Assembly (NCBI GenBank): GCA_036381035.1
Contig: DASVDQ010000047.1
Span: forward strand, 1-64,000
DNA length: 64,000 nt
Reading direction: 5' to 3'
From: Trueperaceae bacterium
Lineage (GTDB): Bacteria > Deinococcota > Deinococci > Deinococcales > Trueperaceae
Positions 1 through 64,000 of this stretch are shown here, in pieces. The stretch's first letter is position 1. Each line of letters starts with the position of its first letter. Under the pieces are notes generated by a model. It did no database searches and had not been told where the DNA came from. It saw only the letters and a program-made list of their open reading frames with translations. Both the position numbers and the translations under genes were made by a program.

Positions 1-126
1 CCCCCTGGTCATCTCCACGAAGCTGTAGAAGAGCTCCGGGTCCGGCACGGGGAGCTCGAGCCTGCCGCTGGGCCCGTCGACGTAGCCGTCGAGCGACTGG
101 GACATCTCGAACACGAGCCTCGCCAT
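1..126 (-). CDS. Dihydrofolate reductase-like (RibD C-terminal family) protein, N-terminal fragment
   Basis: The minus-strand reading frame begins at an ATG at 126 and runs off the left edge of the window, so only 42 residues are visible. They read MARLVFEMSQSLDGYVDGP followed by a short acidic/proline stretch. The pattern of a short first beta-strand and then SLDGYVDGPSG is typical of the start of the RibD_C/dihydrofolate-reductase-like family, which binds NADPH and reduces pterin- or pyrimidine-like substrates. The actual substrate of these stand-alone members is usually unknown. There is no strong Shine-Dalgarno just upstream. Family assignment is good for so short a piece, but function cannot be refined because the catalytic part lies outside the window. 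Confidence 0.7.
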   Translation of the reverse strand, partial: MARLVFEMSQSLDGYVDGPSGRLELPVPDPELFYSFVEMTRG

Positions 127-240
127 CCTCACGCCTCCTCGGGCCGCCCGGCGCCGCGGCCTGTGGTGTGGCTGCGAGCATAGGGCGGATCGTCGGCGCC
201 GTCCTCGCGCCACGGCGCCGCGCGCTCCCCTCGGGGCGCG
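127..240. other. Short intergenic spacer without recognised signals
   Basis: This spacer separates the start of the RibD_C-like gene from the stop codon of the DUF2332 gene; both genes lie on the minus strand. I see no clear terminator or promoter in it. Confidence 0.4.
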
Positions 241-1329
241 TCAGCCGGCCCCCAGCCACTCGAGCACCCTGCCCCGCGACCAGCAGCGCCCGGCGGCGGC
301 GAACCACCGGCCCTCGGGTCCTAGCACGGCCAGCCCCACGATGCTGTGACCGGACGCGGGGCGGTCGCCGAGCGTGGGCACCGACGGCGCGACGCCTACC
401 CCCTCCACCGCGACCCAGGCCACCGGTCGGCCGAGCGCCGCCTCTTCAAGGCGCTCCAGGAACCTCCCGCGCCTCGCGGCGGCCAGGCGCGAGAGGGACC
501 AGGTCGTGATCACGACGGGCAGCGCGTCCGGCGGCACCGCGTCGAGGGCTCGCGGCACCGCCTCCGCGAGGTCGCCCCTCACCAGCCGGGGCGGAGCCGC
601 GGACGCCAGCGCCAGCTCGGCCGCGAGCGCCGCGAGGCCGTCGCGGTCGTCGGGCGCCAGGCAGGCGCGGAGCCACAGGGCGTCGTCAGCGTCCGCGGCG
701 TCGAACGGCGCGGTGCCGGCGGCGACGCGGGCGACCACCGCGGGGATCGGCTCGGTGGGAACGGCCCGTTCGCCCACGACCCTGCAGACCGACGCGACGG
801 GGGAGGCGGGTTCGCCGGCCCGCCGGCCGTCGCTGTAGGCGATGCTCACCCCGTCCACCAGGAGGTTCAGCCCCGCGGGCGAGCCGACGTCGACCAGGCC
901 GACGGCCCCGGCGCCCACGCGGCGCGCCACCGCGCCGATGGCCGGGTGGAGCACGGCGTAGGGCCTGGCGAGGTGGTGCGGCACCTGCCGACGGGAGACG
1001 ACCGCGGCCACCTCCTCGGGCCCGCCCACCAGGGCGTCGACCGCCGCGGAGGCCGCGGCGTCCTGGTCCCCCGCCGCGTACGCGTCGGCCAGGGACGGCG
1101 CGCGCCCCTTCAGGGCGAGGTAGTGGAGGGCCGCGAGTACCAGAGCCGGGCTCCTGCCGCGCGTGGGCAGCGCCGACAGCGCGTCGAGCGCCGCGGGCGA
1201 GCCGCCGAGGGCCAGGGCCACGCGCGCGTGCAGCGGGGACTCCTCCCCGGCCCGCCCCTCGGCGAAGCGACGGTAGGTACGTCCGAGTTCCTCCTGGAGG
1301 TCCGTCGGCTGCCGTTCCGCGGCCTTCAC
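241..1329 (-). CDS. DUF2332 family protein
   Basis: A 362-residue protein of the uncharacterised DUF2332 family. It opens with an alpha-helical segment (QEELGRTYRRFAEGRA) and later has the family hallmark of a Rossmann-like strand followed by a glycine-rich turn (LVDVGSPAGLNLLVDG, about residue 125). Further on come an ITTWSLSRL strand and a C-terminal VAWVAVEGVGVAP strand. The frame stays open far upstream on the complement of the GGDEF gene, but family length and content fit a GTG start at 1329. No ATG is available near the domain start, so the start is inferred. It lies divergently from the GAF-GGDEF gene with 123 bp between them. The biochemical role of the family is unknown; its core resembles an SAM-binding or acyltransferase-like fold only loosely. 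Confidence 0.75.
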   Translation of the reverse strand: MKAAERQPTDLQEELGRTYRRFAEGRAGEESPLHARVALALGGSPAALDALSALPTRGRSPALVLAALHYLALKGRAPSLADAYAAGDQDAAASAAVDALVGGPEEVAAVVSRRQVPHHLARPYAVLHPAIGAVARRVGAGAVGLVDVGSPAGLNLLVDGVSIAYSDGRRAGEPASPVASVCRVVGERAVPTEPIPAVVARVAAGTAPFDAADADDALWLRACLAPDDRDGLAALAAELALASAAPPRLVRGDLAEAVPRALDAVPPDALPVVITTWSLSRLAAARRGRFLERLEEAALGRPVAWVAVEGVGVAPSVPTLGDRPASGHSIVGLAVLGPEGRWFAAAGRCWSRGRVLEWLGAG

Positions 1330-1419
1330 GTCCCGGCGATGGTACCGCCGCGGCCTCTCGGGCCGGCGCCCGCGGAGGTCCGTGGACCGCGGCCGCGGAG
1401 GGACGCCGACGGGAGCGTA

Positions 1420-1431
1420 TACGGGCCCGTA
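1420..1431. promoter_or_regulatory. 12-bp perfect palindrome in the DUF2332/GGDEF divergent region
   Basis: TACGGGCCCGTA is a perfect 12-bp palindrome 21 bp upstream of the GTG at 1453 and about 90 bp upstream of the DUF2332 start. It is preceded by an AT-containing GTATAC step. Its position suits an operator for either divergent gene, but GC-rich genomes produce such palindromes by chance. Confidence 0.25.
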
Positions 1432-1452
1432 AGGAAACCGTGACACCGGGAA

Positions 1453-3483
1453 GTGAAGAATCCTGCGGAAAGGAGCGCCGAGCTGCACTATGGGGAACGC
1501 CCGAAGTTGGTAGCGAACGAGGCGAGGAAGAGGCTCGACCGGGGGAGGCTGCTGGCCGCGTTGGCCGACCTCCCGCCGGCCAGGGGGGAGGCCCTCGCCC
1601 TGCTCCCGGCGGTGCTGTGGCACAACGGCGAGGGTCACGTCACCGTCACCACCAGGCACCCCGACGGCCACCTCCGACTGGCCGCCAGCAACGACGCGCG
1701 GCTCGCCCCCGGTCTGGTCGTCCCTACCGACGGGATCGTCGGACGCGCCGCGTCGGAGCGCCGGTCCATCTACGTCACCGACGCGCTTTCGCACCCCGAC
1801 TACCGCCTGCTCACCGCGGGGGCCTACCCCGTCGAGCTGGCGCTGCCGATATTCGAGCGCGACGAGGTCGTCGCGGTGCTCAACGTCGAGCGACATACCC
1901 CGTACCTGCCGCACGAGCTCAGCGCCCTCGAGGTGTTCGCCGCCAGCGTGAGCCGCCGGCTCACGCTGGAGTCGCAGAGCCTCGAGGCCAGGATCACCGG
2001 CGAGCTCTACTCCAGCGTCGCCGAGGGGACGTCGCTGGAGGAGGCCGCCTCCGCCGCCCTCGACGTCATCGTTCCCGCGGTCGGCGCCACCTCGGGGGTG
2101 GTGATGGGCGAGCACCGCGGCCGCATGGTCCGCGTGGCGGCCCTCGGGGTCGGCAGCGACGTCGTGCGCGACCTCTGCGACGAAGGCGCGCCCTTCCCCA
2201 AGGGGTTCTCGTGGGGCGCCTGCCTCAGCGGCGAGCCGTGGTTCACCCGCGACTACGCGGCAGACCCGCGCGGGATCGACGGGGTCACGGTGGACCTCGG
2301 CCCCCAGCTGCTCGTGCTGCCGATCGGGCGTGACGGCGAGCACCGCGTGGCCCTCTGCCTGAACTTCCGCGAGGACGCGCACGTGAGCGCCGGCGACGTC
2401 GCCCTGCTCGAGAGCGTCTGCCAGCAGCTCGCGATCGTCCTCGAGTCTGCCAAGGCGTCCACCCTCCAGGGGTGCGTGCTCGACCTATACTCTCGCGTCC
2501 TCGACTGCGACACGCGCGGCCTCTACCAGCAGGTCCTCGACGCGGCGATCCGCCACGTGCCTGGGGCCGAGGCGGGCAGCCTGCTCGTGCGGCGCGGCGA
2601 GTGGGACCAGTTCAGGTACGTGGCCGTCGACGGCTTCGACATCCGGGAGCTTCAGGACGTGAAGCTCAACGAGACAGAGGCGCGCGCCTGGTACCGCTGC
2701 GGCGACGACGGCTGGGACGCCGGGCGCGCCCGCATACTGCGCCGCGGCGAGGTCGACCTGGCGGCCTTCAGCCGCGACGCCGCCGGCACGGACCGGCCCG
2801 CACGCGCGGGGGACATGCAGCGCATGATGTGCACCGTCTGTCTCCCCGTGACGTACCGGGGGCGGGTCCTGGCGCTGCTGAACCTCGACAACTTCACGCG
2901 CGAGGACGCCTTCGGCCGAGACTCGCTGCGCACGCTGGCCCTGTTCGGTCCGCCGGTCGCCACGCTGCTGGCTTCAGCGCAGCACCGCGACGAGCTGGTG
3001 CGCGCCAGCCGCACCGACCCGCTCACCGGCCTGGTGAACCGGGCCGGTTTCGTGCGGCTGCTCGACCGCCAGCACGCGCGCAGCTCCCACTCGCACGAGC
3101 CGTACGCGGTCCTCGTGATGGACCTCACGAACTTCAAGCTGCTCAACGACACCCAGGGCCACGCCGCCGGCGACGCGGCGCTGACGGGCGTCGCCCAGGC
3201 GCTCGAGGGCGCCTCGCGCCCCGGCGACGCCATCGGCCGCTGGGGAGGCGACGAGTTCGTCGCGCTGCTCCCCAAGACCGCGGCTCACGCCGCGTGGGAG
3301 GTCGCCGAGCGCTTCGCGCGGGCCGTCGCCCACGTGGAGATCGGCGGACGCCGGCTGCACATCGACATCGGCGCGGCCTCGTTCCCGGAGGACGGCCTCG
3401 TGCCCGAGGCCCTCCTTCTGGAGGCCGACGCCAGGATGTACGTGAACAAGCGGCTCAGCAAGGGGCTCGCCGCGGCGGGGTAG
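1453..3483 (+). CDS. Triple GAF-domain diguanylate cyclase (GGDEF)
   Basis: A cytosolic 676-residue signalling protein predicted to make cyclic di-GMP. Three GAF-like sensor modules occupy about residues 45-175, 185-335 and 345-500. They are followed by a GGDEF domain from about 515 to the end. The catalytic signature is intact (RWGGDEFVALLP, GGDEF at 598-602), as is the substrate-binding segment DLTNFKLLNDTQGHAAGD. I see no transmembrane segment and no EAL or HD-GYP domain. The GAF domains could bind a small ligand or dimerise the enzyme; the ligand is unknown. The start is uncertain: GTG at 1453 gives the longest sensible protein, but an in-frame TTG at 1507 is also possible and neither has a strong Shine-Dalgarno. 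Confidence 0.88.
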   Translation: MKNPAERSAELHYGERPKLVANEARKRLDRGRLLAALADLPPARGEALALLPAVLWHNGEGHVTVTTRHPDGHLRLAASNDARLAPGLVVPTDGIVGRAASERRSIYVTDALSHPDYRLLTAGAYPVELALPIFERDEVVAVLNVERHTPYLPHELSALEVFAASVSRRLTLESQSLEARITGELYSSVAEGTSLEEAASAALDVIVPAVGATSGVVMGEHRGRMVRVAALGVGSDVVRDLCDEGAPFPKGFSWGACLSGEPWFTRDYAADPRGIDGVTVDLGPQLLVLPIGRDGEHRVALCLNFREDAHVSAGDVALLESVCQQLAIVLESAKASTLQGCVLDLYSRVLDCDTRGLYQQVLDAAIRHVPGAEAGSLLVRRGEWDQFRYVAVDGFDIRELQDVKLNETEARAWYRCGDDGWDAGRARILRRGEVDLAAFSRDAAGTDRPARAGDMQRMMCTVCLPVTYRGRVLALLNLDNFTREDAFGRDSLRTLALFGPPVATLLASAQHRDELVRASRTDPLTGLVNRAGFVRLLDRQHARSSHSHEPYAVLVMDLTNFKLLNDTQGHAAGDAALTGVAQALEGASRPGDAIGRWGGDEFVALLPKTAAHAAWEVAERFARAVAHVEIGGRRLHIDIGAASFPEDGLVPEALLLEADARMYVNKRLSKGLAAAG

Positions 3484-3619
3484 GCGCGGCGGCGGGGTAG
3501 GAGCACGAGCCGGCCGCGCCGTGCCGGCGTCTCGTCGTCACGCGGTCCCGCGCCCGCGACCTCCGGTGCGCGGCGGACCTACCGGCTACCCGCGGTCTGC
3601 GCCCTCTCCTGGCCGGGCG

Positions 3620-4144
3620 CTACCAGATGTCGATCCTGGCCAAGCCGTTGGCGCTGAGCGTCTGCGAGACCTGCCCGACGTGCCAGACGTCGTGGGCGTA
3701 GGTGCGGGAGAGCAGCTCGCCGCGGCCCATCACCCAGTCGGGCCCGAACTCGGGTCGGCGGATCGTCTCCGCGAGCGACGCCACGGTCCACGTGTCGAGG
3801 CAGCGCGCGACGATCGCGAAGGTGCTGTCGAGGGCGGCGACGAGCTGCTCGGGGCTCAGCACGTTCTCGAGGTCGTCGTCGCCGGGGCAGTGGTAGGCGG
3901 CGTTGGTGAAGGGCGTGGTGTCGGCACCCGGCTCCCCGGCGAAGTCGCACAGCCAGAAGACGCGCTGGCAGGCGAGGTGGCCGATCGTCGCCCACAGCGG
4001 CCACTGCCCCGGCGAGGGCTTGAGGGCGAGCTGGTCGGCGGTGAGGCCGGCCACGGTACCGCGCAGGCGCTCGTTCAGGCGCGGCCACATGGCGTAAGCG
4101 ACTCGCAGCGGGCTCTCGGTCTCGTCGGTGGTGATCTCCGGCAT
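3620..4144 (-). CDS. DinB-like metal-binding four-helix protein
   Basis: A 174-residue protein of the DinB/YfiT-like four-helix-bundle superfamily, often linked to thiol-dependent or metal-dependent small-molecule transferases. The sequence shows the expected helix 2 histidine (WPLWATIGHLACQRVF) and the helix 4 histidine pair (SRTYAHDVWHVGQVSQTL). Together these usually hold a divalent metal. The start at 4144 is preferred over a GTG five codons upstream because GGGAG sits 9 nt before it. It converges on the GGDEF gene and has no obvious operon partner. The substrate is unknown. Confidence 0.8.
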   Translation of the reverse strand: MPEITTDETESPLRVAYAMWPRLNERLRGTVAGLTADQLALKPSPGQWPLWATIGHLACQRVFWLCDFAGEPGADTTPFTNAAYHCPGDDDLENVLSPEQLVAALDSTFAIVARCLDTWTVASLAETIRRPEFGPDWVMGRGELLSRTYAHDVWHVGQVSQTLSANGLARIDIW

Positions 4145-4236
4145 GAGGGATGCTCCCACTCAAACCGGTCACCAGTTGGCCGGTTCGCCACACTGGCGGC
4201 CCGCGACCGGACTCGCTCCCGCGCCCGGCGCGGACC

Positions 4237-4617
4237 CTACTGCAGGAAGCCCAGGCGCCAGAGGCACCACACCCACAGGCCGCGCACGGGCCGGTGCAGC
4301 ACCACGAACATGACGGCGGCGCTGACGATCAGCAGGGGGATGAAGCCGGGGAAGAGGCCGAAGATGAGGCCGAGGGTCAGGCCCTCGATCCCCAGCCCGA
4401 AGCAGATCAGGAAGTAGAGGATCACGGCCGTGGCCGTGCAGGTCTCGCCCTGGTGCTCGAAGAGCATGCCGCACACGTCGCACGCGGCCTTGGGCCGCAG
4501 GAGGCCACGGAAGATCCTGCCCAGCATGCAGTTGGGGCAGTAGCCCAGGAAGGCGCTGCGGAGCGCGGCGGACAGCGGTAGTGTCTCGGGCCGGCTCGGC
4601 GGCCGCATGACGGCCAT
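4237..4617 (-). CDS. DUF983 zinc-ribbon membrane protein
   Basis: A 126-residue protein matching DUF983. It has an N-terminal four-cysteine zinc-ribbon-like segment (YCPNCMLGRIF, then a second CDVC pair about 25 residues later). Two hydrophobic transmembrane helices follow (about 64-86 and 88-110). The family is uncharacterised; in some lineages it sits near respiratory oxidase genes, but here the cbb3 operon lies about 4 kb away. The next minus-strand gene downstream is the DinB-like gene, with 92 bp between them, so co-transcription is possible but not shown. A possible -10-like CATACT lies 10 nt upstream of the ATG. Confidence 0.8.
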   Translation of the reverse strand: MAVMRPPSRPETLPLSAALRSAFLGYCPNCMLGRIFRGLLRPKAACDVCGMLFEHQGETCTATAVILYFLICFGLGIEGLTLGLIFGLFPGFIPLLIVSAAVMFVVLHRPVRGLWVWCLWRLGFLQ

Positions 4618-4823
4618 CTCGGCTCGCAGTATGCGTCCGCCTGGCGGCTCATGCCAGTAGCGTCGAGATGAGACGAGCGGGAGAGCGGCGTCGCTGGTCC
4701 ACGGACGCCGTGAGAGGGGCAGGCACGGTACCGGCGGGCGACCGCTCGGGCCGACCCTGGGCCGCTCCCAGGTCCGGGACCTGGCGGGTCCCGGCGCCGA
4801 CGCCCGGCCGCTACGCTGTAGCC

Positions 4824-5360
4824 GTGCCTGCCACGACGGTCTACACGGTCGGCCACTCGACGCGCTCCCTCGACGAGTTCCTGCGCCTGCTCGCTGCGCA
4901 CGGCGTGCGGCGGCTCGTCGACGTCAGGTCGGTGCCGGCGTCGCGGCGCTACCCCCACTTCGCGCGCGAGGCGCTGGCCGAGAGCCTGCCGGCGGCGGGG
5001 GTCGACTACCGCTGGATGAAGGAGCTGGGCGGCAGGCGCCGTCCGCGGACCGACAGCCCCAACGGCGCCTGGCAGAACGACTCCTTCCGCGGCTTCGCCG
5101 ACTACATGCAGACGCCCGAGTTCGCCGCGGCCGTGGACGAGCTCCTCGACCTGGCGCAGGGCGGCGACCTGGCCATCATGTGCGCCGAGTCCATGCCGTG
5201 GCGCTGCCACCGCTGGCTGATCGGCGACGCGCTGACCGTCAGGGGCATCGAGGTGCTCGACATCCTGGCCGAGCAGAGCGCGAGGCCCCACCGCCTCACG
5301 ACGTTCGCGCGGGTCGCTGGCGAGAGGATCACGTACCCGCCCGCCGAGGGCGACGGCTAG
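4824..5360 (+). CDS. DUF488 family protein
   Basis: A 178-residue DUF488 protein. It starts with the family signature VYTVGHSTRSLDEFLRLLAA followed by LVDVRSVPASRRYPHF. It ends with the conserved CAESMPWRCHRWLIGDAL block, whose two cysteines and Arg/His are hallmarks of the family. The biochemical activity is not established. The GTG at 4824 begins exactly at the domain boundary and has TACGCT (a TANNNT box) six bases upstream but no Shine-Dalgarno, which suggests a leaderless transcript. It converges on the large SARP regulator across a 123-bp gap. Confidence 0.85.
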   Translation: MPATTVYTVGHSTRSLDEFLRLLAAHGVRRLVDVRSVPASRRYPHFAREALAESLPAAGVDYRWMKELGGRRRPRTDSPNGAWQNDSFRGFADYMQTPEFAAAVDELLDLAQGGDLAIMCAESMPWRCHRWLIGDALTVRGIEVLDILAEQSARPHRLTTFARVAGERITYPPAEGDG

Positions 5361-5483
5361 TGCACCTTGGCCCCGGGGGTTCCTGATGGCGGGCTCGGGG
5401 GCGGAGGGCGCGAGGCTGCTCCTCGGGACCCGCGCCGGCATGTCGCTCGGCGAGGTGCTGGACGCCGTCCCGGGCTGCGTCGC

Positions 5484-8402
5484 CTACGGCGGGGCGGAGG
5501 CGGGGGCGACGCCGGCGGCCTCGCGGGCGAACTCGACGGCGTCGTCGAGCGTGAAGCCGCTGCCGCGCCGCCACGCCCTGTCGAAGGCGCCGTCGCCGGC
5601 CGCGTCGCGCGCGGCTGCCACCGCCTCCTCGTGCTCGGCCCGCAGGCTGGGCTGCAGCGGCGTGTTCGCCCTCTCGAGCAGCGTCGACATGGCGCCCCAG
5701 GCGGAGGCGGCCAGCTCCGGCCGGCCCGACCCGGCCAGGACCAGCGCCAGCTCGTTGAGGCACTCGGCCGCGCCCGACAGGTCGCCGAGGTCGCGCAGCT
5801 TGGCGAGGGCCTCGAGGCACAGCGAGCGCGCCGCGTCCGCCTGGTCGCGGCGACGAGCCACGGCCGCCAGGCGCACGAGCGACCTGGCGACGTAGGGCTC
5901 GTACCCCAGGCGCCGGTGGAGCGCCAGGCTCTCGTCGTAGCAGGCCTCGGCCGCGGCGAGGTCGCCCTCGTACTCGGCGACGTCCCCCAGGTTGCCGAGG
6001 AGGATGGCCACGGCCGAGCTGTCGCCCAGGCGGCGGAAGGCCCTCAGGCTCTCCTCGTAGTGGCGCCTGGCCGACGCCGTGTCCCCCAGCCTGCCGGCCA
6101 GGGCTCCCAGGTTGTTGAGCGTGGCGGCCGCGGCGCGCTCGTCGCCCAGCTCCCGCCTCACCGCCAGGGCCTCGCGCAGGCGGGCCTCGGCCGCCTCGAA
6201 CCGGCCCTCGTTCAGGTCGATCACGCCGAGGTGGTTGAGGAGCGTCCCCACGCGCGCGCGGTCGCCGCGGCGCTCGCTGACGGCCAGGCCGCGCTCGGTG
6301 CTGCGCCGCGCCTCCGCGAGGTCGCCCTGCGCCGCCGCGAGCACGCCGATGCCGAGGAGCGCCTCGGCCAGCGCGCCGTCGAGCTCGGGGTCGTCGGCGG
6401 TGTCGCCGTCGGGCGCACCGCCAGGCGTCCCGTCGACCGCCCGCGCGAGGTCTCCACCGCCCGCGCGACGGCTCGCGTCCCACGCCGCCACGGCGCGCTC
6501 CAGCCAGATCCTCGCCTCGCGCCACCTGCCGCGGTCGTGCCACTCCAGCCAGGCGGCGGACGCCAGCCTCAGGGCGGTGGCGCCGTCGCCCGCCGCGAGC
6601 GCCCGAGCCAGCGCGGCCCTCACGTTCTCGACCTCGGCCTCCAGCCGAGCGCGCGCGCCCGCGTCGGCGGCGCCCTTCGCCTCGGCCCGCGCGTCACCGC
6701 ACAGCTCGATGAGGTAGGCGGCGAGCTCGCGGCGCACGGCGGCCTCGCGCCGCGGGTCCCTCGCCAGCCTCTCGAGGGCGTACTTCCGCACCAGGGGGTG
6801 CGTCTCGTACCGGCCTCCCGGCCGGAGGCTGACCAGCGACTTGTCGATGAGCGCGGCCAGCACCGGCACCGTGACGCCGGCGACCCGCGACGCCGCCTCG
6901 CGCGTGAAGCCGCCGGCGAAGGCCGCCAGGGCGGAGAGGGCGTCGCGCTCCCGGGGGCCGAGGCGGTCCCACGAGTGGTCGAACGCGGCCCGCAGGCTGC
7001 GGTGCCGGTCCGGCACGCCGGCGTCGGCCGTGCCGAGGAGGTCGAGGTCGCGCTCCAGCTCGGCCGCGATCTCCTCGGGAGTCAGGACCCGCACGAGGGC
7101 CGCGGCCAGCTCGATGCCCAGCGGCGACCCGGCCACGGCGCGGCAGATCGCCGCCACGTGGGGCAGGGACCGCTCGTCCAGGGCGAACGCGAGGTCGACG
7201 CGCTTGGCGCGCTGGGCGAAGAGGCGCACGGAGTCGAGGTACTGCGCCCGCGACCCCTCCTCGCCGGCCCCGGGCAGCGGCAGGCCGTCGACGGGGAAGA
7301 GCTGCTCGCCCGGCAGCCCGAGGCGCTCGCGCGAGGTGGCCAGCACGGTGACGCCCTCGCAGGCCTCGAGCAGCTCGCCCACATCGCCAAGGCCGCCGAC
7401 GAGCCCCTCGCAGCCGTCGAGCACGAGCAGGACCCCCCGGTCGCCCAGCGCCTCCGCCAGCTCCCGCACCGTGTCGACGGGACCAAGGCCCATGGCGTCG
7501 GCGACGGTCGCCGCCACGGCGGCGTCGGGCGTCCCCTCGAGAGACGCCAGGAAGACGCCGCCGGTGAAGGTGCCGCCCCTCAGCTCCTGGTGCGCCGCCG
7601 CCCAGGCCAGGCTGCTCTTGCCCGCGCCGCCGGGCCCCACCAGCGTCACGAGCCTGTTGCCGCGGTCGGCGAGGAGCCGCGCCAGCTCGACCAGCTCGAG
7701 GTCGCGACCCACGAACGAGGCGGCGCGGGGCCGCAGGTTCGTGGGCGGCGCGGAGGGCGTGGCGGTCCGCCCCGCCGGGGCCGCCGGCACGGCCCGCAGG
7801 ACGATGCCGTACTCCTCGGCCTCGCGGCGCAGGGCCGCCGCGTGGGGGCTGCCCCCCGCCGCCAGCAGGCGGTGGGCGCGCTCTATCGTCTCGGGCGCCG
7901 GCGGCGGTGCGCCGGGCAGCCGGTAGGCGGCCTCCGCCAGCTCCGCCGCCGCGGCGACGCCGCCCTCGCCGGCCAGGACCTCGGCGCGCGCCAGCAGCCG
8001 CGACCTGACGGTCTCGGCGACGAGCTCGCGCGTGGCGTAGACCCACTCCTCGAGCTCCTCGCCCCAGTCGGGCAGGCGGAGGCCGTCGAGGAACGCGCCG
8101 GGGTAGTCGGGCTCCGCAAGCGGGTCCGCGGCGCCGGCGAGGACCGCCTGCACGTCCGAGGGCACCGCGGCCCTAAGCCGCTGGCCGTCGGCCTCCACCG
8201 CGCCGGGAGCGCCGCGCCTGAGCTGCGCGAGCGCCGTGCGCAGGCTCGACAGCGGCGCGGCGGCCCGCGGCCAGAAGAGCTCGCTGAGGTGGCGGCGGTG
8301 CTGCGGTCCCTCGACGGCGAGGTACGTGAGCAGCAGGAGGGGCTTGGGACGCGCGAAGTCGGACCCCTCCAGCCGCAGGCCTCCCAGGGTCCGCAGCCGC
8401 AT
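5484..8402 (-). CDS. SARP-type regulator with AAA/NB-ARC ATPase and TPR repeats
   Basis: A 972-residue cytosolic regulator of the AfsR/SARP architecture. Residues 1-90 form an OmpR-like winged helix (MRLRTLGGLRLEGSDF, then the SSLRTALAQLRR recognition helix). Residues 90-200 are a bacterial transcriptional activation-like helical domain. From about 235 there is an STAND-type ATPase, with Walker A GPGGAGKSSL near 256-265, Walker B LLVLDGCEG and a TSRERLGLPGE sensor. From about 620 to the end there are roughly six TPR units. Such proteins use ATP-driven oligomerisation, with the TPR region as sensor, to activate nearby genes. The input and regulon here are unknown. TATAGT lies five bases before the ATG, consistent with a leaderless mRNA. 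It follows the cbb3 operon on the same strand after 51 bp. Confidence 0.88.
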   Translation of the reverse strand: MRLRTLGGLRLEGSDFARPKPLLLLTYLAVEGPQHRRHLSELFWPRAAAPLSSLRTALAQLRRGAPGAVEADGQRLRAAVPSDVQAVLAGAADPLAEPDYPGAFLDGLRLPDWGEELEEWVYATRELVAETVRSRLLARAEVLAGEGGVAAAAELAEAAYRLPGAPPPAPETIERAHRLLAAGGSPHAAALRREAEEYGIVLRAVPAAPAGRTATPSAPPTNLRPRAASFVGRDLELVELARLLADRGNRLVTLVGPGGAGKSSLAWAAAHQELRGGTFTGGVFLASLEGTPDAAVAATVADAMGLGPVDTVRELAEALGDRGVLLVLDGCEGLVGGLGDVGELLEACEGVTVLATSRERLGLPGEQLFPVDGLPLPGAGEEGSRAQYLDSVRLFAQRAKRVDLAFALDERSLPHVAAICRAVAGSPLGIELAAALVRVLTPEEIAAELERDLDLLGTADAGVPDRHRSLRAAFDHSWDRLGPRERDALSALAAFAGGFTREAASRVAGVTVPVLAALIDKSLVSLRPGGRYETHPLVRKYALERLARDPRREAAVRRELAAYLIELCGDARAEAKGAADAGARARLEAEVENVRAALARALAAGDGATALRLASAAWLEWHDRGRWREARIWLERAVAAWDASRRAGGGDLARAVDGTPGGAPDGDTADDPELDGALAEALLGIGVLAAAQGDLAEARRSTERGLAVSERRGDRARVGTLLNHLGVIDLNEGRFEAAEARLREALAVRRELGDERAAAATLNNLGALAGRLGDTASARRHYEESLRAFRRLGDSSAVAILLGNLGDVAEYEGDLAAAEACYDESLALHRRLGYEPYVARSLVRLAAVARRRDQADAARSLCLEALAKLRDLGDLSGAAECLNELALVLAGSGRPELAASAWGAMSTLLERANTPLQPSLRAEHEEAVAAARDAAGDGAFDRAWRRGSGFTLDDAVEFAREAAGVAPASAPP

Positions 8403-8407
8403 GAGCC

Positions 8408-8413
8408 ACTATA
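8408..8413 (-). promoter_or_regulatory. Candidate leaderless -10 box of the SARP gene
   Basis: On the minus strand TATAGT ends five bases before the ATG at 8402. There is no Shine-Dalgarno in the gap and no good -35 at 17-18 nt. This fits the extended -10-only, leaderless promoters known from Deinococcus. Confidence 0.5.
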
Positions 8414-8453
8414 TGCAGCGCCCCCGACGCTGTTCGCGCCTCGGTCTGCGCCG

Positions 8454-9302
8454 TCAGCGCTGCGCCGCGACGTCCTCCGGCGTGACGAGCGGCGCGTCGT
8501 TGCCCCAGCTCGTCCTCTCGTGGTTGATGACGGCCGCGATCTGCTCGTCGCTGAGCAGGCCGCCGAACGCGGGCATCGGCGAGACGTACGAGACGCCGCC
8601 TATCTCCTTGCCCTGCAAGCCGTGCAGGACGACCCTGATGTGCTCGGTGGGGTCGTCGGCGGTGACGACGGGGTCGCCCGCGAGCGGCGGGAAGACGCCC
8701 GGCATGCCCTGCCCGCCGGCCTGGTGGCAGCTGGCGCAGTTGGTGCCGTAGACGCTCTCCCCGAGCGCCGTGTCGAAGGCGGGCGCCGCCGAAGCGTCCC
8801 CGGCCGTGCCCGCGCCGCCCGTCGCGTCGGCGCCCGAGCGCGGCGACCCGGCGGCGGCCGGCGCGGCGGCAGCGGCGAGCTGGTCGGCCGGCGGGTTCCA
8901 GTGCTGGACGCCGTAGTAGAGCCCGAACGCCACGAGCATGATCACTAGCACCCACGCCCAGCTCGGGATGGGCGCGGGCGTCTCGGCGCGCGACGGCTCC
9001 CAACGGTTCTCGACGGCGCCGCCGAACGAGTTCACGAGCACGGGGACCGTGCCCTCCAGCACGTCGTTGTCGCGCACGCCGGTCACGGTGATGCCCGGCC
9101 CGTTGCGGACCGTGAACGGCACCTCCTTCACGCCCTTCGTGCCGAACGAGTCGTAGGCCTCGATGCGCAGCCGGTGCGGCCCGTCGGAGAGAGCGGTGGT
9201 GTCGAGCTCGAACCGCAGCGGCGGGCTGTAGCTGGCGATGGGGGTGGGGTCGTCGTCGAGGAAGACGTCGATGCGGTCGTTCTCGGGAGCGTCCTGCGTC
9301 AC
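8454..9302 (-). CDS. ccoP: cbb3 oxidase c-type cytochrome subunit with N-terminal Ig-like domain
   Basis: A 282-residue last gene of the cbb3 operon. From a GTG at 9302 (GTGA overlap with the small upstream gene) the order is as follows. Residues 1-105 are beta-rich and Ig-like (IDVFLDDDPTPIASYSPPL, then SDGPHRLRIEAYDSFGTKG). There is one transmembrane helix (SWAWVLVIMLVAFGLYYG, about 122-140) and then a low-complexity Ala/Gly linker. A single class I cytochrome c domain follows, with CASCH and a distal methionine in the YVSPMPAFGG loop. It should deliver electrons to CcoN/CcoO from the periplasmic side. Standard CcoP has two heme c domains and no Ig-like domain. Positive residues before the helix predict a cytoplasmic N-terminus, so the Ig-like domain would be inside the cell. 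The ccoP symbol reflects operon position rather than full architecture. Confidence 0.8.
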   Translation of the reverse strand: MTQDAPENDRIDVFLDDDPTPIASYSPPLRFELDTTALSDGPHRLRIEAYDSFGTKGVKEVPFTVRNGPGITVTGVRDNDVLEGTVPVLVNSFGGAVENRWEPSRAETPAPIPSWAWVLVIMLVAFGLYYGVQHWNPPADQLAAAAAPAAAGSPRSGADATGGAGTAGDASAAPAFDTALGESVYGTNCASCHQAGGQGMPGVFPPLAGDPVVTADDPTEHIRVVLHGLQGKEIGGVSYVSPMPAFGGLLSDEQIAAVINHERTSWGNDAPLVTPEDVAAQR

Positions 9303-9529
9303 GGCCTCTCCTCGATGACCTTGCGCTTGATGTGGTCGGCGGCCGTCTCGCGCGGGTGGAGGAAGCGGGCGACGGCGACGTAGATCACCCACAGGACGAT
9401 CGCGATGCCCACGGCTGAGATCGCGTAGTCGAGAGCTCCGCCGGGCTGCGCGTGGTGGCCCTCGGCGGTCGCCGAGAAGCCCGCGGCCTGAGCCGCGAGC
9501 GCCACCGCATGAGCCAGGAGCGCGGTCAC
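9299..9529 (-). CDS. Small membrane protein of the cbb3 operon (CcoQ-like by position)
   Basis: A 76-residue protein starting at a GTG that overlaps the ccoO stop (GTGA). It overlaps the next gene by four bases. An N-terminal hydrophobic, possibly cleaved or membrane-embedded stretch precedes a histidine-containing turn (EGHHAQPGG). One clear transmembrane helix follows (ISAVGIAIVLWVIYVAVARFL), with a basic cytosolic tail. The position between the cytochrome subunits and the single-helix layout match CcoQ/FixQ assembly or stability subunits. Sequence similarity is too low to name it firmly. Confidence 0.65.
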   Translation of the reverse strand: MTALLAHAVALAAQAAGFSATAEGHHAQPGGALDYAISAVGIAIVLWVIYVAVARFLHPRETAADHIKRKVIEERP

Positions 9530-10158
9530 TGCGCCTCACCTCCCGCGCTATGACCTGAGGTGGCCTCGATGTCCAGCTGCTTCAGGGAGAGGAGGTAGGC
9601 CACCAGCGCACGGGCCCTCTCGCTCGCCACCACCTGGCCCTCGTCCGGCGCGTGCTCGCCGCTCACGGGCACGACCACGTCGCCCTCGCCGGCCTCGTCC
9701 ACGACCTCGAAGAGCCAGGGGTAGGCGGGCATCACCGAGTCGGGCACGACGATGCGCGGGTTGAACAGGTGCAGGTAGTGCCAGGTGTCGCTCGCCTGGC
9801 GGGCGCCCACGTTCGTCAGGTCCGGGCCGGTGCGCGACGAGCCCAGTACCGCCGGGGCGTAGGGGCTGAGGGCGCCCGCGGGCTCCACGCGAGCGTAGTC
9901 GCCCGGCACCGAGGGGCGTCCCCAGACGCTGTCCATGGCGATGGGCCGCACCTGCTGGGTGTGGCACGCCACGCAGCCCTCGGAGACGTACACACCCAGG
10001 CCCTGGCGCTCGAGGGCCGTCAGCGGCTCGCTCCCGGGGAGGGGCGCGGTGTTGTTCTCGACCCAGACCGCCGGCGCCACGGCGATGACGCCGGAGAGGG
10101 CCAGGAAGCCGAGGAGGATGGTCGCGAACAGGAGCCTGTGGTTGCTGTGCATGTTCAT
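9526..10158 (-). CDS. ccoO: cbb3-type cytochrome c oxidase subunit II (mono-heme cytochrome c)
   Basis: A 210-residue membrane-anchored cytochrome c. An N-terminal transmembrane anchor (LLFATILLGFLALSGVIAVAP) is followed by the CcoO-type segment GLGVYVSEGCVACHTQQVRP with the heme-binding CVACH. A GPDLTNVGAR loop and a methionine-containing DSVMPAYPWLF segment supply the distal ligand. It relays electrons to the binuclear centre of CcoN. The ATG shares one base with the ccoN stop (TGATG), and the stop overlaps the next start, so the operon is translationally coupled throughout. A second in-frame ATG two codons in is an alternative start. Confidence 0.93.
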   Translation of the reverse strand: MNMHSNHRLLFATILLGFLALSGVIAVAPAVWVENNTAPLPGSEPLTALERQGLGVYVSEGCVACHTQQVRPIAMDSVWGRPSVPGDYARVEPAGALSPYAPAVLGSSRTGPDLTNVGARQASDTWHYLHLFNPRIVVPDSVMPAYPWLFEVVDEAGEGDVVVPVSGEHAPDEGQVVASERARALVAYLLSLKQLDIEATSGHSAGGEAQ

Positions 10159-11645
10159 CAGGCGGGCCTCGCGGCGGGCACCGTCGCCCTCACCGGGGCC
10201 TGCGCCCTGGCGGGTCGCATGGTCCAGAGGTTGTAGGCGAAGACGAGGTGCGAGAGGAACATCAGGCTGCCGCCCACGGCGCGCCATAGCCAGAACGGCA
10301 CCATGGTCTTCACCGACTCGATGAACGGGGCGCCGGCGATCCAGCTCAGGCCCTGCATGGTGCCGCCGATCATCAGCGCGACGCCGTAGAACGCCAGGCC
10401 GACGAAGGCGAACCAGAAGTGCACGCCCACGGTCAGCGCGGGCGGCTCCTTGCCGGTGAGCCTGGGAACGAGGCCGTAGACCCCGCCCCAGATGAGGAAG
10501 GCGACGAAGCCGTACATCGTCAGGTGCGAGTGGGCGACGGTGAAGTTGGTGAAGTGCCAGACGTGGTTCAGCGACCGCAGCGCCTCCAGCGACCCCTGGG
10601 CGGACCAGAAGAAGTAGGCGAGGATGCCCGCCAGGATGAAGGGCAGGGAGTAGCTGCGCGCCACGGTGCGGAAGCTGCCGCGCATCGTCAGGAGGAAGTT
10701 GCCGGTGCCGGCGGCCAGCGTCACGAGCATGCCGACGCTGAAGATGATCGCCACCGTCTGGATCCACCACGGCGTGGGCGCGAACACGAAGTGGTGCGCG
10801 CCGATCATCGTGTAGAAGAGCATCTGCGTCCAGAACGCCAGCACGCCCAGCGAGTACGAGTAGATGGGCTTGTTCAGCAGCTTGGGCAGGAAGTAGTAGG
10901 TGAGGCCCAGCGCCAGCGGCGTGAACCACATGCCCACGCCCATGTGCATGTAGTAGCCCTGGATCACCGACTCGCTGATCGGGTTCGTCTGGTAGAAGGG
11001 CAGGTACGCGATCACGACGACGGCGATCGTCCAGAGGAACGCCGCGACGATGTACCAGTTGGAGATGTAGATCTCCTCGACCTCGCGCTTGGCGATCGTC
11101 TGCATGAGGTCGTAGGCCACGAGGATCGCGCCGGCGGCGAAGATCGCCATCACCGGCCAGACGTACTCGCGGTACTCCTGCCCCCCGTTGTTGACGCCCG
11201 ACATGAGGAGCACGTCGCCGATCACCACTGAGAGGTTGATGAGAGCCAGGCTCGCCCAGGCGAGCGGGAACGAGTAGAGGCGTCGGTTGCTGGTCTTCGG
11301 CACGACGTAGAGGGCCAGCGCGATGAGCGCCAGCGACGACCAGCCCCAGAAGACGGTGTTCGTGTGCACGGGGCGGAGCCGCCCGTAGGACAGCCACGGG
11401 ACGTGCTCGAGGTCGGGCGCGGTGAGCTTGATGCCCAGGTACTCGCCGATGAACGTGCCGACGACGAGCCAGAAGGCGGCGCAGCCGAGGTAGGCGTAGA
11501 TGAGGTTCGTCCACGCCGTGTCACGCTCCGGCTGCGGCCGCAGGCTCGCCTTGGGCACGGCGAGGGGCCGGCTGTGTTCGTGGGCCCGGCCGTTGCCCGC
11601 GGGCGCGCGCGTCGCCACCGACGCCGAGGCGCTACGGGACGACAT
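10158..11645 (-). CDS. ccoN: cbb3-type cytochrome c oxidase subunit I
   Basis: The catalytic subunit of a proton-pumping, high-affinity heme-copper oxidase: 495 residues and about 12 transmembrane helices. Visible ligands are the low-spin heme histidine in RPVHTNTVFWGW, the helix VI segment GYYMHMGVGMWFTPLALG (copper-B histidine), the pair in MIGAHHFVFAPTPWW, and the heme histidines in HFTNFTVAHSHLTMYGFV. These patterns are specific to C-type (cbb3) enzymes. The ATG at 11645 has GGTGAG eight bases upstream. A GTG at 11651 is an alternative two codons earlier. The start lies inside a short upstream ORF (11632-11694), suggesting translational coupling. Confidence 0.93.
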   Translation of the reverse strand: MSSRSASASVATRAPAGNGRAHEHSRPLAVPKASLRPQPERDTAWTNLIYAYLGCAAFWLVVGTFIGEYLGIKLTAPDLEHVPWLSYGRLRPVHTNTVFWGWSSLALIALALYVVPKTSNRRLYSFPLAWASLALINLSVVIGDVLLMSGVNNGGQEYREYVWPVMAIFAAGAILVAYDLMQTIAKREVEEIYISNWYIVAAFLWTIAVVVIAYLPFYQTNPISESVIQGYYMHMGVGMWFTPLALGLTYYFLPKLLNKPIYSYSLGVLAFWTQMLFYTMIGAHHFVFAPTPWWIQTVAIIFSVGMLVTLAAGTGNFLLTMRGSFRTVARSYSLPFILAGILAYFFWSAQGSLEALRSLNHVWHFTNFTVAHSHLTMYGFVAFLIWGGVYGLVPRLTGKEPPALTVGVHFWFAFVGLAFYGVALMIGGTMQGLSWIAGAPFIESVKTMVPFWLWRAVGGSLMFLSHLVFAYNLWTMRPARAQAPVRATVPAARPA

Positions 11646-11694
11646 GCGCACCGCTCACCGGTGAGGGGCTCAGGGTTGGAACGGGGGGATGCAT
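11632..11694 (-). CDS. 20-residue leader ORF overlapping the start of ccoN
   Basis: An ATG with a near-perfect Shine-Dalgarno (AGGAGG, five-base spacing) opens a 20-codon frame, MHPPVPTLSPSPVSGAHVVP. It ends at a TAG 13 bases inside ccoN. The peptide is proline- and serine-rich, with a PPVP start that can slow ribosomes. No other gene can use this strong ribosome-binding site. Its placement fits a leader peptide that couples or attenuates translation of ccoN. Whether it is translated is unproven. Confidence 0.5.
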   Translation of the reverse strand: MHPPVPTLSPSPVSGAHVVP

Positions 11695-11708
11695 CGAGAC
11701 CTCCTGGA

Positions 11709-11724
11709 ACTCGGACAACCGAGT
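11709..11724 (-). promoter_or_regulatory. Inverted repeat just upstream of the cbb3 leader ribosome-binding site
   Basis: ACTCGG-ACAA-CCGAGT is a perfect 6-bp inverted repeat with a four-base loop. It ends about five bases before the AGGAGG of the leader ORF. It could be an RNA hairpin next to the ribosome-binding site or an operator half-site pair. I found no convincing -35/-10 pair close by. Confidence 0.4.
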
Positions 11725-11729
11725 CCAAG

Positions 11730-11751
11730 AAAAACCCCGTCGAGCTACGGG
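11730..11751 (-). terminator. Rho-independent terminator-like hairpin between psiE-like gene and cbb3 operon
   Basis: On the minus strand a CCCGT / ACGGG stem with a six-base loop is followed by G and five T residues. A second, longer imperfect hairpin lies just upstream at 11751-11774 (GCGC plus GGGAC stems around an ATAC loop). It could end the PsiE-like transcript or act as an attenuator in the cbb3 leader. Confidence 0.5.
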
Positions 11752-11897
11752 CGCAGGGACGTATGTCCCGGCGCGGGGTGGTCTCCGTGCGCTTGCGGAC
11801 AGCGGGGCCCGAGAGCTGGCCGCCGCTGCGCTGGACGCGTCGTTCCCGTGCGCTGGCGGCCAGCGGTCGGTGAGGGTGGAGCCGCTCGTTCCCGGCT

Positions 11898-12425
11898 TCA
11901 GCCGCCGGGCTCCTCCTTGTGCCTGGCGGCTCGCACCTGGCGTATCGACCAGGCGAAGATCCCGATGGCGGCGGTGAGTATGCCGAGCTCGACGAGCATG
12001 CTCGTGGGGATCTCGATGTCGTCCGCGAGGACGTTCGCCGCCTCGGCGCTGATGACCAGGAGGCGCCTGATGCTGGCGATGATGCCGATGACGAGGAGAG
12101 GCACGGGGTCCAGGACGCCGCCCTCCAGCAGCGCCGCGACCGACCCGATGATCTCCGCGATCATCAGCGCCAGCAGGGCCTGGGACAGCAGGTTCGTCAG
12201 GCCGAAGTCGCCGGAGCCAGTGCCCAGTCCCCGCCAGATGCCCACGCCCACGTCCCACAGGATCAGCAGCACGCCCACGATGAGCATGACCACGACCACC
12301 GCCGCGATGAGGCGCTCGATCGCCAGCAGCCGGCGCCGCATCTGCCCGGTCGGCGTGGTCGGCGCGCTCGGCCGGTCCCGACGGTCGGGAGACGTTGAGT
12401 ACGTTGAGACGTCGTCCCTCGTCAT
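11898..12425 (-). CDS. PsiE-like (phosphate-starvation-inducible family) membrane protein
   Basis: A 175-residue membrane protein with an N-terminal polar tail, then RRRLLAIERLIAAVVVVMLI and three more hydrophobic segments. The diagnostic PsiE-like block is VIGIIASIRRLLVISAEAAN, followed by LVELGILTAAIGIFAWSIRQ. The PsiE family is poorly understood; E. coli PsiE is induced by phosphate starvation. There is no evidence here for a Pho box. TATGCT lies nine bases before the ATG with no Shine-Dalgarno, suggesting a nearly leaderless mRNA. A terminator-like hairpin separates it from the cbb3 operon. Confidence 0.75.
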   Translation of the reverse strand: MTRDDVSTYSTSPDRRDRPSAPTTPTGQMRRRLLAIERLIAAVVVVMLIVGVLLILWDVGVGIWRGLGTGSGDFGLTNLLSQALLALMIAEIIGSVAALLEGGVLDPVPLLVIGIIASIRRLLVISAEAANVLADDIEIPTSMLVELGILTAAIGIFAWSIRQVRAARHKEEPGG

Positions 12426-12555
12426 AGGTCGTGGAGCATAGCGCCCTTCTGGCGGCGAGGGGGCGAGCGGCCGGAGACGGCCGTGCCGGCGGTGCGCGCC
12501 GCGCCGCCGGGCCCGGCGCGGGTCGGCGCGACGTCGCGAACGCCGCGCGCGCCGC

Positions 12556-13695
12556 TCAGCCGCTCGTTCTGACCACGAGGTGGGTGGGCAGCACGACCGA
12601 CGCCGGCGCCCTCTCGCCCCTCAGCTGTGCGATCAGCAGACGACCCGCCTGCCTGCCCTTCTCGACGGTGGGCTGGTGGACCGTCGTGAGCGGCGGCGTG
12701 GTGCGGGCGGCGGAGGGGAGGTCGTCGAAGCCCACGACGGCCACGTCCTCCGGCACCTCGAGCCCCGCCTCACGGAGGTGGCCCAGCGCGCCGAACGCGA
12801 GCTGGTCGCTCATGGCCAGGATCGCCGTCGGCCGCGGCCGGAGCCCGATCAGCGCGGCCGCGGCCCTCGCGCCCTCCGCGGGCACGTTCTCGGGCGTCTC
12901 GTAGACGACGACGTCGCGCTCCCAGTCGAGCCCGGCCGCCGCGACCGCCGCTCGGTAGCCGGCCAGCCTGGCCCGGACGGAGAAGTAGCTGGCGCCCTCC
13001 TGGCGCGCGAGGTCGGCGACGCCGCGGCGGGCCTCCAGGGCCAGGTCCAGCGTTATGACGCCGAGGCGCTCGTGCCCTCGTTCCAGCAGGTGGGCGGCGG
13101 CCTGGCGCGCGCCGCCCTCGTCGTCTATGGCCACGTGCGGCACGCCGCCCACGCCGGGGTTGTCCACCATCACCATGGGCAGGCCGCGAGCCAGCGCGAC
13201 GTCGAAGTGGGGGTCGCCGTCGGCGAAGCAGTGCACGATCAGCCCGTCGACGTTCGCGGTCCTCACCGGCACCAGCGCCTCGTCGTCGCACGGTGGCGTG
13301 CCGATGAGCATGAGCGCGTAGCCGGCCGCCTCGGCCTCGCGGGCGATGCCCTCGATGAACAGCGCCGCGGCCGGGTCGGTGAAGGCGTAGGAGAGCTCGC
13401 TGGGGTAGACGACGCCCAGGACGTTGCTCACGCCCAGCCTGAGGCCCCGCGCCGCCGGGTCCGGCCCCGCGTACCCCATGCGCTCGGCCGTGGCCAGGAC
13501 GCGCTGTCGCAGCTCGGCCGAGAGCTGGTCCGGCCGGTTGTACGCGTTGGAGACGGTGGACGGGGCCACGCCCAGCGCCGCGGCGACGTCCTTGATCGTC
13601 ACGCGGCCCGCGGGAGCCGTCGGCCGCTTGCCGGCGGCGCCGGGGCGCCCCGCTCGGTCGTGCCCTCGCCTCCCCCGCCGAGCCTTGACAGCCAT
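12556..13695 (-). CDS. LacI-family transcriptional regulator
   Basis: A 379-residue repressor-type regulator. After a basic N-terminal extension, the LacI helix-turn-helix and hinge are clear (VTIKDVAAALGVAPSTVSNAYNR, about residues 33-52). A periplasmic-binding-protein-like effector domain follows (VLGVVYPSELSYAFTDPAAA, then VVGFDDLPSAARTTPPLTTV). Effectors of this family are usually sugars or nucleosides; no sugar gene is adjacent, so the ligand is open. ATG 13695 is preferred over an in-frame ATG five codons upstream. A striking pair of LacI-type operators lies at 13713-13740, just upstream of its start. This indicates autorepression and probably control of the divergent ParB-like gene. 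Confidence 0.93.
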   Translation of the reverse strand: MAVKARRGRRGHDRAGRPGAAGKRPTAPAGRVTIKDVAAALGVAPSTVSNAYNRPDQLSAELRQRVLATAERMGYAGPDPAARGLRLGVSNVLGVVYPSELSYAFTDPAAALFIEGIAREAEAAGYALMLIGTPPCDDEALVPVRTANVDGLIVHCFADGDPHFDVALARGLPMVMVDNPGVGGVPHVAIDDEGGARQAAAHLLERGHERLGVITLDLALEARRGVADLARQEGASYFSVRARLAGYRAAVAAAGLDWERDVVVYETPENVPAEGARAAAALIGLRPRPTAILAMSDQLAFGALGHLREAGLEVPEDVAVVGFDDLPSAARTTPPLTTVHQPTVEKGRQAGRLLIAQLRGERAPASVVLPTHLVVRTSG

Positions 13696-13712
13696 GGGCC
13701 CAGCATACATAC
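13685..13712 (+). promoter_or_regulatory. Predicted promoter for the ParB-like gene
   Basis: A perfect -35 hexamer TTGACA (13685-13690) and CATACT (17-bp spacer, overlapping 13708-13713) point toward the plus-strand gene at 13786. The -35 lies within the first codons of the LacI-family gene, and the operator begins exactly at the -10 end. Confidence 0.55.
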
Positions 13713-13740
13713 TGAAACGATTCAGAGCAGAATCGTTTCA
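13713..13740. promoter_or_regulatory. Double LacI-type operator
   Basis: TGAAACGATTC (13713-13723) and GAATCGTTTCA (13730-13740) are perfect inverted repeats separated by six bases. Each arm also resembles a stand-alone LacI-family box (TGAAwCGwTTCA with the central CG). This could be one long or two adjacent operators. It lies between the divergent LacI-family and ParB-like genes, over the start region of the plus-strand promoter. Confidence 0.8.
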
Positions 13741-13785
13741 GAAACGGTCCTGCTCGGACGCCCGGCGGGGCGGAGGGGAGGCGCT

Positions 13786-14262
13786 GTGAGCCTGTTCGCG
13801 GGAGGAGTGTTGGGGTTGCACCGGGCGAGGTCGGAGTTCCGCAGGGCCCACGCCGCCGGCCGCCTGCGCGGAGCGGTGGCGCGTCTCATGCGCCGCTGCG
13901 CGCGGGTGTGCACCCTGGGCGAGGCAGCTCCCGGAAGCGGGACCGACGCCGGGCGCGGCAGGACCGGCACGCTCGTCCGCGGTCCGCGGCGGCTCACCGA
14001 GGTACCCCTCGACCGCGTCATCGGCAGCGTCCAGCGCGCGGGGGACTACGCGCCGGGCTTCCTGCCGCTCGTCAGCCACGACGAGGAGCGCTGGGCGGGC
14101 GTGTACCTGGCCCTCGAGGGCCAGCAGGGCCTGCCGCCCGTCGAGCTCGTGGAGCTGGACGGCGACTACTACGTCGAGGACGGTCACCACCGGGTCTCGG
14201 TGATGAAGCGCATGGGCGTGAGGTCGGTGGAGGCCTACGTGACGCCGCTGCGGGCCGTCTGA
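13786..14262 (+). CDS. ParB-like (ParB/sulfiredoxin fold) small protein
   Basis: A 158-residue protein with a basic amphipathic N-terminal segment (LGLHRARSEFRRAHAAGRLR). A ParB-N-like core follows: VPLDRVIGSVQRAGDYAPGF, then VELVELDGDYYVEDGHHRVS and VMKRMGV. The DGHHRV motif corresponds to the GxxR nucleotide-binding region of the ParB/sulfiredoxin superfamily. There is no helix-turn-helix or dimer domain, so it is not a chromosome-partitioning ParB. CTPase or nuclease activity cannot be judged from sequence. The GTG start is preceded by GGAGGGGAGG. It is likely repressed by the divergent LacI-family regulator. Confidence 0.75.
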   Translation: MSLFAGGVLGLHRARSEFRRAHAAGRLRGAVARLMRRCARVCTLGEAAPGSGTDAGRGRTGTLVRGPRRLTEVPLDRVIGSVQRAGDYAPGFLPLVSHDEERWAGVYLALEGQQGLPPVELVELDGDYYVEDGHHRVSVMKRMGVRSVEAYVTPLRAV

Positions 14263-14270
14263 AGGCGAAC

Positions 14271-14302
14271 CGGCGGCGGCCACCCGCCGGTGGCCGCCGC
14301 CG
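14271..14302. terminator. Bidirectional hairpin between convergent genes
   Basis: A 13-bp perfect stem (CGGCGGCGGCCAC paired with GTGGCCGCCGCCG) with a six-base loop sits between the convergent ParB-like and SnoaL-like genes. There is no T-tract, but position and strength suit a transcript end for both. Confidence 0.6.
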
Positions 14303-14347
14303 CGCCTCCACGCACGGGCTAGCCGTCCGAGCCTGCCTGGGCCGCCG

Positions 14348-14830
14348 TCAGCCGATCACGCCGAGCTGCCTGAGCAGGCTCGCCGAGTCGTAGTAGAGCC
14401 GCGCCCAACGGATGAGCCCGTCCTCGACGTGGTAGGCGCTCATCATCGGCAGCTCCACCCAGCGGCCGGTCGGGGCGAGGTCGCCGAACTGGCCCGTGTG
14501 CGTCCCCAGGAACGTGAACTCGAGCAGCACGCGGTTGCCCGCGACGAGCTGGTTCTCGGTCCTGTAGGTGCCGTCGGCGAACGCTCCCCCGTAGAACGTC
14601 GCGAGCATCGCGCCGATCGCCTCGCGGCCCACCAGGGGACGGCCCGGGTTCGTCATGTCGGTGAAGGTGGCGTCCTCGGCGTAGTAGCCGGGGTCGTGGT
14701 GCTCGGAGTAGGCCGCGAAGGTCTCGCGGGTCCGGCGGGTCACCGGGTCCTCGGCCTCCCGCGCGACGCCCGCGCCCGCACCCTCCGCCAGCGCCATGGC
14801 GAACGGCTGTTCCGTCACGGTCCGATCCAT
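14348..14830 (-). CDS. SnoaL-like / NTF2-fold protein
   Basis: A 160-residue protein with the NTF2-like alpha+beta fold of the SnoaL/ester-cyclase type. It has an initial helix (TRRTRETFAAYSEHHDPGYY), the strand ATFTDMTNPG, the family segment GREAIGAMLATFYGGAF, and C-terminal strands ELPMMSAYHVEDGLI and RWARLYYDSASL. This fold hosts isomerases, cyclases and dehydratases as well as proteins with no known activity; the substrate is unknown. The ATG at 14830 follows AGGAGGCGGT. Proteins of this type often accept hydrophobic ligands in a deep cone-shaped pocket. Confidence 0.75.
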   Translation of the reverse strand: MDRTVTEQPFAMALAEGAGAGVAREAEDPVTRRTRETFAAYSEHHDPGYYAEDATFTDMTNPGRPLVGREAIGAMLATFYGGAFADGTYRTENQLVAGNRVLLEFTFLGTHTGQFGDLAPTGRWVELPMMSAYHVEDGLIRWARLYYDSASLLRQLGVIG

Positions 14831-14925
14831 ACCGCCTCCTCCCGGCCACGGTCTCGCTCCTCGGCCGGTCGGAGCGAAGCTACGGTCCGGGGCGTGACGC
14901 CGGCGTGACGCGCTGCCGCTCCGGG

Positions 14926-15246
14926 CTAGCGCCGCCTGCGGCGGGCCCCGGCCCCGCCGCCGCCGAACAGGATGCCGGCGCCGAGCACGAAGCCGAAGTC
15001 GTACCAGTTCCCGTTGTTGTAGACCTCGTAGACGTTCACGTCGTCCGTGAAGAGCGAGATCACGAAGGTGAACGGGGCGACGAACCCGTGCCACAGACCC
15101 AGGAGGAAGCCGGCGGGCGCCTGGCCCGGTGGCGCCGTGCGCACCGCGGGGTTCTCGCCGGGGAAGCACGCGCTGAGCGCGAGCAGGAGAATGACGGCGG
15201 CGACGATGACCGAGGCCGCCCTGCGTGTACGTCCGTTTCTTTCCAT
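14926..15246 (-). CDS. Putative small lipoprotein of a conserved unknown family
   Basis: A 106-residue protein with an N-terminal hydrophobic signal and a lipobox (LLALSAC, Cys near residue 30), so a lipid-anchored envelope protein is predicted. The mature part carries a second hydrophobic segment (GFLLGLWHGFVAPFTFVISLF). The conserved-looking motif VNVYEVYNNGNWYDFGFVLG and a Gly/Arg-rich tail follow. I recognise this as a widespread family without known function. The ATG at 15246 is chosen because the signal sequence starts there; an upstream in-frame ATG at 15294 would add 16 polar residues. It stands alone, 72 bp before the dpp-type operon end. Confidence 0.6.
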   Translation of the reverse strand: MERNGRTRRAASVIVAAVILLLALSACFPGENPAVRTAPPGQAPAGFLLGLWHGFVAPFTFVISLFTDDVNVYEVYNNGNWYDFGFVLGAGILFGGGGAGARRRRR

Positions 15247-15318
15247 CACGTGTCTCGCTCCCTCCACGCCGTAGATCCGCTGCGCGGGCGACACCTGCCG
15301 CCCGGCCGCTCGCCCGCG

Positions 15319-16212
15319 TCAGCGCCTGCCGCGGAGCTGCGGGTCGAGCGCGTCGCGCAGGCCGTCGCCCAGTAGGTTGAAGCCTATTACCGCCAGGAAG
15401 ATGGCCAAGCCGGGGAACGTGGTGACGGACGCCTGCGTGAAGATGTAGTTGCGGCCCTCGCCGAGCATCGCGCCCCACTCGGGGGTCGGCGGCTGGACGC
15501 CGAGGCCGAGGAACCCCAGGCCCGCGGCGGTGAGGATCGTCGAGCCCATGCTGAGGGTCGCCTGCACGATCACCGGCGCGAGGGCGTTGGGCAGCACGTG
15601 CCGCCACAGCACGCGCCGTCCCGGAGCGCCGAGCGCCATGGAGGCCTCTATGTAGCTGACCTCGCGGATCGACAACACGGAGCTCCGCACCAGCCGGGCG
15701 AAGCGTGGGATCGTCGAGATGCCCACGGCCACGATCACGTTCGTGAGCCCCACGCCGAGCAGCGCCACCAGCGTGAGGGCGAGCAGGAACGTCGTGAACG
15801 AGAGCATCAGGTCCATGACGCGCTGGATCACCAGGTCGACCGTGCCCCGGTAGAACCCGGACACCACGCCCAGCGGCACCCCCACCACGAGGCCGACGCC
15901 CACGGCGATGGCCCCGATGAACAGGGTCAGGCGCGCGCCGAAGAGGATTCGGGCCAGGATGTCCCTGCCGAGCTGGTCGGTGCCGAGCGGGTGCTGCAGG
16001 GACGGCGCCTGCAGGACGGCGCGGAGGTCCTGACGCACGGGGTCCCACGGCGTGAGCACCGGGGCGAGCACGCCGGCGAGGACGAGGAGCGCCACCAGCA
16101 CGGCGCCGGTGACGGCGCTGGGGCTGCGGAGCAGGCGGCGGAGCGTCTCGGCGCCGAGCGAGGCCGCGGGACGCGCCTCCTCGAAGGCCCCGATGGCCGC
16201 GCTCTCAGCCAT
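15319..16212 (-). CDS. dppC: Oligopeptide-type ABC transporter permease (DppC/OppC family)
   Basis: A 297-residue inner-membrane permease with six predicted helices. An N-terminal OppC_N segment leads into the family signature HPLGTDQLGRDILARILFGA. The cytoplasmic ATPase-coupling EAA-type loop reads EASMALGAPGRRVLWRHVLP. The end carries GLGFLGLGVQPPTPEWGAML, typical of DppC. It is the last gene of a binding protein-DppB-DppC operon, 56 bp after dppB. No DppD/DppF ATPase is encoded here, so it must use ATPases from another locus. Substrate range (peptides, opines, nickel complexes or sugars) cannot be read from the permease. Confidence 0.92.
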   Translation of the reverse strand: MAESAAIGAFEEARPAASLGAETLRRLLRSPSAVTGAVLVALLVLAGVLAPVLTPWDPVRQDLRAVLQAPSLQHPLGTDQLGRDILARILFGARLTLFIGAIAVGVGLVVGVPLGVVSGFYRGTVDLVIQRVMDLMLSFTTFLLALTLVALLGVGLTNVIVAVGISTIPRFARLVRSSVLSIREVSYIEASMALGAPGRRVLWRHVLPNALAPVIVQATLSMGSTILTAAGLGFLGLGVQPPTPEWGAMLGEGRNYIFTQASVTTFPGLAIFLAVIGFNLLGDGLRDALDPQLRGRR

Positions 16213-16268
16213 CGCCTAGCCTCGCGGCGCGAGCCGCCCGGCGGTGGCGCGGCAGGGGCGAGGCGGCC

Positions 16269-17189
16269 CTAGCCATAGCGCACCCTGGGGTCGATGACCC
16301 CGTAGAACAGGTCGACGGCCAGGTTCACCAGCGCGAAGAGGAGCGCGAACACGATGACGAGGCCCTGTACCGTGGGGTAGTCGCGGGCGAAGATCGAGTC
16401 CACCAGCAGGCGTCCCAGGCCGGGCCAGGCGAAGACGGTCTCGGTGAGGATCGCGCCGCCGAGCAGCTCGCCGAACTGGAGGCCTATGACCGTGACGACG
16501 GGGGCGAGGGCGTTGCGCAGGGCGTGCCGCCACACCACGGAGCGCTCCGTCGAGCCCTTGGCCACAGCGGTCCTGATGTAGTCCTGGTGCAGTACCTCGA
16601 GCATGCTCGAGCGCGTGATGCGGGCGATGAACGCCATCGAGAAGAACGCCAGCGTGGCCGCCGGCAGCACCAGCGAGAGCGGCCCCTCGGCGCCGGCCGC
16701 CGGCAGCCAGCGCAGGCGTATCGAGAAGACGATGATCAGCATCAGGCCCAGCCAGTAGACGGGCATGCTGATGCCGAAGAGCACCACGGTCGAGACGAGC
16801 AGGTCGGCCAGGCGGCCCGCCCGCACCGCGGCGAAGGTGCCCAGCGGCACGCCGATCGCCACGGCGAGCACCGTGCTGGCGAAGGCGAGCGTCAGCGTGG
16901 CGGGGAAGCGGGCGCCGATCTCGACGGTCACGCTGTTCGAGGTGCGCGCCGACGTGCCGAGGTCGCCCTGCACCAGGTCGCCGAGGAAGATCACGCCCTG
17001 GCGCCACAGTGGCTGGTCCAGCCCCAGCCGCGTGCGCAGGCGCTCGACGTCCTGCTGGGACGCCAGCACCCCGGCTATGACCCTGGCGGGGTCGCCCGGC
17101 AGCAGCCGCACCATCAAGAAGACGGTGACGGCGACGAAGAGGACCGTCACCGCCACGCCGACGAGCCGCTGGAGCAGGTAGGACGTCAA
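16269..17189 (-). CDS. dppB: Oligopeptide-type ABC transporter permease (DppB/OppB family)
   Basis: A 306-residue inner-membrane permease. The DppB N-terminus is clear (LLQRLVGVAVTVLFVAVTVF, then VRLLPGDPARVIAG). A periplasmic segment precedes the coupling loop, which reads RTAVAKGSTERSVVWRHALR. The C-terminus VNLAVDLFYGVIDPRVRYG is diagnostic. It pairs with the downstream DppC-type permease. Between it and the upstream binding-protein gene lies a strong hairpin (17235-17268) that probably lowers its expression relative to the binding protein. Confidence 0.93.
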   Translation of the reverse strand: MTSYLLQRLVGVAVTVLFVAVTVFLMVRLLPGDPARVIAGVLASQQDVERLRTRLGLDQPLWRQGVIFLGDLVQGDLGTSARTSNSVTVEIGARFPATLTLAFASTVLAVAIGVPLGTFAAVRAGRLADLLVSTVVLFGISMPVYWLGLMLIIVFSIRLRWLPAAGAEGPLSLVLPAATLAFFSMAFIARITRSSMLEVLHQDYIRTAVAKGSTERSVVWRHALRNALAPVVTVIGLQFGELLGGAILTETVFAWPGLGRLLVDSIFARDYPTVQGLVIVFALLFALVNLAVDLFYGVIDPRVRYG

Positions 17190-17234
17190 CTGGACCTCAG
17201 AACCGCGCCCTCGCGCCGATCAGGCGGCGGCGAG

Positions 17235-17268
17235 AGCGGGGCGCGGGAGGATGACCCCGCGCCCCGCT
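17235..17268 (-). terminator. Intra-operon hairpin after the first dipeptide-binding protein gene
   Basis: A 13-bp perfect stem (AGCGGGGCGCGGG with its complement) and an eight-base loop start 8 bp past the binding-protein stop codon. There is no T-tract. It is best read as an mRNA-stabilising element or partial terminator that keeps binding-protein mRNA above permease mRNA. Confidence 0.65.
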
Positions 17269-17275
17269 GGCGACC

Positions 17276-18805
17276 TCAGTCGGCCGGCCGCGCGTAGATG
17301 GCGTAGAACTTCTCGTTCGGCAGGCCGGAGACGTTCGTCACGTCGGCCGAGTGCACGATCGGGAACCGCTGCACCCACAGGAAGATCCAGGGGGCGTCGT
17401 CCCAGATCAGGCGCGCGGCCTGTCCGTAGAGGTCGGCGCGCTGCGCCTCGTCCACGGTGGAGTTCGCCTGCGCGATGAGCTCCTCGACCTCGGGGTTCGT
17501 GTAGAACGACGTGGCCAGGCCGGCCGGCGGGTGCTGCGACTGCTGGAACTGCAGCATCTGCTGCGAGGCGTCGAGGTACGCCGGCGCCCAGCCGAGCAGG
17601 TGGAGCTGCGTCTCGTTCGACTCGGCGCCCTGCGTGATCGTGCCGACGTACGTGGGCCAGTCCGTGGTGCGCACGTTCGCGGTGATGCCGACGTCGGCGA
17701 GGTAGTTCGCGATCGCTTGGGACGCGGGGAAGTCCTGCACGTAGCGGCCGGTGGGCGACATGAAGTCGAGCGTGAGCTCGCCCGGCTCGACGCCCGCCTC
17801 CGCGAGCAGCTCGCGGGCCCGCTCCGGGTCGTACTCGTAGGCGCCTATCGACGTGTAGCCGAAGAGGCTAGGCGCCATCGGGGAGTCCATGACGTCGGCG
17901 GCGCCGAAGAGGATGCCCTGGACGATCGCCTCCTTGTCGACGGCGTAGTTGAGGGCCTGACGCACGCGCTTGTCGTCGAGGGGCGGCTTGGTCGTGTTGA
18001 TCGCGATGAAGATCGTCCTGTCGCTGGGGCCGAACACGACCTCGACCGCCGGGTTCGCGTCGAGAGCCGGGATGTCGGACGCCGGCGGCAGGATGATCAT
18101 GTCCACCTGGCCGGCGAGGAGCAGGCTCTCGCGCGTCGTGGCCTCGGGGACGATCTGGAACACGACCTCGTCGTAGTAGGGCGCCTCGCCCCAGTAGTCC
18201 TCGAAGCGCCTCACGACGATCCGCTCGCCGAGGGCCCGGGACTCGAACGCGTAGGGGCCCGTGCCGACGGGGTGCGTGATGTTCTCGTACGAGTTGCCCT
18301 CCATGTCGACGGAGGCCGGCGAGATGATGGCCGCCGTCGTCTGCGTGAGGGCGCCGGCCATGTACGGGGAAGGCTGCGTGAGGTGGAGCCTGACGTGCAG
18401 GTCGTCGACGGCCTCGACGCTCTCGATGGGCGCGTAGGGGCCGCGCCGCGGCACGTTCACGTTCGGGTCGAGGAGGCGCTCGAAGTTCCACACGACGGCC
18501 TCGGCGTCGAAAGGCGTGCCGTCGTGGAACGTCACGCCCTCGCGCAGCGTGAGGTCCATGGTCAGGCCGTCAGCGGAGGTCGTCCACTCGGTCGCGAGCA
18601 CCGGCACCAGCGCGCCGTTCTCGTCGATGCCGATCAGCGTCTGCGCCATGTAGTCGACGATGTTGTCGATCGTCGTGGTGGTGCCCTGGACCGGGTCGAG
18701 CGAGTCGGCGTCGACGCCGATCGCGATCCGGAACGTCTCTTGAGCGAGCGCCGACCCGCCCAGGAGCAACGCGAGCACGAGCACTGCCTTCGGGAAACCG
18801 CGCAT
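17276..18805 (-). CDS. Extracellular solute-binding protein family 5 (peptide/opine type)
   Basis: A 509-residue exported binding protein. It has a Sec signal peptide (MRGFPKAVLVLALLLGGSALAQ) and then the family 5 start FRIAIGVDADSLDPVQGTTT. Next come the conserved segments LREGVTFHDGTPFDAEAVVWNFERL and THPVGTGPYAFESRA, described here in pieces. The C-terminal lobe has RYVQDFPASQAIANYLADVG. It captures ligand in the periplasm and hands it to the DppB/DppC permeases downstream. GGAGGTGG precedes the ATG at 18805. The divergent M24-family enzyme 214 bp away may act on the imported compound, suggesting N-acylated or guanidino-type amides rather than simple peptides, but that is inference. Confidence 0.93.
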   Translation of the reverse strand: MRGFPKAVLVLALLLGGSALAQETFRIAIGVDADSLDPVQGTTTTIDNIVDYMAQTLIGIDENGALVPVLATEWTTSADGLTMDLTLREGVTFHDGTPFDAEAVVWNFERLLDPNVNVPRRGPYAPIESVEAVDDLHVRLHLTQPSPYMAGALTQTTAAIISPASVDMEGNSYENITHPVGTGPYAFESRALGERIVVRRFEDYWGEAPYYDEVVFQIVPEATTRESLLLAGQVDMIILPPASDIPALDANPAVEVVFGPSDRTIFIAINTTKPPLDDKRVRQALNYAVDKEAIVQGILFGAADVMDSPMAPSLFGYTSIGAYEYDPERARELLAEAGVEPGELTLDFMSPTGRYVQDFPASQAIANYLADVGITANVRTTDWPTYVGTITQGAESNETQLHLLGWAPAYLDASQQMLQFQQSQHPPAGLATSFYTNPEVEELIAQANSTVDEAQRADLYGQAARLIWDDAPWIFLWVQRFPIVHSADVTNVSGLPNEKFYAIYARPAD

Positions 18806-19019
18806 ATGGACCACCTCCCAAGCTGACTGCGTGCTTGAACGCCCTTTGATATCAGATTCTCGCGAACGACGTGCGGCGCGGCGGGCGCAGCGGCCCTGGC
18901 GCGGCCCGCTAGCAGGCGGAGCGCCGGGCGAGGCCCCTGCCCTCCAGCGCCTGGGTCGCGGCGCGCCGGCGCCCACGGCGGGCGACCGAGCCGGTCGCGG
19001 CGCGGTACGCTTCTCCCTC

Positions 19020-20234
19020 ATGAGGACAGACGTCAGCGCCCAGGAGACCCCGCCGTTCGACCCGGCCCCGCCGATCGCCGACGCCGAGAGGCGGGAGCGG
19101 GCGCGGCGGCTGTTCGAGTTCGTGCCTCGGGACCTCGACGCCGTCGTGCTGTTCGACGAGCAGTACGTCCAGTACTACGCCGGTTTCGTCTTCATCCCTA
19201 CCGAGCGGCCGATCGCCGTCGCGATCACGCGCGACGGCGCCCGCACGCTGCTGGTGCCGCGGCTCGAGCGGGAGCACGCGGAACAGACCTGCCAGGTGGA
19301 GGAGGTCCTCGCCTACCCGGAGTACCCGGGCGAGAAGCACCCTCTGCGGGTGCTGGCCGACCACCTCAGGGCGCGGGGCGTCGCGCGCGTCGGCGCGGAC
19401 CACGACGGCTACCCGGTCGTGATGGGCTTCCGTCCCTACCCGCTCTCGAGCCAGCTCGAGGTGACGCTCGTCTCACCGCAGGTCGACAGGCAGATGGCGC
19501 TGAAGAGCGAGTCCGAGCTGAGGCTGATACGCGAGAGCGCCTGGTGGGGCGACCACGCGCACCGGCTGCTGCAGCGGTACACGCGCCCGGGCCTCACCGA
19601 GACCGAGGTCGTGGGCCGCGCCTGCAAGGAGGCCACCGCGCGCATGCGCGAGTGGCGCGGCGCGTACCGCAAGCTCAACCGCTGGATCGACGGCGCCCTG
19701 GCCGTGTACCGCGGGCAGATCGGCCCGAACGGCGCGCTGCCGCACGCGATGACCATCGACGCCACGTTCGAGGTGGGCCAGACGCTCGTCACCGGGGCCT
19801 CGGCCGACGCCCAGGGCTACATCTCCGAGCTCGAGAGGACGATGTTCGTCGGCGAGCCGTCGGCCGAGCAGCGCCGCTACTTCGGCCACATGATGGCGCT
19901 GCAAGAGACCGCGTTCGAGGCGATCCGTCCGGGCGCCCGCGCCGCCGACGTCGACAGGGCGGTGCGCGCGTACTACGACCGCGAGGGGTTGTGGGAGCAG
20001 TGGCGCCACCACGTGGGCCACGGGCTCGGGCAGCGCATCCACGAGAGCCCGTTCCTCGACGTCGGCGACGACACGGTCCTCGAGCCCGGCATGGTCCTCT
20101 CGGTCGAGCCGGGCATCTACGTGCCCGGTCTCGGCGGCTTCCGCCACTCCGACACCGTGCTCGTCACGGAGACCGGCATCGAGATGCTCACGACCTACCC
20201 GCGCGAGCTGGAGGCCCTCGTCATCGAGGCCTGA
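19020..20234 (+). CDS. M24 (pita-bread fold) hydrolase, creatinase-like, with altered metal ligands
   Basis: A 404-residue protein with the two-domain layout of prolidase/creatinase. The N-terminal domain spans about 1-165; the C-terminal pita-bread domain starts at LKSESELRLIRESAWWGDHA. Canonical Xaa-Pro peptidases place two Asp metal ligands in a DxG...GYxSDxTRT block. Here the block reads GYISELERTMF (266-276), with Gly at the first Asp position and Glu270 at the second. The last Glu ligand is replaced by Ser in GGFRHSDTVLV. The catalytic-type histidine in HHVGHGLGQRIHE and the Glu in SVEPGIYVP are kept. GYxxxLERTxF is the form found in creatinase-like members, which hydrolyse C-N bonds without metal. 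A TACGCT box lies eight bases before the ATG and no Shine-Dalgarno is present. Confidence 0.82.
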   Translation: MRTDVSAQETPPFDPAPPIADAERRERARRLFEFVPRDLDAVVLFDEQYVQYYAGFVFIPTERPIAVAITRDGARTLLVPRLEREHAEQTCQVEEVLAYPEYPGEKHPLRVLADHLRARGVARVGADHDGYPVVMGFRPYPLSSQLEVTLVSPQVDRQMALKSESELRLIRESAWWGDHAHRLLQRYTRPGLTETEVVGRACKEATARMREWRGAYRKLNRWIDGALAVYRGQIGPNGALPHAMTIDATFEVGQTLVTGASADAQGYISELERTMFVGEPSAEQRRYFGHMMALQETAFEAIRPGARAADVDRAVRAYYDREGLWEQWRHHVGHGLGQRIHESPFLDVGDDTVLEPGMVLSVEPGIYVPGLGGFRHSDTVLVTETGIEMLTTYPRELEALVIEA

Positions 20235-20342
20235 CGGCCTGGCCGGGGACCTGGGTTGGTCGCGGCGCCGGCCGCGGGCCGCAGTCGGGGCGCCTCCGCA
20301 ACGGTCCAGCGGGGTCCCGCCGCTCGCAGGCTTCGGCAGCCC

Positions 20343-20807
20343 TCAGCCGCCCCGCCGCTCCCTGGCCTCCCGCCGGCGCCTCGCCGTCTCGTACGCCCCC
20401 ACCACGAGCGGCCAGACCTCGCGCCACGTCGCCTCGCTCGGGTTGAGGACGCACACCCAGCCCATCGGCGCGTAGACCGGATGGGGCATGAGCACGTCCA
20501 GCGCGGCGTGGTCGTGCCCCGTCTCCAGCACGCCCCAGTCTGGCCTTGGCGCCGGCACGGGGCCGAACCGCGCTGCGTACTCCGCCGGCCCCGCGGCCAC
20601 GCTGAAGCGGAACACGCCCGGCCGGTCGAGGCGCGCGACGCCGCCCTCGTGCTGGTCGTCGCGCGTCACGATGGTCGCGAACGGCAGCCTGTGGTCCGGC
20701 TCGGCCCCCTCCGGCCGGTAGTAGAAGAACCTGTCGCCCTCGTGCTCGAGCACCTCGAGCCCCGCGAGCTCCCTCCGCATCAGCTCGACGATCGCGTCCG
20801 CGTCCAT
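20343..20807 (-). CDS. DUF6194 family protein
   Basis: A 154-residue protein that matches the DUF6194 pattern: an N-terminal helix (MDADAIVELMRRELAGLEVL) and GDRFFYYRPEGAEPDHRLPF. The hallmark FATIVTRDDQHEGG leads to LDRPGVFRFSVAAG, and LMPHPVYAPMGWVCVLNPSE is near the end. The family has no known function; it is cytosolic and often occurs alone. The ATG at 20807 follows AGGAGGAGGG and is preferred over a frame that extends 33 codons upstream. Confidence 0.82.
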   Translation of the reverse strand: MDADAIVELMRRELAGLEVLEHEGDRFFYYRPEGAEPDHRLPFATIVTRDDQHEGGVARLDRPGVFRFSVAAGPAEYAARFGPVPAPRPDWGVLETGHDHAALDVLMPHPVYAPMGWVCVLNPSEATWREVWPLVVGAYETARRRREARERRGG

Positions 20808-20965
20808 GAGCCCTCCTCCTCTCGGGCGGTCGCCACGCCTGGTGGCGCCCCCTCCCGCCCGACGTTCCCTGAGCCGGATGTGGAACCCCCGGGGCACGGG
20901 CTTCATCCAGCCTTAACGTTCCCGATGCGGAGAGCGCGCAAGGTGGGCCGAGGAGGGCGGACGGC

Positions 20966-21622
20966 ATGGCGAGGCTCACCGCGGACGAGCGGGCGACCGA
21001 GTACCCGGGTGCCGAGCGCTTCATGCCGGGCACCACGACCCTGGCCGCGATGCGCGAGGCCGTGCAGGGCTGCCGCGGCTGCCCGCTCTACAGGGACGCC
21101 ACGCAGGCGGTGTTCGGCGAGGGTCGGGTCGGGGCGCGCCTGATGCTCGTCGGCGAGGTGCCCGGCGACGAGGAGGACCTGAGGGGCCGACCCTTCGTTG
21201 GTCCCGCCGGCAGGCTGCTCGACCAGGCCCTCGAGGAGGCGGGCATCGCGCGCGAGGACGCCTACCTCACGAACGTCGTCAAGCACTTCAAGTGGGAGCC
21301 GAGCGGCAAGCGGCGCATCCACAAGACGCCGAACCGCTGGGAGATCGCGGCGTGCATCCCGTGGCTCGACGCCGAGATCGCGCGCGTCTCGCCCGCGGTC
21401 CTCGTGGCCATGGGGGCGACGGCGGCGAAGGCGCTGTTCGGTCCGTCGCACCGGGTGTCGGTGCAGCACGGCCAGCCCGTGGCGTTCGACCGTGCCCCGT
21501 ACGCGACCTCGACGGTCCACCCTTCCGCGGTCCTCAGGCGCCCCACCGAGGAGGACAGGGTCGCCGAGTTCGAGCGGCTGGTGGCAGACCTGCGCAGCGT
21601 GGCGGCGGTGCTGGCGGGCTGA
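20966..21622 (+). CDS. udgX: UdgX-type uracil-DNA glycosylase (covalent uracil-DNA binding)
   Basis: A 218-residue member of the UdgX branch of the uracil-DNA glycosylase superfamily. Motif A reads GEVPGDEED (63-71). UdgX enzymes have an R-loop with KRRIH whose histidine attacks the abasic sugar and traps the enzyme on DNA; here it is KRRIHKTP with His119. Motif B is STVHPSAVLR (His185). Cluster cysteines Cys36, Cys39 and Cys130 are visible, but I do not see an obvious fourth one, and the Gln usual in motif A is Val65. GAGGAGGGCGG precedes the ATG. The role is repair or tolerance of deaminated cytosine. UdgX is best known in mycobacteria. Confidence 0.9.
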   Translation: MARLTADERATEYPGAERFMPGTTTLAAMREAVQGCRGCPLYRDATQAVFGEGRVGARLMLVGEVPGDEEDLRGRPFVGPAGRLLDQALEEAGIAREDAYLTNVVKHFKWEPSGKRRIHKTPNRWEIAACIPWLDAEIARVSPAVLVAMGATAAKALFGPSHRVSVQHGQPVAFDRAPYATSTVHPSAVLRRPTEEDRVAEFERLVADLRSVAAVLAG

Positions 21623-21634
21623 GGGCCCTCGCGC

Positions 21635-22081
21635 CTACTCCACGGCGCCGAGCGTCGCCTGGCCCCAGCCCGCGGCGCCGAGCGTCGCCGGCCACGGCGC
21701 CTCCCACATGCCGAAGGCGACGGCGGCGGCAACGAAGGCGAGGCCCAGCATCACCACCCGTGCCACCCACCGCCACGGGCTCTCGGGCGGCGTGACGTGC
21801 TCGGTGCCGCGTCCGCGGCCCTCGCGCCAGACCTCGCGTACCGGGGAGGCGGCCACGCGCTGGCTCACCGACCAGGCCGCCGCGGCCAGCAGGAGCGACA
21901 CGGCGTAGACGCCGTACATCTCCTCGCGCGGCCCCGCGACGAGCGCCGCCGCGGCACCGACGCCGACGAGCGCTGAGGACGCCACCAGGCGGGCACGGGA
22001 CTCGGGGCGGACCACGCTCAGCAGGGCCGTGACGAGGGCGCCGAGGGTCGCGAGCAGCTCGAGCGCGTGGAGGTCCGCCAC
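21635..22081 (-). CDS. Predicted membrane protein of unknown function
   Basis: A 148-residue hydrophobic protein with about four predicted helices (ELLATLGALVTALLSVV, LVASSALVGVGAAAALVAG, MYGVYAVSLLLAAAAWSV, WVARVVMLGLAFVAAAVAFG). A charged loop of about 25 residues, RVAASPVREVWREGRGRG onward, separates helices three and four. I do not recognise the family. The C-terminus contains a short internal duplication (TLGAAGWGQATLGAVE, encoded by two GGCGCCGAGCGTCGCC repeats). It converges on udgX with a 12-bp gap. Codon use looks normal for the window. Confidence 0.6.
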   Translation of the reverse strand: MADLHALELLATLGALVTALLSVVRPESRARLVASSALVGVGAAAALVAGPREEMYGVYAVSLLLAAAAWSVSQRVAASPVREVWREGRGRGTEHVTPPESPWRWVARVVMLGLAFVAAAVAFGMWEAPWPATLGAAGWGQATLGAVE

Positions 22082-22112
22082 GCGGCACAGACTACAGGCG
22101 CGCCGCCGGGCT

Positions 22113-22589
22113 CTAGGAGGTGCCGGCTCGCAGTCGTCCGCGGCGCCAGAGGCGCATGCCGGTGTCGACGAGGCGCACGTGCGGCAGCGACCCCACCTCG
22201 TCGAGCGGGAACCAGCGCACGTCGTCGGTCGAGCCGTCCACCTCGACGCGGAGGTCGCCGGCGACGATGCGGCCCTCGTAGACGATCCGCAGGGAGTGGA
22301 AGGGCCGGCGCGGACGCCCGGGTCCCAGGTCGCCGGCCCTGAAGTGGTCGCTGTGGGTGCCCAGGACGTCGACGAGCTCGATGACGTAGCCGGTCTCCTC
22401 GAGCACCTCGCGCACCGCGGCCGCCTCCGGGTCCTCGCCCGCCTCGAGGCCGCCGCCGGGCAGCGTCCACGCCGACTCGAGCCCCGCGGTGTAGTGGAGC
22501 TGGCTCGGGTCCGGCACCCAGTGGCTGAGGAGGACCTGCCCGTCCCTGACGATCACCGCGTACGCGCCGACCCGCGTGTCGAAGTCCAC
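22113..22589 (-). CDS. Nudix hydrolase
   Basis: A 158-residue Nudix-fold hydrolase. The Nudix box is complete (GGGLEAGEDPEAAAVREVLE, continuing ETGY) at about residues 45-68, with the REVLEET metal-binding glutamates. It would cleave a nucleoside diphosphate linked to another moiety; the specific substrate is not evident. The strand YAVIVRDGQVLLSHWVPD and the LHYTAG loop before the box resemble housekeeping ADP-ribose or NTP pyrophosphatase members. It is encoded just upstream of the membrane-protein gene on the same strand, 31 bp apart. Confidence 0.9.
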   Translation of the reverse strand: MDFDTRVGAYAVIVRDGQVLLSHWVPDPSQLHYTAGLESAWTLPGGGLEAGEDPEAAAVREVLEETGYVIELVDVLGTHSDHFRAGDLGPGRPRRPFHSLRIVYEGRIVAGDLRVEVDGSTDDVRWFPLDEVGSLPHVRLVDTGMRLWRRGRLRAGTS

Positions 22590-22621
22590 CGGCCGATCCT
22601 AGGCTGCCGAGCCCAGGTCCC

Positions 22622-23506
22622 TCACTCCCCGGCCACGGCGGTGAGGCCGGCCACGAAGTGGTCGATGAAGAACGTGTAGAGCACGGCGACGGGGATGCTG
22701 GCGATGAGCGCGCCCGCGAGGAGCGGTCCCCAACGGAAGACGTCGCCGCGCACGAGCTCGGTGGGCACGCCGATCGAGACGGTCTTCTGGGCCGAGTCCT
22801 GCACGAACGTGAGGGCGTAGACGAACTCGCTGGTCGACAGCGTGAACGCGAACACGACGATCGTGAGGATGCCGGGCACGGCCAGCGGCAGCACGGCGCG
22901 CACGAACGCGCCGATGCGGGAGTAGCCGTCGACCATCGCCTGCTCCTCGATGTCCTTCGGTATGCCCTTGAAGAAGCCCATCATCAGCCAGGTGCAGAAC
23001 GGCACCGTGAACGTCGGGTAGGCGACGACCAGCGCCCAGATCGAGTTCTGCAGGCCGAGCGCCGCGATCACCTTGGCGAAGGGGAGGAAGAGAAGGGTGG
23101 GCGGCACGAGGTAGGTGAGGAAGATGCCGATGCCCAGCACCTCGCCCCAGCTGCCCGCCAGGCGCGCCAGGCTGTACGCCGCCGGCACGGCCAGCAGCAG
23201 CGTGATCACGACGACGAGCCCGCCGACCATGAACGAGTTGAGGAGCCAGCGCACGAACAGCGTGTCGGCGAAGAGCAGCCTCACGTGGTCGAACGTCGGC
23301 GCCTGCGCGTACCAGAACGGGTTCGCGTTCGGATCGAAGAGGTTCGGGTTCTGCTTGAACGTCGTGATGAGCATGACGTAGAAGGGCAGAGCCGCGAACA
23401 GCGTGAAGATCGCGACGGCCAGGTAGAACGCCGTGCGCGAGGCGACACGTCCGACGCCCCGTCCGCGACCTGTCCTCCTGGGGAGCGCGGCGGTGGTGGT
23501 CGCCAT
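22622..23506 (-). CDS. Sugar-type ABC transporter permease (MalG/UgpE family)
   Basis: A 294-residue inner-membrane permease with six predicted helices and the carbohydrate-uptake-1 EAA loop (EEQAMVDGYSRIGAFVRAVL). The N-terminus FYLAVAIFTLFAALPFYVML and the TTFKQNPNLFDPNANPFWY segment are typical of MalG-like proteins. Its ATG shares one base with the stop of the MalF-like gene (TGATG), so both are made together. It is the last gene of an operon with order binding protein, ATPase, MalF-like, MalG-like. The ligand may be a sugar, polyol or glycerol-phosphate diester. Confidence 0.92.
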   Translation of the reverse strand: MATTTAALPRRTGRGRGVGRVASRTAFYLAVAIFTLFAALPFYVMLITTFKQNPNLFDPNANPFWYAQAPTFDHVRLLFADTLFVRWLLNSFMVGGLVVVITLLLAVPAAYSLARLAGSWGEVLGIGIFLTYLVPPTLLFLPFAKVIAALGLQNSIWALVVAYPTFTVPFCTWLMMGFFKGIPKDIEEQAMVDGYSRIGAFVRAVLPLAVPGILTIVVFAFTLSTSEFVYALTFVQDSAQKTVSIGVPTELVRGDVFRWGPLLAGALIASIPVAVLYTFFIDHFVAGLTAVAGE

Positions 23507-24465
23507 CAGATCACCTCGCTGCGGCGGATCAGCCGGAGCAGCACGGCGCTCACGCCGGCCAGCACCGGCAGCAGGAACAGGGCGATGGCCGCGCCCCGGC
23601 CGAGGTTGCCGCCGAGGATGCCGGTGAAGAAGGCGTGGCTGGCGAGGGTCTGGGTCATGTTCGCGGGCCCGCCACGCGTGAGGATGAAGATGGCGATCAT
23701 GTCGGAGAAGGTGAAGACGAAGGTGAAGAGGACCGCGACGAGGAGGATGGGGGAGAGCATCGGCAGCGTGATGTCGAACAGGCGCCTGAAGTAGCCGGCG
23801 CGGTCGACGCGCGTCTGCTCGATGACGTCGCGAGGGATCGAGTTGAGGCCCGCCAGGACGATGACCGTGGCGAGCGGCAGGATGCGCCAGACGTTGACCA
23901 GGACTATCGAGACCTTGGCGAGGACCGGGTCGCCGAGCCAGTAGAGGTTCGGCAGGGCGCCGAGCGCGGCGCCCCTGTGGCCCAGCAGGCCCACCTGGCG
24001 CAGCAGCCAGTCGATGGGGCTGAACACCGAGTCGAACATCCACAGCCAGCCGATGAGGCCGAGGGCCACCGGCGCCGTCCAGGGCAGGAGGATCAGGAAG
24101 CGCACGACCCACTTCCCGCGGAACTCGCGCATCAGGAGCTCGGCGAGGATCGTGCCGAGGACCAGCACGGCGACGAGCGTGCTCACCGTGAACAGCAGCG
24201 TGTTCGCCAGCGAGCGCAGGAAGACGCGGTCGCGGAGCAGCTCGGAGAAGTGCCGCAGGCCCACCCACTTGACGGCGGTGCCGCCCGTGGTGACGTCGTG
24301 GAGGCTGTAGTAGATCGCCAGCCCGAACGGCACGCCCACGAGCAGGAGGATGAAGATCACGGCGGGGGCGAGCATGCCGACGGCGAGGAGGGACTCGCGA
24401 CGGGCGTGGGCGCGCTCGTCGTGCGTGACGGCCGGCCTGGCGGCGACGGGGGCCTGGGCGCTCAT
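23506..24465 (-). CDS. Sugar-type ABC transporter permease (MalF/UgpA family)
   Basis: A 319-residue inner-membrane permease, partner of the MalG-like protein. It has a polar N-terminal tail and then MLAPAVIFILLLVGVPFGLA. The WVGLRHFSELLRD segment is typical of MalF-like proteins. The coupling loop reads EQTRVDRAGYFRRLFDITLP, and there is a C-terminal six-helix core. The start overlaps the ATPase gene stop by four bases (ATGA). The two permeases and the ATPase of this operon make it a self-sufficient transporter, unlike the two dipeptide-type operons in the window. Confidence 0.92.
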   Translation of the reverse strand: MSAQAPVAARPAVTHDERAHARRESLLAVGMLAPAVIFILLLVGVPFGLAIYYSLHDVTTGGTAVKWVGLRHFSELLRDRVFLRSLANTLLFTVSTLVAVLVLGTILAELLMREFRGKWVVRFLILLPWTAPVALGLIGWLWMFDSVFSPIDWLLRQVGLLGHRGAALGALPNLYWLGDPVLAKVSIVLVNVWRILPLATVIVLAGLNSIPRDVIEQTRVDRAGYFRRLFDITLPMLSPILLVAVLFTFVFTFSDMIAIFILTRGGPANMTQTLASHAFFTGILGGNLGRGAAIALFLLPVLAGVSAVLLRLIRRSEVI

Positions 24466-25514
24466 GCCGCCGCCGGGGCGTCGACGCGCCGGCCCGTCTG
24501 GGGGTCGAAGCGCTTGACGAAGCGCCGGTGCACGAAGAACTCGTGCTCGCGACCCACCTCCAGGTCGCCAGCCAGTCGCGCCGGCAGCTTGGCGATGACC
24601 TCGTTCGCCTCGCCCATCGGCGAGGTGTCGGCGCCGGGTACCTCGCCGTAGAGGAGGAGGTCGGCGCCGAGGTCCTCGAGGCCGGAGGCGACGAACGGCA
24701 GGCGCAGCGCGTCCGGCCCCGGCTGGAACGACTCGCCGACAGGCAGGAAGTTCTCGGGGTGGAAGCCGAGGACCTCGCCGTCCTTGAGGATCAGGTTCAT
24801 GGCGGGCGAGCCCATGAAGCGCGCGACGAACGTGTTCGCCGGCTCGCGGTATATGTCGCTCGGCCGGCCGATCTGCTCGATCTTGCCGAAGTTCATCACG
24901 GCCACGCGCTCGCCGAGGCCCATGGCCTCGACCTGGTCGTGCGTGACGTAGATCGTCGTGATGCCGATGCGGCCGTGCAGCTTCTTCAGCTCGTGGCGGG
25001 CCTGGTGCCTGAGCTTGGCGTCGAGGTTCGAGAGCGGCTCGTCGAGGAGGAAGAGGTTCGGCTCGCGCACGAGGGCGCGGGCGAGGGCCACGCGCTGGCG
25101 CTCGCCGCCGGAGAGCATCCGCGGCTTGCGGTGGAGCAGGTGGCCGATCCCGAAGAGGTTCGCCGCCCACTCCACGCGCTCCTTGATGCGCGCCTTGTCG
25201 GTCCTCACCGCCTCGAGCGGGAACGAGATGTTCTTGAACACGCTCTTGTGCGGGTAGAGCGCGTAGCTCTGGAAGACCATCGCGATGTTGCGGTCGTTGG
25301 GCGGCAGCCCGTTGACGACCCTGTCGCCGATGACCACCTCGCCGCTCGTGGCCTTCTCGAGACCGGCGATCGTGCGCATCAGCGTCGTCTTGCCCGAGCC
25401 GGAGGCCCCCAGCAGCACCAGGAACTCGCCGTCGCGGACGTCGAGGCTGACGCCGTCGACGGCTCTCACCGATCCGAAGTGGGTATGCAGGTCGCGTACG
25501 GTCAGCTTCGCCAT
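24462..25514 (-). CDS. ABC transporter ATP-binding protein (MalK/UgpC family)
   Basis: A 350-residue ATPase. The motifs are intact: Walker A GASGSGKTTLM, Q-loop MVFQSYALYPHKSV, signature [15 protein letters not shown], Walker B LFLLDEPLSNLD and H-loop VTHDQ. The C-terminal 110 residues form the MalK/UgpC-type OB-like regulatory domain, although the sequence LGFHPENFLPVG differs from the usual GIRPEHL form. That domain often senses regulators or the EIIA protein. It sits between the binding-protein gene and the permeases, after a hairpin at 25539-25571. Confidence 0.93.
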   Translation of the reverse strand: MAKLTVRDLHTHFGSVRAVDGVSLDVRDGEFLVLLGASGSGKTTLMRTIAGLEKATSGEVVIGDRVVNGLPPNDRNIAMVFQSYALYPHKSVFKNISFPLEAVRTDKARIKERVEWAANLFGIGHLLHRKPRMLSGGERQRVALARALVREPNLFLLDEPLSNLDAKLRHQARHELKKLHGRIGITTIYVTHDQVEAMGLGERVAVMNFGKIEQIGRPSDIYREPANTFVARFMGSPAMNLILKDGEVLGFHPENFLPVGESFQPGPDALRLPFVASGLEDLGADLLLYGEVPGADTSPMGEANEVIAKLPARLAGDLEVGREHEFFVHRRFVKRFDPQTGRRVDAPAAA

Positions 25515-25538
25515 CCCAGGCGCGCCTCCTAGCGAGGG

Positions 25539-25571
25539 GGCGGGCGGCGCCGCACGGGCGCGCCGCCCGCC
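25539..25571 (-). terminator. Intra-operon hairpin after the sugar-binding protein gene
   Basis: A 12-bp perfect stem (GGCGGGCGGCGC with its complement) and a nine-base loop lie between the binding-protein stop (25585) and the ATPase start (25514). It is the same arrangement as in the two dipeptide operons and is likely a stabilising or partial-termination element. Confidence 0.6.
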
Positions 25572-25584
25572 TCGGTGCAGTGCG

Positions 25585-27015
25585 TCAGATCAGGCCGCGC
25601 TGACGCCAGGCGTCGTAGACGGCCCGGGCCTCCGCGGCCGCCGTCCTGATCGAGTCCTCGGGGGACTCGTCGCCGCGCACGGCGCGCGCGAACATGTTCG
25701 GGATGATGAACGTGTTGTAGACCTCCGCCACGGCGGGGCTGCACACGCCAGGGTGCCCGACGTTCGTCGTCCACTCGACGGCGTTCATGAGCGGGCGCAG
25801 CTTGCCATCGGCCTCGTTCTCGAGCTTGAACGGGTCGTTCTCGAACCAGGCGTTGTGCAGGTCGCGGAAGGTGCTCGCGCCCGCCACCTCGGGGTAGTCG
25901 CCGTTGCCGCTGATCGGCGAGTCGAAGAAGCTCGGCGAGTTGTAGAGCTTCGAGTGGTACATCGCCAGGTCGTAGTTCTCGGCGAGGTCGAGGATGAACT
26001 GCTTGGCCGCGTCGGGGTTCTCGGCGTGGTTCGGGATGATGTAGTTGTAGATCACGTGGGCGTTCGCCCAGGCGGTGCCGCGCGGGCCCTGCAGCGCCGG
26101 GCCGAAGAAGACGTCCTGAGCGATGTCGGGCACGTCATCCTGCGAGGACCGGTAGGCGGAGATGGAGTTCATGATGTACGACGCCCGGCCGGCGATCAGC
26201 GCCTGGTTGTTCGAGGCCGCGTTCCACGCGAACACCTCCGGCGTCATCGCCGCCTCGTAGAGCCGCTGCATGAACTGGACGGTCTCCAGCACGCGCTCGA
26301 AGTTGTCGCCCTGGTCGAGGACGACCTCGCCGTCCTCGTTCTGGACCATGGCGTCGAACGAGGCGAGCATCGCCCGGTGCGCCATGTTCGAGTCGATCTC
26401 CTGCGCCAGGCCGATGCCGAGCTGCACGCCCTGCTCGTCCCTGATGCGCCCGCCGATGGTGACGAGGTCCTCCCACGTCGTGGGCCCGTCGGGCATGCCC
26501 GCGGCCTCCCACAGGCTGCGCCGGTAGTTCGCCGGGTCGATCGTCCAGCCGACGCAGAAGCTGTAGAAGTTGTCGGTGGCGGGGTTGTACGAGTAGTTGC
26601 GGGCGACCTGCAGCTGCTCGCCGAAGCGGCTCTGCGCCTCCTGGTTCACGTCGTTGAGCGAGAGCAGGCTGGGCTCGAACTGGCCGGCCTCGGCCCCGAC
26701 GATCTCGATCAGGTCGTGGCCCGACCCCGCGGAGATCTCGGCCGCCACCGTCGCCGTCAGGTCCGCCAGGTTGATGTGGTCGACGACGACGTCCACGCCG
26801 TTCGCCGCGCCCCACTCGCGGGCGTACTGGTCGAACCAGGTGTCGTAGGCGGGCACGAAGTGGCTCCACTGCAGGATGCGCAGGCTCTGGGCGCCCTGCG
26901 CCCTGGCCAGCGACGGCCCCAGGGCCGCGGCGGCCGCCGTGGCGCCGGAGTACTTGAGGAAAGACCTGCGGGTGATGCGACGCTTCAACGGGTCGAACCT
27001 TAGCAGAGGGCTCAT
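25585..27015 (-). CDS. Tat-exported extracellular solute-binding protein family 1
   Basis: A 476-residue binding protein of the sugar/glycerol-phosphate type. The N-terminus carries a twin-arginine signal (RRSFLKYSGATAAAAALGPS). This indicates export in folded form by the Tat system, unlike the Sec-type binding proteins elsewhere in the window. The mature protein has LRILQWSHFVPAYDTWFDQY, PTTWEDLVTIGGRI and the second-lobe segment QALIAGRASYIMNSISAYRS. GGGAGGACGT precedes the ATG at 27015. It feeds the ATPase/MalF/MalG transporter downstream. The ligand is unknown; no sugar-metabolism gene is adjacent. Confidence 0.9.
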   Translation of the reverse strand: MSPLLRFDPLKRRITRRSFLKYSGATAAAAALGPSLARAQGAQSLRILQWSHFVPAYDTWFDQYAREWGAANGVDVVVDHINLADLTATVAAEISAGSGHDLIEIVGAEAGQFEPSLLSLNDVNQEAQSRFGEQLQVARNYSYNPATDNFYSFCVGWTIDPANYRRSLWEAAGMPDGPTTWEDLVTIGGRIRDEQGVQLGIGLAQEIDSNMAHRAMLASFDAMVQNEDGEVVLDQGDNFERVLETVQFMQRLYEAAMTPEVFAWNAASNNQALIAGRASYIMNSISAYRSSQDDVPDIAQDVFFGPALQGPRGTAWANAHVIYNYIIPNHAENPDAAKQFILDLAENYDLAMYHSKLYNSPSFFDSPISGNGDYPEVAGASTFRDLHNAWFENDPFKLENEADGKLRPLMNAVEWTTNVGHPGVCSPAVAEVYNTFIIPNMFARAVRGDESPEDSIRTAAAEARAVYDAWRQRGLI

Positions 27016-27579
27016 ACGTCCTCCCATCCCTTCCGAGCGGTGCGCTTGCCAGCCCATGCGGGCCACGAGGCTTCGCCGGCCCGTGCCGGCCTCGGGTGCT
27101 GCGCCGGCCTGCCGGGCCACGAGGCTAGAGACGGCTCCAGGTCGAGATGCAGGTCGCTACCTCCTAACGGCGGAAGCAGGTCGCGAAACCGGACGTGTCC
27201 GCCAAGCCCTGGGCTCGCGCCACGCGTCATGGCGCCGACGCGGCTGTCGAGGGCTATCTACGTGCGTTGGCAACAAGGTAAGCCGTGGAACGTGATGAGG
27301 CAAGGGTGGGCGAACCGTCGCTGGTAGAGCGCGGGGCGGGCGGGTCGGCGCTCGGCAGCCCTGGAGCGTGCTCGGGTCCCCAGGGTCCGTATCCCCTCTT
27401 GGACCCTACAGTCACTATCCCGGAAGTGAGATGGCAACTTGGCGTCTTCGCCACCGGGGCAGCCCGCCTGAGACGCGCTAGCCGTCCCTCCAGGGGCCAT
27501 AGCCAGCATCCCGATTAAGGGCTACCGACTGAGCGTGCGGCGAACGGGGCTCGCTGTGCGGACCGCGCCGGCCAGCGCC
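27016..27579. other. 564-bp intergenic region between the sugar transporter and the fibre cluster
   Basis: I see no convincing gene here. Contents include a 7-bp stem hairpin AGGGTCC / GGACCCT (27382-27407) with a 12-base loop. Immediately after it is the motif CCTACAGTCACTATCCC (27405-27421), which recurs once at 33211. A small TGGCG-TCTT-CGCCA hairpin follows. A GGTAGAGC string near 27323 mimics a tRNA D-arm, but no tRNA can be folded around it. The region must hold the end of the usher-like transcript and the promoter of the Tat-exported binding protein, but neither is clear. Confidence 0.4.
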
Positions 27580-30564
27580 TCACTGGACCCTGAACCGGCT
27601 CTCGGCGTAGTGCTCGCCGTCGCCGAGGAGGACCACGTCGTAAGCACCGGGGGCCGCGGGGGCCGTCACCTCGGCGCGGAAGACGTAGGGGTCGTCGGTG
27701 GCGGCAAGCGGGAGCGTCACGCCGTCCACCACGATCGATGCAGCACCCACGAGCTTGAGGAAGCTGGCCTCCGCGACGAGCGGCTCGCCGGGGCCCGTGG
27801 TGGCCGGCGAGATCCTGAGCGTGGCGAGCGGGCCGTCCGCGACCACGAGCGGCAACACCTGCTCGCGGACCGTCTCGGCGGCGGACGCCCTGACGGTGAC
27901 CAGAAGCACACCGCGTGCGTCCGGTGGGACGGGCACGCGCACCTCGTAGACGCCGTCGCCCACCGGCGCCATGGCCATCGCCTCTCCGCCGGGAAGTGCG
28001 GCCTCCACGTAGACCGCGGCGGGATCGAAGTCGCCCCGCAGCTCGGCGGTGACGAGCACGTCCGCGCCCGGCGGGGCGGTCATCGGGCCGAGCCGCGCTA
28101 GGAGCGCCAGGTCGGAGCTCGAGAACGCTCGCACGGTCTCGCGCGGACGAGCGGCGACGCCCAGCTCGAGCCTGGTGATCGGCCCCGCGGCCAGCTCGAG
28201 GCTCTGGGCGGGCGTCGTCGCCACCACCGACTCCGGCAGCGACGCCTCGTCGACGTACACGGTGTAGGTGCCCGGTGCCGCGTTCTGCAGGACGGCCTCG
28301 CCACGCTCGTTCGTCGTGACGGTCCGCGTGGCGCCGGAGCTTCCGCGGAACGTGACGGCCACGCCCGGCACGGCCTGCTCCGTCGAGGCGCGGAGCCCGT
28401 CGCGGTCGTCGTCCGAGAACACCGTGACCACGGCGGTGGCCACCTCGACGACGGGGACGTCGACCTCGGTGACAGAGCCCTCCGTGACCGCCACCCGCAG
28501 GACGCGCTCGATGCCGAGCGTGGCCGGCAGCCCGCTGAGACCGATCGTGTACGAGCCCTCGGCGAGGGCGAGGCTGTAACTGCCGCTCTCGTCCGTGCTG
28601 GTGCTCGTCCGGCCGGCGTGCACCATGGCGGCGACCGGGGGCTCGCCGGGGCCCCTGGTGCCGTCCCTGTCGAGGTCGCGGAACACCGCGCCCTTCACGG
28701 TGCCGGTACGGAGACCGCCGAACGCCTCCACGACCGGCTCCGGTGTAGCGAAGCCGCCGTCCACGATGGCCGTGAGCGCCAGCTCCCAGGTGAGCTCATC
28801 GCCCAGCTCCAGCCCCCCACGCAGGACGTACCGCCTCTCCGGCTGGTAGGAGAGCGACAGGCTGCCGGAGTGCCGGCCGGTCCTGAGGTCGTAGCGGTAC
28901 CGCGCGCGGCCGCTGAAACCGGCACCGTGCCCGCTGAGCGTGGCGTCGAGCCGGTCCTCGTCCTCGTCGTGGAGGTAGCCCACGCCCGCCGACCAGTCGC
29001 GGTCCTCGTAGCTCAGCCCCGCCCGGTAGGTGACCGTGGTCAGCGTGTCGCCCACGACGGAAGCCTCGACGCTGAAGGGGCTGGGCCGGTAGGCCGCGGC
29101 GAGCTGATAGGTCAGCCCCACGTCGCCGCCCCGGAAGGTGGCGCCGAGGTACCCGTCGAGGGCGACGGGCTCGGCGAGGGGGCGGTAGCCTACGCCGAAC
29201 GAGACGGACGCCGAGTCGCTGTAGGACAGCCTCTGCCTCAGCGTCACCTCCGGGTGGACCTTCTCGTTCACGGTGACGTTGGCGATAAGCCCGTCCGGGC
29301 TCGCGGCCAGGTCGGTGCGGCCGCCGATCGGCTCAGTCGTCCGCGTCACGACCGCCGCGTTGGCCCGCCAGCCCCGGTCGAGAGGGTAGGGCACCTCTAG
29401 GCGCGCGAAGCCCAGGAGGGGCGAGGTGTCGAAGGTCGCCGTGAGCCCGAAGGCCGCCGAGAGGTCGACGTCAGCGCCGGCGGCGGACCTCAGCCCGCTG
29501 ACCAGCGGCATCAGCACCAGCTCAGGGGAGACGCGGAAGCGGTAGCCGGCGTCCACCCGCTGCTCGGAGCGGTCGCTGAAGGTCTGGGTGGCGGCGAAGT
29601 AGGCGTCGCCCGGCTGGAATACGGCGCCGAGCGTCGTCGACGACTCGGTCACGCCCGCGAACCCGCTCAGGTCTCCGGCCGTCACCGACAAGGTGTGGTT
29701 CAGGTGGCCTCCGGCGTACACCGCCCGCCAGTCGTCGCCGGCGAGGACCGCGCCGCCCGACACCCGCAAGCCCTGCTCGGGCCGCATCTCCGCCGACAGG
29801 TCCACACCTCCCGACACGTAGCCGGAGAGGTCGCCGCCCAGGAGCACGCGGAGGCCGGCCAGGTAGCCGGCGCTGCCGTAGCCCCCCGTCAGCTCGATGC
29901 CGTAGTCCATCACCGGTCCGGTGACCTCGTCGGCTCCCGCGAACGGCAGGACCTCCGTGCGGACGACCGCGAACCTCTCCTGGGACGGGTCGCTCGCCGG
30001 CGTCGCGGTCACGACGGCGACGTCCCTGCCGACGGTGTCCGCGGGCCAGGCACCCAGAGACACCGAGCGCGCCTCTCCCGGCTCCAGCTCGACGACGAGG
30101 TCGAGGTCGGAGTCCAGGAGCCGGCTCTGCACCGAGACCTTCACCTCCTCGGTCCCGTTGCCCGTGTTCTCGAGCACGATGCGATGCTCGACGACCTCGC
30201 CGCGGACGACGGTGGCGTCCTGCGGGGCGACCAGCACCAGACCCGTGCGCCTGGCGACGGTCACGACGACCTCGGTCGAGCGTCCCTCGCCGTCGGTGAG
30301 CGTGACGACGTGGTCGCCGGCCACGACCGACCTACCGACGTGCAGGTAGAAGACGGTCCGCTCCGCGGCCACCGTCACGCGCTGCGGCCCGGAGAAGCCG
30401 GGCGGCGCCGCGACGACGAGCTCGGTCGGCGCGGCCGCGCTGACGGCGATGGCGGCGAAGGTCCCGGGGTCGACCACCCCTGGCCCCACCGCGCTCACCT
30501 GTGCCGCGGCGACGCCCATCGCACACGCGGCAGCTAGGACGATCGCCCCCCGTAGCATGGGCAT
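27580..30564 (-). CDS. Usher-like outer-membrane beta-barrel protein with SdrD/Ig-like domains
   Basis: A 994-residue exported protein, the last gene of the fibre cluster. It has a signal peptide (MLRGAIVLAAACAMGVAAAQ) and two N-terminal beta-sandwich regions (about 25-205). From about 215 to 650 it has many alternating-polarity strands ending in aromatic residues (YAGGHLNHTLSVTAGDLSGF, AYFAATQTFSDRSEQRVDAG), as in a transmembrane barrel. Two SdrD/prealbumin-like domains follow (GAVFRDLDRDGTRGPGEPPV near 655; FSDDDRDGLRASTEQAVPGV near 750), then further Ig-like strands. Length and order suggest a fimbrial-usher analogue that secretes the subunits encoded upstream. Classical FimD plug and NTD motifs are not obvious, so the family link is inferred. 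Its ATG follows the previous stop directly. Confidence 0.6.
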   Translation of the reverse strand: MPMLRGAIVLAAACAMGVAAAQVSAVGPGVVDPGTFAAIAVSAAAPTELVVAAPPGFSGPQRVTVAAERTVFYLHVGRSVVAGDHVVTLTDGEGRSTEVVVTVARRTGLVLVAPQDATVVRGEVVEHRIVLENTGNGTEEVKVSVQSRLLDSDLDLVVELEPGEARSVSLGAWPADTVGRDVAVVTATPASDPSQERFAVVRTEVLPFAGADEVTGPVMDYGIELTGGYGSAGYLAGLRVLLGGDLSGYVSGGVDLSAEMRPEQGLRVSGGAVLAGDDWRAVYAGGHLNHTLSVTAGDLSGFAGVTESSTTLGAVFQPGDAYFAATQTFSDRSEQRVDAGYRFRVSPELVLMPLVSGLRSAAGADVDLSAAFGLTATFDTSPLLGFARLEVPYPLDRGWRANAAVVTRTTEPIGGRTDLAASPDGLIANVTVNEKVHPEVTLRQRLSYSDSASVSFGVGYRPLAEPVALDGYLGATFRGGDVGLTYQLAAAYRPSPFSVEASVVGDTLTTVTYRAGLSYEDRDWSAGVGYLHDEDEDRLDATLSGHGAGFSGRARYRYDLRTGRHSGSLSLSYQPERRYVLRGGLELGDELTWELALTAIVDGGFATPEPVVEAFGGLRTGTVKGAVFRDLDRDGTRGPGEPPVAAMVHAGRTSTSTDESGSYSLALAEGSYTIGLSGLPATLGIERVLRVAVTEGSVTEVDVPVVEVATAVVTVFSDDDRDGLRASTEQAVPGVAVTFRGSSGATRTVTTNERGEAVLQNAAPGTYTVYVDEASLPESVVATTPAQSLELAAGPITRLELGVAARPRETVRAFSSSDLALLARLGPMTAPPGADVLVTAELRGDFDPAAVYVEAALPGGEAMAMAPVGDGVYEVRVPVPPDARGVLLVTVRASAAETVREQVLPLVVADGPLATLRISPATTGPGEPLVAEASFLKLVGAASIVVDGVTLPLAATDDPYVFRAEVTAPAAPGAYDVVLLGDGEHYAESRFRVQ

Positions 30565-31098
30565 TCAGTCGGAGTTCAGGCTGAACGTGAGGCTCCCGAC
30601 GTACCTGCCGGGCGGCTCGGTGCCGTCGATCCGGAGCCGGACTGCGAACCGGTACGTCTCCTGCACCGCCGTCGGTCCGCGCCCCACCACGATCCTGTTG
30701 CTGCCGGGCGCGAAGGCGTGCCACGTCACGCCGTCCAGGCTGTACTCGAGCTGGTCCGCGGGCAGGATCACGTTCTCCTGCTCGTTGTAGAGGCCGCTGA
30801 AGGTGACGACGATCGTCCAGCCGCTCACGTTCGTGAAGACCGTGAACGACATCGGGTCGGTCGCCGGGTCGGGGTCGGTCGGCAGGTAGTAGGCGGGGAA
30901 CCGTGCCGGCGGGTAGACGGCCTGGCTCAGGTCGAAGACGACCTGGTCGTGGCTGATCGTCAGCGAGGCCGCCTCGGGGATCGTGGCTCCCACGGAGACC
31001 TGCGCCGACGCCGTGGACGCCGCCACGACCAGGGCGAGCGAGGCCAGGGCGCGGCGGACGGTGCGGGTAGCGGGTCGGTCGAGTGCGGGCCAGTTCAT
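30565..31098 (-). CDS. Secreted Ig-fold subunit-like protein (putative minor fibre subunit)
   Basis: A 177-residue exported protein with a signal peptide ending ...AASTASAQ. The mature part opens with VSVGATIPEAASLTISHDQV and closes with the beta-strand RYVGSLTFSLNSD, like the last strand of pilin or WxL-type beta-sandwich domains. There are no cysteines in the mature part. The start overlaps the chaperone-like gene by four bases (ATGA), and the stop abuts the usher-like gene. This tight coupling suggests a tip or minor subunit made in step with chaperone and usher. I do not recognise a named family. Confidence 0.55.
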   Translation of the reverse strand: MNWPALDRPATRTVRRALASLALVVAASTASAQVSVGATIPEAASLTISHDQVVFDLSQAVYPPARFPAYYLPTDPDPATDPMSFTVFTNVSGWTIVVTFSGLYNEQENVILPADQLEYSLDGVTWHAFAPGSNRIVVGRGPTAVQETYRFAVRLRIDGTEPPGRYVGSLTFSLNSD

Positions 31099-31916
31099 GG
31101 CACCTCCACGAGCGCTTCGCCGAGCAGGACCGTGCCGCCGCCGTAGTCGAGGTCGGCCAGCAGCGTGTACGAGCCCGTCGGCAGCGGTGCCGACAGGGGG
31201 AACACGACGTCGTGCGTCGCGCCGGGGAAGGAGGCCTCGTCCGCGACGCTGACCCTCTCGACGAGACCGCCGGTCGCGTCGCGCACCTCGACGGATCCCG
31301 TGATGCGCAGCAGCCCGGTGCCGGTGTTGCTGAACTGCACCCGCACCGCGGGCGGTGCGTCGACCCCCGGCTCGTACCTGAGGCCGACGATGCTGCCTTC
31401 TCGCGTCGGCTCGCCGACGTCCACGTAGATGAAGTGTCCGACGCGGACCCGGGTCACGACCCCTATGCCGGCCCCCGGCTCCTGCTCGGAGCCGCTGGCC
31501 GCGGAGTCGAAGAACAGGACGGTCCAGTACGTCCCGTCGGGGGCGTCCTCCGGCACCGTGACCGTGTAGCTGACCGCGAGGTCCGCCGCCGGGCCCAGCG
31601 TGAACTCGAGCGGGTTCACGCTGAGCCAAGGCGCCAAAGACCTGGGATGGCTGCCCGGGTCCAGCCAGATGAGCTGGCCGCTCGGGCCCATGAGGGCGTC
31701 GTTGAGGACGACGGAGACGCCGAGCGGCGTGCCGGGGCTGGGGTTGTCGACGTTTACGACGCTCGTGACCTGAGACCCCGGGGCGGCGACGAGCTGGGCC
31801 CGGGGTGGGCTCACGCCCACGCCGGACTGGGCGTCCGCGCACGTGAGGCTCCAAGCGAGGACGGAGCAAGCGACGAACATCGAGACGGACCTGATGAAGA
31901 TAGTCGGACTCCTCAT
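31095..31916 (-). CDS. PapD-like periplasmic chaperone (divergent)
   Basis: A 273-residue exported protein with a signal peptide and two predicted beta-sandwich domains. The mature start GVGVSPPRAQLVAAPGSQVT with VNVDNPSPGTPLGV, then WLSVNPLEFTLGPAADLAVSY, follows the fimbrial-chaperone/DUF916-like pattern. In these families the first domain donates a strand to a subunit. PEDAPDGTYWTVLFFDS closes domain 1, and VRVQFSNTGTGLLRITGSVE lies in domain 2. The usual conserved Arg/Lys anchor pair of PapD is not evident, so function is inferred from fold and neighbours. ATG 31916 is used; an internal ATG 12 codons later could also give a signal peptide. Confidence 0.6.
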   Translation of the reverse strand: MRSPTIFIRSVSMFVACSVLAWSLTCADAQSGVGVSPPRAQLVAAPGSQVTSVVNVDNPSPGTPLGVSVVLNDALMGPSGQLIWLDPGSHPRSLAPWLSVNPLEFTLGPAADLAVSYTVTVPEDAPDGTYWTVLFFDSAASGSEQEPGAGIGVVTRVRVGHFIYVDVGEPTREGSIVGLRYEPGVDAPPAVRVQFSNTGTGLLRITGSVEVRDATGGLVERVSVADEASFPGATHDVVFPLSAPLPTGSYTLLADLDYGGGTVLLGEALVEVP

Positions 31917-31997
31917 GGCCTCACTCTGGCTCGGCCGCGAGCTCGGCAGGCGGGCCGGTCGCGCGGCTGACGGTCGGAACGACGGTCGCGGTGAAGC

Positions 31998-32032
31998 GGC
32001 CCGCCGCCGAGGTCCTGCCTCGGCGGCGGGCC
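31998..32032 (-). terminator. Strong intra-operon hairpin after the putative major subunit gene
   Basis: A 15-bp perfect stem (GGCCCGCCGCCGAGG with its complement) and a TCCTG loop begin 8 bp after the subunit stop codon and 82 bp before the chaperone start. No T-tract follows, so it may be a processing or stabilising element rather than a full terminator. Confidence 0.7.
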
Positions 32033-32039
32033 CTAGCGG

Positions 32040-32729
32040 TCAGGGCTTGCTGGTGAGGACGAACGTGACGGTGATGGTCTTGTCGCCCGGCGTCTCGGTG
32101 CCGTCGAACCAGAACAGCTCCTCGATCTTGTCGTCGAGCCAGCCGCCGGTGGGCGAGCCGCTGTGGGCGAGGATGAGCCCGTCGGCGCTGGCGCCGATGA
32201 GGTGCCTGTAGTTCGACTCGGCGCTACCGTCGGGGACGCCGCCCTTGAGGGCGTCGTCACGGATGCCGAACTTGCCCGAGCCTTCCGTCATGTCGACGTC
32301 GGCGGTGAGCTCCCAGCCGGTGTTGGCGAACTTCTGGACGACGAACTCGGTCCTGCAGACGAGCGTGCCCTTCTGGTAGGTGCCATCGACCTCGGCGACG
32401 TTGCCGTTCTGGTCCAGGACCACGGCGGGGTAGATCGACACGACCTGGCCGCCGAGCGCGTATCTCCTGAGGGAGTTGTAGTCGCTCGGCATGACGCCCT
32501 TCGGCACCATGCGGCAGCCGGCGCCTACTCCTTCTAGGTGGTTGAGGTCGAGCGCGAAGTCCGTGTCCGTGATGTGCAGGGCGACACGGGTGGGGATCGT
32601 CAGCTCGATTTGCTGGCGTACACGGGTGCGGTCGCCGCCCTCGCTGTTGTAGTTGAAGTCCGGCTGCGCCGCAGCGGTCGCGGCGAGCGCGGCGAAGGCG
32701 AGGACAACAAGAAGCTTCCTGATGAACAT
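32040..32729 (-). CDS. Secreted beta-rich protein, putative major fibre subunit
   Basis: A 229-residue exported protein with a signal peptide (MFIRKLLVVLAFAALAATAA). The mature part has a QIELTIPTRVALHITDTDFALD segment near its start, two cysteines (CRMVPKG and VCRTEF) that could form a disulfide, and a final strand TITVTFVLTSKP. The last strand resembles that of the 30565 protein (SLTFSLNSD). Upstream CGGAGGCCAGC is a strong ribosome-binding site. The 15-bp hairpin directly after its stop suggests higher expression than the chaperone and usher genes behind it, as expected for a main structural subunit. Family unknown. Confidence 0.55.
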   Translation of the reverse strand: MFIRKLLVVLAFAALAATAAAQPDFNYNSEGGDRTRVRQQIELTIPTRVALHITDTDFALDLNHLEGVGAGCRMVPKGVMPSDYNSLRRYALGGQVVSIYPAVVLDQNGNVAEVDGTYQKGTLVCRTEFVVQKFANTGWELTADVDMTEGSGKFGIRDDALKGGVPDGSAESNYRHLIGASADGLILAHSGSPTGGWLDDKIEELFWFDGTETPGDKTITVTFVLTSKP

Positions 32730-33290
32730 GCTGGCCTCCGAAGCGTGAGATCGCTCAACCCGCTTGGGGCGGGCCCCTCGTCTTGCGTGCATCCCTCTGT
32801 GTCGTTGGACCTCCCGGCCTCCAGGACCGCGGTGAGCCGACGGGGCCGCGCGTCCGGGGCGGCTACGCGGTCGCTCGACAGGCAACGTGGTCGCTCTAGC
32901 TCACTGCTGCGCCGGAACGTCCGCTCGGACTGCGCCTTGGCCGAAGGGGTTCGACGACACGACCCGACTTCCACTCCCCCCTTCTCACGAAGTTTTCATC
33001 CGGAGCTTATGTGGGGGCAGCGGCTTCGGCTGTGACGGTTGACGACCCCGGGCGCCGCTGGTTCGCTAGTCGCGCTGGGGCGCAGGTTCTCGGCGCCAGC
33101 CCCGCCGAGCGGGCTCGAGGACTGGTCGCGGCGGAGTCGCTCAGGAACGGCTGACCCGGTTGCATGGGCCCCGAGTCACGGGGCCGCGCTCTCAGGCCAG
33201 TTGGTACGCTCCTACAGGCACTATCCCTCTAGCCCGATCATGACGGAGCGGATCGGGAAGGGCACCTGGGCCCTGGGGCCGGAGTCAGCG
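32730..33290. other. 561-bp intergenic region inside the fibre cluster
   Basis: No credible gene is visible. It contains a GGCCCC-GAGTCAC-GGGGCC hairpin (33165-33183), the motif CCTACAGGCACTATCCC (33211-33227; 16 of 17 bases shared with 27405-27421), and a CCCGATC/GATCGGG inverted repeat (33231-33255). The last two lie next to each other. The region should hold the promoter of the putative major subunit gene (start 32729) and the end of the 33291 transcript. I could not find a convincing -35/-10 pair. Confidence 0.4.
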
Positions 33291-33794
33291 CTACCGAAGG
33301 CACGTCTTGCCGAAGCCCGCGGCCAGAGCCAGGATCACATCGTGGTCGATGGTGAAGTCTGCGGTGCCGTTGCTGCCGTCGAACCTCACTCGGATCTCCG
33401 TGGGTGACGAGAGTACCGCGAAGATGAGGTCCTGGTCCTGGATGAGGGCGACCTCGTAAGTGTCTTCTACTCCCGTGGAGACCGGGGTGAACTGGAAGAC
33501 CTCGTCAGTGCTCGGGAACCGGACGAAGACGCGGTCGTCAGGCATCACGATGAACATGTTGAACACCGAGTCGGCGATGCTGTCGAGATGCCGGGTGAAG
33601 GCGATCACCGGTTCGCTGTACTCACTGCCGGCGAAGAGGCTGATGCCTGACCTGTCGTACGTGGAGTTGATCACCAGGTGGGAGCACGACGTCTCACGGG
33701 TGAACTCGTCGACCTCCTGTTGAAGGCCGAAGTCGTGCTCCGCGAGGGCGCATGAAGCGAGGGCAGCTACGAGGCACAGGAACGGCTTTCTCAT
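33291..33794 (-). CDS. Small secreted protein at the head of the fibre cluster
   Basis: A 167-residue exported protein with a signal peptide (MRKPFLCLVAALASCALAEH). The mature part is beta-rich, with cysteines at SCSHLV and at the very end KTCLR. There are repeated short strands such as VFNMFIVMPDDRVFVRFPST and TEIRVRFDGSNGTADFTIDH. It may be an adhesin, an additional subunit or an unrelated envelope protein; I do not recognise it. The leader contains an inverted repeat CTGGTCGG / CCGACCAG (33806-33842), and GGGGGG precedes the start. A 561-bp gap separates it from the subunit gene, so it may have its own promoter. Confidence 0.5.
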   Translation of the reverse strand: MRKPFLCLVAALASCALAEHDFGLQQEVDEFTRETSCSHLVINSTYDRSGISLFAGSEYSEPVIAFTRHLDSIADSVFNMFIVMPDDRVFVRFPSTDEVFQFTPVSTGVEDTYEVALIQDQDLIFAVLSSPTEIRVRFDGSNGTADFTIDHDVILALAAGFGKTCLR

Positions 33795-33805
33795 ACGGGT
33801 CCCCC

Positions 33806-33842
33806 CTGGTCGGATCTGTGTCTGGTTCCCCCGACCGACCAG
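33806..33842 (-). promoter_or_regulatory. Inverted repeat upstream of the small secreted-protein gene
   Basis: CTGGTCGG and CCGACCAG form an 8-bp inverted repeat with 21 bases between them, ending 12 bp before the start codon at 33794. It could be an operator or a leader hairpin. Confidence 0.35.
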
Positions 33843-33979
33843 ATGACAGCAGAACCCGCCTGACGGGAGCCTTACATCCCCTGGTCCTGGGGTGGGCACG
33901 GCCAATATGCCGAGCACACTCTACTCGCTTTGCGTGCGCGGAACGAGAGCCGGCCCCGACGCCTGGATCCCTCCGCGCC

Positions 33980-34576
33980 TCAGCCCAGGAGCGCGGCGAG
34001 CTCGCTGAGGCGGGCGCCCCACTCGGCCTTCGCGGCTTCGGCCGCTTCCTTCGAGGGCAGCTTGCCCTGCTGGACCTGTACCGAGGACTTCTCGGGTCCC
34101 TTGGCGACGAGGTTGGCCTCGGCCGGCGTGCCGTCGGGCAACCTCATGCGCACCGACCTGTGGGGTGTCGCCTTGGTGACGGTGACGTCCGAGCCCAGCC
34201 AGCGTGAGCGGGCCTCGTCGTCTGCGAACGCCGCGAAGAGGCGCTGCACGGGCACGGGGAAGGTCTTGCTGCGGTTGGCCTCGAACTCGCCGCTGCGCCG
34301 CTGGCCGACGGCGCGGAGCCCGCGGATTCGCTCGTAGCCCACGGCGACCGACTGCGACCACCAGCCGCTACCGGTCTCGGCGAGCGCCAGCTTGGCGATC
34401 TCGGCGTGGGGGAGGTCGTAGGCGCCCTTCGCGTCGAGGAAGCGCACCCACTCGGCCCAGGTGCGGCCGGTGCGGGACGAGACGGCCTCATCGCTCACGC
34501 CGGCTAGCTCGAGGTAGCCCTCGGGCAGGGGACGTGAAGCCGGCGCCGCGGCGCCCTTCTCGTCGGTCTTCGGCAT
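33980..34576 (-). CDS. DUF4287/SRPBCC-like protein
   Basis: A 198-residue cytosolic protein. The N-terminal half matches the DUF4287-like pattern (SSRTGRTWAEWVRFLDAKGA, then HAEIAKLALAETGSGWWSQS and VAVGYERIRGLRAVGQ). The C-terminal half looks like a reduced SRPBCC/START-type domain (KTFPVPVQRLFAAFADDEAR, SVRMRLPDGTPAEANLVAKG, then SSVQVQQGKLP). Such proteins are probably ligand-binding, but no activity is established. It follows the alpha/beta hydrolase gene by 45 bp and is likely the last gene of the IclR operon. Confidence 0.7.
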   Translation of the reverse strand: MPKTDEKGAAAPASRPLPEGYLELAGVSDEAVSSRTGRTWAEWVRFLDAKGAYDLPHAEIAKLALAETGSGWWSQSVAVGYERIRGLRAVGQRRSGEFEANRSKTFPVPVQRLFAAFADDEARSRWLGSDVTVTKATPHRSVRMRLPDGTPAEANLVAKGPEKSSVQVQQGKLPSKEAAEAAKAEWGARLSELAALLG

Positions 34577-34621
34577 GCGAGACGCAGTGTAAGCCGCGCC
34601 GGGCGCCGCCGTGCCGGCGCG

Positions 34622-35455
34622 TCAGCTCGCCAGGAACTCCCGTACCACCGCGATGAACCTCTCGCTCTCCTCGATCTGCGGGGAATGGCCGGAGTTCTCG
34701 AAGACCTCGAGGCGGGCGTGCGGGATGCCCGCGGCGATCTCCTCGGAGGCCGCCACTGGCGTGATCCAGTCGTGGCGGCCGACGACGATGAGGACGGGGC
34801 AACGGATCTCGTGCAGCCGCCCCGTGAGGTCGAAGCCCTGGAGGTTGCGGGAGAAGGCCCAGTTGTGCGTCTCGTAGCGGAACGTCGCCGAGGCGATGCG
34901 CTGCGCGACCTTCTCGGGTGTGGTGTTGGCGTCGTAGAGGGGGGCCAGCGCCGCCCAGCAGCGGCGGAGCTCGTCGTCGCTCTCGATGCGTCCGCCGAAG
35001 ACCTTGTCGAGCATCTCCTCGGTGATGTCGGGGTACTCGGCCGCGCGGGCGAGGGCGTTCCGCTTCGCGAGGTCCTCGAAGCGGTGCGACGCGGCGGTGT
35101 CGCGCAGGATCAGGTGCGTGACGCGTTCGGGGTGGGCGAGCGTGTACTCGAGCGCGATGTAGCCGCCGTACGAGCCCCCGGCCACGACGATCCTCTCGTC
35201 GCCGAAGCGCTCGCGCAGCGCGTCGAGGTCGGCCACCCACTGCGCGTGCGAGTAGGGCGGGACGGCGTCGGACTCGCCGGAGCCGCGCGCGTCGAACGAG
35301 ACCACGCGGTACCGGTCCGCCAGGGGGCCGAAGGAGCGCTTGGGCTCCGCGTGGGACCCGAGGCCGGGCGCCCCGTGGTGCGTGTAGATGGGGACGGCGT
35401 TGCCCTCGCCCTGGACGTCGACGCGCAGCTTCACGCCGTTGACCTCTACGAACAT
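34622..35455 (-). CDS. Alpha/beta hydrolase (proline iminopeptidase-like)
   Basis: A 277-residue hydrolase with the complete catalytic triad layout: nucleophile elbow GGSYGG (Ser near 94), acid in VVGRHDWITP and His in NSGHSPQIEE. The oxyanion segment THHGAPGLGSH and the strand VVSFDARGSGESDA are typical of proline iminopeptidase and epoxide-hydrolase relatives. It is encoded 16 bp behind the BPL_N-domain gene in an operon with a dipeptide transporter and an M19 dipeptidase. A role in cleaving a peptide-like or ester-containing nutrient is therefore likely. The precise substrate is unknown. Confidence 0.85.
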   Translation of the reverse strand: MFVEVNGVKLRVDVQGEGNAVPIYTHHGAPGLGSHAEPKRSFGPLADRYRVVSFDARGSGESDAVPPYSHAQWVADLDALRERFGDERIVVAGGSYGGYIALEYTLAHPERVTHLILRDTAASHRFEDLAKRNALARAAEYPDITEEMLDKVFGGRIESDDELRRCWAALAPLYDANTTPEKVAQRIASATFRYETHNWAFSRNLQGFDLTGRLHEIRCPVLIVVGRHDWITPVAASEEIAAGIPHARLEVFENSGHSPQIEESERFIAVVREFLAS

Positions 35456-35471
35456 CGGACCTCCGGATGCT

Positions 35472-36905
35472 TCACGCCCACAGGAGCCCGCGGCCGCGTG
35501 GGCCGGCGTCGCCCCTGAGGGCGTGCAGGACGGTGACGGTGAGGAGCGCCGCGGCGGCCATGCCGGCGGCGCTGAGGTAGCTGCCCATCGCCAGGTGGAA
35601 GGGGTGAGCGTCGAAGAGGTCGTAGGCGTGCGCCGGACGCCGCGGCGGGGCCGCCAGGAGGCGCTCGGCCTCGTCGAGCTGTACGTGCAGCTTCGCCAGC
35701 ACCTGGCGCAGGCCCATCGCGCCGAAGTCCTGGCCCGGGCGCGGCGCGTCGTCGAGCCAGGGCGCGTCCGCCGGGCCGAGCTCCTGCGCCAGGGCGTCGA
35801 GGTCCTCGGCGGCGGCCGCGCTGGCCTCGGCCGCTGCCGAGAGCTCCTCGGCCCATGCCTTCCTGGCGGGCACGCCGTGGAACGAGGCCGCGTAGCCTGG
35901 TTCCAGCCAGCCCCCCGCGTCGGCCCGCGCGAGGGTGGCGAAGCGGCTGGCGGCGCGGCGGAGGTCGGCGGCCGCGGAGGCGGCCAGCTCGCGAGGTGCG
36001 GCGCCCGGCACCTCGCGCGCGACCGACCAGGTGGCGGCAGAGCGGTCTTCTGCGGGGCCGGAGGTCGCGGCTCGGACGCCCGCCTCCAGCGCCCGCACGA
36101 GCAGCTCGGCGCCGGCGCCCCAGCCCAGGCCGAGGGGCCCCAGGCCGAACTCGGGGTGCGAGCCGAAGAGGACGGTGCGTCCGCGGCCGAGGTCGGCCGT
36201 CACGCCGGTGCCCGCGCCGAGTTCGACGCAGCGCTCGAGCGTCGTGGCGCCCACGAACGGCTCGGTCGGCGTCTCGAGGAAGCGCTCGGCCGGCGTGAAG
36301 CGCTCCGTGGCCGCCTCGGGCCAGGCGAACGGCGTCACGCCGGCACCGGCGCGCGCGACGTCGAAGAGCGGGCCGTTGTAGTGCACGAGCTCGACCCGCT
36401 CCGGCAGGCCCGCGGCGAACGGGTGGTCGGGGTCGAGGCGGACGACGATCCGCCCCACGCCGGGCGAGGCCAGGCCGCCGAGCGTCGCGTCGCCGGCGTT
36501 CGCGAGGGGGACGTCGACGAGGCGGAGGCAGCGGGCCGCCGGCACGGCCGCGTCGGCGGCGCCGGTGAGGGCGACGGGCAGGACCGAGCCGGCGCAGGAG
36601 CCGACGTAGGTGCCGCCGCGCTCCACCCAGGAGCGGACGGCCCGGGCGCCGTCCTCGCCGAGGGGAGCGATGAGCCCGGCCATGGCGAGCGCGCCGCCGC
36701 CGGGGAAGACGAGGACGTCGCGGTCCTCGAGCCGGCCGGACGCCACGTCCTCGGCGCGGGCGACCGAGACGTCGGCGCCGTGCAGCGCCAGCAGGGCGAG
36801 GTGGTGCCACGGCGCCCCGGCGCTGCCGTAGACGCCCACGCGCAGGCCGCTCAGGCGGCGCGTGGGGCCGCGGAGCTGCGCCGCGCCGGAGGGCCGAACG
36901 GGCAC
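35472..36905 (-). CDS. BPL_N/GATase1-like protein with helical C-terminal region
   Basis: A 477-residue protein. Residues about 20-215 form a class I glutamine-amidotransferase-like domain of the BPL_N type (LRVGVYGSAGAPWHHLALLA, then LVFPGGGALAMAGLI). The nucleophile elbow is GTYVGSCAGSVLPV with the cysteine in place. VRLDPDHPFAAGLPERVELV continues the domain, and GRTVLFGSHPEFGLGP supplies the expected His-x-Glu. The remaining ~200 residues are Ala/Glu-rich helices ending in a hydrophobic segment (GSYLSAAGMAAAALLTVTVL) that could be membrane-associated. GTG 36905 is the only sensible start after the M19 gene. In this operon it may hydrolyse or transfer an amide from the imported compound. 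Function is unproven. Confidence 0.72.
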   Translation of the reverse strand: MPVRPSGAAQLRGPTRRLSGLRVGVYGSAGAPWHHLALLALHGADVSVARAEDVASGRLEDRDVLVFPGGGALAMAGLIAPLGEDGARAVRSWVERGGTYVGSCAGSVLPVALTGAADAAVPAARCLRLVDVPLANAGDATLGGLASPGVGRIVVRLDPDHPFAAGLPERVELVHYNGPLFDVARAGAGVTPFAWPEAATERFTPAERFLETPTEPFVGATTLERCVELGAGTGVTADLGRGRTVLFGSHPEFGLGPLGLGWGAGAELLVRALEAGVRAATSGPAEDRSAATWSVAREVPGAAPRELAASAAADLRRAASRFATLARADAGGWLEPGYAASFHGVPARKAWAEELSAAAEASAAAAEDLDALAQELGPADAPWLDDAPRPGQDFGAMGLRQVLAKLHVQLDEAERLLAAPPRRPAHAYDLFDAHPFHLAMGSYLSAAGMAAAALLTVTVLHALRGDAGPRGRGLLWA

Positions 36906-36961
36906 CTCGGCGTCGGCGGGGCCGGACGGGTCGCGACCGCCCCGCCGGCCCGTCCCGCGGC

Positions 36962-38161
36962 TCAGCGCGCCCACACCTCGTCCAGCACGCGCATGATGTT
37001 GACGCCTATCACCTTGGCGATCTCGTCGTCCGAGTAGCCGCGCTTCACCAGCCAGCGGACGATGTTCGGGAACGCCTCGGCGGGGTTCTCGATGCCGTCG
37101 ACGTACTCGACGGTCGGGTACGGCTCCTTGCCCTTCGAGGCCTTCAGCGACAGGGCCTCGCGCAGAGCCTGGTGCAGCCCCACGTGGTCGCCGAAGAGCG
37201 TGTCGGGACCGAACGCGACGTGGTCGATGCCGACCAGGTCGACGCAGTACTCGAAGTGCTCCATGAACGAGTCGAGCGAGTGGCGCAGGTTGTTGCGCGT
37301 GATCGTAGTGTGAGGGGCGGCCTCGATGCCGATGACGCCGCCCTTCTCGGCGCAGGCCTTGATGACCTCGTCGGGCTTCAGCCGCGGCGTGTCCCACAGC
37401 GCGCGGGCCCCGGCGTGCGTGATGAATACCGGGTGCTTCGACTGGGCGATCGTGTCGAGGGACGTCTGGTCGTTGGCGTGCGAGATGTCGATCGCGATCC
37501 CCAGCTTGTTCATGCGCGTCACGGCGCGGCGACCGAAGTCGGTGAGCCCGTAGTGCTGCGGCTCCTTGAGGCCGGCGCCGAGCGCGTTGCCCTCGCTGTA
37601 GCAGACGCCCAGGCTGCGCACGCCGAAGCCGTAGAGGACGTCGATGCGGTCGAGCTCGTTCTCGATCATCGCCGCGCCCTCGATCGACACGACGAAGGCG
37701 ATCCGACCGTCGCGCTTGGCGTCGCGGATGTCCTGGGTCGTCAGCGCCAGCCGCACCATGTCCTGGTGGGCGATGTCGGACAGGCGCATGCCGATGTCGA
37801 AGACCACGTCCTCCCACTTCCAGCCGGCGCGGGAGGTGATCATGGCGGTGCCGTCCATCATGGCGTCGAAGACGCAGTCGAGGCCGCTCGCCGCCAGGCC
37901 CTCGTAGGCCGTGTACTCGCGCCCGTAGCGGCGGAACTCGAGGAAGCTCGAGAGGTCCTTGGGCGCGACGAAGGCGTGGTCGTGCAGCGAGATCACGAGG
38001 TTCTCCGCGAAGAGCCGCTTGACGCGCTCCTCCTGCTCGGGCGTGGTCTCCGGCGCCCTGCTCGACACGCGGCCGATCTGCTCGACGAGCTCGACCTGCG
38101 GTAGGTCCTCGTCGTCGAGGTACTGGTAGGAGCGGTAGCCGTCGTACTTCTTGGCTTGCAT
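36962..38161 (-). CDS. M19-family (renal-type) dipeptidase
   Basis: A 399-residue metal-dependent dipeptidase. The M19 metal ligands can be traced: His-x-Asp in LVISLHDHAFV, Glu in FVVSIEGAAMI, His in IDISHANDQ and His in VFITHAGARALWDTPR. A late Asp lies in IDHVAFGPDTLFGDH. Family members cleave L,D- or D-containing dipeptides, and some act on beta-lactams or modified dipeptides. There is no signal peptide, so it is cytosolic. It sits between the DppC-type permease and the BPL_N gene, fitting breakdown of dipeptides brought in by the adjacent transporter. It is about 40 residues longer at its N-terminus than compact members. Confidence 0.9.
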   Translation of the reverse strand: MQAKKYDGYRSYQYLDDEDLPQVELVEQIGRVSSRAPETTPEQEERVKRLFAENLVISLHDHAFVAPKDLSSFLEFRRYGREYTAYEGLAASGLDCVFDAMMDGTAMITSRAGWKWEDVVFDIGMRLSDIAHQDMVRLALTTQDIRDAKRDGRIAFVVSIEGAAMIENELDRIDVLYGFGVRSLGVCYSEGNALGAGLKEPQHYGLTDFGRRAVTRMNKLGIAIDISHANDQTSLDTIAQSKHPVFITHAGARALWDTPRLKPDEVIKACAEKGGVIGIEAAPHTTITRNNLRHSLDSFMEHFEYCVDLVGIDHVAFGPDTLFGDHVGLHQALREALSLKASKGKEPYPTVEYVDGIENPAEAFPNIVRWLVKRGYSDDEIAKVIGVNIMRVLDEVWAR

Positions 38162-38255
38162 CTCTCTCCGTTCCGCGGCGCTCGCCGACCGCTGCGTCGG
38201 CGGGGCCGCTGGGGGCGAGGGCGGGCCGGCGGGGCCGGCTAGCGAGCGGGGGCGC

Positions 38256-39128
38256 TCACCCCCGGGGGTCGAGCACGTCGCGCAGGGCGTTGCCCAGCAC
38301 GTTGAAGGCGAGCACGGTGATGGCGATGAACAGCCCGGGCCAGACGGCGAGGATGGGGGCGCGGAAGAGGTAGGCCTGCGCGTTCTGGAGCATGTTCCCC
38401 CACGAGGCGAGGGGCGGCTGGATCCCCAACCCGAGGTAGGAGAGGCCCGCCTCGGTGAGGATCGACCAGCCGACGCCCAGCGTCGCGAGGACGATCGCCT
38501 GCGGCAGCACCTGCGGGAGGATGTGCCTGCCCATCAGCCTGAGGTGGCGGCTGCCCAGCGCCCGCGAGGCCTCCACGAACTCGGCCGTCTTGAAGCGCTT
38601 GAACTCGGCGTGGACGCTCCTGGCCATCTGCGCCCAGAACCCCAGGCCCACGGTGAAGACGATCATCGCCGGGTGGTTCCCGAAGCTCGTGACGATCACG
38701 AGGATCAGGAAGAACGACGGGATGGCCATGAACGTGTCGACGACGCGCATGAGCACGCTCTCGGTGCGTCCGCCGAAGTAGCCGGCGCTGCCGCCCACGG
38801 CCACGCCGATCGCCAGGCCGACGAGCATCGAGAACAGCCCCACGGAGAGCGAGACGCGCCCGCCGTGGACGATGCGGGCGAAGACGTCGCGGCCCAGCTC
38901 GTCGGTGCCGAGCCAGTGCTCGGCGGACGGCGGCCTCAGCGTCTCGAGCGGGTTCGTGCGCGTGGGAGAGTGAGCCAGGAACGCCGGACCGAACACGACG
39001 AGCAGCACGAGCAGGACGAGGACCGCGAACGCGGCGATGCCGAGCGGCTGGCGCTGCACCCGCGCCAGGAAGCGGCTGCGCCGCGGCACCGGCGCCGCGG
39101 TGCCGGCGGTCAGGATGACCTCAGACAT
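38256..39128 (-). CDS. dppC: Dipeptide-type ABC transporter permease (DppC/OppC family)
   Basis: A 290-residue inner-membrane permease with the DppC signature EHWLGTDELGRDVFARIVHG. The coupling loop EASRALGSRHLRLMGRHILP and the C-terminal LSYLGLGIQPPLASWGNMLQ are also present. It starts 35 bp after dppB (39164) on the minus strand. It is the second DppC-type permease in the window; identity to the first (15319) appears limited to family motifs, so this is not a recent duplication. No ATPase gene follows. Confidence 0.92.
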   Translation of the reverse strand: MSEVILTAGTAAPVPRRSRFLARVQRQPLGIAAFAVLVLLVLLVVFGPAFLAHSPTRTNPLETLRPPSAEHWLGTDELGRDVFARIVHGGRVSLSVGLFSMLVGLAIGVAVGGSAGYFGGRTESVLMRVVDTFMAIPSFFLILVIVTSFGNHPAMIVFTVGLGFWAQMARSVHAEFKRFKTAEFVEASRALGSRHLRLMGRHILPQVLPQAIVLATLGVGWSILTEAGLSYLGLGIQPPLASWGNMLQNAQAYLFRAPILAVWPGLFIAITVLAFNVLGNALRDVLDPRG

Positions 39129-39163
39129 GGCGTGGCCTCGCGTCGGGCGTGGCGGACCTACCC

Positions 39164-40111
39164 TCACACATGGCGGATCCGCGGGTCGATGACCGCGTAG
39201 AGCGTGTCCACGACGAGGTTCACGACCACGACGACGAGCCCGGCCAGCATCGTCACGCCGAGGATCACCGGGTAGTCGCGGCCGTTCGCCGCCTCGATCG
39301 CCAGGCGGCCGATGCCGGCGTAGCCGAAGACGCTCTCGATCACCACGGAGCCGGAGAAGAGCACCGTGGTGATGAGGCCGAGCATCGCCGTGATGGGCAC
39401 GAGCGCGTTGCGCAGCATGTGCTTGCGCATCACCTGGCCGTCGGGCAGGCCCTTCGAGCGGGCGGTGCGCACGTAGTCGGTCGTCTTCGTCTCCAGCACG
39501 GCGGAGCGCGCCACGCGGATGACGTTGGGCATGAGCCCGAACGCCAGCACGGTGGCGGGCAGTACCAGGTGCCTCAGCCGGTCCACGAGGTCGGCGCTGC
39601 GGCCTATCGAGACGATGCCGGACGCCGGCAGCCATCTCAGCTGCACCGCGAAGACGATGATCGCGATGATGCCGAGCCAGAACGTCGGGACCGACATGCC
39701 GAGCGTCGCCACCGTGCCCACCACGTGGTCGGGCCAGCGGTTCTGGTTCACCGCCGCGACGATGCCGAGGAGGACCCCGAAGACGGCGGCGAGGACCAGG
39801 GCGCTCGTGGCGAGGAGCACGGTGGCGCCGAGACGCTGCAGGAGCAGGCTGCTCACCGGCAGGCCCTGGTTTATCGAGGTGCCGAGGTCGCCCTGGACGG
39901 CTCCCGCCAGCCAGTTCACGTAGCGCACGTGCACCGGCTTGTCGAGCCCGTAGAGGGCGTAGCGCGCGTTGCGCTCGGCGACCGTCGTCGACATGTCGAG
40001 GAGCGAGGACGGCCCGCCGGGGGCGAGGTTGATGAGGAAGAAGGTCAGCAGCGAGACGAGGAACAGGACGACGAGACCCTGTGCCAGCCGCCTCACCAGG
40101 TACTGCGTCAT
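39164..40111 (-). CDS. dppB: Dipeptide-type ABC transporter permease (DppB/OppB family)
   Basis: A 315-residue permease beginning TQYLVRRLAQGLVVLFLVSL and then LAPGGPSSLLDMS. The coupling loop reads RTARSKGLPDGQVMRKHMLR, and the C-terminus is NLVVDTLYAVIDPRIRHV, as expected for DppB. It lies 93 bp behind the binding-protein gene, with a 13-bp hairpin in between (40162-40195). It forms the heteromeric channel with the adjacent DppC-type protein. Confidence 0.93.
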   Translation of the reverse strand: MTQYLVRRLAQGLVVLFLVSLLTFFLINLAPGGPSSLLDMSTTVAERNARYALYGLDKPVHVRYVNWLAGAVQGDLGTSINQGLPVSSLLLQRLGATVLLATSALVLAAVFGVLLGIVAAVNQNRWPDHVVGTVATLGMSVPTFWLGIIAIIVFAVQLRWLPASGIVSIGRSADLVDRLRHLVLPATVLAFGLMPNVIRVARSAVLETKTTDYVRTARSKGLPDGQVMRKHMLRNALVPITAMLGLITTVLFSGSVVIESVFGYAGIGRLAIEAANGRDYPVILGVTMLAGLVVVVVNLVVDTLYAVIDPRIRHV

Positions 40112-40161
40112 GTGCGGGTGGCGACCTCCTTGATCCCCTCCGCCCGAGGCCTCATGGGTTG

Positions 40162-40195
40162 GGCCTGCCTCCCGACCCTCGCCGGGAGGCAGGCC
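40162..40195 (-). terminator. Intra-operon hairpin after the second dipeptide-binding protein gene
   Basis: A 13-bp perfect stem (GGCCTGCCTCCCG with its complement) and an eight-base loop start 10 bp past the binding-protein stop. There is no T-tract. It is the same layout as at 17235 and 25539. Confidence 0.65.
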
Positions 40196-40204
40196 GCCGG
40201 GCTG

Positions 40205-41797
40205 CTACTGCGCCGCCACGTACCAGTCGAACGACCACTGGAACGCCGCGTTGGCGTTGATCTCGGGGAAGCCCTGCAGGCGCACGCTCTTCGCCGTGAG
40301 GATGTCCGGCCACCACAGGTAGAGGTAGGGCAGCTCCTCGGCCAGCAGCTCCTGCATGCGCGCGTAGGCGTCGATCTGCTGCTCGAGGGTGAGGGCGGCG
40401 CGGCCCTCGTCCATGATCGCGTCGAGGTCCTCGTTGCAGTAGTTGGGGATGTTGTTGCCCGTGTGCGCCGCCGAGCAGGCGAAGTAGGGCGCGACGTCGG
40501 CGGTGGGCGGCATGCTCCACCAGGCCAGCGTCAGGTCGTAGTTGCGGCCGAGGACGACGTCCTGGATGTAGGCGTTCCACTCCATGACCTGGACGTCGAC
40601 CTCGATGCCGACGTCCTGCCAGTACTGCTGCACGAGCAGCGTGGCCGGCACCAGGTCGCCGAACTGCCCCGTGGGCATGTAGAACGAGAGGCGCTCGCCG
40701 TCCTTCTGGCGCACGCCGTCGGGGCCGAGGGTCCAGCCGGCCTCGTCGAGGAGCGCGGCGGCGGCCTCGGGGTCGAACGGGTACTTCTGGACGTCGCCGT
40801 TGAACAGCGCGCCGAGCATGGGGGCGACGGGCCCGCTGGCGACCTCGCCGTAGCCGGAGAGGATCGCCTGGATCATCGCCTCGCGGTCGATGGCCATGAC
40901 CATCGCCTGGCGGACGCGCGGGTCGGCGAGCCGCTCGTCGTCGAAGTTCGGCGCGACGAAGAAGAAGAGGTTCTGCGACTGCCTCAGCACCTCGAGGGCG
41001 CCCGTCGACTCGATGCCCTGGACGTTCTGCGGGCTGAGGCGCGTGACGATGTCGAGCTGGCCCGCCATCGCCTCGGCGACCTGCGTGTTCAGGTCGGGGA
41101 TGATCCGGAACACCATGCCGGCGAGCTTCGGCTGACCGGCCCAGTAGAGCTCGTTGGGCACGAGGCGCACGTACGAGCCGGGCACGAACTCGGCCACCTT
41201 GTACGGCCCCGTGGTTACGGGGATGCCCTTGTTGAACTCGGCGACCTGCAGCGGGTTCTCGGCCTCGCCGAGCACGTGCACGGGGAGGATGCCGGCGAAC
41301 GACGCCAGGTAGTAGGGCAGAGCCGAGAAGGGCTCCTTGAGGACGAAGCGCACGGTGTGGTCGTCGATCACCTCGACGCGGTCGATCGACGAGAACTGCG
41401 ACGCGCTCTGCGCGCCCAGGTCGGGGTTCAGCACGACGTCGTTGAAGGTGAATTCGACGTCGGCGGCGTCGAACGGGTCGCCGTCGGACCACACGACGCC
41501 CTCGCGGAGCTCGAAGACCCAGGCGAGGCCGTCGTCCTCGGCGTGCCAGCTCGTGGCCAGCATGGGGGAGGGCGTGAGGTCCTCGGGCGAGTAGCGGGTG
41601 AGCTGCTCGAAGAGGATCGTGTTGATCAGGTTCGACTCGATGACCGCGCCTGGAGCCCACGGGTTCAGAGTGGGGTCGGCGTTCGTCGCCAGGTTGAGGA
41701 CCGCGGACGTGTCCGCTTCCTGGGCGGCGCCGAACGCGGCGGTCGCCGACAGGAGCAGGGCGATCAGCCAGCGGTGGGGGGTTCCTCGGACCTTCAT
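40205..41797 (-). CDS. Extracellular solute-binding protein family 5 (dipeptide type)
   Basis: A 530-residue exported binding protein with a Sec signal peptide (HRWLIALLLSATAAFGAAQ). The family 5 landmarks are LNLATNADPTLNPWAPGAV, LREGVVWSDGDPFDAADVEF, VTTGPYKVAEFVPGSYVRL and DPRVRQAMVMAIDREAMIQA. It captures the ligand for the adjacent DppB/DppC pair. Its ribosome-binding site TAGGAGG includes the TAG stop of the upstream IclR gene, so the two are translationally coupled. Cys residues in PYFACSAAHTGNNIPNYCNE may form a disulfide near the pocket. Confidence 0.93.
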   Translation of the reverse strand: MKVRGTPHRWLIALLLSATAAFGAAQEADTSAVLNLATNADPTLNPWAPGAVIESNLINTILFEQLTRYSPEDLTPSPMLATSWHAEDDGLAWVFELREGVVWSDGDPFDAADVEFTFNDVVLNPDLGAQSASQFSSIDRVEVIDDHTVRFVLKEPFSALPYYLASFAGILPVHVLGEAENPLQVAEFNKGIPVTTGPYKVAEFVPGSYVRLVPNELYWAGQPKLAGMVFRIIPDLNTQVAEAMAGQLDIVTRLSPQNVQGIESTGALEVLRQSQNLFFFVAPNFDDERLADPRVRQAMVMAIDREAMIQAILSGYGEVASGPVAPMLGALFNGDVQKYPFDPEAAAALLDEAGWTLGPDGVRQKDGERLSFYMPTGQFGDLVPATLLVQQYWQDVGIEVDVQVMEWNAYIQDVVLGRNYDLTLAWWSMPPTADVAPYFACSAAHTGNNIPNYCNEDLDAIMDEGRAALTLEQQIDAYARMQELLAEELPYLYLWWPDILTAKSVRLQGFPEINANAAFQWSFDWYVAAQ

Positions 41798-41807
41798 GCC
41801 AGACCTC

Positions 41808-42638
41808 CTAGAGCTTTCCCGCCAGCGCCAGACGCCTGCTGATCTCCTCGGCGGCGGCGCGAACGAGTCGAGCGAAGCGGGCAAGGGCTTCGTCGCCCAC
41901 CCTGTACGACGGTCCCCCTACGCTGATGCCGCCGACGACCTCACCGTCCTCCCCGAAGACGGCGGCGCCGACCCCCCTGGCGGCCGAGTCGAAGTCCTCG
42001 TCGGAGACCGCGTAGCCCTGGGCCCTGACCCGGGCGAGGACCGCCTCCAGGCGGCCGCGGTCGACGATGGTCTTGTCCGTGTAGCGCGGCAGCTCGCCGA
42101 GCCTGTCGAGGACCGCCTCGCGCTCGCGCTCCGGCAGGTGCGCCAGCATCGCCTTGGGCACGGCGCCGGCGTGCAGGGGGAACGAGCGTCCCAGCACGGA
42201 CACGAGCCTCACGCTCTGGGTGCTGTCGCGCTTGTCGACGCAGAGGGCGCGGTCGCCCGCGCGCATGAACAGGTGGACGGTCTCGCCGGTCTCCTCGCTG
42301 AGGCGGTCCATCAGCGGCGCCGCGACCTCCGTGAGGGACGCGCCGGCGCTGCGCGTGGCGGCGAACTGGAGCTCGGCCGCGGCGGGGCCCAGCGTGAACC
42401 GCGCGTCGTCGGTGGCCGCGAGGAAGCCGGCGGCCTCGAGCGTCTTCAGCGAGCGGTAGGCCTGGTTCCTCTCCAGCCCCAGCCGCGCCATCACCTCCGT
42501 CAGGCCCAGCCGGTACGGCGGCTCCGCGAACGCCCGCAGCACCTGCAGCGTGCGCAGCGCCGACGAGATCACGTACGGTCCGCCCTCGCGAGCCTCGGGT
42601 ACGTCGGCGCGTTCTCGGATGGCGATCGCTTCTCGCAT
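41808..42638 (-). CDS. IclR-family transcriptional regulator
   Basis: A 276-residue regulator. The winged helix-turn-helix spans about residues 25-85 (ALRTLQVLRAFAEPPYRLGL, then GLERNQAYRSLKTLEAAGFL). The IclR effector domain follows, with the typical segments GETVHLFMRAGDRALCVDK, FPLHAGAVPKAMLAHLPE and GYAVSDEDFDSAARGVGAAV. It is the first gene of the operon with the dipeptide transporter and peptidase. It probably senses the imported compound or a breakdown product. A strong promoter lies at 42655-42683, and ACAC/GTGT half-sites overlap its -10. Confidence 0.93.
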   Translation of the reverse strand: MREAIAIRERADVPEAREGGPYVISSALRTLQVLRAFAEPPYRLGLTEVMARLGLERNQAYRSLKTLEAAGFLAATDDARFTLGPAAAELQFAATRSAGASLTEVAAPLMDRLSEETGETVHLFMRAGDRALCVDKRDSTQSVRLVSVLGRSFPLHAGAVPKAMLAHLPEREREAVLDRLGELPRYTDKTIVDRGRLEAVLARVRAQGYAVSDEDFDSAARGVGAAVFGEDGEVVGGISVGGPSYRVGDEALARFARLVRAAAEEISRRLALAGKL

Positions 42639-42654
42639 GGCGATATGAGGCGAC

Positions 42655-42683
42655 ACTGTAATCCCGTGTACCCAAGCTGTCAA
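42655..42683 (-). promoter_or_regulatory. Sigma-70-type promoter of the IclR-dipeptide operon
   Basis: On the minus strand TTGACA (42683-42678), a 17-bp spacer and TACAGT (42660-42655) form a near-ideal housekeeping promoter. Transcription would begin about 10 bp before the ATG at 42638. An imperfect ACAC...GTGT inverted repeat overlaps the -10 and is a candidate IclR site. Confidence 0.8.
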
Positions 42684-42862
42684 CGGGCTGGCCGGGTGGA
42701 GGGCGCGCGTGGTGAGGGCCGGCGCCTCGCGGGCGGCCGCGTGCGCGGCGCGGCCGGTCCGCTCCCGGTCCCGCATCGCTGCCACACCCTTGAAGTCAGT
42801 TGCTCGCGAGCGGGATGGCGAGCGCGCGGGTGAGCGAGCGCCGCGCCGCCGAGCGCGACCCC

Positions 42863-43459
42863 CTACTCCACCTCCACCCCGACCGCCGCCAGCAGCCCCA
42901 GTGCCTCCGGGAGCGAGACGCGCATGCCGCGGAGGCCGTTGTCCAGGGGCGAGATCACGTAGCCGCGGGCGCCGCGCAGGTCGGCCTCGGTGAGGTCGCA
43001 GCGCTGGAAGGTGCAGCGCGTGAGGTCGGCGCCGGCGAACGACACTCCCCTCAGCTCGCAGCGCACGAACTCGGCCTCGGCGAGGCGGCAACCCTCGAAG
43101 CTCCACGCCGTGAGGTCCAGCTTCCAGAAGCCGGCGAAACTGAGGTCGCAGCCGCGCAGCTTCGCCTCCGGCACGATGGGCAGGCGACGCACCGCGCCGA
43201 ACGTGACGCCGGTGAGGCGGCAGGTCTCGAGCTCGACCGACTGGAGGACGGCGTCGGTGAGGTCGACCATCGGCATCTCGCAGCCCTCGAACCCGCAGTC
43301 GGCGAGCTGCGCGCCCCGCAGCGACGCCTCGCTGAGGTCGCAGTCGACGAACTCGCAGCCCACGAGGATCGCGCCGGCGAGGTCGAGGTCGGTGGGCGTC
43401 AGGCCCGAGAAGCGCTCGTCGGTGAAGCGGCGCGGCTCGTCCGCGCTCAGCGTCGTCAC
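42863..43459 (-). CDS. Pentapeptide-repeat protein
   Basis: A 198-residue protein with about 25 tandem pentapeptide units of the A(D/N)LxX type running from near residue 15 to 165 (FSGLTPTDLDLAGAILVGCE, CDLSEASLRGAQLADCGFEG, CDLTEADLRGARGY). Such right-handed quadrilateral beta-helices can mimic DNA and protect gyrase, but most members have no known partner. Unusually many repeat positions hold cysteine. The GTG at 43459 fits the protein start. The C-terminal ISPLDNGLRGMRVSLPEALG is a common ending in QnrB/McbG-like relatives, so a topoisomerase-protecting role is possible but not shown. Confidence 0.82.
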   Translation of the reverse strand: MTTLSADEPRRFTDERFSGLTPTDLDLAGAILVGCEFVDCDLSEASLRGAQLADCGFEGCEMPMVDLTDAVLQSVELETCRLTGVTFGAVRRLPIVPEAKLRGCDLSFAGFWKLDLTAWSFEGCRLAEAEFVRCELRGVSFAGADLTRCTFQRCDLTEADLRGARGYVISPLDNGLRGMRVSLPEALGLLAAVGVEVE

Positions 43460-43550
43460 CCAGGCAGGGTAGCGCGCCGTGCGGCCGCGGGGCACCGACC
43501 GCGTGCTGGGCCGCGGGTGCACGGCCCGCCGGTCGTGCACGTGGTGTGCC

Positions 43551-44276
43551 TCAGAGGAACCGCGTCCCCCCGCCGCGGCCGCAGTCGACGAAGCGCGCCG
43601 TGAACTCGGCGCTGAACTCGTCGGTCCCGGTGCGGGCGGCCAGTGGGGTGCGCAGCGTCACGTCCGGGAGGTGGACGTTCACCGGCCGGGCCGACAGCGT
43701 GGAGCGTCGCGAGCGGACGCGCATCTGCCACGGCTCGGTGACGTAGCTGCCGCCGTCGAGGAACCTCAGGTCGAGCAGCAGCACGCACGACGAGAGGTTC
43801 GTGACCTCCACGGTGGCGCTGACGCGGTCGCCCTCGGCCGTGGGGTGGGCCCTCAGCCGGACCTGGCCGACGGTCAGCTCGTAGTGGCCGGGGGCGGCGT
43901 AGGTGTCGGCCCTCAGCAGCGCCTGGAAGCTCGCCTCCGGCCACACGCGGGTCGTGAAGAGCACGGCGGTGACGTCGGCGGTGCGGCGGGGCCGCGTCTC
44001 GGCTCCGTTGAGGAAGCCCCCGCATGCCGCGGCCAGGTCTTCTCCGGTGGTCGCCTGCACAACGGACTCCGTCACCGCGCCGCAGCGCGCCTCGAACGCC
44101 GTGCGCGCGTCGGCGAGCGCGGCGCTGGCCGCGAGCAGGGCGGTCACGGCCGGCACCAGGACGCGCGGGAGCTGGCCGGCCGCACGGCACCTAGGTCCGC
44201 GTCCCGGCGGGCGCCCGCCTGCAGGGCGCCCGCCACCCGCGACGCTGGTACCGGAACCTGTCTGAGCCCGTGTCAT
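43551..44276 (-). CDS. Putative secreted protein of unknown function
   Basis: A 241-residue reading frame with a Gly/Arg-rich first 38 residues that may not be translated. Then comes a likely signal peptide (LPRVLVPAVTALLAASAALA). The mature part has a helical segment with cysteines (FEARCGAVTESVVQATTGED, AAACGGFLNG). A beta-rich C-terminal domain follows (YELTVGQVRLRAHPTAEGDR, VSATVEVTNLSSCVLLLDLR) and the protein ends FVDCGRGGGTRFL. The start may be an internal GTG close to the signal sequence. I do not recognise the family. It is predicted to act in the periplasm or outside the cell. Confidence 0.5.
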   Translation of the reverse strand: MTRAQTGSGTSVAGGGRPAGGRPPGRGPRCRAAGQLPRVLVPAVTALLAASAALADARTAFEARCGAVTESVVQATTGEDLAAACGGFLNGAETRPRRTADVTAVLFTTRVWPEASFQALLRADTYAAPGHYELTVGQVRLRAHPTAEGDRVSATVEVTNLSSCVLLLDLRFLDGGSYVTEPWQMRVRSRRSTLSARPVNVHLPDVTLRTPLAARTGTDEFSAEFTARFVDCGRGGGTRFL

Positions 44277-44350
44277 GACCCACCACGCTCGACCGGCGGC
44301 CTCCGCGACCGCTGCTTGGTTGAGGTGGATGGTAGGGCTCGGCGGGCTCC

Positions 44351-44419
44351 CGCGGCGTGGTGGGGTTGACAGGCGCGCCGCCGGCCCCGCGCGGCGTGGT
44401 GGGGTCGACAGGCGCGCCG
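44351..44419. repeat. 30-bp direct repeat, two copies
   Basis: Copies at 44351-44380 and 44390-44419 are identical except one base (GGGTTGACA versus GGGTCGACA), with nine bases between them. They lie in the 193-bp gap between the secreted-protein gene and ompH. The first copy contains TTGACA. This is likely a local slippage duplication; a regulatory role is possible. Confidence 0.7.
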
Positions 44420-44469
44420 GCGGGCGTCGCTCGTCGGGCGGGGTCTCCTCGTCGGCCGCCGCGGTCGTC

Positions 44470-44958
44470 TCAGAACCCCGCCCGCAGCACCTCCTCGACC
44501 ATCGGCGTGATGTCGTTGCCCGGCGCCGCGTAGACGATGAGGCCGCTCTCCCGCGCCGCGTTCGCGTCGAAGACGACGCCGATGCCGAGATCGGCGGCGA
44601 CCTGGGCGATGGCGGCGTTCACGGCCTCTATCGCCGGCTGAGCCAGGTCCTGCAGCTCCTGGTCGTAGCGCTGCTGCAGCGCCTGGAGCGTCGCGATGCT
44701 CGCCTGCAGCCTCTCCTCCTCCTCGGGCGTGAGCGCCTGGCCGGCCTGCTGCTTGGCCTGCAGCTCCTGCACCGTGGCGGCCACCTGGCTGATCTCGGCG
44801 TTGGCCATCTCGCGCCTGTCGACGAGCTGCTGGTAGGAGGGGTGCAGGGACAGCAGGTACTGGCTGTCGACGTAGCCGACGGCGGCCAGCGGCTGCGCGA
44901 GCGCGCTGGCGGCCAGCGAGGCGAACAGGACGAACAGGACCGGGACGACTCTTCTCAT
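44470..44958 (-). CDS. OmpH/Skp-like periplasmic chaperone
   Basis: A 162-residue exported protein. It has a signal peptide (RRVVPVLFVLFASLAASALA), the typical start AAVGYVDSQYLLSLHPSYQQ, and a long coiled-coil arm rich in Gln, Glu and Ala (ISQVAATVQELQAKQQAGQA, EEEERLQASIATLQALQQRY). It ends with DLGIGVVFDANAARESGLIV, a close match to the OmpH pattern. Skp/OmpH trimers hold unfolded outer-membrane proteins in the periplasm, which implies a diderm envelope and fits the usher-like barrel in this window. An in-frame ATG at 44997 with GGCGGGACG upstream is an alternative start. Confidence 0.87.
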   Translation of the reverse strand: MRRVVPVLFVLFASLAASALAQPLAAVGYVDSQYLLSLHPSYQQLVDRREMANAEISQVAATVQELQAKQQAGQALTPEEEERLQASIATLQALQQRYDQELQDLAQPAIEAVNAAIAQVAADLGIGVVFDANAARESGLIVYAAPGNDITPMVEEVLRAGF

Positions 44959-45030
44959 GGCGTCAAGTATCGCCCGCCGACGGTCTCGCCCCTTCATCGT
45001 CCCGCCACGACGGCAAGACCGGCGGACGGG

Positions 45031-45059
45031 TTGACCTGGCAGAAACGTGTATATACACT
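45031..45059 (+). promoter_or_regulatory. Promoter with embedded palindrome upstream of the DUF899 gene
   Basis: TTGACC (45031-45036) with a 17-bp spacer to TACACT (45054-45059). The spacer end and -10 are covered by the perfect 12-bp palindrome GTGTATATACAC (45047-45058). A repressor bound there would block the promoter. The AT-rich palindrome is striking in this GC-rich window. Confidence 0.6.
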
Positions 45060-45090
45060 TTTCACACCCGAGGGGCGCAGAGGAGGGACC

Positions 45091-45810
45091 ATGAGCGAAG
45101 CTGCCGTCCATGAACGCCCGTTGCCGCCGGTCGTCCCGCTGGAGGAGTGGCTGGAGGCCAGAGCCGAGCTCCTCGCCGAGGAGAAGGCCCACATGCGCCG
45201 CGGCGACGCCCTGGCCGCGAAGCGCCGCCGCCTGCCCATGGTGGCGGTGGAGCGGAACTACGTCCTGCACGGGCCCGAGGGCGACGCCACGCTGCTCGAG
45301 CTCTTCCGCGGCCGCAGCCAGCTCATCGTCTACCACTTCATGTTCCACCCCGACTGGGACGCGGGCTGCGACGGCTGCTCGTGGTTCGTCGACGGCCTGG
45401 CCGACCTGCGCCACCTGGCCGCGCGCGACGTCTCCTTCGCCCTCGTCTCGCGCGCCCCGCTGGCCAAGCTCGAGGCGTACAAGCGCCGCATGGGCTGGGA
45501 CGTCCCCTGGTACTCGTCGCACGACACCACGTTCAACTGGGACTTCCGGGCCACCGTCGGCGACAGCGAGCACCACCGCCTCTCCGTCTTCCTCCGCGAC
45601 GGGGACAGGGTCTTCCTCACCTACCAGACCAGCGAGCGCGGCGTGGAGGCGGTCGGCACTACGTTCAGCCTCCTCGACCTCGTGCCCTACGGCAGGCAGG
45701 AGGACTGGGAGGACTCGCCGCCCGGCTGGCCGCAGGGCGACAGGTACGTGTGGTGGCGTCGGCACGACGAGTACGACACGGGGGTGCCGGCCCCGTCGAC
45801 GCTGCGCTAG
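45091..45810 (+). CDS. DUF899 (thioredoxin-like fold) protein
   Basis: A 239-residue protein of the DUF899 family. The sequence shows the family pattern RLPMVAVERNYVLHGPEGDA, then LLELFRGRSQLIVYHFMFHP with DAGCDGCSWFVDGL. It continues with FALVSRAPLAKLEAYKRRMG, WDVPWYSSHDTTFNWDF and DLVPYGRQEDWEDSPPGWP. The fold is thioredoxin-like and CDGC could be redox-active, but enzymatic activity is not established. AGAGGAGGG precedes the ATG. The promoter with its palindrome suggests inducible expression. Confidence 0.88.
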   Translation: MSEAAVHERPLPPVVPLEEWLEARAELLAEEKAHMRRGDALAAKRRRLPMVAVERNYVLHGPEGDATLLELFRGRSQLIVYHFMFHPDWDAGCDGCSWFVDGLADLRHLAARDVSFALVSRAPLAKLEAYKRRMGWDVPWYSSHDTTFNWDFRATVGDSEHHRLSVFLRDGDRVFLTYQTSERGVEAVGTTFSLLDLVPYGRQEDWEDSPPGWPQGDRYVWWRRHDEYDTGVPAPSTLR

Positions 45811-45824
45811 TCGCGTTCCCGCGC

Positions 45825-45855
45825 GCCTGGGCTCGGTTCGCGTCCGGGCCCAGGC
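45825..45855 (+). terminator. Hairpin downstream of the DUF899 gene
   Basis: GCCTGGGC and GCCCAGGC form an 8-bp stem with a 15-base loop 15 bp after the stop codon. No T-tract is present. Confidence 0.45.
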
Positions 45856-45936
45856 AGCTGGGTCGGGGTCCATCCTGGCGCTGCCGGGGTCGCGTGGTAC
45901 CGCTCTGCGCTAGAGTCGCTGCAGTCGGAGGCGGAG

Positions 45937-46230
45937 ATGCACTACCTGCTCTTCTACCACCTGGTCGACGACTACCTCGAGCGGCGCCCGCAGTTCCGCG
46001 AGGCGCACCTGGCCCTCGCCAAGGAGGCGGAGGCGCGCGGCGAGATCGTGCTGGCCGGCGCGCTCGCCGACCCGGCGGACATGGCCGTGCTCCTCTTCCA
46101 GGGCGACTCGCCCGCCGCGGCGGAGCGCTTCGCCAGGTCGGACCCGTACGTGAAGAACGGGCTGGTCGAGCGCTGGGAGGTGCGCCCCTGGACGACGGTC
46201 GTGGGGAAGGACGCCGCCCACCGGGTCTGA
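45937..46230 (+). CDS. YciI-like (YCII-related) protein
   Basis: A 97-residue dimeric alpha-beta (ferredoxin-like) fold protein. The start MHYLLFYHLVDDYLERRPQF and the family segments HLALAKEAEARGEIVLAGAL and FARSDPYVKNGLVERWEVRP are characteristic, including the His and Asp residues of the YciI pocket. Members are small accessory or detoxification enzymes with poorly known substrates. GGAGGCGGAG precedes the ATG, and TAGAGT 20 bp upstream of the start could be the -10. Confidence 0.87.
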   Translation: MHYLLFYHLVDDYLERRPQFREAHLALAKEAEARGEIVLAGALADPADMAVLLFQGDSPAAAERFARSDPYVKNGLVERWEVRPWTTVVGKDAAHRV

Positions 46231-46322
46231 CGCGCCGGCGGTCCCAGGGGCCGCGGTCTCGTGGCGCCGCCCTCTGGCCCTCGGCCCGCACGGACCCTGA
46301 ACCCATACGGACCCTCGGACCC

Positions 46323-47678
46323 TCAGCCCCCGCCGTACGCCAGCCAGGCCACGCCGAGCGCCAGCGACAGCAGCGTGACGGGCACGCCCGCACGCAGGTA
46401 GGTCCAGAAGCCCAGCTCCACGCCGATGCGCCGGCCGCCCTCGGCGACGATCAGGTTCGCCACCGACGCCACCAAGGTGAGGTTGCCGGCCAGGGTGCTG
46501 GCCAGCGCCAGCGTCAGGGCCAGCGGCTCCGTGCCAGCCCAGGCCGGGCCGGGGACCCCCGTACCGGCAGCGGCCGCGGCCGACAGCGCCGCGCCCGACG
46601 GGGCCGCGTCGAACACGGCCGCCCCGACCGCCCCGCCGAAGCCCGTGGCCGGCAGCAGCATCAGCACCGCCGGCACGTTGCTCACGACGGTCGAGAGAGC
46701 CGCGGTCACTGACGCCGTCACGCCCACGACCTCCAGCGGCCCGCCGCCCGTGGGCAGCCAGGCGAGCAGCCAGCGCTGGGGCAGGCCGGTGTCGGCCATG
46801 GCGCCGACGACGACGAACAGGGCGGCGAACAGCACCAAGAGGCCGTAGTCGACCTTGCGCAGCAGCGCTCCCGACCGCCGACCGCCCGCGAGCAGTGCCG
46901 CGGCGCCGGCGGCGAGAGCGGCGAGAGCCACGTTCGCACCTAGCGCGAAGGCCGTGAGCAGGCCGGCGGCCGCGCCTCCCGCCAGCAGCAGCGCCCCGGT
47001 CCGCACGGCCGGTGGCTCCTCGGTCGGGCGGTCCTCCGGCCGCCCCGCGGGGGCCAGCTCGCGTAGGTGAAGGGCCAGCACGACGAGGAACACGACGGCG
47101 AGCGACGCGAGCGCGACTGGCGCCAGACGCGCGGCGAAGCGTCCGTAGCCGATGTCGGCGGCGACGGCCACGAGCACGTTCTGCGGGTTGCCGGTCACCG
47201 TGGCGACGCTGCCGGCGTTCACGGCGAGGGCCAGGGCGAGGAGGTAGGGGACGGGCGGGAGGCCGAGGCGTCGCGCGGTCCGCACGACGAGCGGCGTCAG
47301 CATGATCGCGACCGTGTCGTTGAGGAACAGCGCCGAGAGAGCGCCGGCGCAGGCGACGAGCAGGGCGAGGAGCCGCCGCGGACCCAGCGCGCCGCGCGTG
47401 ACGAGGCCCGCCACGAGGCGGAACGCGCCGGCCTCGGCGAGGGCGGCGTTCACCGCCATCAGCCCGAAGAGCAGGACGAGGACCTCGCCGTTGACGTGCG
47501 CCAACGCGCGCTCGAGCGTGACCGCTCCGGTGAGGACCAGCGCCACGGCCCCCACCAGCGCCAGCACGGCCCGGCTGAGGCTCATGCCCGGCAGGCGACC
47601 GAAGGCGACGGCGACCAGCGTGACCAGACCGATGGTCAGGGTGAGCTCGGGGCTGGCGCTACCGGCGTCCGTCGGCAT
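46323..47678 (-). CDS. SLC13/ArsB-type anion transporter
   Basis: A 451-residue inner-membrane protein with about 11-12 helices, belonging to the ion-transporter superfamily that includes ArsB, CitM and divalent anion:Na+ symporters. The two hairpin-entry motifs are visible: ALFLNDTVAIMLTPLVVRTA in the first half and TVVSNVPAVLMLLPA in the second, with SVATVTGNPQNVLVAVAADI between them. Substrates may be arsenite, citrate, sulfate or another anion; no ars or sulfur genes are nearby. It is encoded alone on the minus strand. Confidence 0.87.
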   Translation of the reverse strand: MPTDAGSASPELTLTIGLVTLVAVAFGRLPGMSLSRAVLALVGAVALVLTGAVTLERALAHVNGEVLVLLFGLMAVNAALAEAGAFRLVAGLVTRGALGPRRLLALLVACAGALSALFLNDTVAIMLTPLVVRTARRLGLPPVPYLLALALAVNAGSVATVTGNPQNVLVAVAADIGYGRFAARLAPVALASLAVVFLVVLALHLRELAPAGRPEDRPTEEPPAVRTGALLLAGGAAAGLLTAFALGANVALAALAAGAAALLAGGRRSGALLRKVDYGLLVLFAALFVVVGAMADTGLPQRWLLAWLPTGGGPLEVVGVTASVTAALSTVVSNVPAVLMLLPATGFGGAVGAAVFDAAPSGAALSAAAAAGTGVPGPAWAGTEPLALTLALASTLAGNLTLVASVANLIVAEGGRRIGVELGFWTYLRAGVPVTLLSLALGVAWLAYGGG

Positions 47679-47908
47679 GGCGTGGAGCTACAGCCCGCGA
47701 AGTTAGCACGCCGGCGGCACACTCGCGCCCCGCCCCGCCCCCACCCGGGGCGCTGCCGCCCTCTCGGTCCCTCATCCTCCCGCGGACGCCGGCTCCTCCC
47801 GGCGCCTTCCGACGTTCCCCAGCACGGTCGCGTCTCCCGCCTGACGGGCGAGGTCGCGCACAGCGGCGTCACCGGCGAGGGCGAGCCGGGCGCTGCCATC
47901 ATGGGGAC

Positions 47909-48832
47909 ATGGCCACGCACGAGTACCGGCCCGCCACCTACCACAACACTTTCGCCGCGCACCCCGTCGCGCTGGAGGTCGCGCCCGGGGACCTCGTGCG
48001 CACGAGCACCGTCGACGCGCGCGGGCGCGGCGCGACGGGGGAGAGCGAGGCGGCGCCCGGCAACCCGCTGACCGGCCCGATCCGCGTCGCCGGCGCCGAG
48101 CCGGGCGACGCCGTCGGCGTGCGGATCGTCGAGCTGACCCCGAACCGCGACACGGGCTGGGCCAGCCACGGGCTGGCGCCGGTGACGCTGGAGCCTGACC
48201 ACGTCGCCGGCCTGGCCTCGGGCCGCGGCGACGCCGCCACCTGGCGCGTGGACGTCGCGGCCGGGACGGTCACGCCGCTGGAGCCGGTGCCCGGCCTCGA
48301 GGGCCTCACGCTGCCGCTGGCGCCCATGCTCGGCTGCATCGGCGTCGCGCCCGCCGGGGGACAGGCGATCTCCACGGCCACCTCGGGGGAGCACGGCGGC
48401 AACATGGACTACCGCGGCGTCGCCGCGGGGACGACCGTCTACCTGCCCGTGTTCGTGCCCGGCGCCCTGGTGTTCGTGGGCGACGGCCACGCGGTGCAGG
48501 GCGCCGGCGAGCTGGCGGGCACCGGCGTCGAGACCTCGATGGACGTCGTCATCGAGCTCGGGCTCGTGAAGGACTCGAGCATCAGGTGGCCACGCGGCGA
48601 GGACCCCACCCACATGTTCACGCTGGGCAACGCCAGGCCGCTCGACCAGGCGGCTCAGCACGCGATCACCGAGATGGTCCGCTGGCTGACGCACGAGCAC
48701 GGTCTGTCCTTCGAGGCGGCGTCGGTGCTGATCGGCCAGGCCGCCGACCTCGAGGTGGGGAACATGTTCGACCCCGCGTACACGGTCGTCTGCCGGCTCG
48801 CGAAGGACCTCCTGCCGCGCCGCGGGGCGTAG
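47909..48832 (+). CDS. Acetamidase/formamidase family protein
   Basis: A 307-residue cytosolic amidase of the FmdA/AmdA family, which hydrolyses short amides to ammonia and acid. Family landmarks are GNPLTGPIRVAGAEPGDAVG, LPLAPMLGCIGVAP, SGEHGGNMDYRGVAAGTTVY with YLPVFVPGALVFVGDGHAVQ, and the late EAASVLIGQAADLEVGNMFD. The HGGNMD block and GDGHAVQG are the conserved active-site region. It has no amide transporter next to it, but the dipeptide-type operons could supply amides. ATG 47909 starts at the family boundary. Confidence 0.9.
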   Translation: MATHEYRPATYHNTFAAHPVALEVAPGDLVRTSTVDARGRGATGESEAAPGNPLTGPIRVAGAEPGDAVGVRIVELTPNRDTGWASHGLAPVTLEPDHVAGLASGRGDAATWRVDVAAGTVTPLEPVPGLEGLTLPLAPMLGCIGVAPAGGQAISTATSGEHGGNMDYRGVAAGTTVYLPVFVPGALVFVGDGHAVQGAGELAGTGVETSMDVVIELGLVKDSSIRWPRGEDPTHMFTLGNARPLDQAAQHAITEMVRWLTHEHGLSFEAASVLIGQAADLEVGNMFDPAYTVVCRLAKDLLPRRGA

Positions 48833-48838
48833 TGTGCC

Positions 48839-48881
48839 GGTCGTGGACCTCGAGTAGGCGCGGCGGCCCTCTTCCACGACC
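48839..48881 (+). terminator. Inverted repeat downstream of the amidase gene
   Basis: GGTCGTGGA and TCCACGACC are 9-bp inverted repeats separated by 25 bases, beginning 7 bp after the stop. It is a weak terminator candidate without a T-tract. Confidence 0.35.
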
Positions 48882-48915
48882 CCTGCGGACGCGCCGTCCC
48901 TCCGCCGCGACCCGC

Positions 48916-48945
48916 TTGACGCTGGTCGCGGCGCGCGGGTAACCT
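48916..48945 (+). promoter_or_regulatory. Candidate promoter of the iron transporter genes
   Basis: TTGACG (48916-48921) is followed after 18 bp by TAACCT (48940-48945). The -35 is good (five of six); the -10 is weak. Its position immediately upstream of the palindrome at 48954 supports it. Confidence 0.45.
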
Positions 48946-48953
48946 GCCGCCGT

Positions 48954-48980
48954 CAATCCATAGTGATTTACTAGGGATTG
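48954..48980. promoter_or_regulatory. 27-bp palindromic operator upstream of the iron-binding protein gene
   Basis: CAATCCATAGT and ACTAGGGATTG are inverted repeats (10 of 11 positions) around a central GATTT. The element is AT-rich for this genome, sits just past the predicted promoter, and lies 67 bp before the start codon. By position it is the probable site of a metal-dependent repressor (DtxR/IdeR, MntR or Fur type). It does not match the textbook Fur box. Confidence 0.7.
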
Positions 48981-49047
48981 GCCCTCGACACCCTCCTCGG
49001 GGCGCCGCGCCAGCTCTGGGTCGCCCGCCCCGCGAAAGCGAGCCACC

Positions 49048-50040
49048 ATGAAGCTGACCAAGGTACTGGCAGCCCTGCTCTTGCTCAGCGCCCTCGCTAC
49101 CTCCCTGGCGCAGAGCCTGACGCTCTACGTCGGTCGGGGCGAGGCGCTCGCCGGCCCGATCATCGAGCGGTTCGAAGCGGAGACGGGCGTGGACGTCGTC
49201 GTGCGCTACGGCAGCACCGCCGAGCTCGCCGTCCTCATCACCGAGGAGGGCGAGCGCAGCCCGGCCGACGGTTTCTGGGCGCAGGACGCCGGCGCCCTCG
49301 GCTCCCTGGCGAGCGGCGGGTACCTGGCGCCGGTCCCCGACGAGCTCTACGCCGACATCCCCGCGAAGCACCACGTGCCGGGGAACCTGTGGGTGCCCGT
49401 GAGCGCGCGCAACCGCACGCTCATCTACTCCACGGAGCGCGTCGACCCTGCCGACCTGCCCCGGAGCGTCTTCGACCTCACCGACCCGCGCTACCGCGGG
49501 CGCGTGGCCTGGGCGCCGTCGAACGGGTCGTTCCAGGCGTTCGTGACCGCCTTGCGCACCACCCACGGCGAGGACGCGGCCGAGCAGTGGCTGCGCGACA
49601 TGATCGCCAACGGCGCCAAGGCGTACCCGAACAACAACGCTCAGCTCGACGCCGTGGCCTCCGGCGAGGTCGACTTCGGCCTGGTGAACAACTACTACCT
49701 GCTGAGGCGGCTGGCCGAGGAGCCCGACTTCCCGGTCGCCCAGACCTTCTTCGCCGACGGCGACATCGGCAACCTCGCCAACGTCACCGGCGTCGGCGTG
49801 CTGGCCAGCTCGGAGAACCAGGAGCTCATGCACCGCTTCATCGCGTTCCTGCTCTCCGACGAGTCGCAGGAGTTCTTCACCAACGACAACCACGAGTACC
49901 CGATCACGACCGACGTCGAGCCCCACCCGTCGCTGGCGAGCAACGAGGAGGCCGTGCGGGCCGCGCCCGAGGTCGACCTGAGCTCGATCGGTGACCTCGA
50001 GGGGACCCTCCGGCTGCTGCGCGAGGTCGGGCTGCTCTGA
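49048..50040 (+). CDS. Ferric-iron ABC transporter substrate-binding protein
   Basis: A 330-residue exported binding protein of the FbpA/FutA family. It has a Sec signal peptide (KVLAALLLLSALATSLAQ) and then SLTLYVGRGEALAGPIIERF. A second-lobe iron-binding tyrosine pair lies in FGLVNNYYLLRRLAEEPD. ARNRTLIYSTERVDPADLPR and NVTGVGVLASSENQELMHRF are also typical of the family. It delivers Fe3+ to the FbpB-type permease encoded directly downstream. The palindrome at 48954 suggests repression by a metal-sensing regulator. Confidence 0.9.
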   Translation: MKLTKVLAALLLLSALATSLAQSLTLYVGRGEALAGPIIERFEAETGVDVVVRYGSTAELAVLITEEGERSPADGFWAQDAGALGSLASGGYLAPVPDELYADIPAKHHVPGNLWVPVSARNRTLIYSTERVDPADLPRSVFDLTDPRYRGRVAWAPSNGSFQAFVTALRTTHGEDAAEQWLRDMIANGAKAYPNNNAQLDAVASGEVDFGLVNNYYLLRRLAEEPDFPVAQTFFADGDIGNLANVTGVGVLASSENQELMHRFIAFLLSDESQEFFTNDNHEYPITTDVEPHPSLASNEEAVRAAPEVDLSSIGDLEGTLRLLREVGLL

Positions 50041-50108
50041 GCGTCGCCGCCCTGCTCCCGCCGCGCAGGGGAGCGCCGCGCTCGCCCTGGTACGTCGTCG
50101 TCCCGGCC

Positions 50109-51632
50109 GTGCTGGTCGGGACGGCGACGCTGCTGCCGCTCGTCTACCTCGTGGTGCGGGCGCTGGAGCTCGACGTCCCCACGTTCGTCGAGCTGGCGAC
50201 GCGCAGCCGGAACCTGCGGCTGCTGGGCAACACCGCGGCCCTGGCCGGCCTGGTGCTGACGGGCGGCACGCTGATCGCGGTGCCGCTCGCCTGGCTCGTG
50301 ACCCGCACCGACATGCGCGGGCGCGGGCTCGTGACGTGGCTGGCGGTGACGCCCCTGGCCGTGCCCGGCTACGTGATGGCCTACGCGCTCCTCGGCCTCG
50401 GCGGCTACCAGGGCGTGATGATGCGCCTCTTCGACGTGCTCGTGCCCCGCCCCAGCGGCCTGTGGGGCGCGGCGGCGGCGCTGACCCTCTACACGTTCCC
50501 CTACATCTTCCTCAACGTGCGCAGCGCGCTCCTCGGCCTCGACACCTGCCTCGAGGAGAGCGCGCGCTGCCTGGGGCTGCGGCCCGCCCAGGTGGCGTGG
50601 CGCGTGGTGCTGCCGCAGCTCCGCCCCGCCCTGCTCGCCGGCTGGCTCGTCGTGGCGCTCTACGTCCTCGGCGACTTCGGCGCCGTGGCCCTGATGCGCT
50701 TCGAGACCTTCAGCTTCGCGATCTACACGCAGTACGCCGCGGCGTTCGACCGGAGCAACGCCGCGCTGCTGTCGCTGATGCTCCTCGTGATCACGACGGC
50801 GCTGGTGGCCCTCGAGCTGAGGCTGCTGGGGCAGAGGCGCTACGCCCGCGTCGGCAAGGGCGTGAGCCGCCGCGCCGCGCCCGAGCGCCTGGGCCGCTGG
50901 GCGCCCGCCGCCTACCTCTTCGTGGCCGTCGCCCTCGGCGCGGCGCTGGGCCTCCCGCTCCTCACGCTCGGCGGCTGGATGGCCCTGGTCCCGCCCGGCG
51001 CGGAGGCGCTGCGCGACGTCGCCGCGACGTTCCTCGGCACGGCGGCGCTGGCGGTGCCCGCCGCGGTGCTGATCGCCGTGCTGGCGGTGCCGGTGGCCGT
51101 GGCCGCGCTGCGCTCGCGCTGGATCGGCGGCCGGCTCCTCGAGCGGCTCGTCTACCTCGGCTACGCGGTGCCGTCCGTGGCGCTGGCGCTCGCGCTCGTC
51201 ATGTTCGCGATCCGCTACGCCCCGGGCGCGTACCAGACCTTCCCGCTCCTCGTCTTCGCCTACCTGATCAGCTACCTGGCGCTGGCGATAGGCCCCGTCC
51301 GCAGCGGGCTGCTCCAGGTGAGCCCCCGGCTCGAGGAGACGGCGCGCTCCCTCGGCCGCGGGCGGTTCATGGCCTTCGTGCAGGTCGTCCTGCCCTCGAT
51401 CCACAGGAACGTCCTCGCCGGCGGCGCGCTGGCGCTCATGGCCGTGATGAAGGAGCTGCCGATGACCTACCTCCTCGCGCCTAGCGGCTACCGCAACCTC
51501 GCCGTGCGCGTCTTCGGGCTGACGAACGAGGCGATGATGGCCGCCGCCGCGCCCTTCGCCCTCGCGATCGTGCTGTTCTCGTCGCTGTTCGTCGGTCTCC
51601 TCATCACCTACGAGGGCCGGCGCGAGGCCTGA
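50109..51632 (+). CDS. Ferric-iron ABC transporter permease (FbpB family)
   Basis: A fused two-domain permease of at least 507 residues and about 12 helices, as in FbpB/SfuB. Both halves keep an EAA-type coupling loop: EESARCLGLRPAQVAWRVVL in the first and EETARSLGRGRFMAFVQVVL in the second. The start is uncertain: GTG 50109 is the first standard codon, but the frame is open upstream. The missing N-terminal segment SPWYVVVPAVLVG looks like the start of the first helix. A CTG at 50037, which would overlap the previous stop (CTGA), may be the true start. It is co-transcribed with the iron-binding protein. Confidence 0.9.
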   Translation: MLVGTATLLPLVYLVVRALELDVPTFVELATRSRNLRLLGNTAALAGLVLTGGTLIAVPLAWLVTRTDMRGRGLVTWLAVTPLAVPGYVMAYALLGLGGYQGVMMRLFDVLVPRPSGLWGAAAALTLYTFPYIFLNVRSALLGLDTCLEESARCLGLRPAQVAWRVVLPQLRPALLAGWLVVALYVLGDFGAVALMRFETFSFAIYTQYAAAFDRSNAALLSLMLLVITTALVALELRLLGQRRYARVGKGVSRRAAPERLGRWAPAAYLFVAVALGAALGLPLLTLGGWMALVPPGAEALRDVAATFLGTAALAVPAAVLIAVLAVPVAVAALRSRWIGGRLLERLVYLGYAVPSVALALALVMFAIRYAPGAYQTFPLLVFAYLISYLALAIGPVRSGLLQVSPRLEETARSLGRGRFMAFVQVVLPSIHRNVLAGGALALMAVMKELPMTYLLAPSGYRNLAVRVFGLTNEAMMAAAAPFALAIVLFSSLFVGLLITYEGRREA

Positions 51633-51716
51633 GGGTCACCGCCATGTCCCGCCGCGCCCGCCGGCCGCTGAGGTAGAGGCTCCCGCTCTCGCCTGGCCCG
51701 CCCGGGTCCGCCGCCC

Positions 51717-52856
51717 TCAGTCCCCCGCCGAGGCGCCGCTGTGCAGCGTGACCCCGTCGCCCGTGACGCGCACCCACGCCTCGTCGCCGACGCCCAGACG
51801 GCTCTCCGGAGAGGCGAAGACGACGAGGCGCTCCTCCGAGGCGCCGCCGGGCGCGCCCTCCCCGGCGTGCGCGGGCCTCACCACGGCCTCGTAGGTGACG
51901 ACGTGGCCCTTGAACTCGCGCCGCACCACGGTCGCCCTGACGGCCGCGGGAGCGTCCTCCGGACCGCGCGTCGCGGCGCCGTCGGGAGCGCGGGAGACGG
52001 GCACGAGCTCGAGGTGGTCGGGCCGCAGCGAGATGATCACGCGCCCCTCCGCCGCCCCCGCCAGGGGCACTGGCCCGATGGGCGTGCGCGCCGTGCGGCC
52101 CTCGGCCAGGCCCCGCAGCAGGTTCGTGCGGCCGAGGAAGCTCGCCACGAACGCCGTGCTGGGGTGGAAGTAGACCTCCTCCGGCGTGCCCACCTGCTGC
52201 ACCTTGCCGTCGCGCATCACGGCCACGCGGTCGCCGAACGACAGCGCCTCCTCCTGGTCGTGCGTGACCATGACGGCGGTGATGCCGCTGCGCACGAGGA
52301 TCGCCCGCACCTCGTCACGGGTGCTGCCGCGCAGCGAGGCGTCGAGGTTGCTGAACGGCTCGTCGAGCAGCAGGATGTGGGGCCGCGGCGCCAGGGCGCG
52401 CGCCAGCGCGACGCGCTGCTGCTGGCCGCCAGAGAGCTGGTGCGGGTAGCGGGAGTCGAACACCGTCAGGCCCACGAGGGCGAGGACCTCGGCCGCCCGC
52501 CGACGCTTCTCCTCGCGCGAGCCGCGCAGGCCGAACGCCACGTTGTCGAGCACGGTCAGGTGCGGGAAGAGCGCGAAGTCCTGGAACACGAAGCCGATGC
52601 GCCTGTGCTCCGGCCGCACCATCACGCGGTCGGAGGCGACGACCTCGCCCGCCACCTCGACGCAGCCGGCGTCGGGTCGCTCGAAGCCGGCGATGAGGCG
52701 CAGCAGCGTGGTCTTGCCGCAGCCCGACGGCCCCAGCAGGCACAGCACCTCGCCGCGCGCGACCTCGAGGTCCAGGCCGTCGACCGCGGCCGGCGCGTGG
52801 GGCGAGAAGCGCTTGGTGAGACCGCTGACGCGGACTATCGGGTCGGCGGGGAACAT
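51717..52856 (-). CDS. Iron-type ABC transporter ATP-binding protein (FbpC family)
   Basis: A 379-residue ATPase. Its motifs are intact: Walker [13 protein letters not shown]-loop [14 protein letters not shown], signature [15 protein letters not shown], Walker [16 protein letters not shown] and H-loop [10 protein letters not shown]. The C-terminal part is TOBE-like ([37 protein letters not shown]). It almost certainly energises the FbpA/FbpB pair but is encoded on the opposite strand, converging on the permease gene across an 84-bp gap, so it needs its own promoter. GGAG precedes the ATG. Confidence 0.92.
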
Positions 52857-52974
52857 GGCTCCGGCGGCATTATCGCCCGCGGGGGGCGCGCCGCCCCGTC
52901 TCCCGGGACCCGCGTCGTCGCCCCGCGAAAGGTGCGTTGGCGCGCGGACCGCCCGAGGCGCTAGCGTTGGCGAC

Positions 52975-54870
52975 ATGCCCAAGCGCCTCACGCTCCCGCT
53001 CGCCGCCGCGGCGGCGCTCCTCGCTCCCGCGGCCGTCCTGGCCCAGACGACGGTCGCGTCGCTCCTGCCCGAGACGACGGTGCTGGCTCTGCACCTCTCG
53101 CCCGAGGGCGTCGACACCTCGACGCTCGGGTCCCTCGTGGACGACCTCGACCTCGAGAGGGCGGCCGCGTCCGCGCGGAGCCTGGCGGCGCTGTTCGAGG
53201 AGGCGGTCGGTGGCGAGCTGCACGACGCCGAGCTGCCCGTAGACCCGCTCGAGGAGCTGGCCGTCACCTGCCCAGACCTGGCCGCCGCCCTCGAGGCGGC
53301 TGCCGACTCCTTCGGGCCCACCGTGCTGGGCGTCAGCCTGTCGCGCTTCGACCCGGTGCCGGACGTCGTCGCGGTGACCCGACCGGAAGAGCATGACGTG
53401 GCCGCCCGGCTGGTCGTCGCGGCCGCGAACTGCCTGGACGGCACCAGCCTGGGACGCGAGGGGGACGCCGAGCTGTACCTCCTCGCCGACGGCGCGGAGC
53501 TGCCCTTCGTGGTGGCCGAGTCGGACGGCTTCCTCGTGGCCTCCACGGACCCGGAGCTCGCGCGGGGCGCGCTGAGGCGCGCGCAGGGCTCGCGCGAGCC
53601 CGGCTTCGCCGACACGCGGCTCGGTGCCCTGTCCACGTCGCTCACGGCGCGGGGCCTCGGCGCGACGTTGAACCTGGCGGCCGCGGCCGACGCCGTGGAG
53701 CTCTACCGCGGGATCCTCGGCGAGGCGCCCGAGGCCGGACCGCTCCTCGACCGCTTCGTGACCACGCTCCGGGCCCTCGGCGGCTTCGCCTGGCACGTCA
53801 GCGTCGACGCCGGCGGGCTCGTCGTCGAGTCGGTCAGCGCGTTCGACTCCCGCTTGGCCGCGGAGGCCGGCGAGGACGAGCTGCTCGCCCTGCTCGCGTG
53901 CCGGGGCTGCGAGCTGTCCGGGCCCGAGCTGCTGCCCCGCGACGCGGTGGGGCTGAGGGGCGGCGTGTTCTCGGCGTCCGCGCTCGTCGCCTGGGTCGAC
54001 TCCTGGCTCGCCGACGCCAGGGAGGCTGGCCTCGTCGGCGACGCCGCCCCCGGCTCTCTGGAGGGGCTCCTCGGCGTCGACCTCGGCGACCTCCTGCTCG
54101 ACTGGGTCGGCGACTCGTGGAGCGCCGCGTGGCTCGACGTGCTGGCGACCGACGCCCGCCCCTGGCTGCAGGGGCTGCCCGCCGTGGTAACGGTGCCGGT
54201 GACCTCGGAGGACGAGGCGCGGCGCGGCGTGGAGCTGTGGCTGGACACGCTGGCGAGCCTAGCGGCGGCCGGCGAGGAGATCGTGGTGGAGGCCGGCGCC
54301 GACGGAGGCCTGTGCCTCGAGGGCGCCGTGGCGGTCAGGGAGCGCTCCTACCGCGGCGTCGACTACCTGCGCCTGCGCTCCGGCCCGACCCTCGACCTCG
54401 GCGTGGCCGTGTTCGGCGGTCACCTCGTGCTGGGCTGGCCCGCGGCGAGTCTCCACGCCGCGGTCGACACCTACCTCGGCTCGCCCTCGGCCGCCGGCGT
54501 CGCCTGGCGCACCTACGAGAGCCTCGGCCTGGACGGCGACGTGGTGGGCTACCGCCTCACCGACACGCCCGCGTTCCTGCGCGGCCTGGCGCGCGTCTCC
54601 GACCTGGCCGCGGGACCCCTCGCCACGGCCGGCTGGCTGGCCGCCCGAGGCGCGGCGGAGGCGTACGGCCGGGACGGCGACGGCGACGGCATGGACGGCG
54701 CGTCGGGAGCCGAGCCCGGCGACCTGCCCACCTACGACGACCTCGTGACCCTCGCCGACCTCGTCACCGAGACGCTGGAGACGCTCGCCGACAGGACGGG
54801 CGTGGCGGTCGGCACCACCGAGCTGAGGGGCGGCGTGCGCTGGACGACCTGGCGGCTGCCGCTGCGCTGA
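52975..54870 (+). CDS. Secreted DUF3352-like protein
   Basis: A 631-residue exported protein with a signal peptide (LTLPLAAAAALLAPAAVLAQ). The start SLLPETTVLALHLSPEGVD and strand-helix elements such as PFVVAESDGFLVASTDPELA and ALGGFAWHVSVDAGGLVVES follow the DUF3352 pattern of repeated alpha/beta modules. The composition is strongly acidic and alanine-rich, with many Asp/Glu and few Lys. The function of the family is unknown; export points to the periplasm or cell surface. TAGCGT lies seven bases before the ATG without a Shine-Dalgarno, suggesting a leaderless mRNA. Confidence 0.65.
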   Translation: MPKRLTLPLAAAAALLAPAAVLAQTTVASLLPETTVLALHLSPEGVDTSTLGSLVDDLDLERAAASARSLAALFEEAVGGELHDAELPVDPLEELAVTCPDLAAALEAAADSFGPTVLGVSLSRFDPVPDVVAVTRPEEHDVAARLVVAAANCLDGTSLGREGDAELYLLADGAELPFVVAESDGFLVASTDPELARGALRRAQGSREPGFADTRLGALSTSLTARGLGATLNLAAAADAVELYRGILGEAPEAGPLLDRFVTTLRALGGFAWHVSVDAGGLVVESVSAFDSRLAAEAGEDELLALLACRGCELSGPELLPRDAVGLRGGVFSASALVAWVDSWLADAREAGLVGDAAPGSLEGLLGVDLGDLLLDWVGDSWSAAWLDVLATDARPWLQGLPAVVTVPVTSEDEARRGVELWLDTLASLAAAGEEIVVEAGADGGLCLEGAVAVRERSYRGVDYLRLRSGPTLDLGVAVFGGHLVLGWPAASLHAAVDTYLGSPSAAGVAWRTYESLGLDGDVVGYRLTDTPAFLRGLARVSDLAAGPLATAGWLAARGAAEAYGRDGDGDGMDGASGAEPGDLPTYDDLVTLADLVTETLETLADRTGVAVGTTELRGGVRWTTWRLPLR

Positions 54871-54981
54871 GCGCGGCCGCGGCGGCGCGGCTCGTTCGTC
54901 GCGGACCGCGCCGCCTCGCTCGTGCCGGCCCGCGCCGACGTGACCGGCCGCCGCGCCCGCGGGCCGGCGCCCGCGGGCGGC

Positions 54982-55782
54982 CTAGGGCAGGAGGTAGAGC
55001 CACTCGTCCGAGTCGAACTTCTCGCGCCTGAGCCTCTCCGCCGCCTCCAGCTCGCCGTCCGTGAGCGTCGAGGGCGTGAGGCCGTACTTCGCCTCGAACG
55101 TGGCGGCCAGGCTGTCGACGATCGTCTCGCGCGGCAGCTCCGTCTGCTGCCTGAGCGGGGTGACGCGCTTGTTCGCGCTCACCGAGCCCTTGTCCGACAG
55201 CTTCTCGCGGCCGATGCGCAGGACCTCGAGCATCTTCGCCGCGTCGATGTCGTACGCCATCGTCACGTGGTGCAGGACCGCGCCGGCGCGCCGCGTCTGG
55301 GCGGCGCCGCCGATCTTGCCCTGGTCCGACGAGATGTCGTTGATGGGCTTGTACACGGCGTTCACGCCCAGGCCGCGCAGCGCCTCGAGGACCCAGGCGT
55401 CCATGAACGCGTAGGAGTCGACGAACGAGAGCCCCTTGACCAGGCTCTCCGGCGCGTAGATCGAGTAGGTGATCGTGTTCTGGGGCTCGACGAACATCGC
55501 GCCGCCGCCGGTGATGCGCCGGCAGACGGTGACGTCGTGGCGCCTGGCGCCCTCCATGTCTACCTCGTTGCGCACCGACTGGAAGCGCCCGAGGATCACG
55601 GCGTTGCCCGACCACTCCCAGATGCGCAGCGTCGGCTTGCGGCGGCCGGCCCCCACCTCCAGCGTGAGGACCTCGTCGATGGCCATCTGCAGGCGGGGCG
55701 CGGTGGGCTCGTCGTGGATGTACAGCCAGTCGTGCTCGCGCCAGCGGGCGAGCATCGCCTCGGGGAAACGCGAGCCCGTCAT
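54982..55782 (-). CDS. lplA: Lipoate-protein ligase A, catalytic subunit
   Basis: A 266-residue member of the LplA/LipB/BirA superfamily that attaches lipoate (or octanoate) to E2 and GcvH lysines through an acyl-AMP. Motifs are the N-terminal substrate segment EPTAPRLQMAIDEVLTLEVG, the adenylate loop RRITGGGAMFVEPQNTITYS, and NDISSDQGKIGGAAQTRRAG with the catalytic lysine in GKIGG. The C-terminal accessory domain of E. coli LplA is missing. It is supplied by the separate gene upstream (55779-56084), which overlaps by four bases. This two-protein arrangement is known from Thermoplasma LplA/LplB. Confidence 0.9.
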   Translation of the reverse strand: MTGSRFPEAMLARWREHDWLYIHDEPTAPRLQMAIDEVLTLEVGAGRRKPTLRIWEWSGNAVILGRFQSVRNEVDMEGARRHDVTVCRRITGGGAMFVEPQNTITYSIYAPESLVKGLSFVDSYAFMDAWVLEALRGLGVNAVYKPINDISSDQGKIGGAAQTRRAGAVLHHVTMAYDIDAAKMLEVLRIGREKLSDKGSVSANKRVTPLRQQTELPRETIVDSLAATFEAKYGLTPSTLTDGELEAAERLRREKFDSDEWLYLLP

Positions 55783-56084
55783 GCGCGCTCCCGGGGGGTG
55801 TCCTCGTCGATGGCCCGGCGCACCGCCGTCGCGACGGCGGACGTCGTGAAGCCTATGAGCTGCGCGCCCTCGGGCAGGCCCGCGTCCATGCGGGCGGTCA
55901 GCTCCTCCTCGCTCGCGTCAGCCGGCGCCCCCACCAGGGCCGCCGTCAGGTCCGCCAGGGCCGTGTCCGGCTCGAGGAAGAAGTCGCCCGTCACCTCTGC
56001 GGACGCGATCCGGCCGCCCTCGACCTCCACGTCCGCCACCACGAGCTTGCCGCCCGGCGTCTTGAACTCTCCGTGCCTCGGCAT
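55779..56084 (-). CDS. lplB: Lipoate-protein ligase accessory subunit (LplB-like)
   Basis: A 101-residue protein equivalent to the C-terminal accessory domain of bacterial lipoate ligase. The start HGEFKTPGGKLVVADVEVEG followed by GRIASAEVTGDFFLEPDTAL is typical of that domain. It ends in a helix-rich part with FTTSAVATAVRRAIDE. In Thermoplasma this domain is needed for lipoyl-AMP formation. The four-base overlap with lplA indicates stoichiometric synthesis. Its coding region also overlaps the 3' end of the helicase frame by 167 bases on the same strand. Confidence 0.85.
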   Translation of the reverse strand: MPRHGEFKTPGGKLVVADVEVEGGRIASAEVTGDFFLEPDTALADLTAALVGAPADASEEELTARMDAGLPEGAQLIGFTTSAVATAVRRAIDEDTPRERA

Positions 56085-57738
56085 GCCGCGATGATATGTC
56101 CGGCTCAGGGGCCTCCCGGCTCATGAGGAGCGCGAGCCGGAGCACGTCGTCCCAGCTGCGCGCCAGCCAGCCGGGCGCCCCGCCGCGTCGGTGCGCCCGC
56201 AGGCGCGCCGCCAGCGCCCCGGGGCTCCTCTCGACCAGCACGAGCTCGCGCCTCGCGCGCGTGAGGGCGACGAAGAGCACGTTGGCCTCGGCGGCGTCGT
56301 CCTCGGCCGCGCGGGGGGCGCTCCCCGGCGCGCCCGCCCCAGCGTCTCCCGGGTCGGGCGGCGCGTGGCTCGCGTCGGCGCCGATCCCCAGCTCCTCCGG
56401 GGCGAGGAGGAAGACGCGGTCGGCCTCGCGCCCCTTGGCCTTGTGCACCGTGGCGAGGAGCACGTGCCCGGCCGCCGGCTCGCCGGCCGGGAAGAGCCGC
56501 CGCAGCGCCGCGGTGACTGCCTCCGCCTCGCCCGACCCCGCCGCCGCCAGGGCCAGCGCCACCGCGGCGTGACGCTGCCGGCTGGCCTCCAGCAGGTGCG
56601 GCAGCGCGAGGCTCGTGACGTGCTCGGCCTCGAGGCGCCTGCGCTCGGCTTCCTGCGCCTCGGCGAGCGAGGCCCTGTCGAGGCGTCCGGCGTCGGCGAG
56701 GTCCCGCGCGAGCGCTTCCGCTCCCGGCAGCAGCTCGTCGCCGAGCACGACGGCGGGCCGCCCGGCGTCGGCGAGGGCCAGGGCCAGGTCGAGGAGCGGG
56801 CCGTTGGTGCGGCTGAGGACGAGGTCGCCGGGCCGGGCCTCGCTCGGCAGGCGGGCCAGGTGGCCGAGGCGCACGGCGCCCGCCGGCGCCCCGGGCGTCG
56901 GCAGCATCGCCGGAGAGAAGCGCCGTGCCAGCACGACGTGGCGCCTGGGGCACCTGAAGCTGACGGAGAGGGGCAGGCGCGTCGCCGCCGTGCGCCGCGC
57001 GATCATGTCCAGCGAGCGCGCGTCGGCACCGGCGAAGGCGTAGATCGCCTGGTGCCTGTCGCCCACGAACAGCGCCCGGGCGCCGGCCGCGATCAGGCCC
57101 TCGACGAACGCCAGCGCCAGGCGGCTCAGGTCCTGGGCCTCGTCCACGCACACGAAGGCGTAGGGCGGAGGCCGCAGGCCGCGGCTCACGGGCAGGTAGA
57201 GGAGGTCGGTGTGGTCGTGCTCGGGCGCCGCGGCGCCGCGCTCGAGCAGCAGCGCGAGCAGCTCCCGCGCCTCCCCGCTAGGCACCGGCAGCTCGACCCC
57301 GTAGCGCCCGGCCAGGTCTTCCACCTCGGCGCCGGTCTCCAGCGGGGCCAGGCCGAGCCGCGCGAGGCGCGCCAGGTCGGCCAGCGCCGTCCGCGCCTGC
57401 GGCGGCGCCCCGGGCAGGCCGGCCGCCAGGCGCTCGTACTTGTCCTCCGCCAGACGCACCGCCACGCCCGCTCCCAGCAGCACGCGCCGGCCGAGGGCGT
57501 GGAGCGTCAGCGCCTCGACCCCCTCGGGCAGCCGCCGCCTCAGCTCGGCCGCCGCCGAGCGGTTGAAGGCCAGGAACGCCACGCGCTCGGGCGGCACCCC
57601 GAGCTCCGCGACGAGCGCCTCGGCGACCATCACCAGCGTCGTGGTCTTGCCGCTGCCGGCCGTGGCCTCGACGACGCCGTGCCCGCCGGCGCGCCTGACG
57701 AAGGTGAGCACGCCGGCCTGATGGGCGTTCGCGCGCAC
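55918..57738 (-). CDS. UvrD-like superfamily 1 DNA helicase
   Basis: A 606-codon frame for an SF1A helicase. It begins with an ATAGSGKTTTLVMVAEALVA Walker A region (about 25-45). Next come VAFLAFNRSAAAELRRRLPE (motif Ia), FVCVDEAQDLSRLALAFVEG (motif II), VGDRHQAIYAFAGADARSLD (motif III region), VHKAKGREADRVFLLAPEEL (motif V) and NVLFVALTRARRELVLVERS (motif VI). At about 560 residues of recognisable domain it is a compact UvrD/PcrA relative; UvrD/Rep proteins are near 700. The last 55 codons overlap lplB on the same strand, turn Gly/Arg-rich and look non-native, so the true protein may end elsewhere or the frame may be shifted. Confidence 0.8.
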   Translation of the reverse strand: MRANAHQAGVLTFVRRAGGHGVVEATAGSGKTTTLVMVAEALVAELGVPPERVAFLAFNRSAAAELRRRLPEGVEALTLHALGRRVLLGAGVAVRLAEDKYERLAAGLPGAPPQARTALADLARLARLGLAPLETGAEVEDLAGRYGVELPVPSGEARELLALLLERGAAAPEHDHTDLLYLPVSRGLRPPPYAFVCVDEAQDLSRLALAFVEGLIAAGARALFVGDRHQAIYAFAGADARSLDMIARRTAATRLPLSVSFRCPRRHVVLARRFSPAMLPTPGAPAGAVRLGHLARLPSEARPGDLVLSRTNGPLLDLALALADAGRPAVVLGDELLPGAEALARDLADAGRLDRASLAEAQEAERRRLEAEHVTSLALPHLLEASRQRHAAVALALAAAGSGEAEAVTAALRRLFPAGEPAAGHVLLATVHKAKGREADRVFLLAPEELGIGADASHAPPDPGDAGAGAPGSAPRAAEDDAAEANVLFVALTRARRELVLVERSPGALAARLRAHRRGGAPGWLARSWDDVLRLALLMSREAPEPDISSRHAEARRVQDAGRQARGGGRGGRGRPDRVRRGDGRLLPRAGHGPGGPDGGPGGGAG

Positions 57739-57835
57739 GGTTCGATGGTGCGCCCACCGCGCTCACAGCGCCATGGGTGGCGGCCGCGACCAGGACGGCT
57801 CGCGCCCGGAGCCCCTCGGCCGGGGCCGCTGTCGA

Positions 57836-59236
57836 CTAGTCCGCCGTCGCGGTGGCGCGGCGCCCGCGGGACCGGCGGCGTCGCCGGCGTGACCGGCCCT
57901 GGCGCGGCGGTCCGGCGGGGTCGCCGCCGCTGCTCGCGCGACCCGTGCTCGCGCCACCCGTGCTCGCGCCACCCGTGCTCGCGCGACCCGTGCTCGCGCC
58001 GTCGCGTGGGCGTGGTCCGCCGGTCCGTCTCGCACCGCGCTCTCGCACACCGCCCGCCTGGCGCCCCCGCCCGGGCCCCAGGTCGTCGAGCTGCTCCGCG
58101 TGCCCGGGCACGAAGCCGTCGACACGGCGCCTCTCGACGCGGCGGCCGAGCACGCGCTCGAGGTCGAGCACGTTCGCGAAGTCGTTCGGCGTCACGAACG
58201 TGAGGGCGATGCCCGTGCGCTCGGCGCGCCCGGTGCGCCCGATGCGGTGCGTGTACGCCTCGGCGGTGTCGGGGAAGTCGTAGTTGATGACGTGGCTGAC
58301 GTCGGCCACGTCGATCCCGCGGGCCGCGATGTCGGTGGCGACGAGCACCTCGTAGGTGCCGTCGCGGAAACCGTCGAGGGCCGCCTGGCGGCGCGTCTGC
58401 GACAGGTTGCCCTGGATCTCGGCGGCGGCGAAGCCCGCTCGCTTCAGCTTCGCGGCCAGGCGCTTGGCGCGGTGCTTCGTCCGCGTGAAGACGAGGACTG
58501 ACGTGGCCTCGGGCAGGTCGAGCAGGTGCATCAGGAGGTCGGTCTTGCGCTCCTCGTCGGCGGGGACGAGGAAGTGGTCGATCGTGTCGGCGGGCGCGGT
58601 GCGCGAGATCTCGACGCGGACCGGATCGGTCAGCAGGCCGTCGGCGAGGTGGCGCACCTCGGCCGGCATCGTCGCCGAGAAGAGGAGGCGCTGCGAGCCG
58701 CGAGGCACGAGGCCGACGATGCGCCTCACGCTCGGCAGGAAGCCCATGTCGAACATGTGGTCGGCCTCGTCGAGCACCAGCACCTCTACGTGCCCCAGGT
58801 CGGCGTTGCCGCGCTCGACGTGGTCGAGGAGGCGGCCGGGGCAGGCGACGATCACGTCGGCCCCGCCGCGCAGGGCGGCGACCTGCGGCTGGAAGCCCAC
58901 GCCGCCGTACACGGTCGCGCTCTTCACGCCCGTGTGCCTGCCGAGGCGGGCGAACTCGTCGTTGATCTGCTCGGCCAGCTCGCGCGTGGGGGCGACGACG
59001 AGCGCCCGCACCCGGCGCCTGCCGCTGTCGGCGCCGCGGCCGAGGCGCTGGAGTATGGGCAGCACGAACGCCGCCGTCTTGCCCGTGCCGGTCTGCGCCA
59101 GGCCGAGCACGTCGCGGCCCGCCAGGGCCGCCGGCACCGTCTGCGACTGTATCGGCGTGGGTCTGGTGTAGCCGGCGTCCTTCACGCCGGCCAGGACCCT
59201 TGCCTCGAGCCCGAAGCTCGCGAAGTCTGTGGTCAT
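57836..59236 (-). CDS. DEAD-box RNA helicase with repeat-containing basic tail
   Basis: A 466-residue ATP-dependent RNA helicase. Motifs are all present: Q motif and GYTRPTPIQSQTVPAALAG, Walker A AQTGTGKTAAFVLP, motif Ia PTRELAEQI, motif II VLVLDEADHMFDMGF, motif III FSATMPAE, motif IV VLVFTRTKHRAKRLA, motif V VATDIAARGIDV and motif VI HRIGRTGRAERTG. The C-terminal 90 residues are disordered, with GAST(G/R)-type five-residue repeats and a final cluster of arginines, as in cold-shock helicases such as CsdA/RhlE. It unwinds structured RNA, possibly in ribosome assembly. GAGAGG lies before ATG 59236. Confidence 0.93.
   Translation of the reverse strand: MTTDFASFGLEARVLAGVKDAGYTRPTPIQSQTVPAALAGRDVLGLAQTGTGKTAAFVLPILQRLGRGADSGRRRVRALVVAPTRELAEQINDEFARLGRHTGVKSATVYGGVGFQPQVAALRGGADVIVACPGRLLDHVERGNADLGHVEVLVLDEADHMFDMGFLPSVRRIVGLVPRGSQRLLFSATMPAEVRHLADGLLTDPVRVEISRTAPADTIDHFLVPADEERKTDLLMHLLDLPEATSVLVFTRTKHRAKRLAAKLKRAGFAAAEIQGNLSQTRRQAALDGFRDGTYEVLVATDIAARGIDVADVSHVINYDFPDTAEAYTHRIGRTGRAERTGIALTFVTPNDFANVLDLERVLGRRVERRRVDGFVPGHAEQLDDLGPGRGRQAGGVRERGARRTGGPRPRDGASTGRASTGGASTGGASTGRASSGGDPAGPPRQGRSRRRRRRSRGRRATATAD
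57932..57991. repeat. Four 15-bp tandem repeats inside the DEAD-box helicase tail
   Basis: Four consecutive 15-bp units (GCTCGCGCSACCCGT, S = C or G) plus a partial fifth encode the ASTGG/ASTGR repeats of the helicase tail. Units keep the reading frame, so copy number could vary without frameshifts. Confidence 0.8.
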
Positions 59237-59541
59237 AGATGTCCTCTCATCAGCCAACCACCAGCCGAAGAGGGACTCTTGCCAGCGGGAAGCGGCTCAG
59301 TCTACGCCACGGAGGGGCTGTCGCGGCGGCGGCGGCGGACACCGGGCGTGCGAGACGCCCGCGAGGGTGCTCTCACCCGGGCGCGGGAGACGCCCGCGGG
59401 CGCGGCGGCCGCCGGCCGGGGAGGCCGCCGCTGGGCGTGGCCGCTACCGGCGACGGGCTGGTCGGCACGCCCGTAGATCGTGGTACGGAAGAGGTGCTTC
59501 GCGGCGGCCGCATGGCGCGAGTGCGCCGCCATACCGAGGGC

Positions 59542-59555
59542 TAACGGCGCCGTTA
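59542..59555. promoter_or_regulatory. 14-bp perfect palindrome upstream of the second heme-copper operon
   Basis: TAACGGCGCCGTTA is a perfect palindrome ending 22 bp before the predicted -35 at 59578. This is the position of a class I/II activator or repressor site. The intergenic region 59237-59670 otherwise holds GC-rich repeats (GAGACGCCCGCG twice) and the promoter at 59578-59606. Confidence 0.45.
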
Positions 59556-59577
59556 TCCTCCTCTCCTCTCCACATCC

Positions 59578-59606
59578 TTGGAATATCCAGGGCGGGGGAG
59601 CATACT
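59578..59606 (+). promoter_or_regulatory. Predicted promoter of the second heme-copper operon
   Basis: TTGGAA (59578-59583), a 17-bp spacer and CATACT (59601-59606). The same -10 form, CATACT, is used at 13708. The leader would be about 58 nt and contains GGAGGC before the start at 59671. Confidence 0.55.
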
Positions 59607-59670
59607 GACTCACCTACTTCCCTTCTCTCAGCGATCGACCCCGGCCGGTCACTGCGTAGGCGGAGGCAGC

Positions 59671-60204
59671 ATGGGCCCACCCCAGAGGGTCTTGATCGTG
59701 TACGCCGTCCTGGCGCTCGTCGTCGTGGCGGTCTTCGTGGCCGTCGCGGCGTCGACCGCCGGGCCGCGCCAGGACTACCACGGCGTCGTGCAGCCCCGGG
59801 GCTACGCCGTCAGGCGGTACTGGTTCCTCGCCCTCGTCGCCGCGGTCGTCGCCGGCTTGGCCCTGACCCTGCCCTTCGGGCCGTACTCACGGGGCGGAGC
59901 GGCGTCCGCCGCGGGCAGCGGGACGCGGATCCCCGTCGTGGCGCGCCAGTACAGCTTCGCCGGGCTCCCCGAGGTCGTGCCCTACGGCACGCCCGTGGTG
60001 TTCGTCGTGACGTCCGCCGACGTGAACCACGGCTTCGCGATCTACGACCCGCGCGGCCGGCTCGTCGGCCAGGTGCAGGCCATGCCGGAGTACGACAACG
60101 AGCTGCCGGTGACGTTCACCGAGCGCGGCAGGTACACGGTCCGCTGCCTGGAGTACTGCGGCATCAACCACCACGACATGCGGGCCACCTTCGAGGTGAG
60201 GTGA
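59671..60204 (+). CDS. CuA-containing subunit II of a heme-copper oxidase/NO reductase
   Basis: A 177-residue membrane-anchored subunit with two N-terminal hydrophobic segments (LIVYAVLALVVVAVFVAVAA and WFLALVAAVVAGLALTLPFG) and a C-terminal cupredoxin domain outside the membrane. The CuA site is complete: His120 in DVNHGFAIYDPRG, Cys159 and Cys163 in CLEYCGINHHDM, His167 and Met170. It accepts electrons from cytochrome c. CuA subunits occur in A- and B-type oxidases and also in NorS of sNOR enzymes, so the subunit alone does not decide the reaction. It lies three bases before the subunit I gene. Confidence 0.88.
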   Translation: MGPPQRVLIVYAVLALVVVAVFVAVAASTAGPRQDYHGVVQPRGYAVRRYWFLALVAAVVAGLALTLPFGPYSRGGAASAAGSGTRIPVVARQYSFAGLPEVVPYGTPVVFVVTSADVNHGFAIYDPRGRLVGQVQAMPEYDNELPVTFTERGRYTVRCLEYCGINHHDMRATFEVR

Positions 60205-60207
60205 GCC

Positions 60208-61704
60208 ATGACCGTCACCCGTGAGCACCCCGGCGGACGCCGCCTCATGGTCGTCTACCTCGTCACCGGGCTCTCGCTCGTCGTACTGCTCATGCTGGCC
60301 GGGCTCGCGATGCGGATGGCCCAGGCGGGCTGGCTGGGCCTCAGGCCCGACTACTTCTACGCGCTCATGACCCTGCACGGGTCCGGCATGATCGCGGCCC
60401 TGATCGTCTGCGGCATGGGCGGCATCTGGTACTTCGTCAGCCGCGAGGCGGAGCTGAGCCTGCGGCTGGGCTACTGGGCCTACGGGCTCGTCATCGGCGG
60501 CGTCGTCCTCGTGCTGCTGGCGACGCTCGTCGGTCGGTTCGCGACCGGCTGGACGTTCCTCTACCCGCTGCCGTTCGTCAACCCGACCTGGCCCACCTGG
60601 TCGACGGGAGCGTTCCTCGTCGGGATGGTGCTGATCACCCTCGGCTGGAGCGTGTGGTGCGTGCAGGTCCTCGCGGCGCTGCTGCGGCGCTTCGGCGGGC
60701 TGCGCGGCGCGCTGGCCTGGGACCTCGTGTTCCGCCGCGAGGCCTTCTCCGAGTCGGGACGCGAGCCCCCGCCGCCGCAGATGCTCGCGGCCACGGTGAC
60801 GTCGTTCAACGGACTGCTGGCGGCGGCCGCGTCGATGCTCATCGGCGTCCCGCTGGTCGTGCGGTGGCTCGACCCCGCCGTCGGCCTCGACCCGCTGTGG
60901 GCGAAGAACGCCACCTACTTCTTCGGGCACGAGTTCGCGAACATCATCATCTACATGCTCGTCGCCTTCGTGTACGTCGGGCTGCCCCACTACACCGACA
61001 GGAAGTGGAGGACCTCGCGGGCGTTCGTGCTCGGCTGGTGGGGCACGATGACGTTCATCGTCGTCAACTACTCCCACCACCTGTACATGGACTTCGCGCA
61101 GCCCACGGCGCTCAACTACCTGGGGCAGGTGGCCTCGTACCTCTCGGCCCTGCCCGTGGCGGTCGTCACGGTCTACGGCGGCGTGCTGCTGATCCTCGGC
61201 TCCGGCGTCAGGTGGGCGCTCAGCACCGTCTTCCTCTACGGCGGCCTGGCCGGCTGGATCCTCGGCGGCGTGGGCGCGCTGCTCGACGCGACCATCGAGT
61301 ACAACCTGTTCTTCCACAACACGCTCTGGGTCCCCGCCCACTTCCACGGCTACCTCCTCGGCGCCTCGTTCCTCTTCGCCCTCGGCTGGGCGTTCCTGCT
61401 GCTCGAGAGCCGCAGCGGGCAGCGCACCTCGCTCGCCAACCGCTGGCTGGTCGGCGGGAGCGTCTTCGGGGGCATCGCCCTGCTGCTGGCGTCCTTCTAC
61501 GTCGCCGGCGCCGCCGGGGTGCCGCGGCGCTACGCCGTGGAGCCCGAGCCGGGCCCCGCGCTCGCCGCCCTGGGCTCGGTGGGCGCCATCCTCCTCCTCG
61601 CCGGCCTCGGGGTGAGCGCGGCCGAGGCCTGGCGCCTGTGGCGCGCCGGTAGGCCCGCGGAGGAGCCGGCTCCGCGGCCCGACCTCGCGCCGGAGACGTC
61701 GTGA
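60208..61704 (+). CDS. Heme-copper superfamily subunit I with Asn at the Tyr position, possibly an NO reductase
   Basis: A 498-residue membrane protein with about 12-14 helices. The six invariant histidines are present: His57 and His380 (low-spin heme), His378 (high-spin heme), and His241, His290 and His291 (copper or iron B). The helix VI sequence is GHEFANIIIYM. A- and B-type oxidases have Tyr four residues after that His, cross-linked for O2 reduction; here it is Asn245. It also lacks the GYYMHMG block of cbb3. Loss of the Tyr is a feature of NO reductases in this superfamily. With a CuA partner, the closest described arrangement is the NorSY (sNOR) type. The reaction, NO versus O2, is not settled from sequence. 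Confidence 0.78.
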   Translation: MTVTREHPGGRRLMVVYLVTGLSLVVLLMLAGLAMRMAQAGWLGLRPDYFYALMTLHGSGMIAALIVCGMGGIWYFVSREAELSLRLGYWAYGLVIGGVVLVLLATLVGRFATGWTFLYPLPFVNPTWPTWSTGAFLVGMVLITLGWSVWCVQVLAALLRRFGGLRGALAWDLVFRREAFSESGREPPPPQMLAATVTSFNGLLAAAASMLIGVPLVVRWLDPAVGLDPLWAKNATYFFGHEFANIIIYMLVAFVYVGLPHYTDRKWRTSRAFVLGWWGTMTFIVVNYSHHLYMDFAQPTALNYLGQVASYLSALPVAVVTVYGGVLLILGSGVRWALSTVFLYGGLAGWILGGVGALLDATIEYNLFFHNTLWVPAHFHGYLLGASFLFALGWAFLLLESRSGQRTSLANRWLVGGSVFGGIALLLASFYVAGAAGVPRRYAVEPEPGPALAALGSVGAILLLAGLGVSAAEAWRLWRAGRPAEEPAPRPDLAPETS

Positions 61705-62597
61705 GGCGGCCGTCCTCGGCGAGCACGATCGCGCTGGCAGCTGTCGCGCTGGTCCTCATCGTCGTCGGCGTGATCCGCCCCCATCACGAGGTCCCCGACC
61801 ACCACCTCCAGCACTTCTTCTTCATCGTCGCCGGCGGCCTCATCGGCATCGCGGCCTCTCGCGTCCTCCCGCGCGACGACGCCGGCGGCCCCGGCCGCCG
61901 CGACCTCTGGTTGGTCCCGGCGCTCCTGGCGCCGGTGGCGATCATGTTCGTCATGTGGCCGACGACCTACGAGTACGTCGAGGAGCGGCCGCTGCTGCAC
62001 TTCTCCGAGCACGCGGTCCTGGTGGCGCTCGCGTTCGCGACGACCTACTCGGCCCACCGCTTCGCCCGGCCCATCGGGTGGCTGCTGGGAGGTGCTGTGG
62101 CGGCGATGGCGCTGCTGGCCGCCTACGGCTACGGCGTGTCGCCCGGCCCGAGCCCGCTGGTCGCGGAGGTCGGCGCCGCGCAGGCGCAGGCCGCTTCCGG
62201 CGGGGCCGTGGACGGGCGAGCCGTCTACGAGCAGAACTGCGCCGCCTGCCACCAGGCCGAGGGCGGAGGCGTCCCCGGCGCGTTCCCGCCCCTCGCCGGT
62301 CACCTCGGCGAGCTGCTGGGGTCCGAGGGCGGCCGCGACTACGTCGTGCGCGTCCTGCTCTACGGGCTGCAGGGGCCCATCGCCGTGCAGGGGCAGTCGT
62401 ACGCCGGGGTCATGCCCGCCTGGGCCCACCTGGGCGACGAGCAGATCGCCGCCGTCCTCTCCTACGTCGCCGGCTCCTGGGGCAACGAGGCCGCCGGCGC
62501 GCCGGCGTTCACGAGCGACGAGGTCGCCGCCGCGCGCGACGAGGGGCTCACGCCCCAACAGGTCCTCGACCTGAGGGGGCGCCTGGAGCTGCCCTGA
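61701..62597 (+). CDS. Multi-helix membrane cytochrome c linked to the second heme-copper enzyme
   Basis: A 298-residue protein whose GTG overlaps the previous stop (GTGA). The N-terminal half has about four transmembrane helices (TIALAAVALVLIVVGVIRP, FFFIVAGGLIGIAASRVL, WLVPALLAPVAIMFVMWP, then IGWLLGGAVAAMALLAAYG). These are separated by a histidine-rich loop, HHEVPDHHLQH. A C-terminal class I cytochrome c domain follows, with CAACH and a methionine in the YAGVMPAWAHLG loop. It may be the electron donor to the CuA subunit. The helical part could be a separate cofactor-binding or quinol-interacting module; I do not recognise it. Confidence 0.75.
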   Translation: MRRPSSASTIALAAVALVLIVVGVIRPHHEVPDHHLQHFFFIVAGGLIGIAASRVLPRDDAGGPGRRDLWLVPALLAPVAIMFVMWPTTYEYVEERPLLHFSEHAVLVALAFATTYSAHRFARPIGWLLGGAVAAMALLAAYGYGVSPGPSPLVAEVGAAQAQAASGGAVDGRAVYEQNCAACHQAEGGGVPGAFPPLAGHLGELLGSEGGRDYVVRVLLYGLQGPIAVQGQSYAGVMPAWAHLGDEQIAAVLSYVAGSWGNEAAGAPAFTSDEVAAARDEGLTPQQVLDLRGRLELP

Positions 62598-62709
62598 GCC
62601 GGCCGGCCGCAGCGTCCCTAGGCCGGCCGTCGCTGCCGGGGCCAGTGAGCACGGGGTCCGCGGGCCGAGCCGCGGCGGCGAGGCCTCTGGCCAGCGCGCT
62701 CACGCGGCG

Positions 62710-62739
62710 TTGAGGCTCCCGGCGCCCGCGTGCTAGCAT
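62710..62739 (+). promoter_or_regulatory. Predicted promoter of rpsT
   Basis: TTGAGG (62710-62715) and TAGCAT (62734-62739) with an 18-bp spacer lie about 90 bp upstream of rpsT. This leaves a leader long enough for autoregulation by S20. Confidence 0.5.
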
Positions 62740-62830
62740 CGGCAGGCTCTGTGCCCAGCGGGGACGCGCTGGGGGAGGCGCCCGCCGGTGCGCGGCGCCG
62801 CGAGGTACCTGAAGCTACGAAGGAGAACGA

Positions 62831-63109
62831 ATGGCTCGCAACCTGTCAGCCATGAAGCGGCACCGCCAGGACGAGAAGAAGCGCCTGGCGAACCGCGCGC
62901 GCAAGAGCACGATCCGCACCTTCACGAAGAAGGCGCTCGCCGCCGCCGAGTCGGGCGACTTCGACGCCGCCGCGAAGTACCAGAAGGTCGTGCAGGGGCT
63001 CGTGGACAAGGCCACGAAGACGAACACGCTGCACAAGAACACGGCCGCGCGCCGCAAGTCCCGCCTCGCCAAGAGGATCAACTCGCTGCGCCAGCAGGCG
63101 CAGGCCTGA
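62831..63109 (+). CDS. rpsT: 30S ribosomal protein S20
   Basis: A 92-residue basic helical protein with the S20 pattern: RNLSAMKRHRQDEKKRLANR, RARKSTIRTFTKKALAAAES and a C-terminal NTLHKNTAARRKSRLAKRIN. It binds 16S rRNA in the body of the small subunit. AAGGAGAACGA precedes the ATG. It stands alone, as is common for rpsT. Confidence 0.97.
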   Translation: MARNLSAMKRHRQDEKKRLANRARKSTIRTFTKKALAAAESGDFDAAAKYQKVVQGLVDKATKTNTLHKNTAARRKSRLAKRINSLRQQAQA

Positions 63110-63129
63110 GCCGCCGAGGCTAGCGACGT

Positions 63130-63166
63130 CCGGAGACCCGGCGGCGGGGACCGTCGGCGTCTCCGG
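63130..63166. terminator. Bidirectional hairpin between rpsT and udgB
   Basis: CCGGAGAC and GTCTCCGG form an 8-bp stem with a 21-base loop between two convergent genes. It ends directly at the udgB stop codon. No T-tract is present. Confidence 0.5.
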
Positions 63167-63895
63167 CTAGTCGTGCCGCGCGGGGACCATCCCGGCCAGG
63201 GCCATCGCCTTGGCCAGGGCCTCGTCGAACATGGCCGGCGTGAGCCGGCCTGTGTTCGTGTTCTGGAAGCTCACGTGGTACGCGTCGACGAGCGGCACCG
63301 CCCTGGCCTCGTCGGCGCCGTCCATGCGGTCGAGGCGGTGCACGGCGCCGTGCGCGAACGGGACGTCCTTCGCGCGCACGCGGAGGCCGCGCCGGCGGTA
63401 GAGCCTGACGACCGCGTCGTGCCCGACCCTGCCCAGGGCCAGCAGCGCCCTCACCTCCGTCAGCCCCGCGAAGTCGTGCTCGAGCCAGCGGCTGCAGTTG
63501 CGCAGCTCGTCGGGCCGGGGCTTGTTGCCTGGGGGGACGCAGCGCAGGGGCGCCGTGATCCACACGCCCGCGAGCCTCATGCCGTCGTGCCTCGATACCG
63601 CGCGCGGCTGGCTCGCCAGACCGGCGCGGTGGAGGGCGGGGTAGATGAAGTCGCCCGACGCGTCCCCCGTGAACATGCGCCCGGTGCGGTTGCTGCCGTG
63701 GGCGCCCGGGGCCAGGCCCACGATCAGCAGGCGCGCGTGCGGGTCGCCGAAGCCCGGCACCGGCGCGCCCCAGTACTCCTCGTCGCGGTAGGCGCGCCGC
63801 TTCTCGCGCGCCACGCGCTCGCGGTGCTCGACCAGGCGGGGGCAGAGCCGACAGCCGGCCAGCTCGGGCGGGTAGGGGTCGAAGACGGTGGGCAT
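63167..63895 (-). CDS. udgB: Family 5 (UdgB) uracil-DNA glycosylase
   Basis: A 242-residue uracil-DNA glycosylase of the type 5 branch. Motif A is GLAPGAHGSNRTGRMFTGD, as in thermophile UdgB (which lacks the catalytic Asp of other families). Fe-S cysteines start in ELAGCRLCPRL, with later cysteines in APLRCVPPGN and LRNCSRWLEH. Motif B is AYHVSFQNTNTGRLT, in which His-Val-Ser replaces the usual His-Pro-Ser. It removes uracil, hypoxanthine or xanthine opposite any base. ATG 63895 matches family length; ATG 63910 is an alternative. The window thus carries two different uracil glycosylases. Confidence 0.9.
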   Translation of the reverse strand: MPTVFDPYPPELAGCRLCPRLVEHRERVAREKRRAYRDEEYWGAPVPGFGDPHARLLIVGLAPGAHGSNRTGRMFTGDASGDFIYPALHRAGLASQPRAVSRHDGMRLAGVWITAPLRCVPPGNKPRPDELRNCSRWLEHDFAGLTEVRALLALGRVGHDAVVRLYRRRGLRVRAKDVPFAHGAVHRLDRMDGADEARAVPLVDAYHVSFQNTNTGRLTPAMFDEALAKAMALAGMVPARHD

Positions 63896-63968
63896 CGCTC
63901 GGAGGAACATAACCCTGCCGGCGCGGGCGGCGGAGCTGCGGAGGACGGCCGCTGGTAAGCTCCCAGCC

Positions 63969-64000
63969 ATGGCCGGGACGCGCATCGTGCTCGTCAGGAC
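63969..64000 (+). CDS. Start of a probable histidine phosphatase (phosphoglycerate mutase-like), truncated by the window end
   Basis: Only ten codons are visible: MAGTRIVLVR. The pattern matches the first strand of histidine phosphatases, which continue with HGE, so the next codon would be decisive. TAAGCT lies seven bases before the ATG with no Shine-Dalgarno, again suggesting a leaderless mRNA. The call rests on very little sequence. Confidence 0.45.
   Translation, partial: MAGTRIVLVR

Follow-up and report, generated by a model that had tools for sequence, protein, structure and literature searches.

A conserved module of four genes, located in a 64,000-nucleotide stretch of Trueperaceae bacterium DNA (the window), probably encodes chaperone-usher-like machinery for the secretion and assembly of surface fibres. 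It is read in this way because of its gene order, the predicted barrel of its largest product, the kinship of its chaperone, and the free N-terminal segment and terminal last strand of the subunit P0004. The module most likely works like a chaperone-usher system and represents a so-far-unnamed form of such assembly; judged by sequence, it is outside the classical, alternative, and archaic chaperone-usher families, and outside the WxL clusters.

Five consecutive minus-strand genes were identified at the locus, as the original prediction had described, and are given here in the order of transcription:

33291-33794, minus strand: P0005, 167 aa
32040-32729, minus strand: P0004, 229 aa, putative fibre subunit, probably a major one
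31095-31916, minus strand: P0003, 273 aa, putative periplasmic chaperone with two Ig-like domains, a PapD-like N-domain, and DUF916/WxLIP kinship
30565-31098, minus strand: P0002, 177 aa, putative second subunit, ending in SLTFSLNSD, as was first noted
27580-30564, minus strand: P0001, 994 aa, predicted usher-like outer-membrane protein

All five ORFs begin with a hydrophobic leader and, as judged by eye, an A-x-A-type cleavage site, in keeping with the signal peptides originally claimed. The last three genes were correctly described as overlapping or abutting: those of P0003 and P0002 share four bases (31095-31098), and those of P0002 and P0001 abut. The host genome encodes Omp85, and the organism therefore has an outer membrane. 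Scans of the locus for sigma-70 promoters and terminators gave no matches. Pfam and NCBIfam searches with all five proteins returned significant matches only to SdrD_B/CarboxypepD_reg-type domains, in P0001, where the predicted SdrD domains were confirmed (PF17210, E 1.4e-14 in Pfam). The Pfam usher, PapD, and SCPU models found no match, which agrees with the initial statement that recognisable FimD, PapD, and spore-coat-U motifs are absent.

The proposed check of synteny in related genomes showed that P0004, P0003, P0002, and P0001 keep this order in different families of the phylum (Deinococcota), at protein identities of about 25-50%, and this recurrence is far beyond chance; in the four-gene form, P0002 is located between the chaperone gene and the usher-like gene. 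Among the 49 best P0003 loci of the phylum, a P0001-like gene is present downstream in 37, and a P0004-like gene upstream in 36. Across 111 genomes of the phylum, relatives of P0003 were found in 55, those of P0001 in 41, and those of P0004 in 32; the latter adjoin a chaperone gene in 36 of the 38 listed places, and are tandemly duplicated in several Thermus-like genomes. A slimmer version, consisting of subunit, chaperone, and barrel, was observed in at least 14 of the 17 Gemmatimonadota loci read in a wider survey, as well as on a D. deserti plasmid; a scan of genome contigs had retrieved a single Gemmatimonadota locus. The Pfam usher domain (PF00577) was detected in none of the 111 genomes, with a positive E. 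coli control, and PapD_N was detected in one genome only, away from the module locus. In public Deinococcus records, the module genes are annotated as “hypothetical protein”. Searches of the open-access literature turned up no account of a system of this kind in Thermus, Deinococcus, or Gemmatimonadota, which is weak evidence of absence.

The five-gene system originally proposed is thus upheld for four genes, and not for P0005, which was placed outside the module because it is not conserved among relatives. Relatives of P0005 occur in a single genome of the other 110, and one paralogue is encoded at another place in its own genome; every related locus read lacks a counterpart. P0005 lies upstream of P0004, across a gap of about 560 bp. 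A role of P0005 as a subunit or regulator of the system was considered and rejected.

Structural modeling covered P0001 and P0004. In the P0004 model (pLDDT 76), the last strand spans residues 219-228 of 229, and no strand follows it. The extension that succeeds the leader (residues ~21-48) is without secondary structure in the model, and contains a conserved amphipathic segment (35-45), in which positions 37, 41, 43, and 45 are hydrophobic in 97-100% of 35 sequences, and positions 36, 38, 40, and 42 in 0-6%. As modeled, the C-terminal last strand and the free, alternating N-terminal segment are a donor-strand signature, consistent with the incomplete-sandwich subunit originally envisaged. P0004 also contains two invariant cysteines (C72 and C125), and the N-terminal extension of P0002 is shorter than that of P0004. 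Fold matches of P0004 include the donor-strand filaments Pyrobaculum bundling pili, PapE, PapA, CFA/I tip, and Sulfolobus threads, all of these matches being weak (E of 5e-4 or above) and mixed with unrelated jelly-rolls. The C-terminal alternation score was 53% for the subunits versus 15% for all ORFs, a moderate separation only. A PDB sequence search with the subunit profiles gave no matches, and SCPU (PF05229) was not matched by P0002, P0004, the P0004 family, or ten distant subunits.

P0003 had been likened to a two-domain PapD/DUF916 chaperone, and profile comparisons support the DUF916 likeness and are compatible with the PapD one. Its profile aligned in register with the N-domain of the E. 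coli PapD family (hhalign prob 92, E 6e-7), and with EcpB over both domains (hhalign prob 82); EcpB was also the nearest fimbrial chaperone in a PDB profile search (E 0.45). PapD_N was not matched in P0003, and a PDB sequence search with P0003 alone gave nothing useful. The closest solved relative by sequence is not PapD, but EfmWxLIP1, a Gram-positive WxL-interacting protein, which was matched over both domains (hmmsearch E 7e-6). Together with weak matches of WxLIP_PGBD (PF06030) to 10 of 25 P0003 family members, and with the DUF916 annotation of Arthrobacter plasmid relatives, this kinship speaks for a diderm counterpart of the WxL cluster, in which P0003 would be a DUF916/WxLIP-type partner that keeps the small beta proteins at the surface of the cell in a fixed complex, and P0001 an outer-membrane anchor or scaffold, with no polymeric fibre being formed. 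We consider such a cluster unlikely. The two features that define WxLIPs, an NQIDK-type motif and a C-terminal transmembrane helix, were found in 0 of the 25 P0003 family members, no WxL domain was matched in any subunit-family member scanned, and the free donor-like N-terminal strand of P0004 also argues against it. Furthermore, WxL clusters are described as small WxL, large WxL, and WxLIP proteins, with no barrel listed (PMC10599100), whereas a barrel is the regular partner here.

In alignments with fimbrial chaperones, P102 of P0003 (16 of 25 sequences) falls on the superfamily Pro of domain 1. The classical Lys anchor in strand G1 (K112 of FimC/PapD) aligns to G160, a G/A position, and a conserved Arg (R158, 22 of 25) is located two residues earlier, although the register may be off. 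A super-conserved anchoring Arg (Arg89 of CsuC/EcpB) is singled out as the hallmark of archaic and alternative chaperones (PMC4654587); it is absent from P0003, where it aligns to T132, a G/A/S/T position, assuming mature numbering for EcpB.

The AlphaFold2 model of P0001 (pLDDT 87.5, pTM 0.55) begins with two N-terminal beta-sandwich domains (~24-206), followed by ~28 consecutive meander barrel strands within 389 residues (218-606), two SdrD_B/TTL-type domains (~620-805), and two further beta domains (~821-993). No plug domain is present in the modeled barrel, insertions within 218-606 being no longer than a short loop. The model therefore predicts that P0001 forms a barrel in the outer membrane, with its N- and C-terminal domains in the periplasm, in agreement with the transmembrane barrel first proposed. 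FimD ushers were its best PDB matches in Foldseek (best E 2e-15, TM-score 0.24), and FimD or PapC accounted for 9 of the 20 best (E from 2e-15), though such E-values are inflated for repetitive beta proteins, and the P0001-FimD TM-scores are low (0.2-0.3). By sequence, membership in the known chaperone-usher families did not hold: PF00577 was not matched in P0001 at E ≤ 1, comparison with the FimD family revealed no homology to ushers (hhalign prob 9), and SCPU was likewise unmatched. A PDB sequence search with P0001 alone gave nothing useful, and CooC_C was weakly matched in one usher-like relative.

The FimD and PapC fold matches would also suit an extremely diverged archaic-type (sigma) chaperone-usher pilus, directly descended from Csu/SCPU systems and constituting no distinct class, as would the subunit C-termini (G-x-Y, followed by alternating hydrophobics) and N-terminal strand, which we take to resemble those of archaic pilins. 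Moreover, archaic chaperone-usher systems have been reported from Deinococcus-Thermus (PMC4654587). Such descent is nevertheless very unlikely, given the replacement of the characteristic Arg at T132, the absence of PF00577 from all 111 genomes, and the lack of an SCPU match. The FimD barrel consists of 24 strands plus a plug, whereas ~28 strands and no plug are predicted for P0001. Least probable of all is an unrelated outer-membrane barrel system for lipid, S-layer, or transport functions, with accessory Ig-fold secreted proteins and only beta architecture in common, which would be compatible with promiscuous beta-sandwich matches and with the next barrel families matched by P0001 (LptD and TonB-receptor, E ~1e-8 in Foldseek), but is opposed by the regular chaperone-barrel pairing across loci, the in-register alignment of P0003 with PapD and EcpB, the conserved, unpaired N-terminal strand of the subunits and their last strand at the very C-terminus, and the absence of Pfam transport or S-layer domains from P0001 and its relatives.

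The chaperone-usher-like core of the original prediction is thus favored by the barrel model, the FimD fold match, the chaperone alignments, the incomplete-sandwich model of P0004 with its free amphipathic N-terminal strand, and the conserved synteny. Neither of the two refuting outcomes originally named was observed: a barrel is predicted for P0001, and nothing follows the C-terminal strand in the P0004 model. In such a system, P0004 and P0002 would reach the periplasm via Sec, as Ig/jelly-roll-like sandwiches without a last strand, and the G1-like strand of P0003 (around residues 150-167) would cap the subunit gap. The chaperone-subunit complexes would be received by the periplasmic domains of P0001, where the chaperone strand would give way to the N-terminal strand of the incoming P0004, such that the subunits chain up and the chain exits through the P0001 pore. 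The resulting fibres may have an adhesive or biofilm role. More tentatively, the module could represent a separate chaperone-usher class, with a ~28-strand plugless barrel that was independently built or anciently diverged, gating by SdrD-type C-terminal domains, and a chaperone that shares its ancestry with the Gram-positive WxL-interacting proteins; this class would link donor-strand chaperoning in one- and two-membrane bacteria. Although an annotatable FimD-type usher is missing from all 111 genomes, half of them carry the chaperone and more than one-third the barrel. If the assignment is correct, an entire pilus-assembly system has so far gone unnamed in Thermus, Deinococcus, and Gemmatimonadota. 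Because Thermus and Deinococcus are genetically tractable, it would then be possible to test directly what an usher plug does, which parts chaperone-usher export minimally needs, and how PapD-type chaperones are related to the Gram-positive WxL-interacting proteins.

Compared with known systems, the module shares with Fim/Pap the gene logic of subunit, chaperone, and barrel, a putative two-domain Ig chaperone, a predicted barrel with periplasmic beta domains whose best PDB fold match is FimD, and subunits that end on the last strand and have an N-terminal donor-like segment. It differs in that P0001 is without usher sequence homology, has ~28 predicted strands with no inserted plug, and bears SdrD_B-type C-terminal domains, and in the Gly/Ala of P0003 at the FimC K112 position, with the conserved R158 two residues earlier. 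The alternative (CS1/Ecp) systems provide its nearest fimbrial chaperone, EcpB, which aligns over both domains; P102 at the superfamily Pro and the weak CooC_C match are further likenesses to alternative and archaic systems, whereas the diagnostic Arg and Pfam usher, SCPU, and PapD_N matches are lacking. In the Gram-positive WxL-WxLIP (DUF916-DUF3324) systems, WxLIP is predicted to donate a strand that completes WxL (PMC10599100). P0003 matches EfmWxLIP1 over both domains, whereas the module has no NQIDK motif, C-terminal membrane helix, or WxL domain, and includes an outer-membrane barrel partner. Finally, among usherless donor-strand filaments (TasA/TapA and archaeal), the P0004 model matches the Pyrobaculum bundling pili (E 6e-4, prob 1.00) and the Sulfolobus threads (E 0.02); in contrast to these filaments, the subunits of the module are encoded together with a chaperone of their own and an outer-membrane barrel.

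All five minus-strand open reading frames of the originally predicted chaperone-usher-like fibre system were found in the window, and each, as read by eye, carries a hydrophobic secretion leader with an A-x-A-like end site.

33291-33794, minus strand: P0005, secreted protein without a family match (167 aa)
32040-32729, minus strand: P0004, subunit (229 aa)
31095-31916, minus strand: P0003, two-domain chaperone (273 aa)
30565-31098, minus strand: P0002, second subunit (177 aa)
27580-30564, minus strand: P0001, usher-like barrel protein (994 aa)

Four genes, P0004-P0003-P0002-P0001, make up the module; 123 bases separate P0004 from the downstream P0003, the P0003 and P0002 frames share 4 bases, and P0002 and P0001 abut. 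P0005, approximately 560 bases from P0004, had been counted as a member and was rejected, since its relatives outside its own genome are weak, occur in only one other of the 111 phylum genomes, and are absent from all syntenic loci read. Its genome carries a second copy, on contig C29, and P0005 represents a secreted family that is restricted to its lineage and has no relation to the fibre module. The 3.4 Mb draft genome, whose contig C47 contains the window, encodes Omp85, and an outer membrane is therefore expected.

Within the Deinococcota, relatives of P0003, P0001 and P0004 were detected in 55, 41 and 32 of the 111 genomes, respectively. A P0001-like gene follows no more than 6 kb downstream, on the same strand, at 37 of the 49 best P0003 loci, and a P0004-like gene lies upstream at 36; conversely, a P0003-like gene adjoins 36 of 38 P0004-like places. 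Several exceptions are either rearranged loci with the barrel gene in the opposite orientation (L079, L080, L081) or loci cut by a contig end. Named records with related loci belong to Deinococcus: plasmids of Deinococcus sp. D7000 and D. psychrotolerans carry all four genes, annotated throughout as "hypothetical protein", and plasmid 2 of D. deserti carries a three-gene form (subunit, chaperone and an 839-aa barrel candidate). One family of Thermus-like genomes of 2.2-2.4 Mb, which we take to be Thermus, has two operon types, one with a duplicated P0004 and an extra secreted protein at the operon head. The C-terminus of this protein, which is absent from the window's locus, resembles P0002, and it may be a tip adhesin.

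L062:5951-6748, L063:8061-8900, L064:8060-8878: secreted protein of ~266 aa at the operon head, some Thermus-like and related genomes
L062:4101-5786, L067:2514-4286, L071:11102-13312: large proteins (560-740 aa) with similar N-termini flanking the operon, Thermus-like and other Deinococcota loci
L150:721-1410, L154:2761-3537; similar frames in L031, L151, L153, L156: divergent OmpR-type response regulator upstream of subunit-chaperone-barrel genes, Gemmatimonadota

By eye, the flanking proteins look like SARP/BTAD-type activators; Pfam gave no BTAD match in them, and AAA_16 weakly in one. The chaperone profile also matched in 62 of 200 Gemmatimonadota genomes, where the chaperone adjoins a protein of ~870-1400 aa in at least 14 of 17 loci read; in most of these, small secreted proteins with an alternating terminal strand come first. 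The recurrent upstream regulator, Pfam-confirmed in two loci, suggests two-component control of these genes.

Built from 25 relatives, the P0003 profile gave an hhalign probability of 92 (E 6e-7) against the PapD-family chaperones of E. coli K-12; in this alignment P0003 residues 30-162 match the N-domain and stay in register as far as the G1 strand. Against EcpB the alignment covers both domains (probability 82). Among solved structures, EfmWxLIP1 is the best relative, matching across both domains at E 7e-6, and the first fimbrial chaperone is the distant EcpB (E 0.45). The WxL sandwich is predicted by AlphaFold2 to be completed by a strand inserted from WxLIP (PMC10599100); P0003 therefore resembles two families whose members donate strands. 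P0003 itself was rejected as a WxLIP, and a WxL cluster as the home of the module, because neither the NQIDK motif nor a C-terminal membrane helix occurs in the 25 members. The superfamily proline corresponds to P102 (Pro in 16/25). The arginine that marks archaic and alternative chaperones (PMC4654587) falls on T132 and is not kept in the family; where classical chaperones have their lysine the family has Gly or Ala, and R158 is Arg in 22/25. The sole PapD_N (PF00345) match among the 111 phylum genomes lies elsewhere (L173, genome G003, contig C134), in a genome with no PF00577 usher match. A DUF916 protein on a plasmid of the one-membrane actinobacterium Arthrobacter caoxuetaonis is similar enough to P0003 for tblastn to detect it (E 6e-6), and no large barrel gene lies next to its gene.

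The original prediction depended on subunits with an incomplete fold, and the P0004 model (35 sequences, pLDDT 76) agrees: it shows a beta sandwich with its last strand at 219-228, one residue short of the C-terminus, and no structure in residues 21-48. Within this stretch, 97-100% of sequences have a hydrophobic residue at positions 37, 41, 43 and 45 and just 0-6% at positions 36, 38, 40 and 42, and an invariant P46 follows. In the model, this conserved, amphipathic segment, unpaired in the single subunit, fits the expectation for a donor strand. Fold matches were weak and included unrelated jelly-rolls, together with five donor-strand pilins or filaments (Pyrobaculum bundling pilus, CFA/I tip, PapE, PapA, Sulfolobus thread). 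P0002, the second subunit and possibly that of the tip or base, has a shorter segment of the same kind.

The barrel core and SdrD-like domains proposed for P0001 agree with an AlphaFold2 model (30 family members, pLDDT 87.5, pTM 0.55), in which two N-terminal beta domains (24-206) precede an uninterrupted up-and-down run of ~28 strands (218-606) and four further beta domains, of which the first two match SdrD_B. Foldseek placed FimD first among PDB matches (9fw9, E 2e-15). Nine of the first 20 are FimD or PapC chains, and TonB receptors and LptD rank lower (E ~1e-8); E-values of this kind are inflated by long repetitive beta structure, TM-scores are only 0.2-0.3, and some unrelated beta-rich giants also occur within the first 20. 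As originally noted, P0001 has no sequence link to FimD-type ushers.

Gene order, the predicted barrel, chaperone kinship and the donor-strand signature are directly supported. P0003 would cap subunits by donor-strand complementation, and P0001 would receive the chaperone-subunit complexes and catalyse strand exchange, the chain leaving through its barrel as a fibre with an adhesive or structural role. Conservation in the P0001 family is highest from the barrel end into the first SdrD_B domain, which may serve as a gate.

The chaperone-usher reading probably holds for the mechanism class; it did not extend to membership of any of the three known families (classical, alternative, archaic), from which the module is kept out because it shows neither the usher sequence family nor a plug nor the arginine of archaic and alternative chaperones, all three of which were looked for. 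The FimD barrel has 24 strands and contains a plug, whereas P0001 is predicted to have ~28 and, as no domain is inserted in its barrel, lacks a FimD-like plug. A published description of such a system was not found in the open-access literature and may exist elsewhere; measured against that literature, the module would be a new chaperone-usher variant outside the three families.
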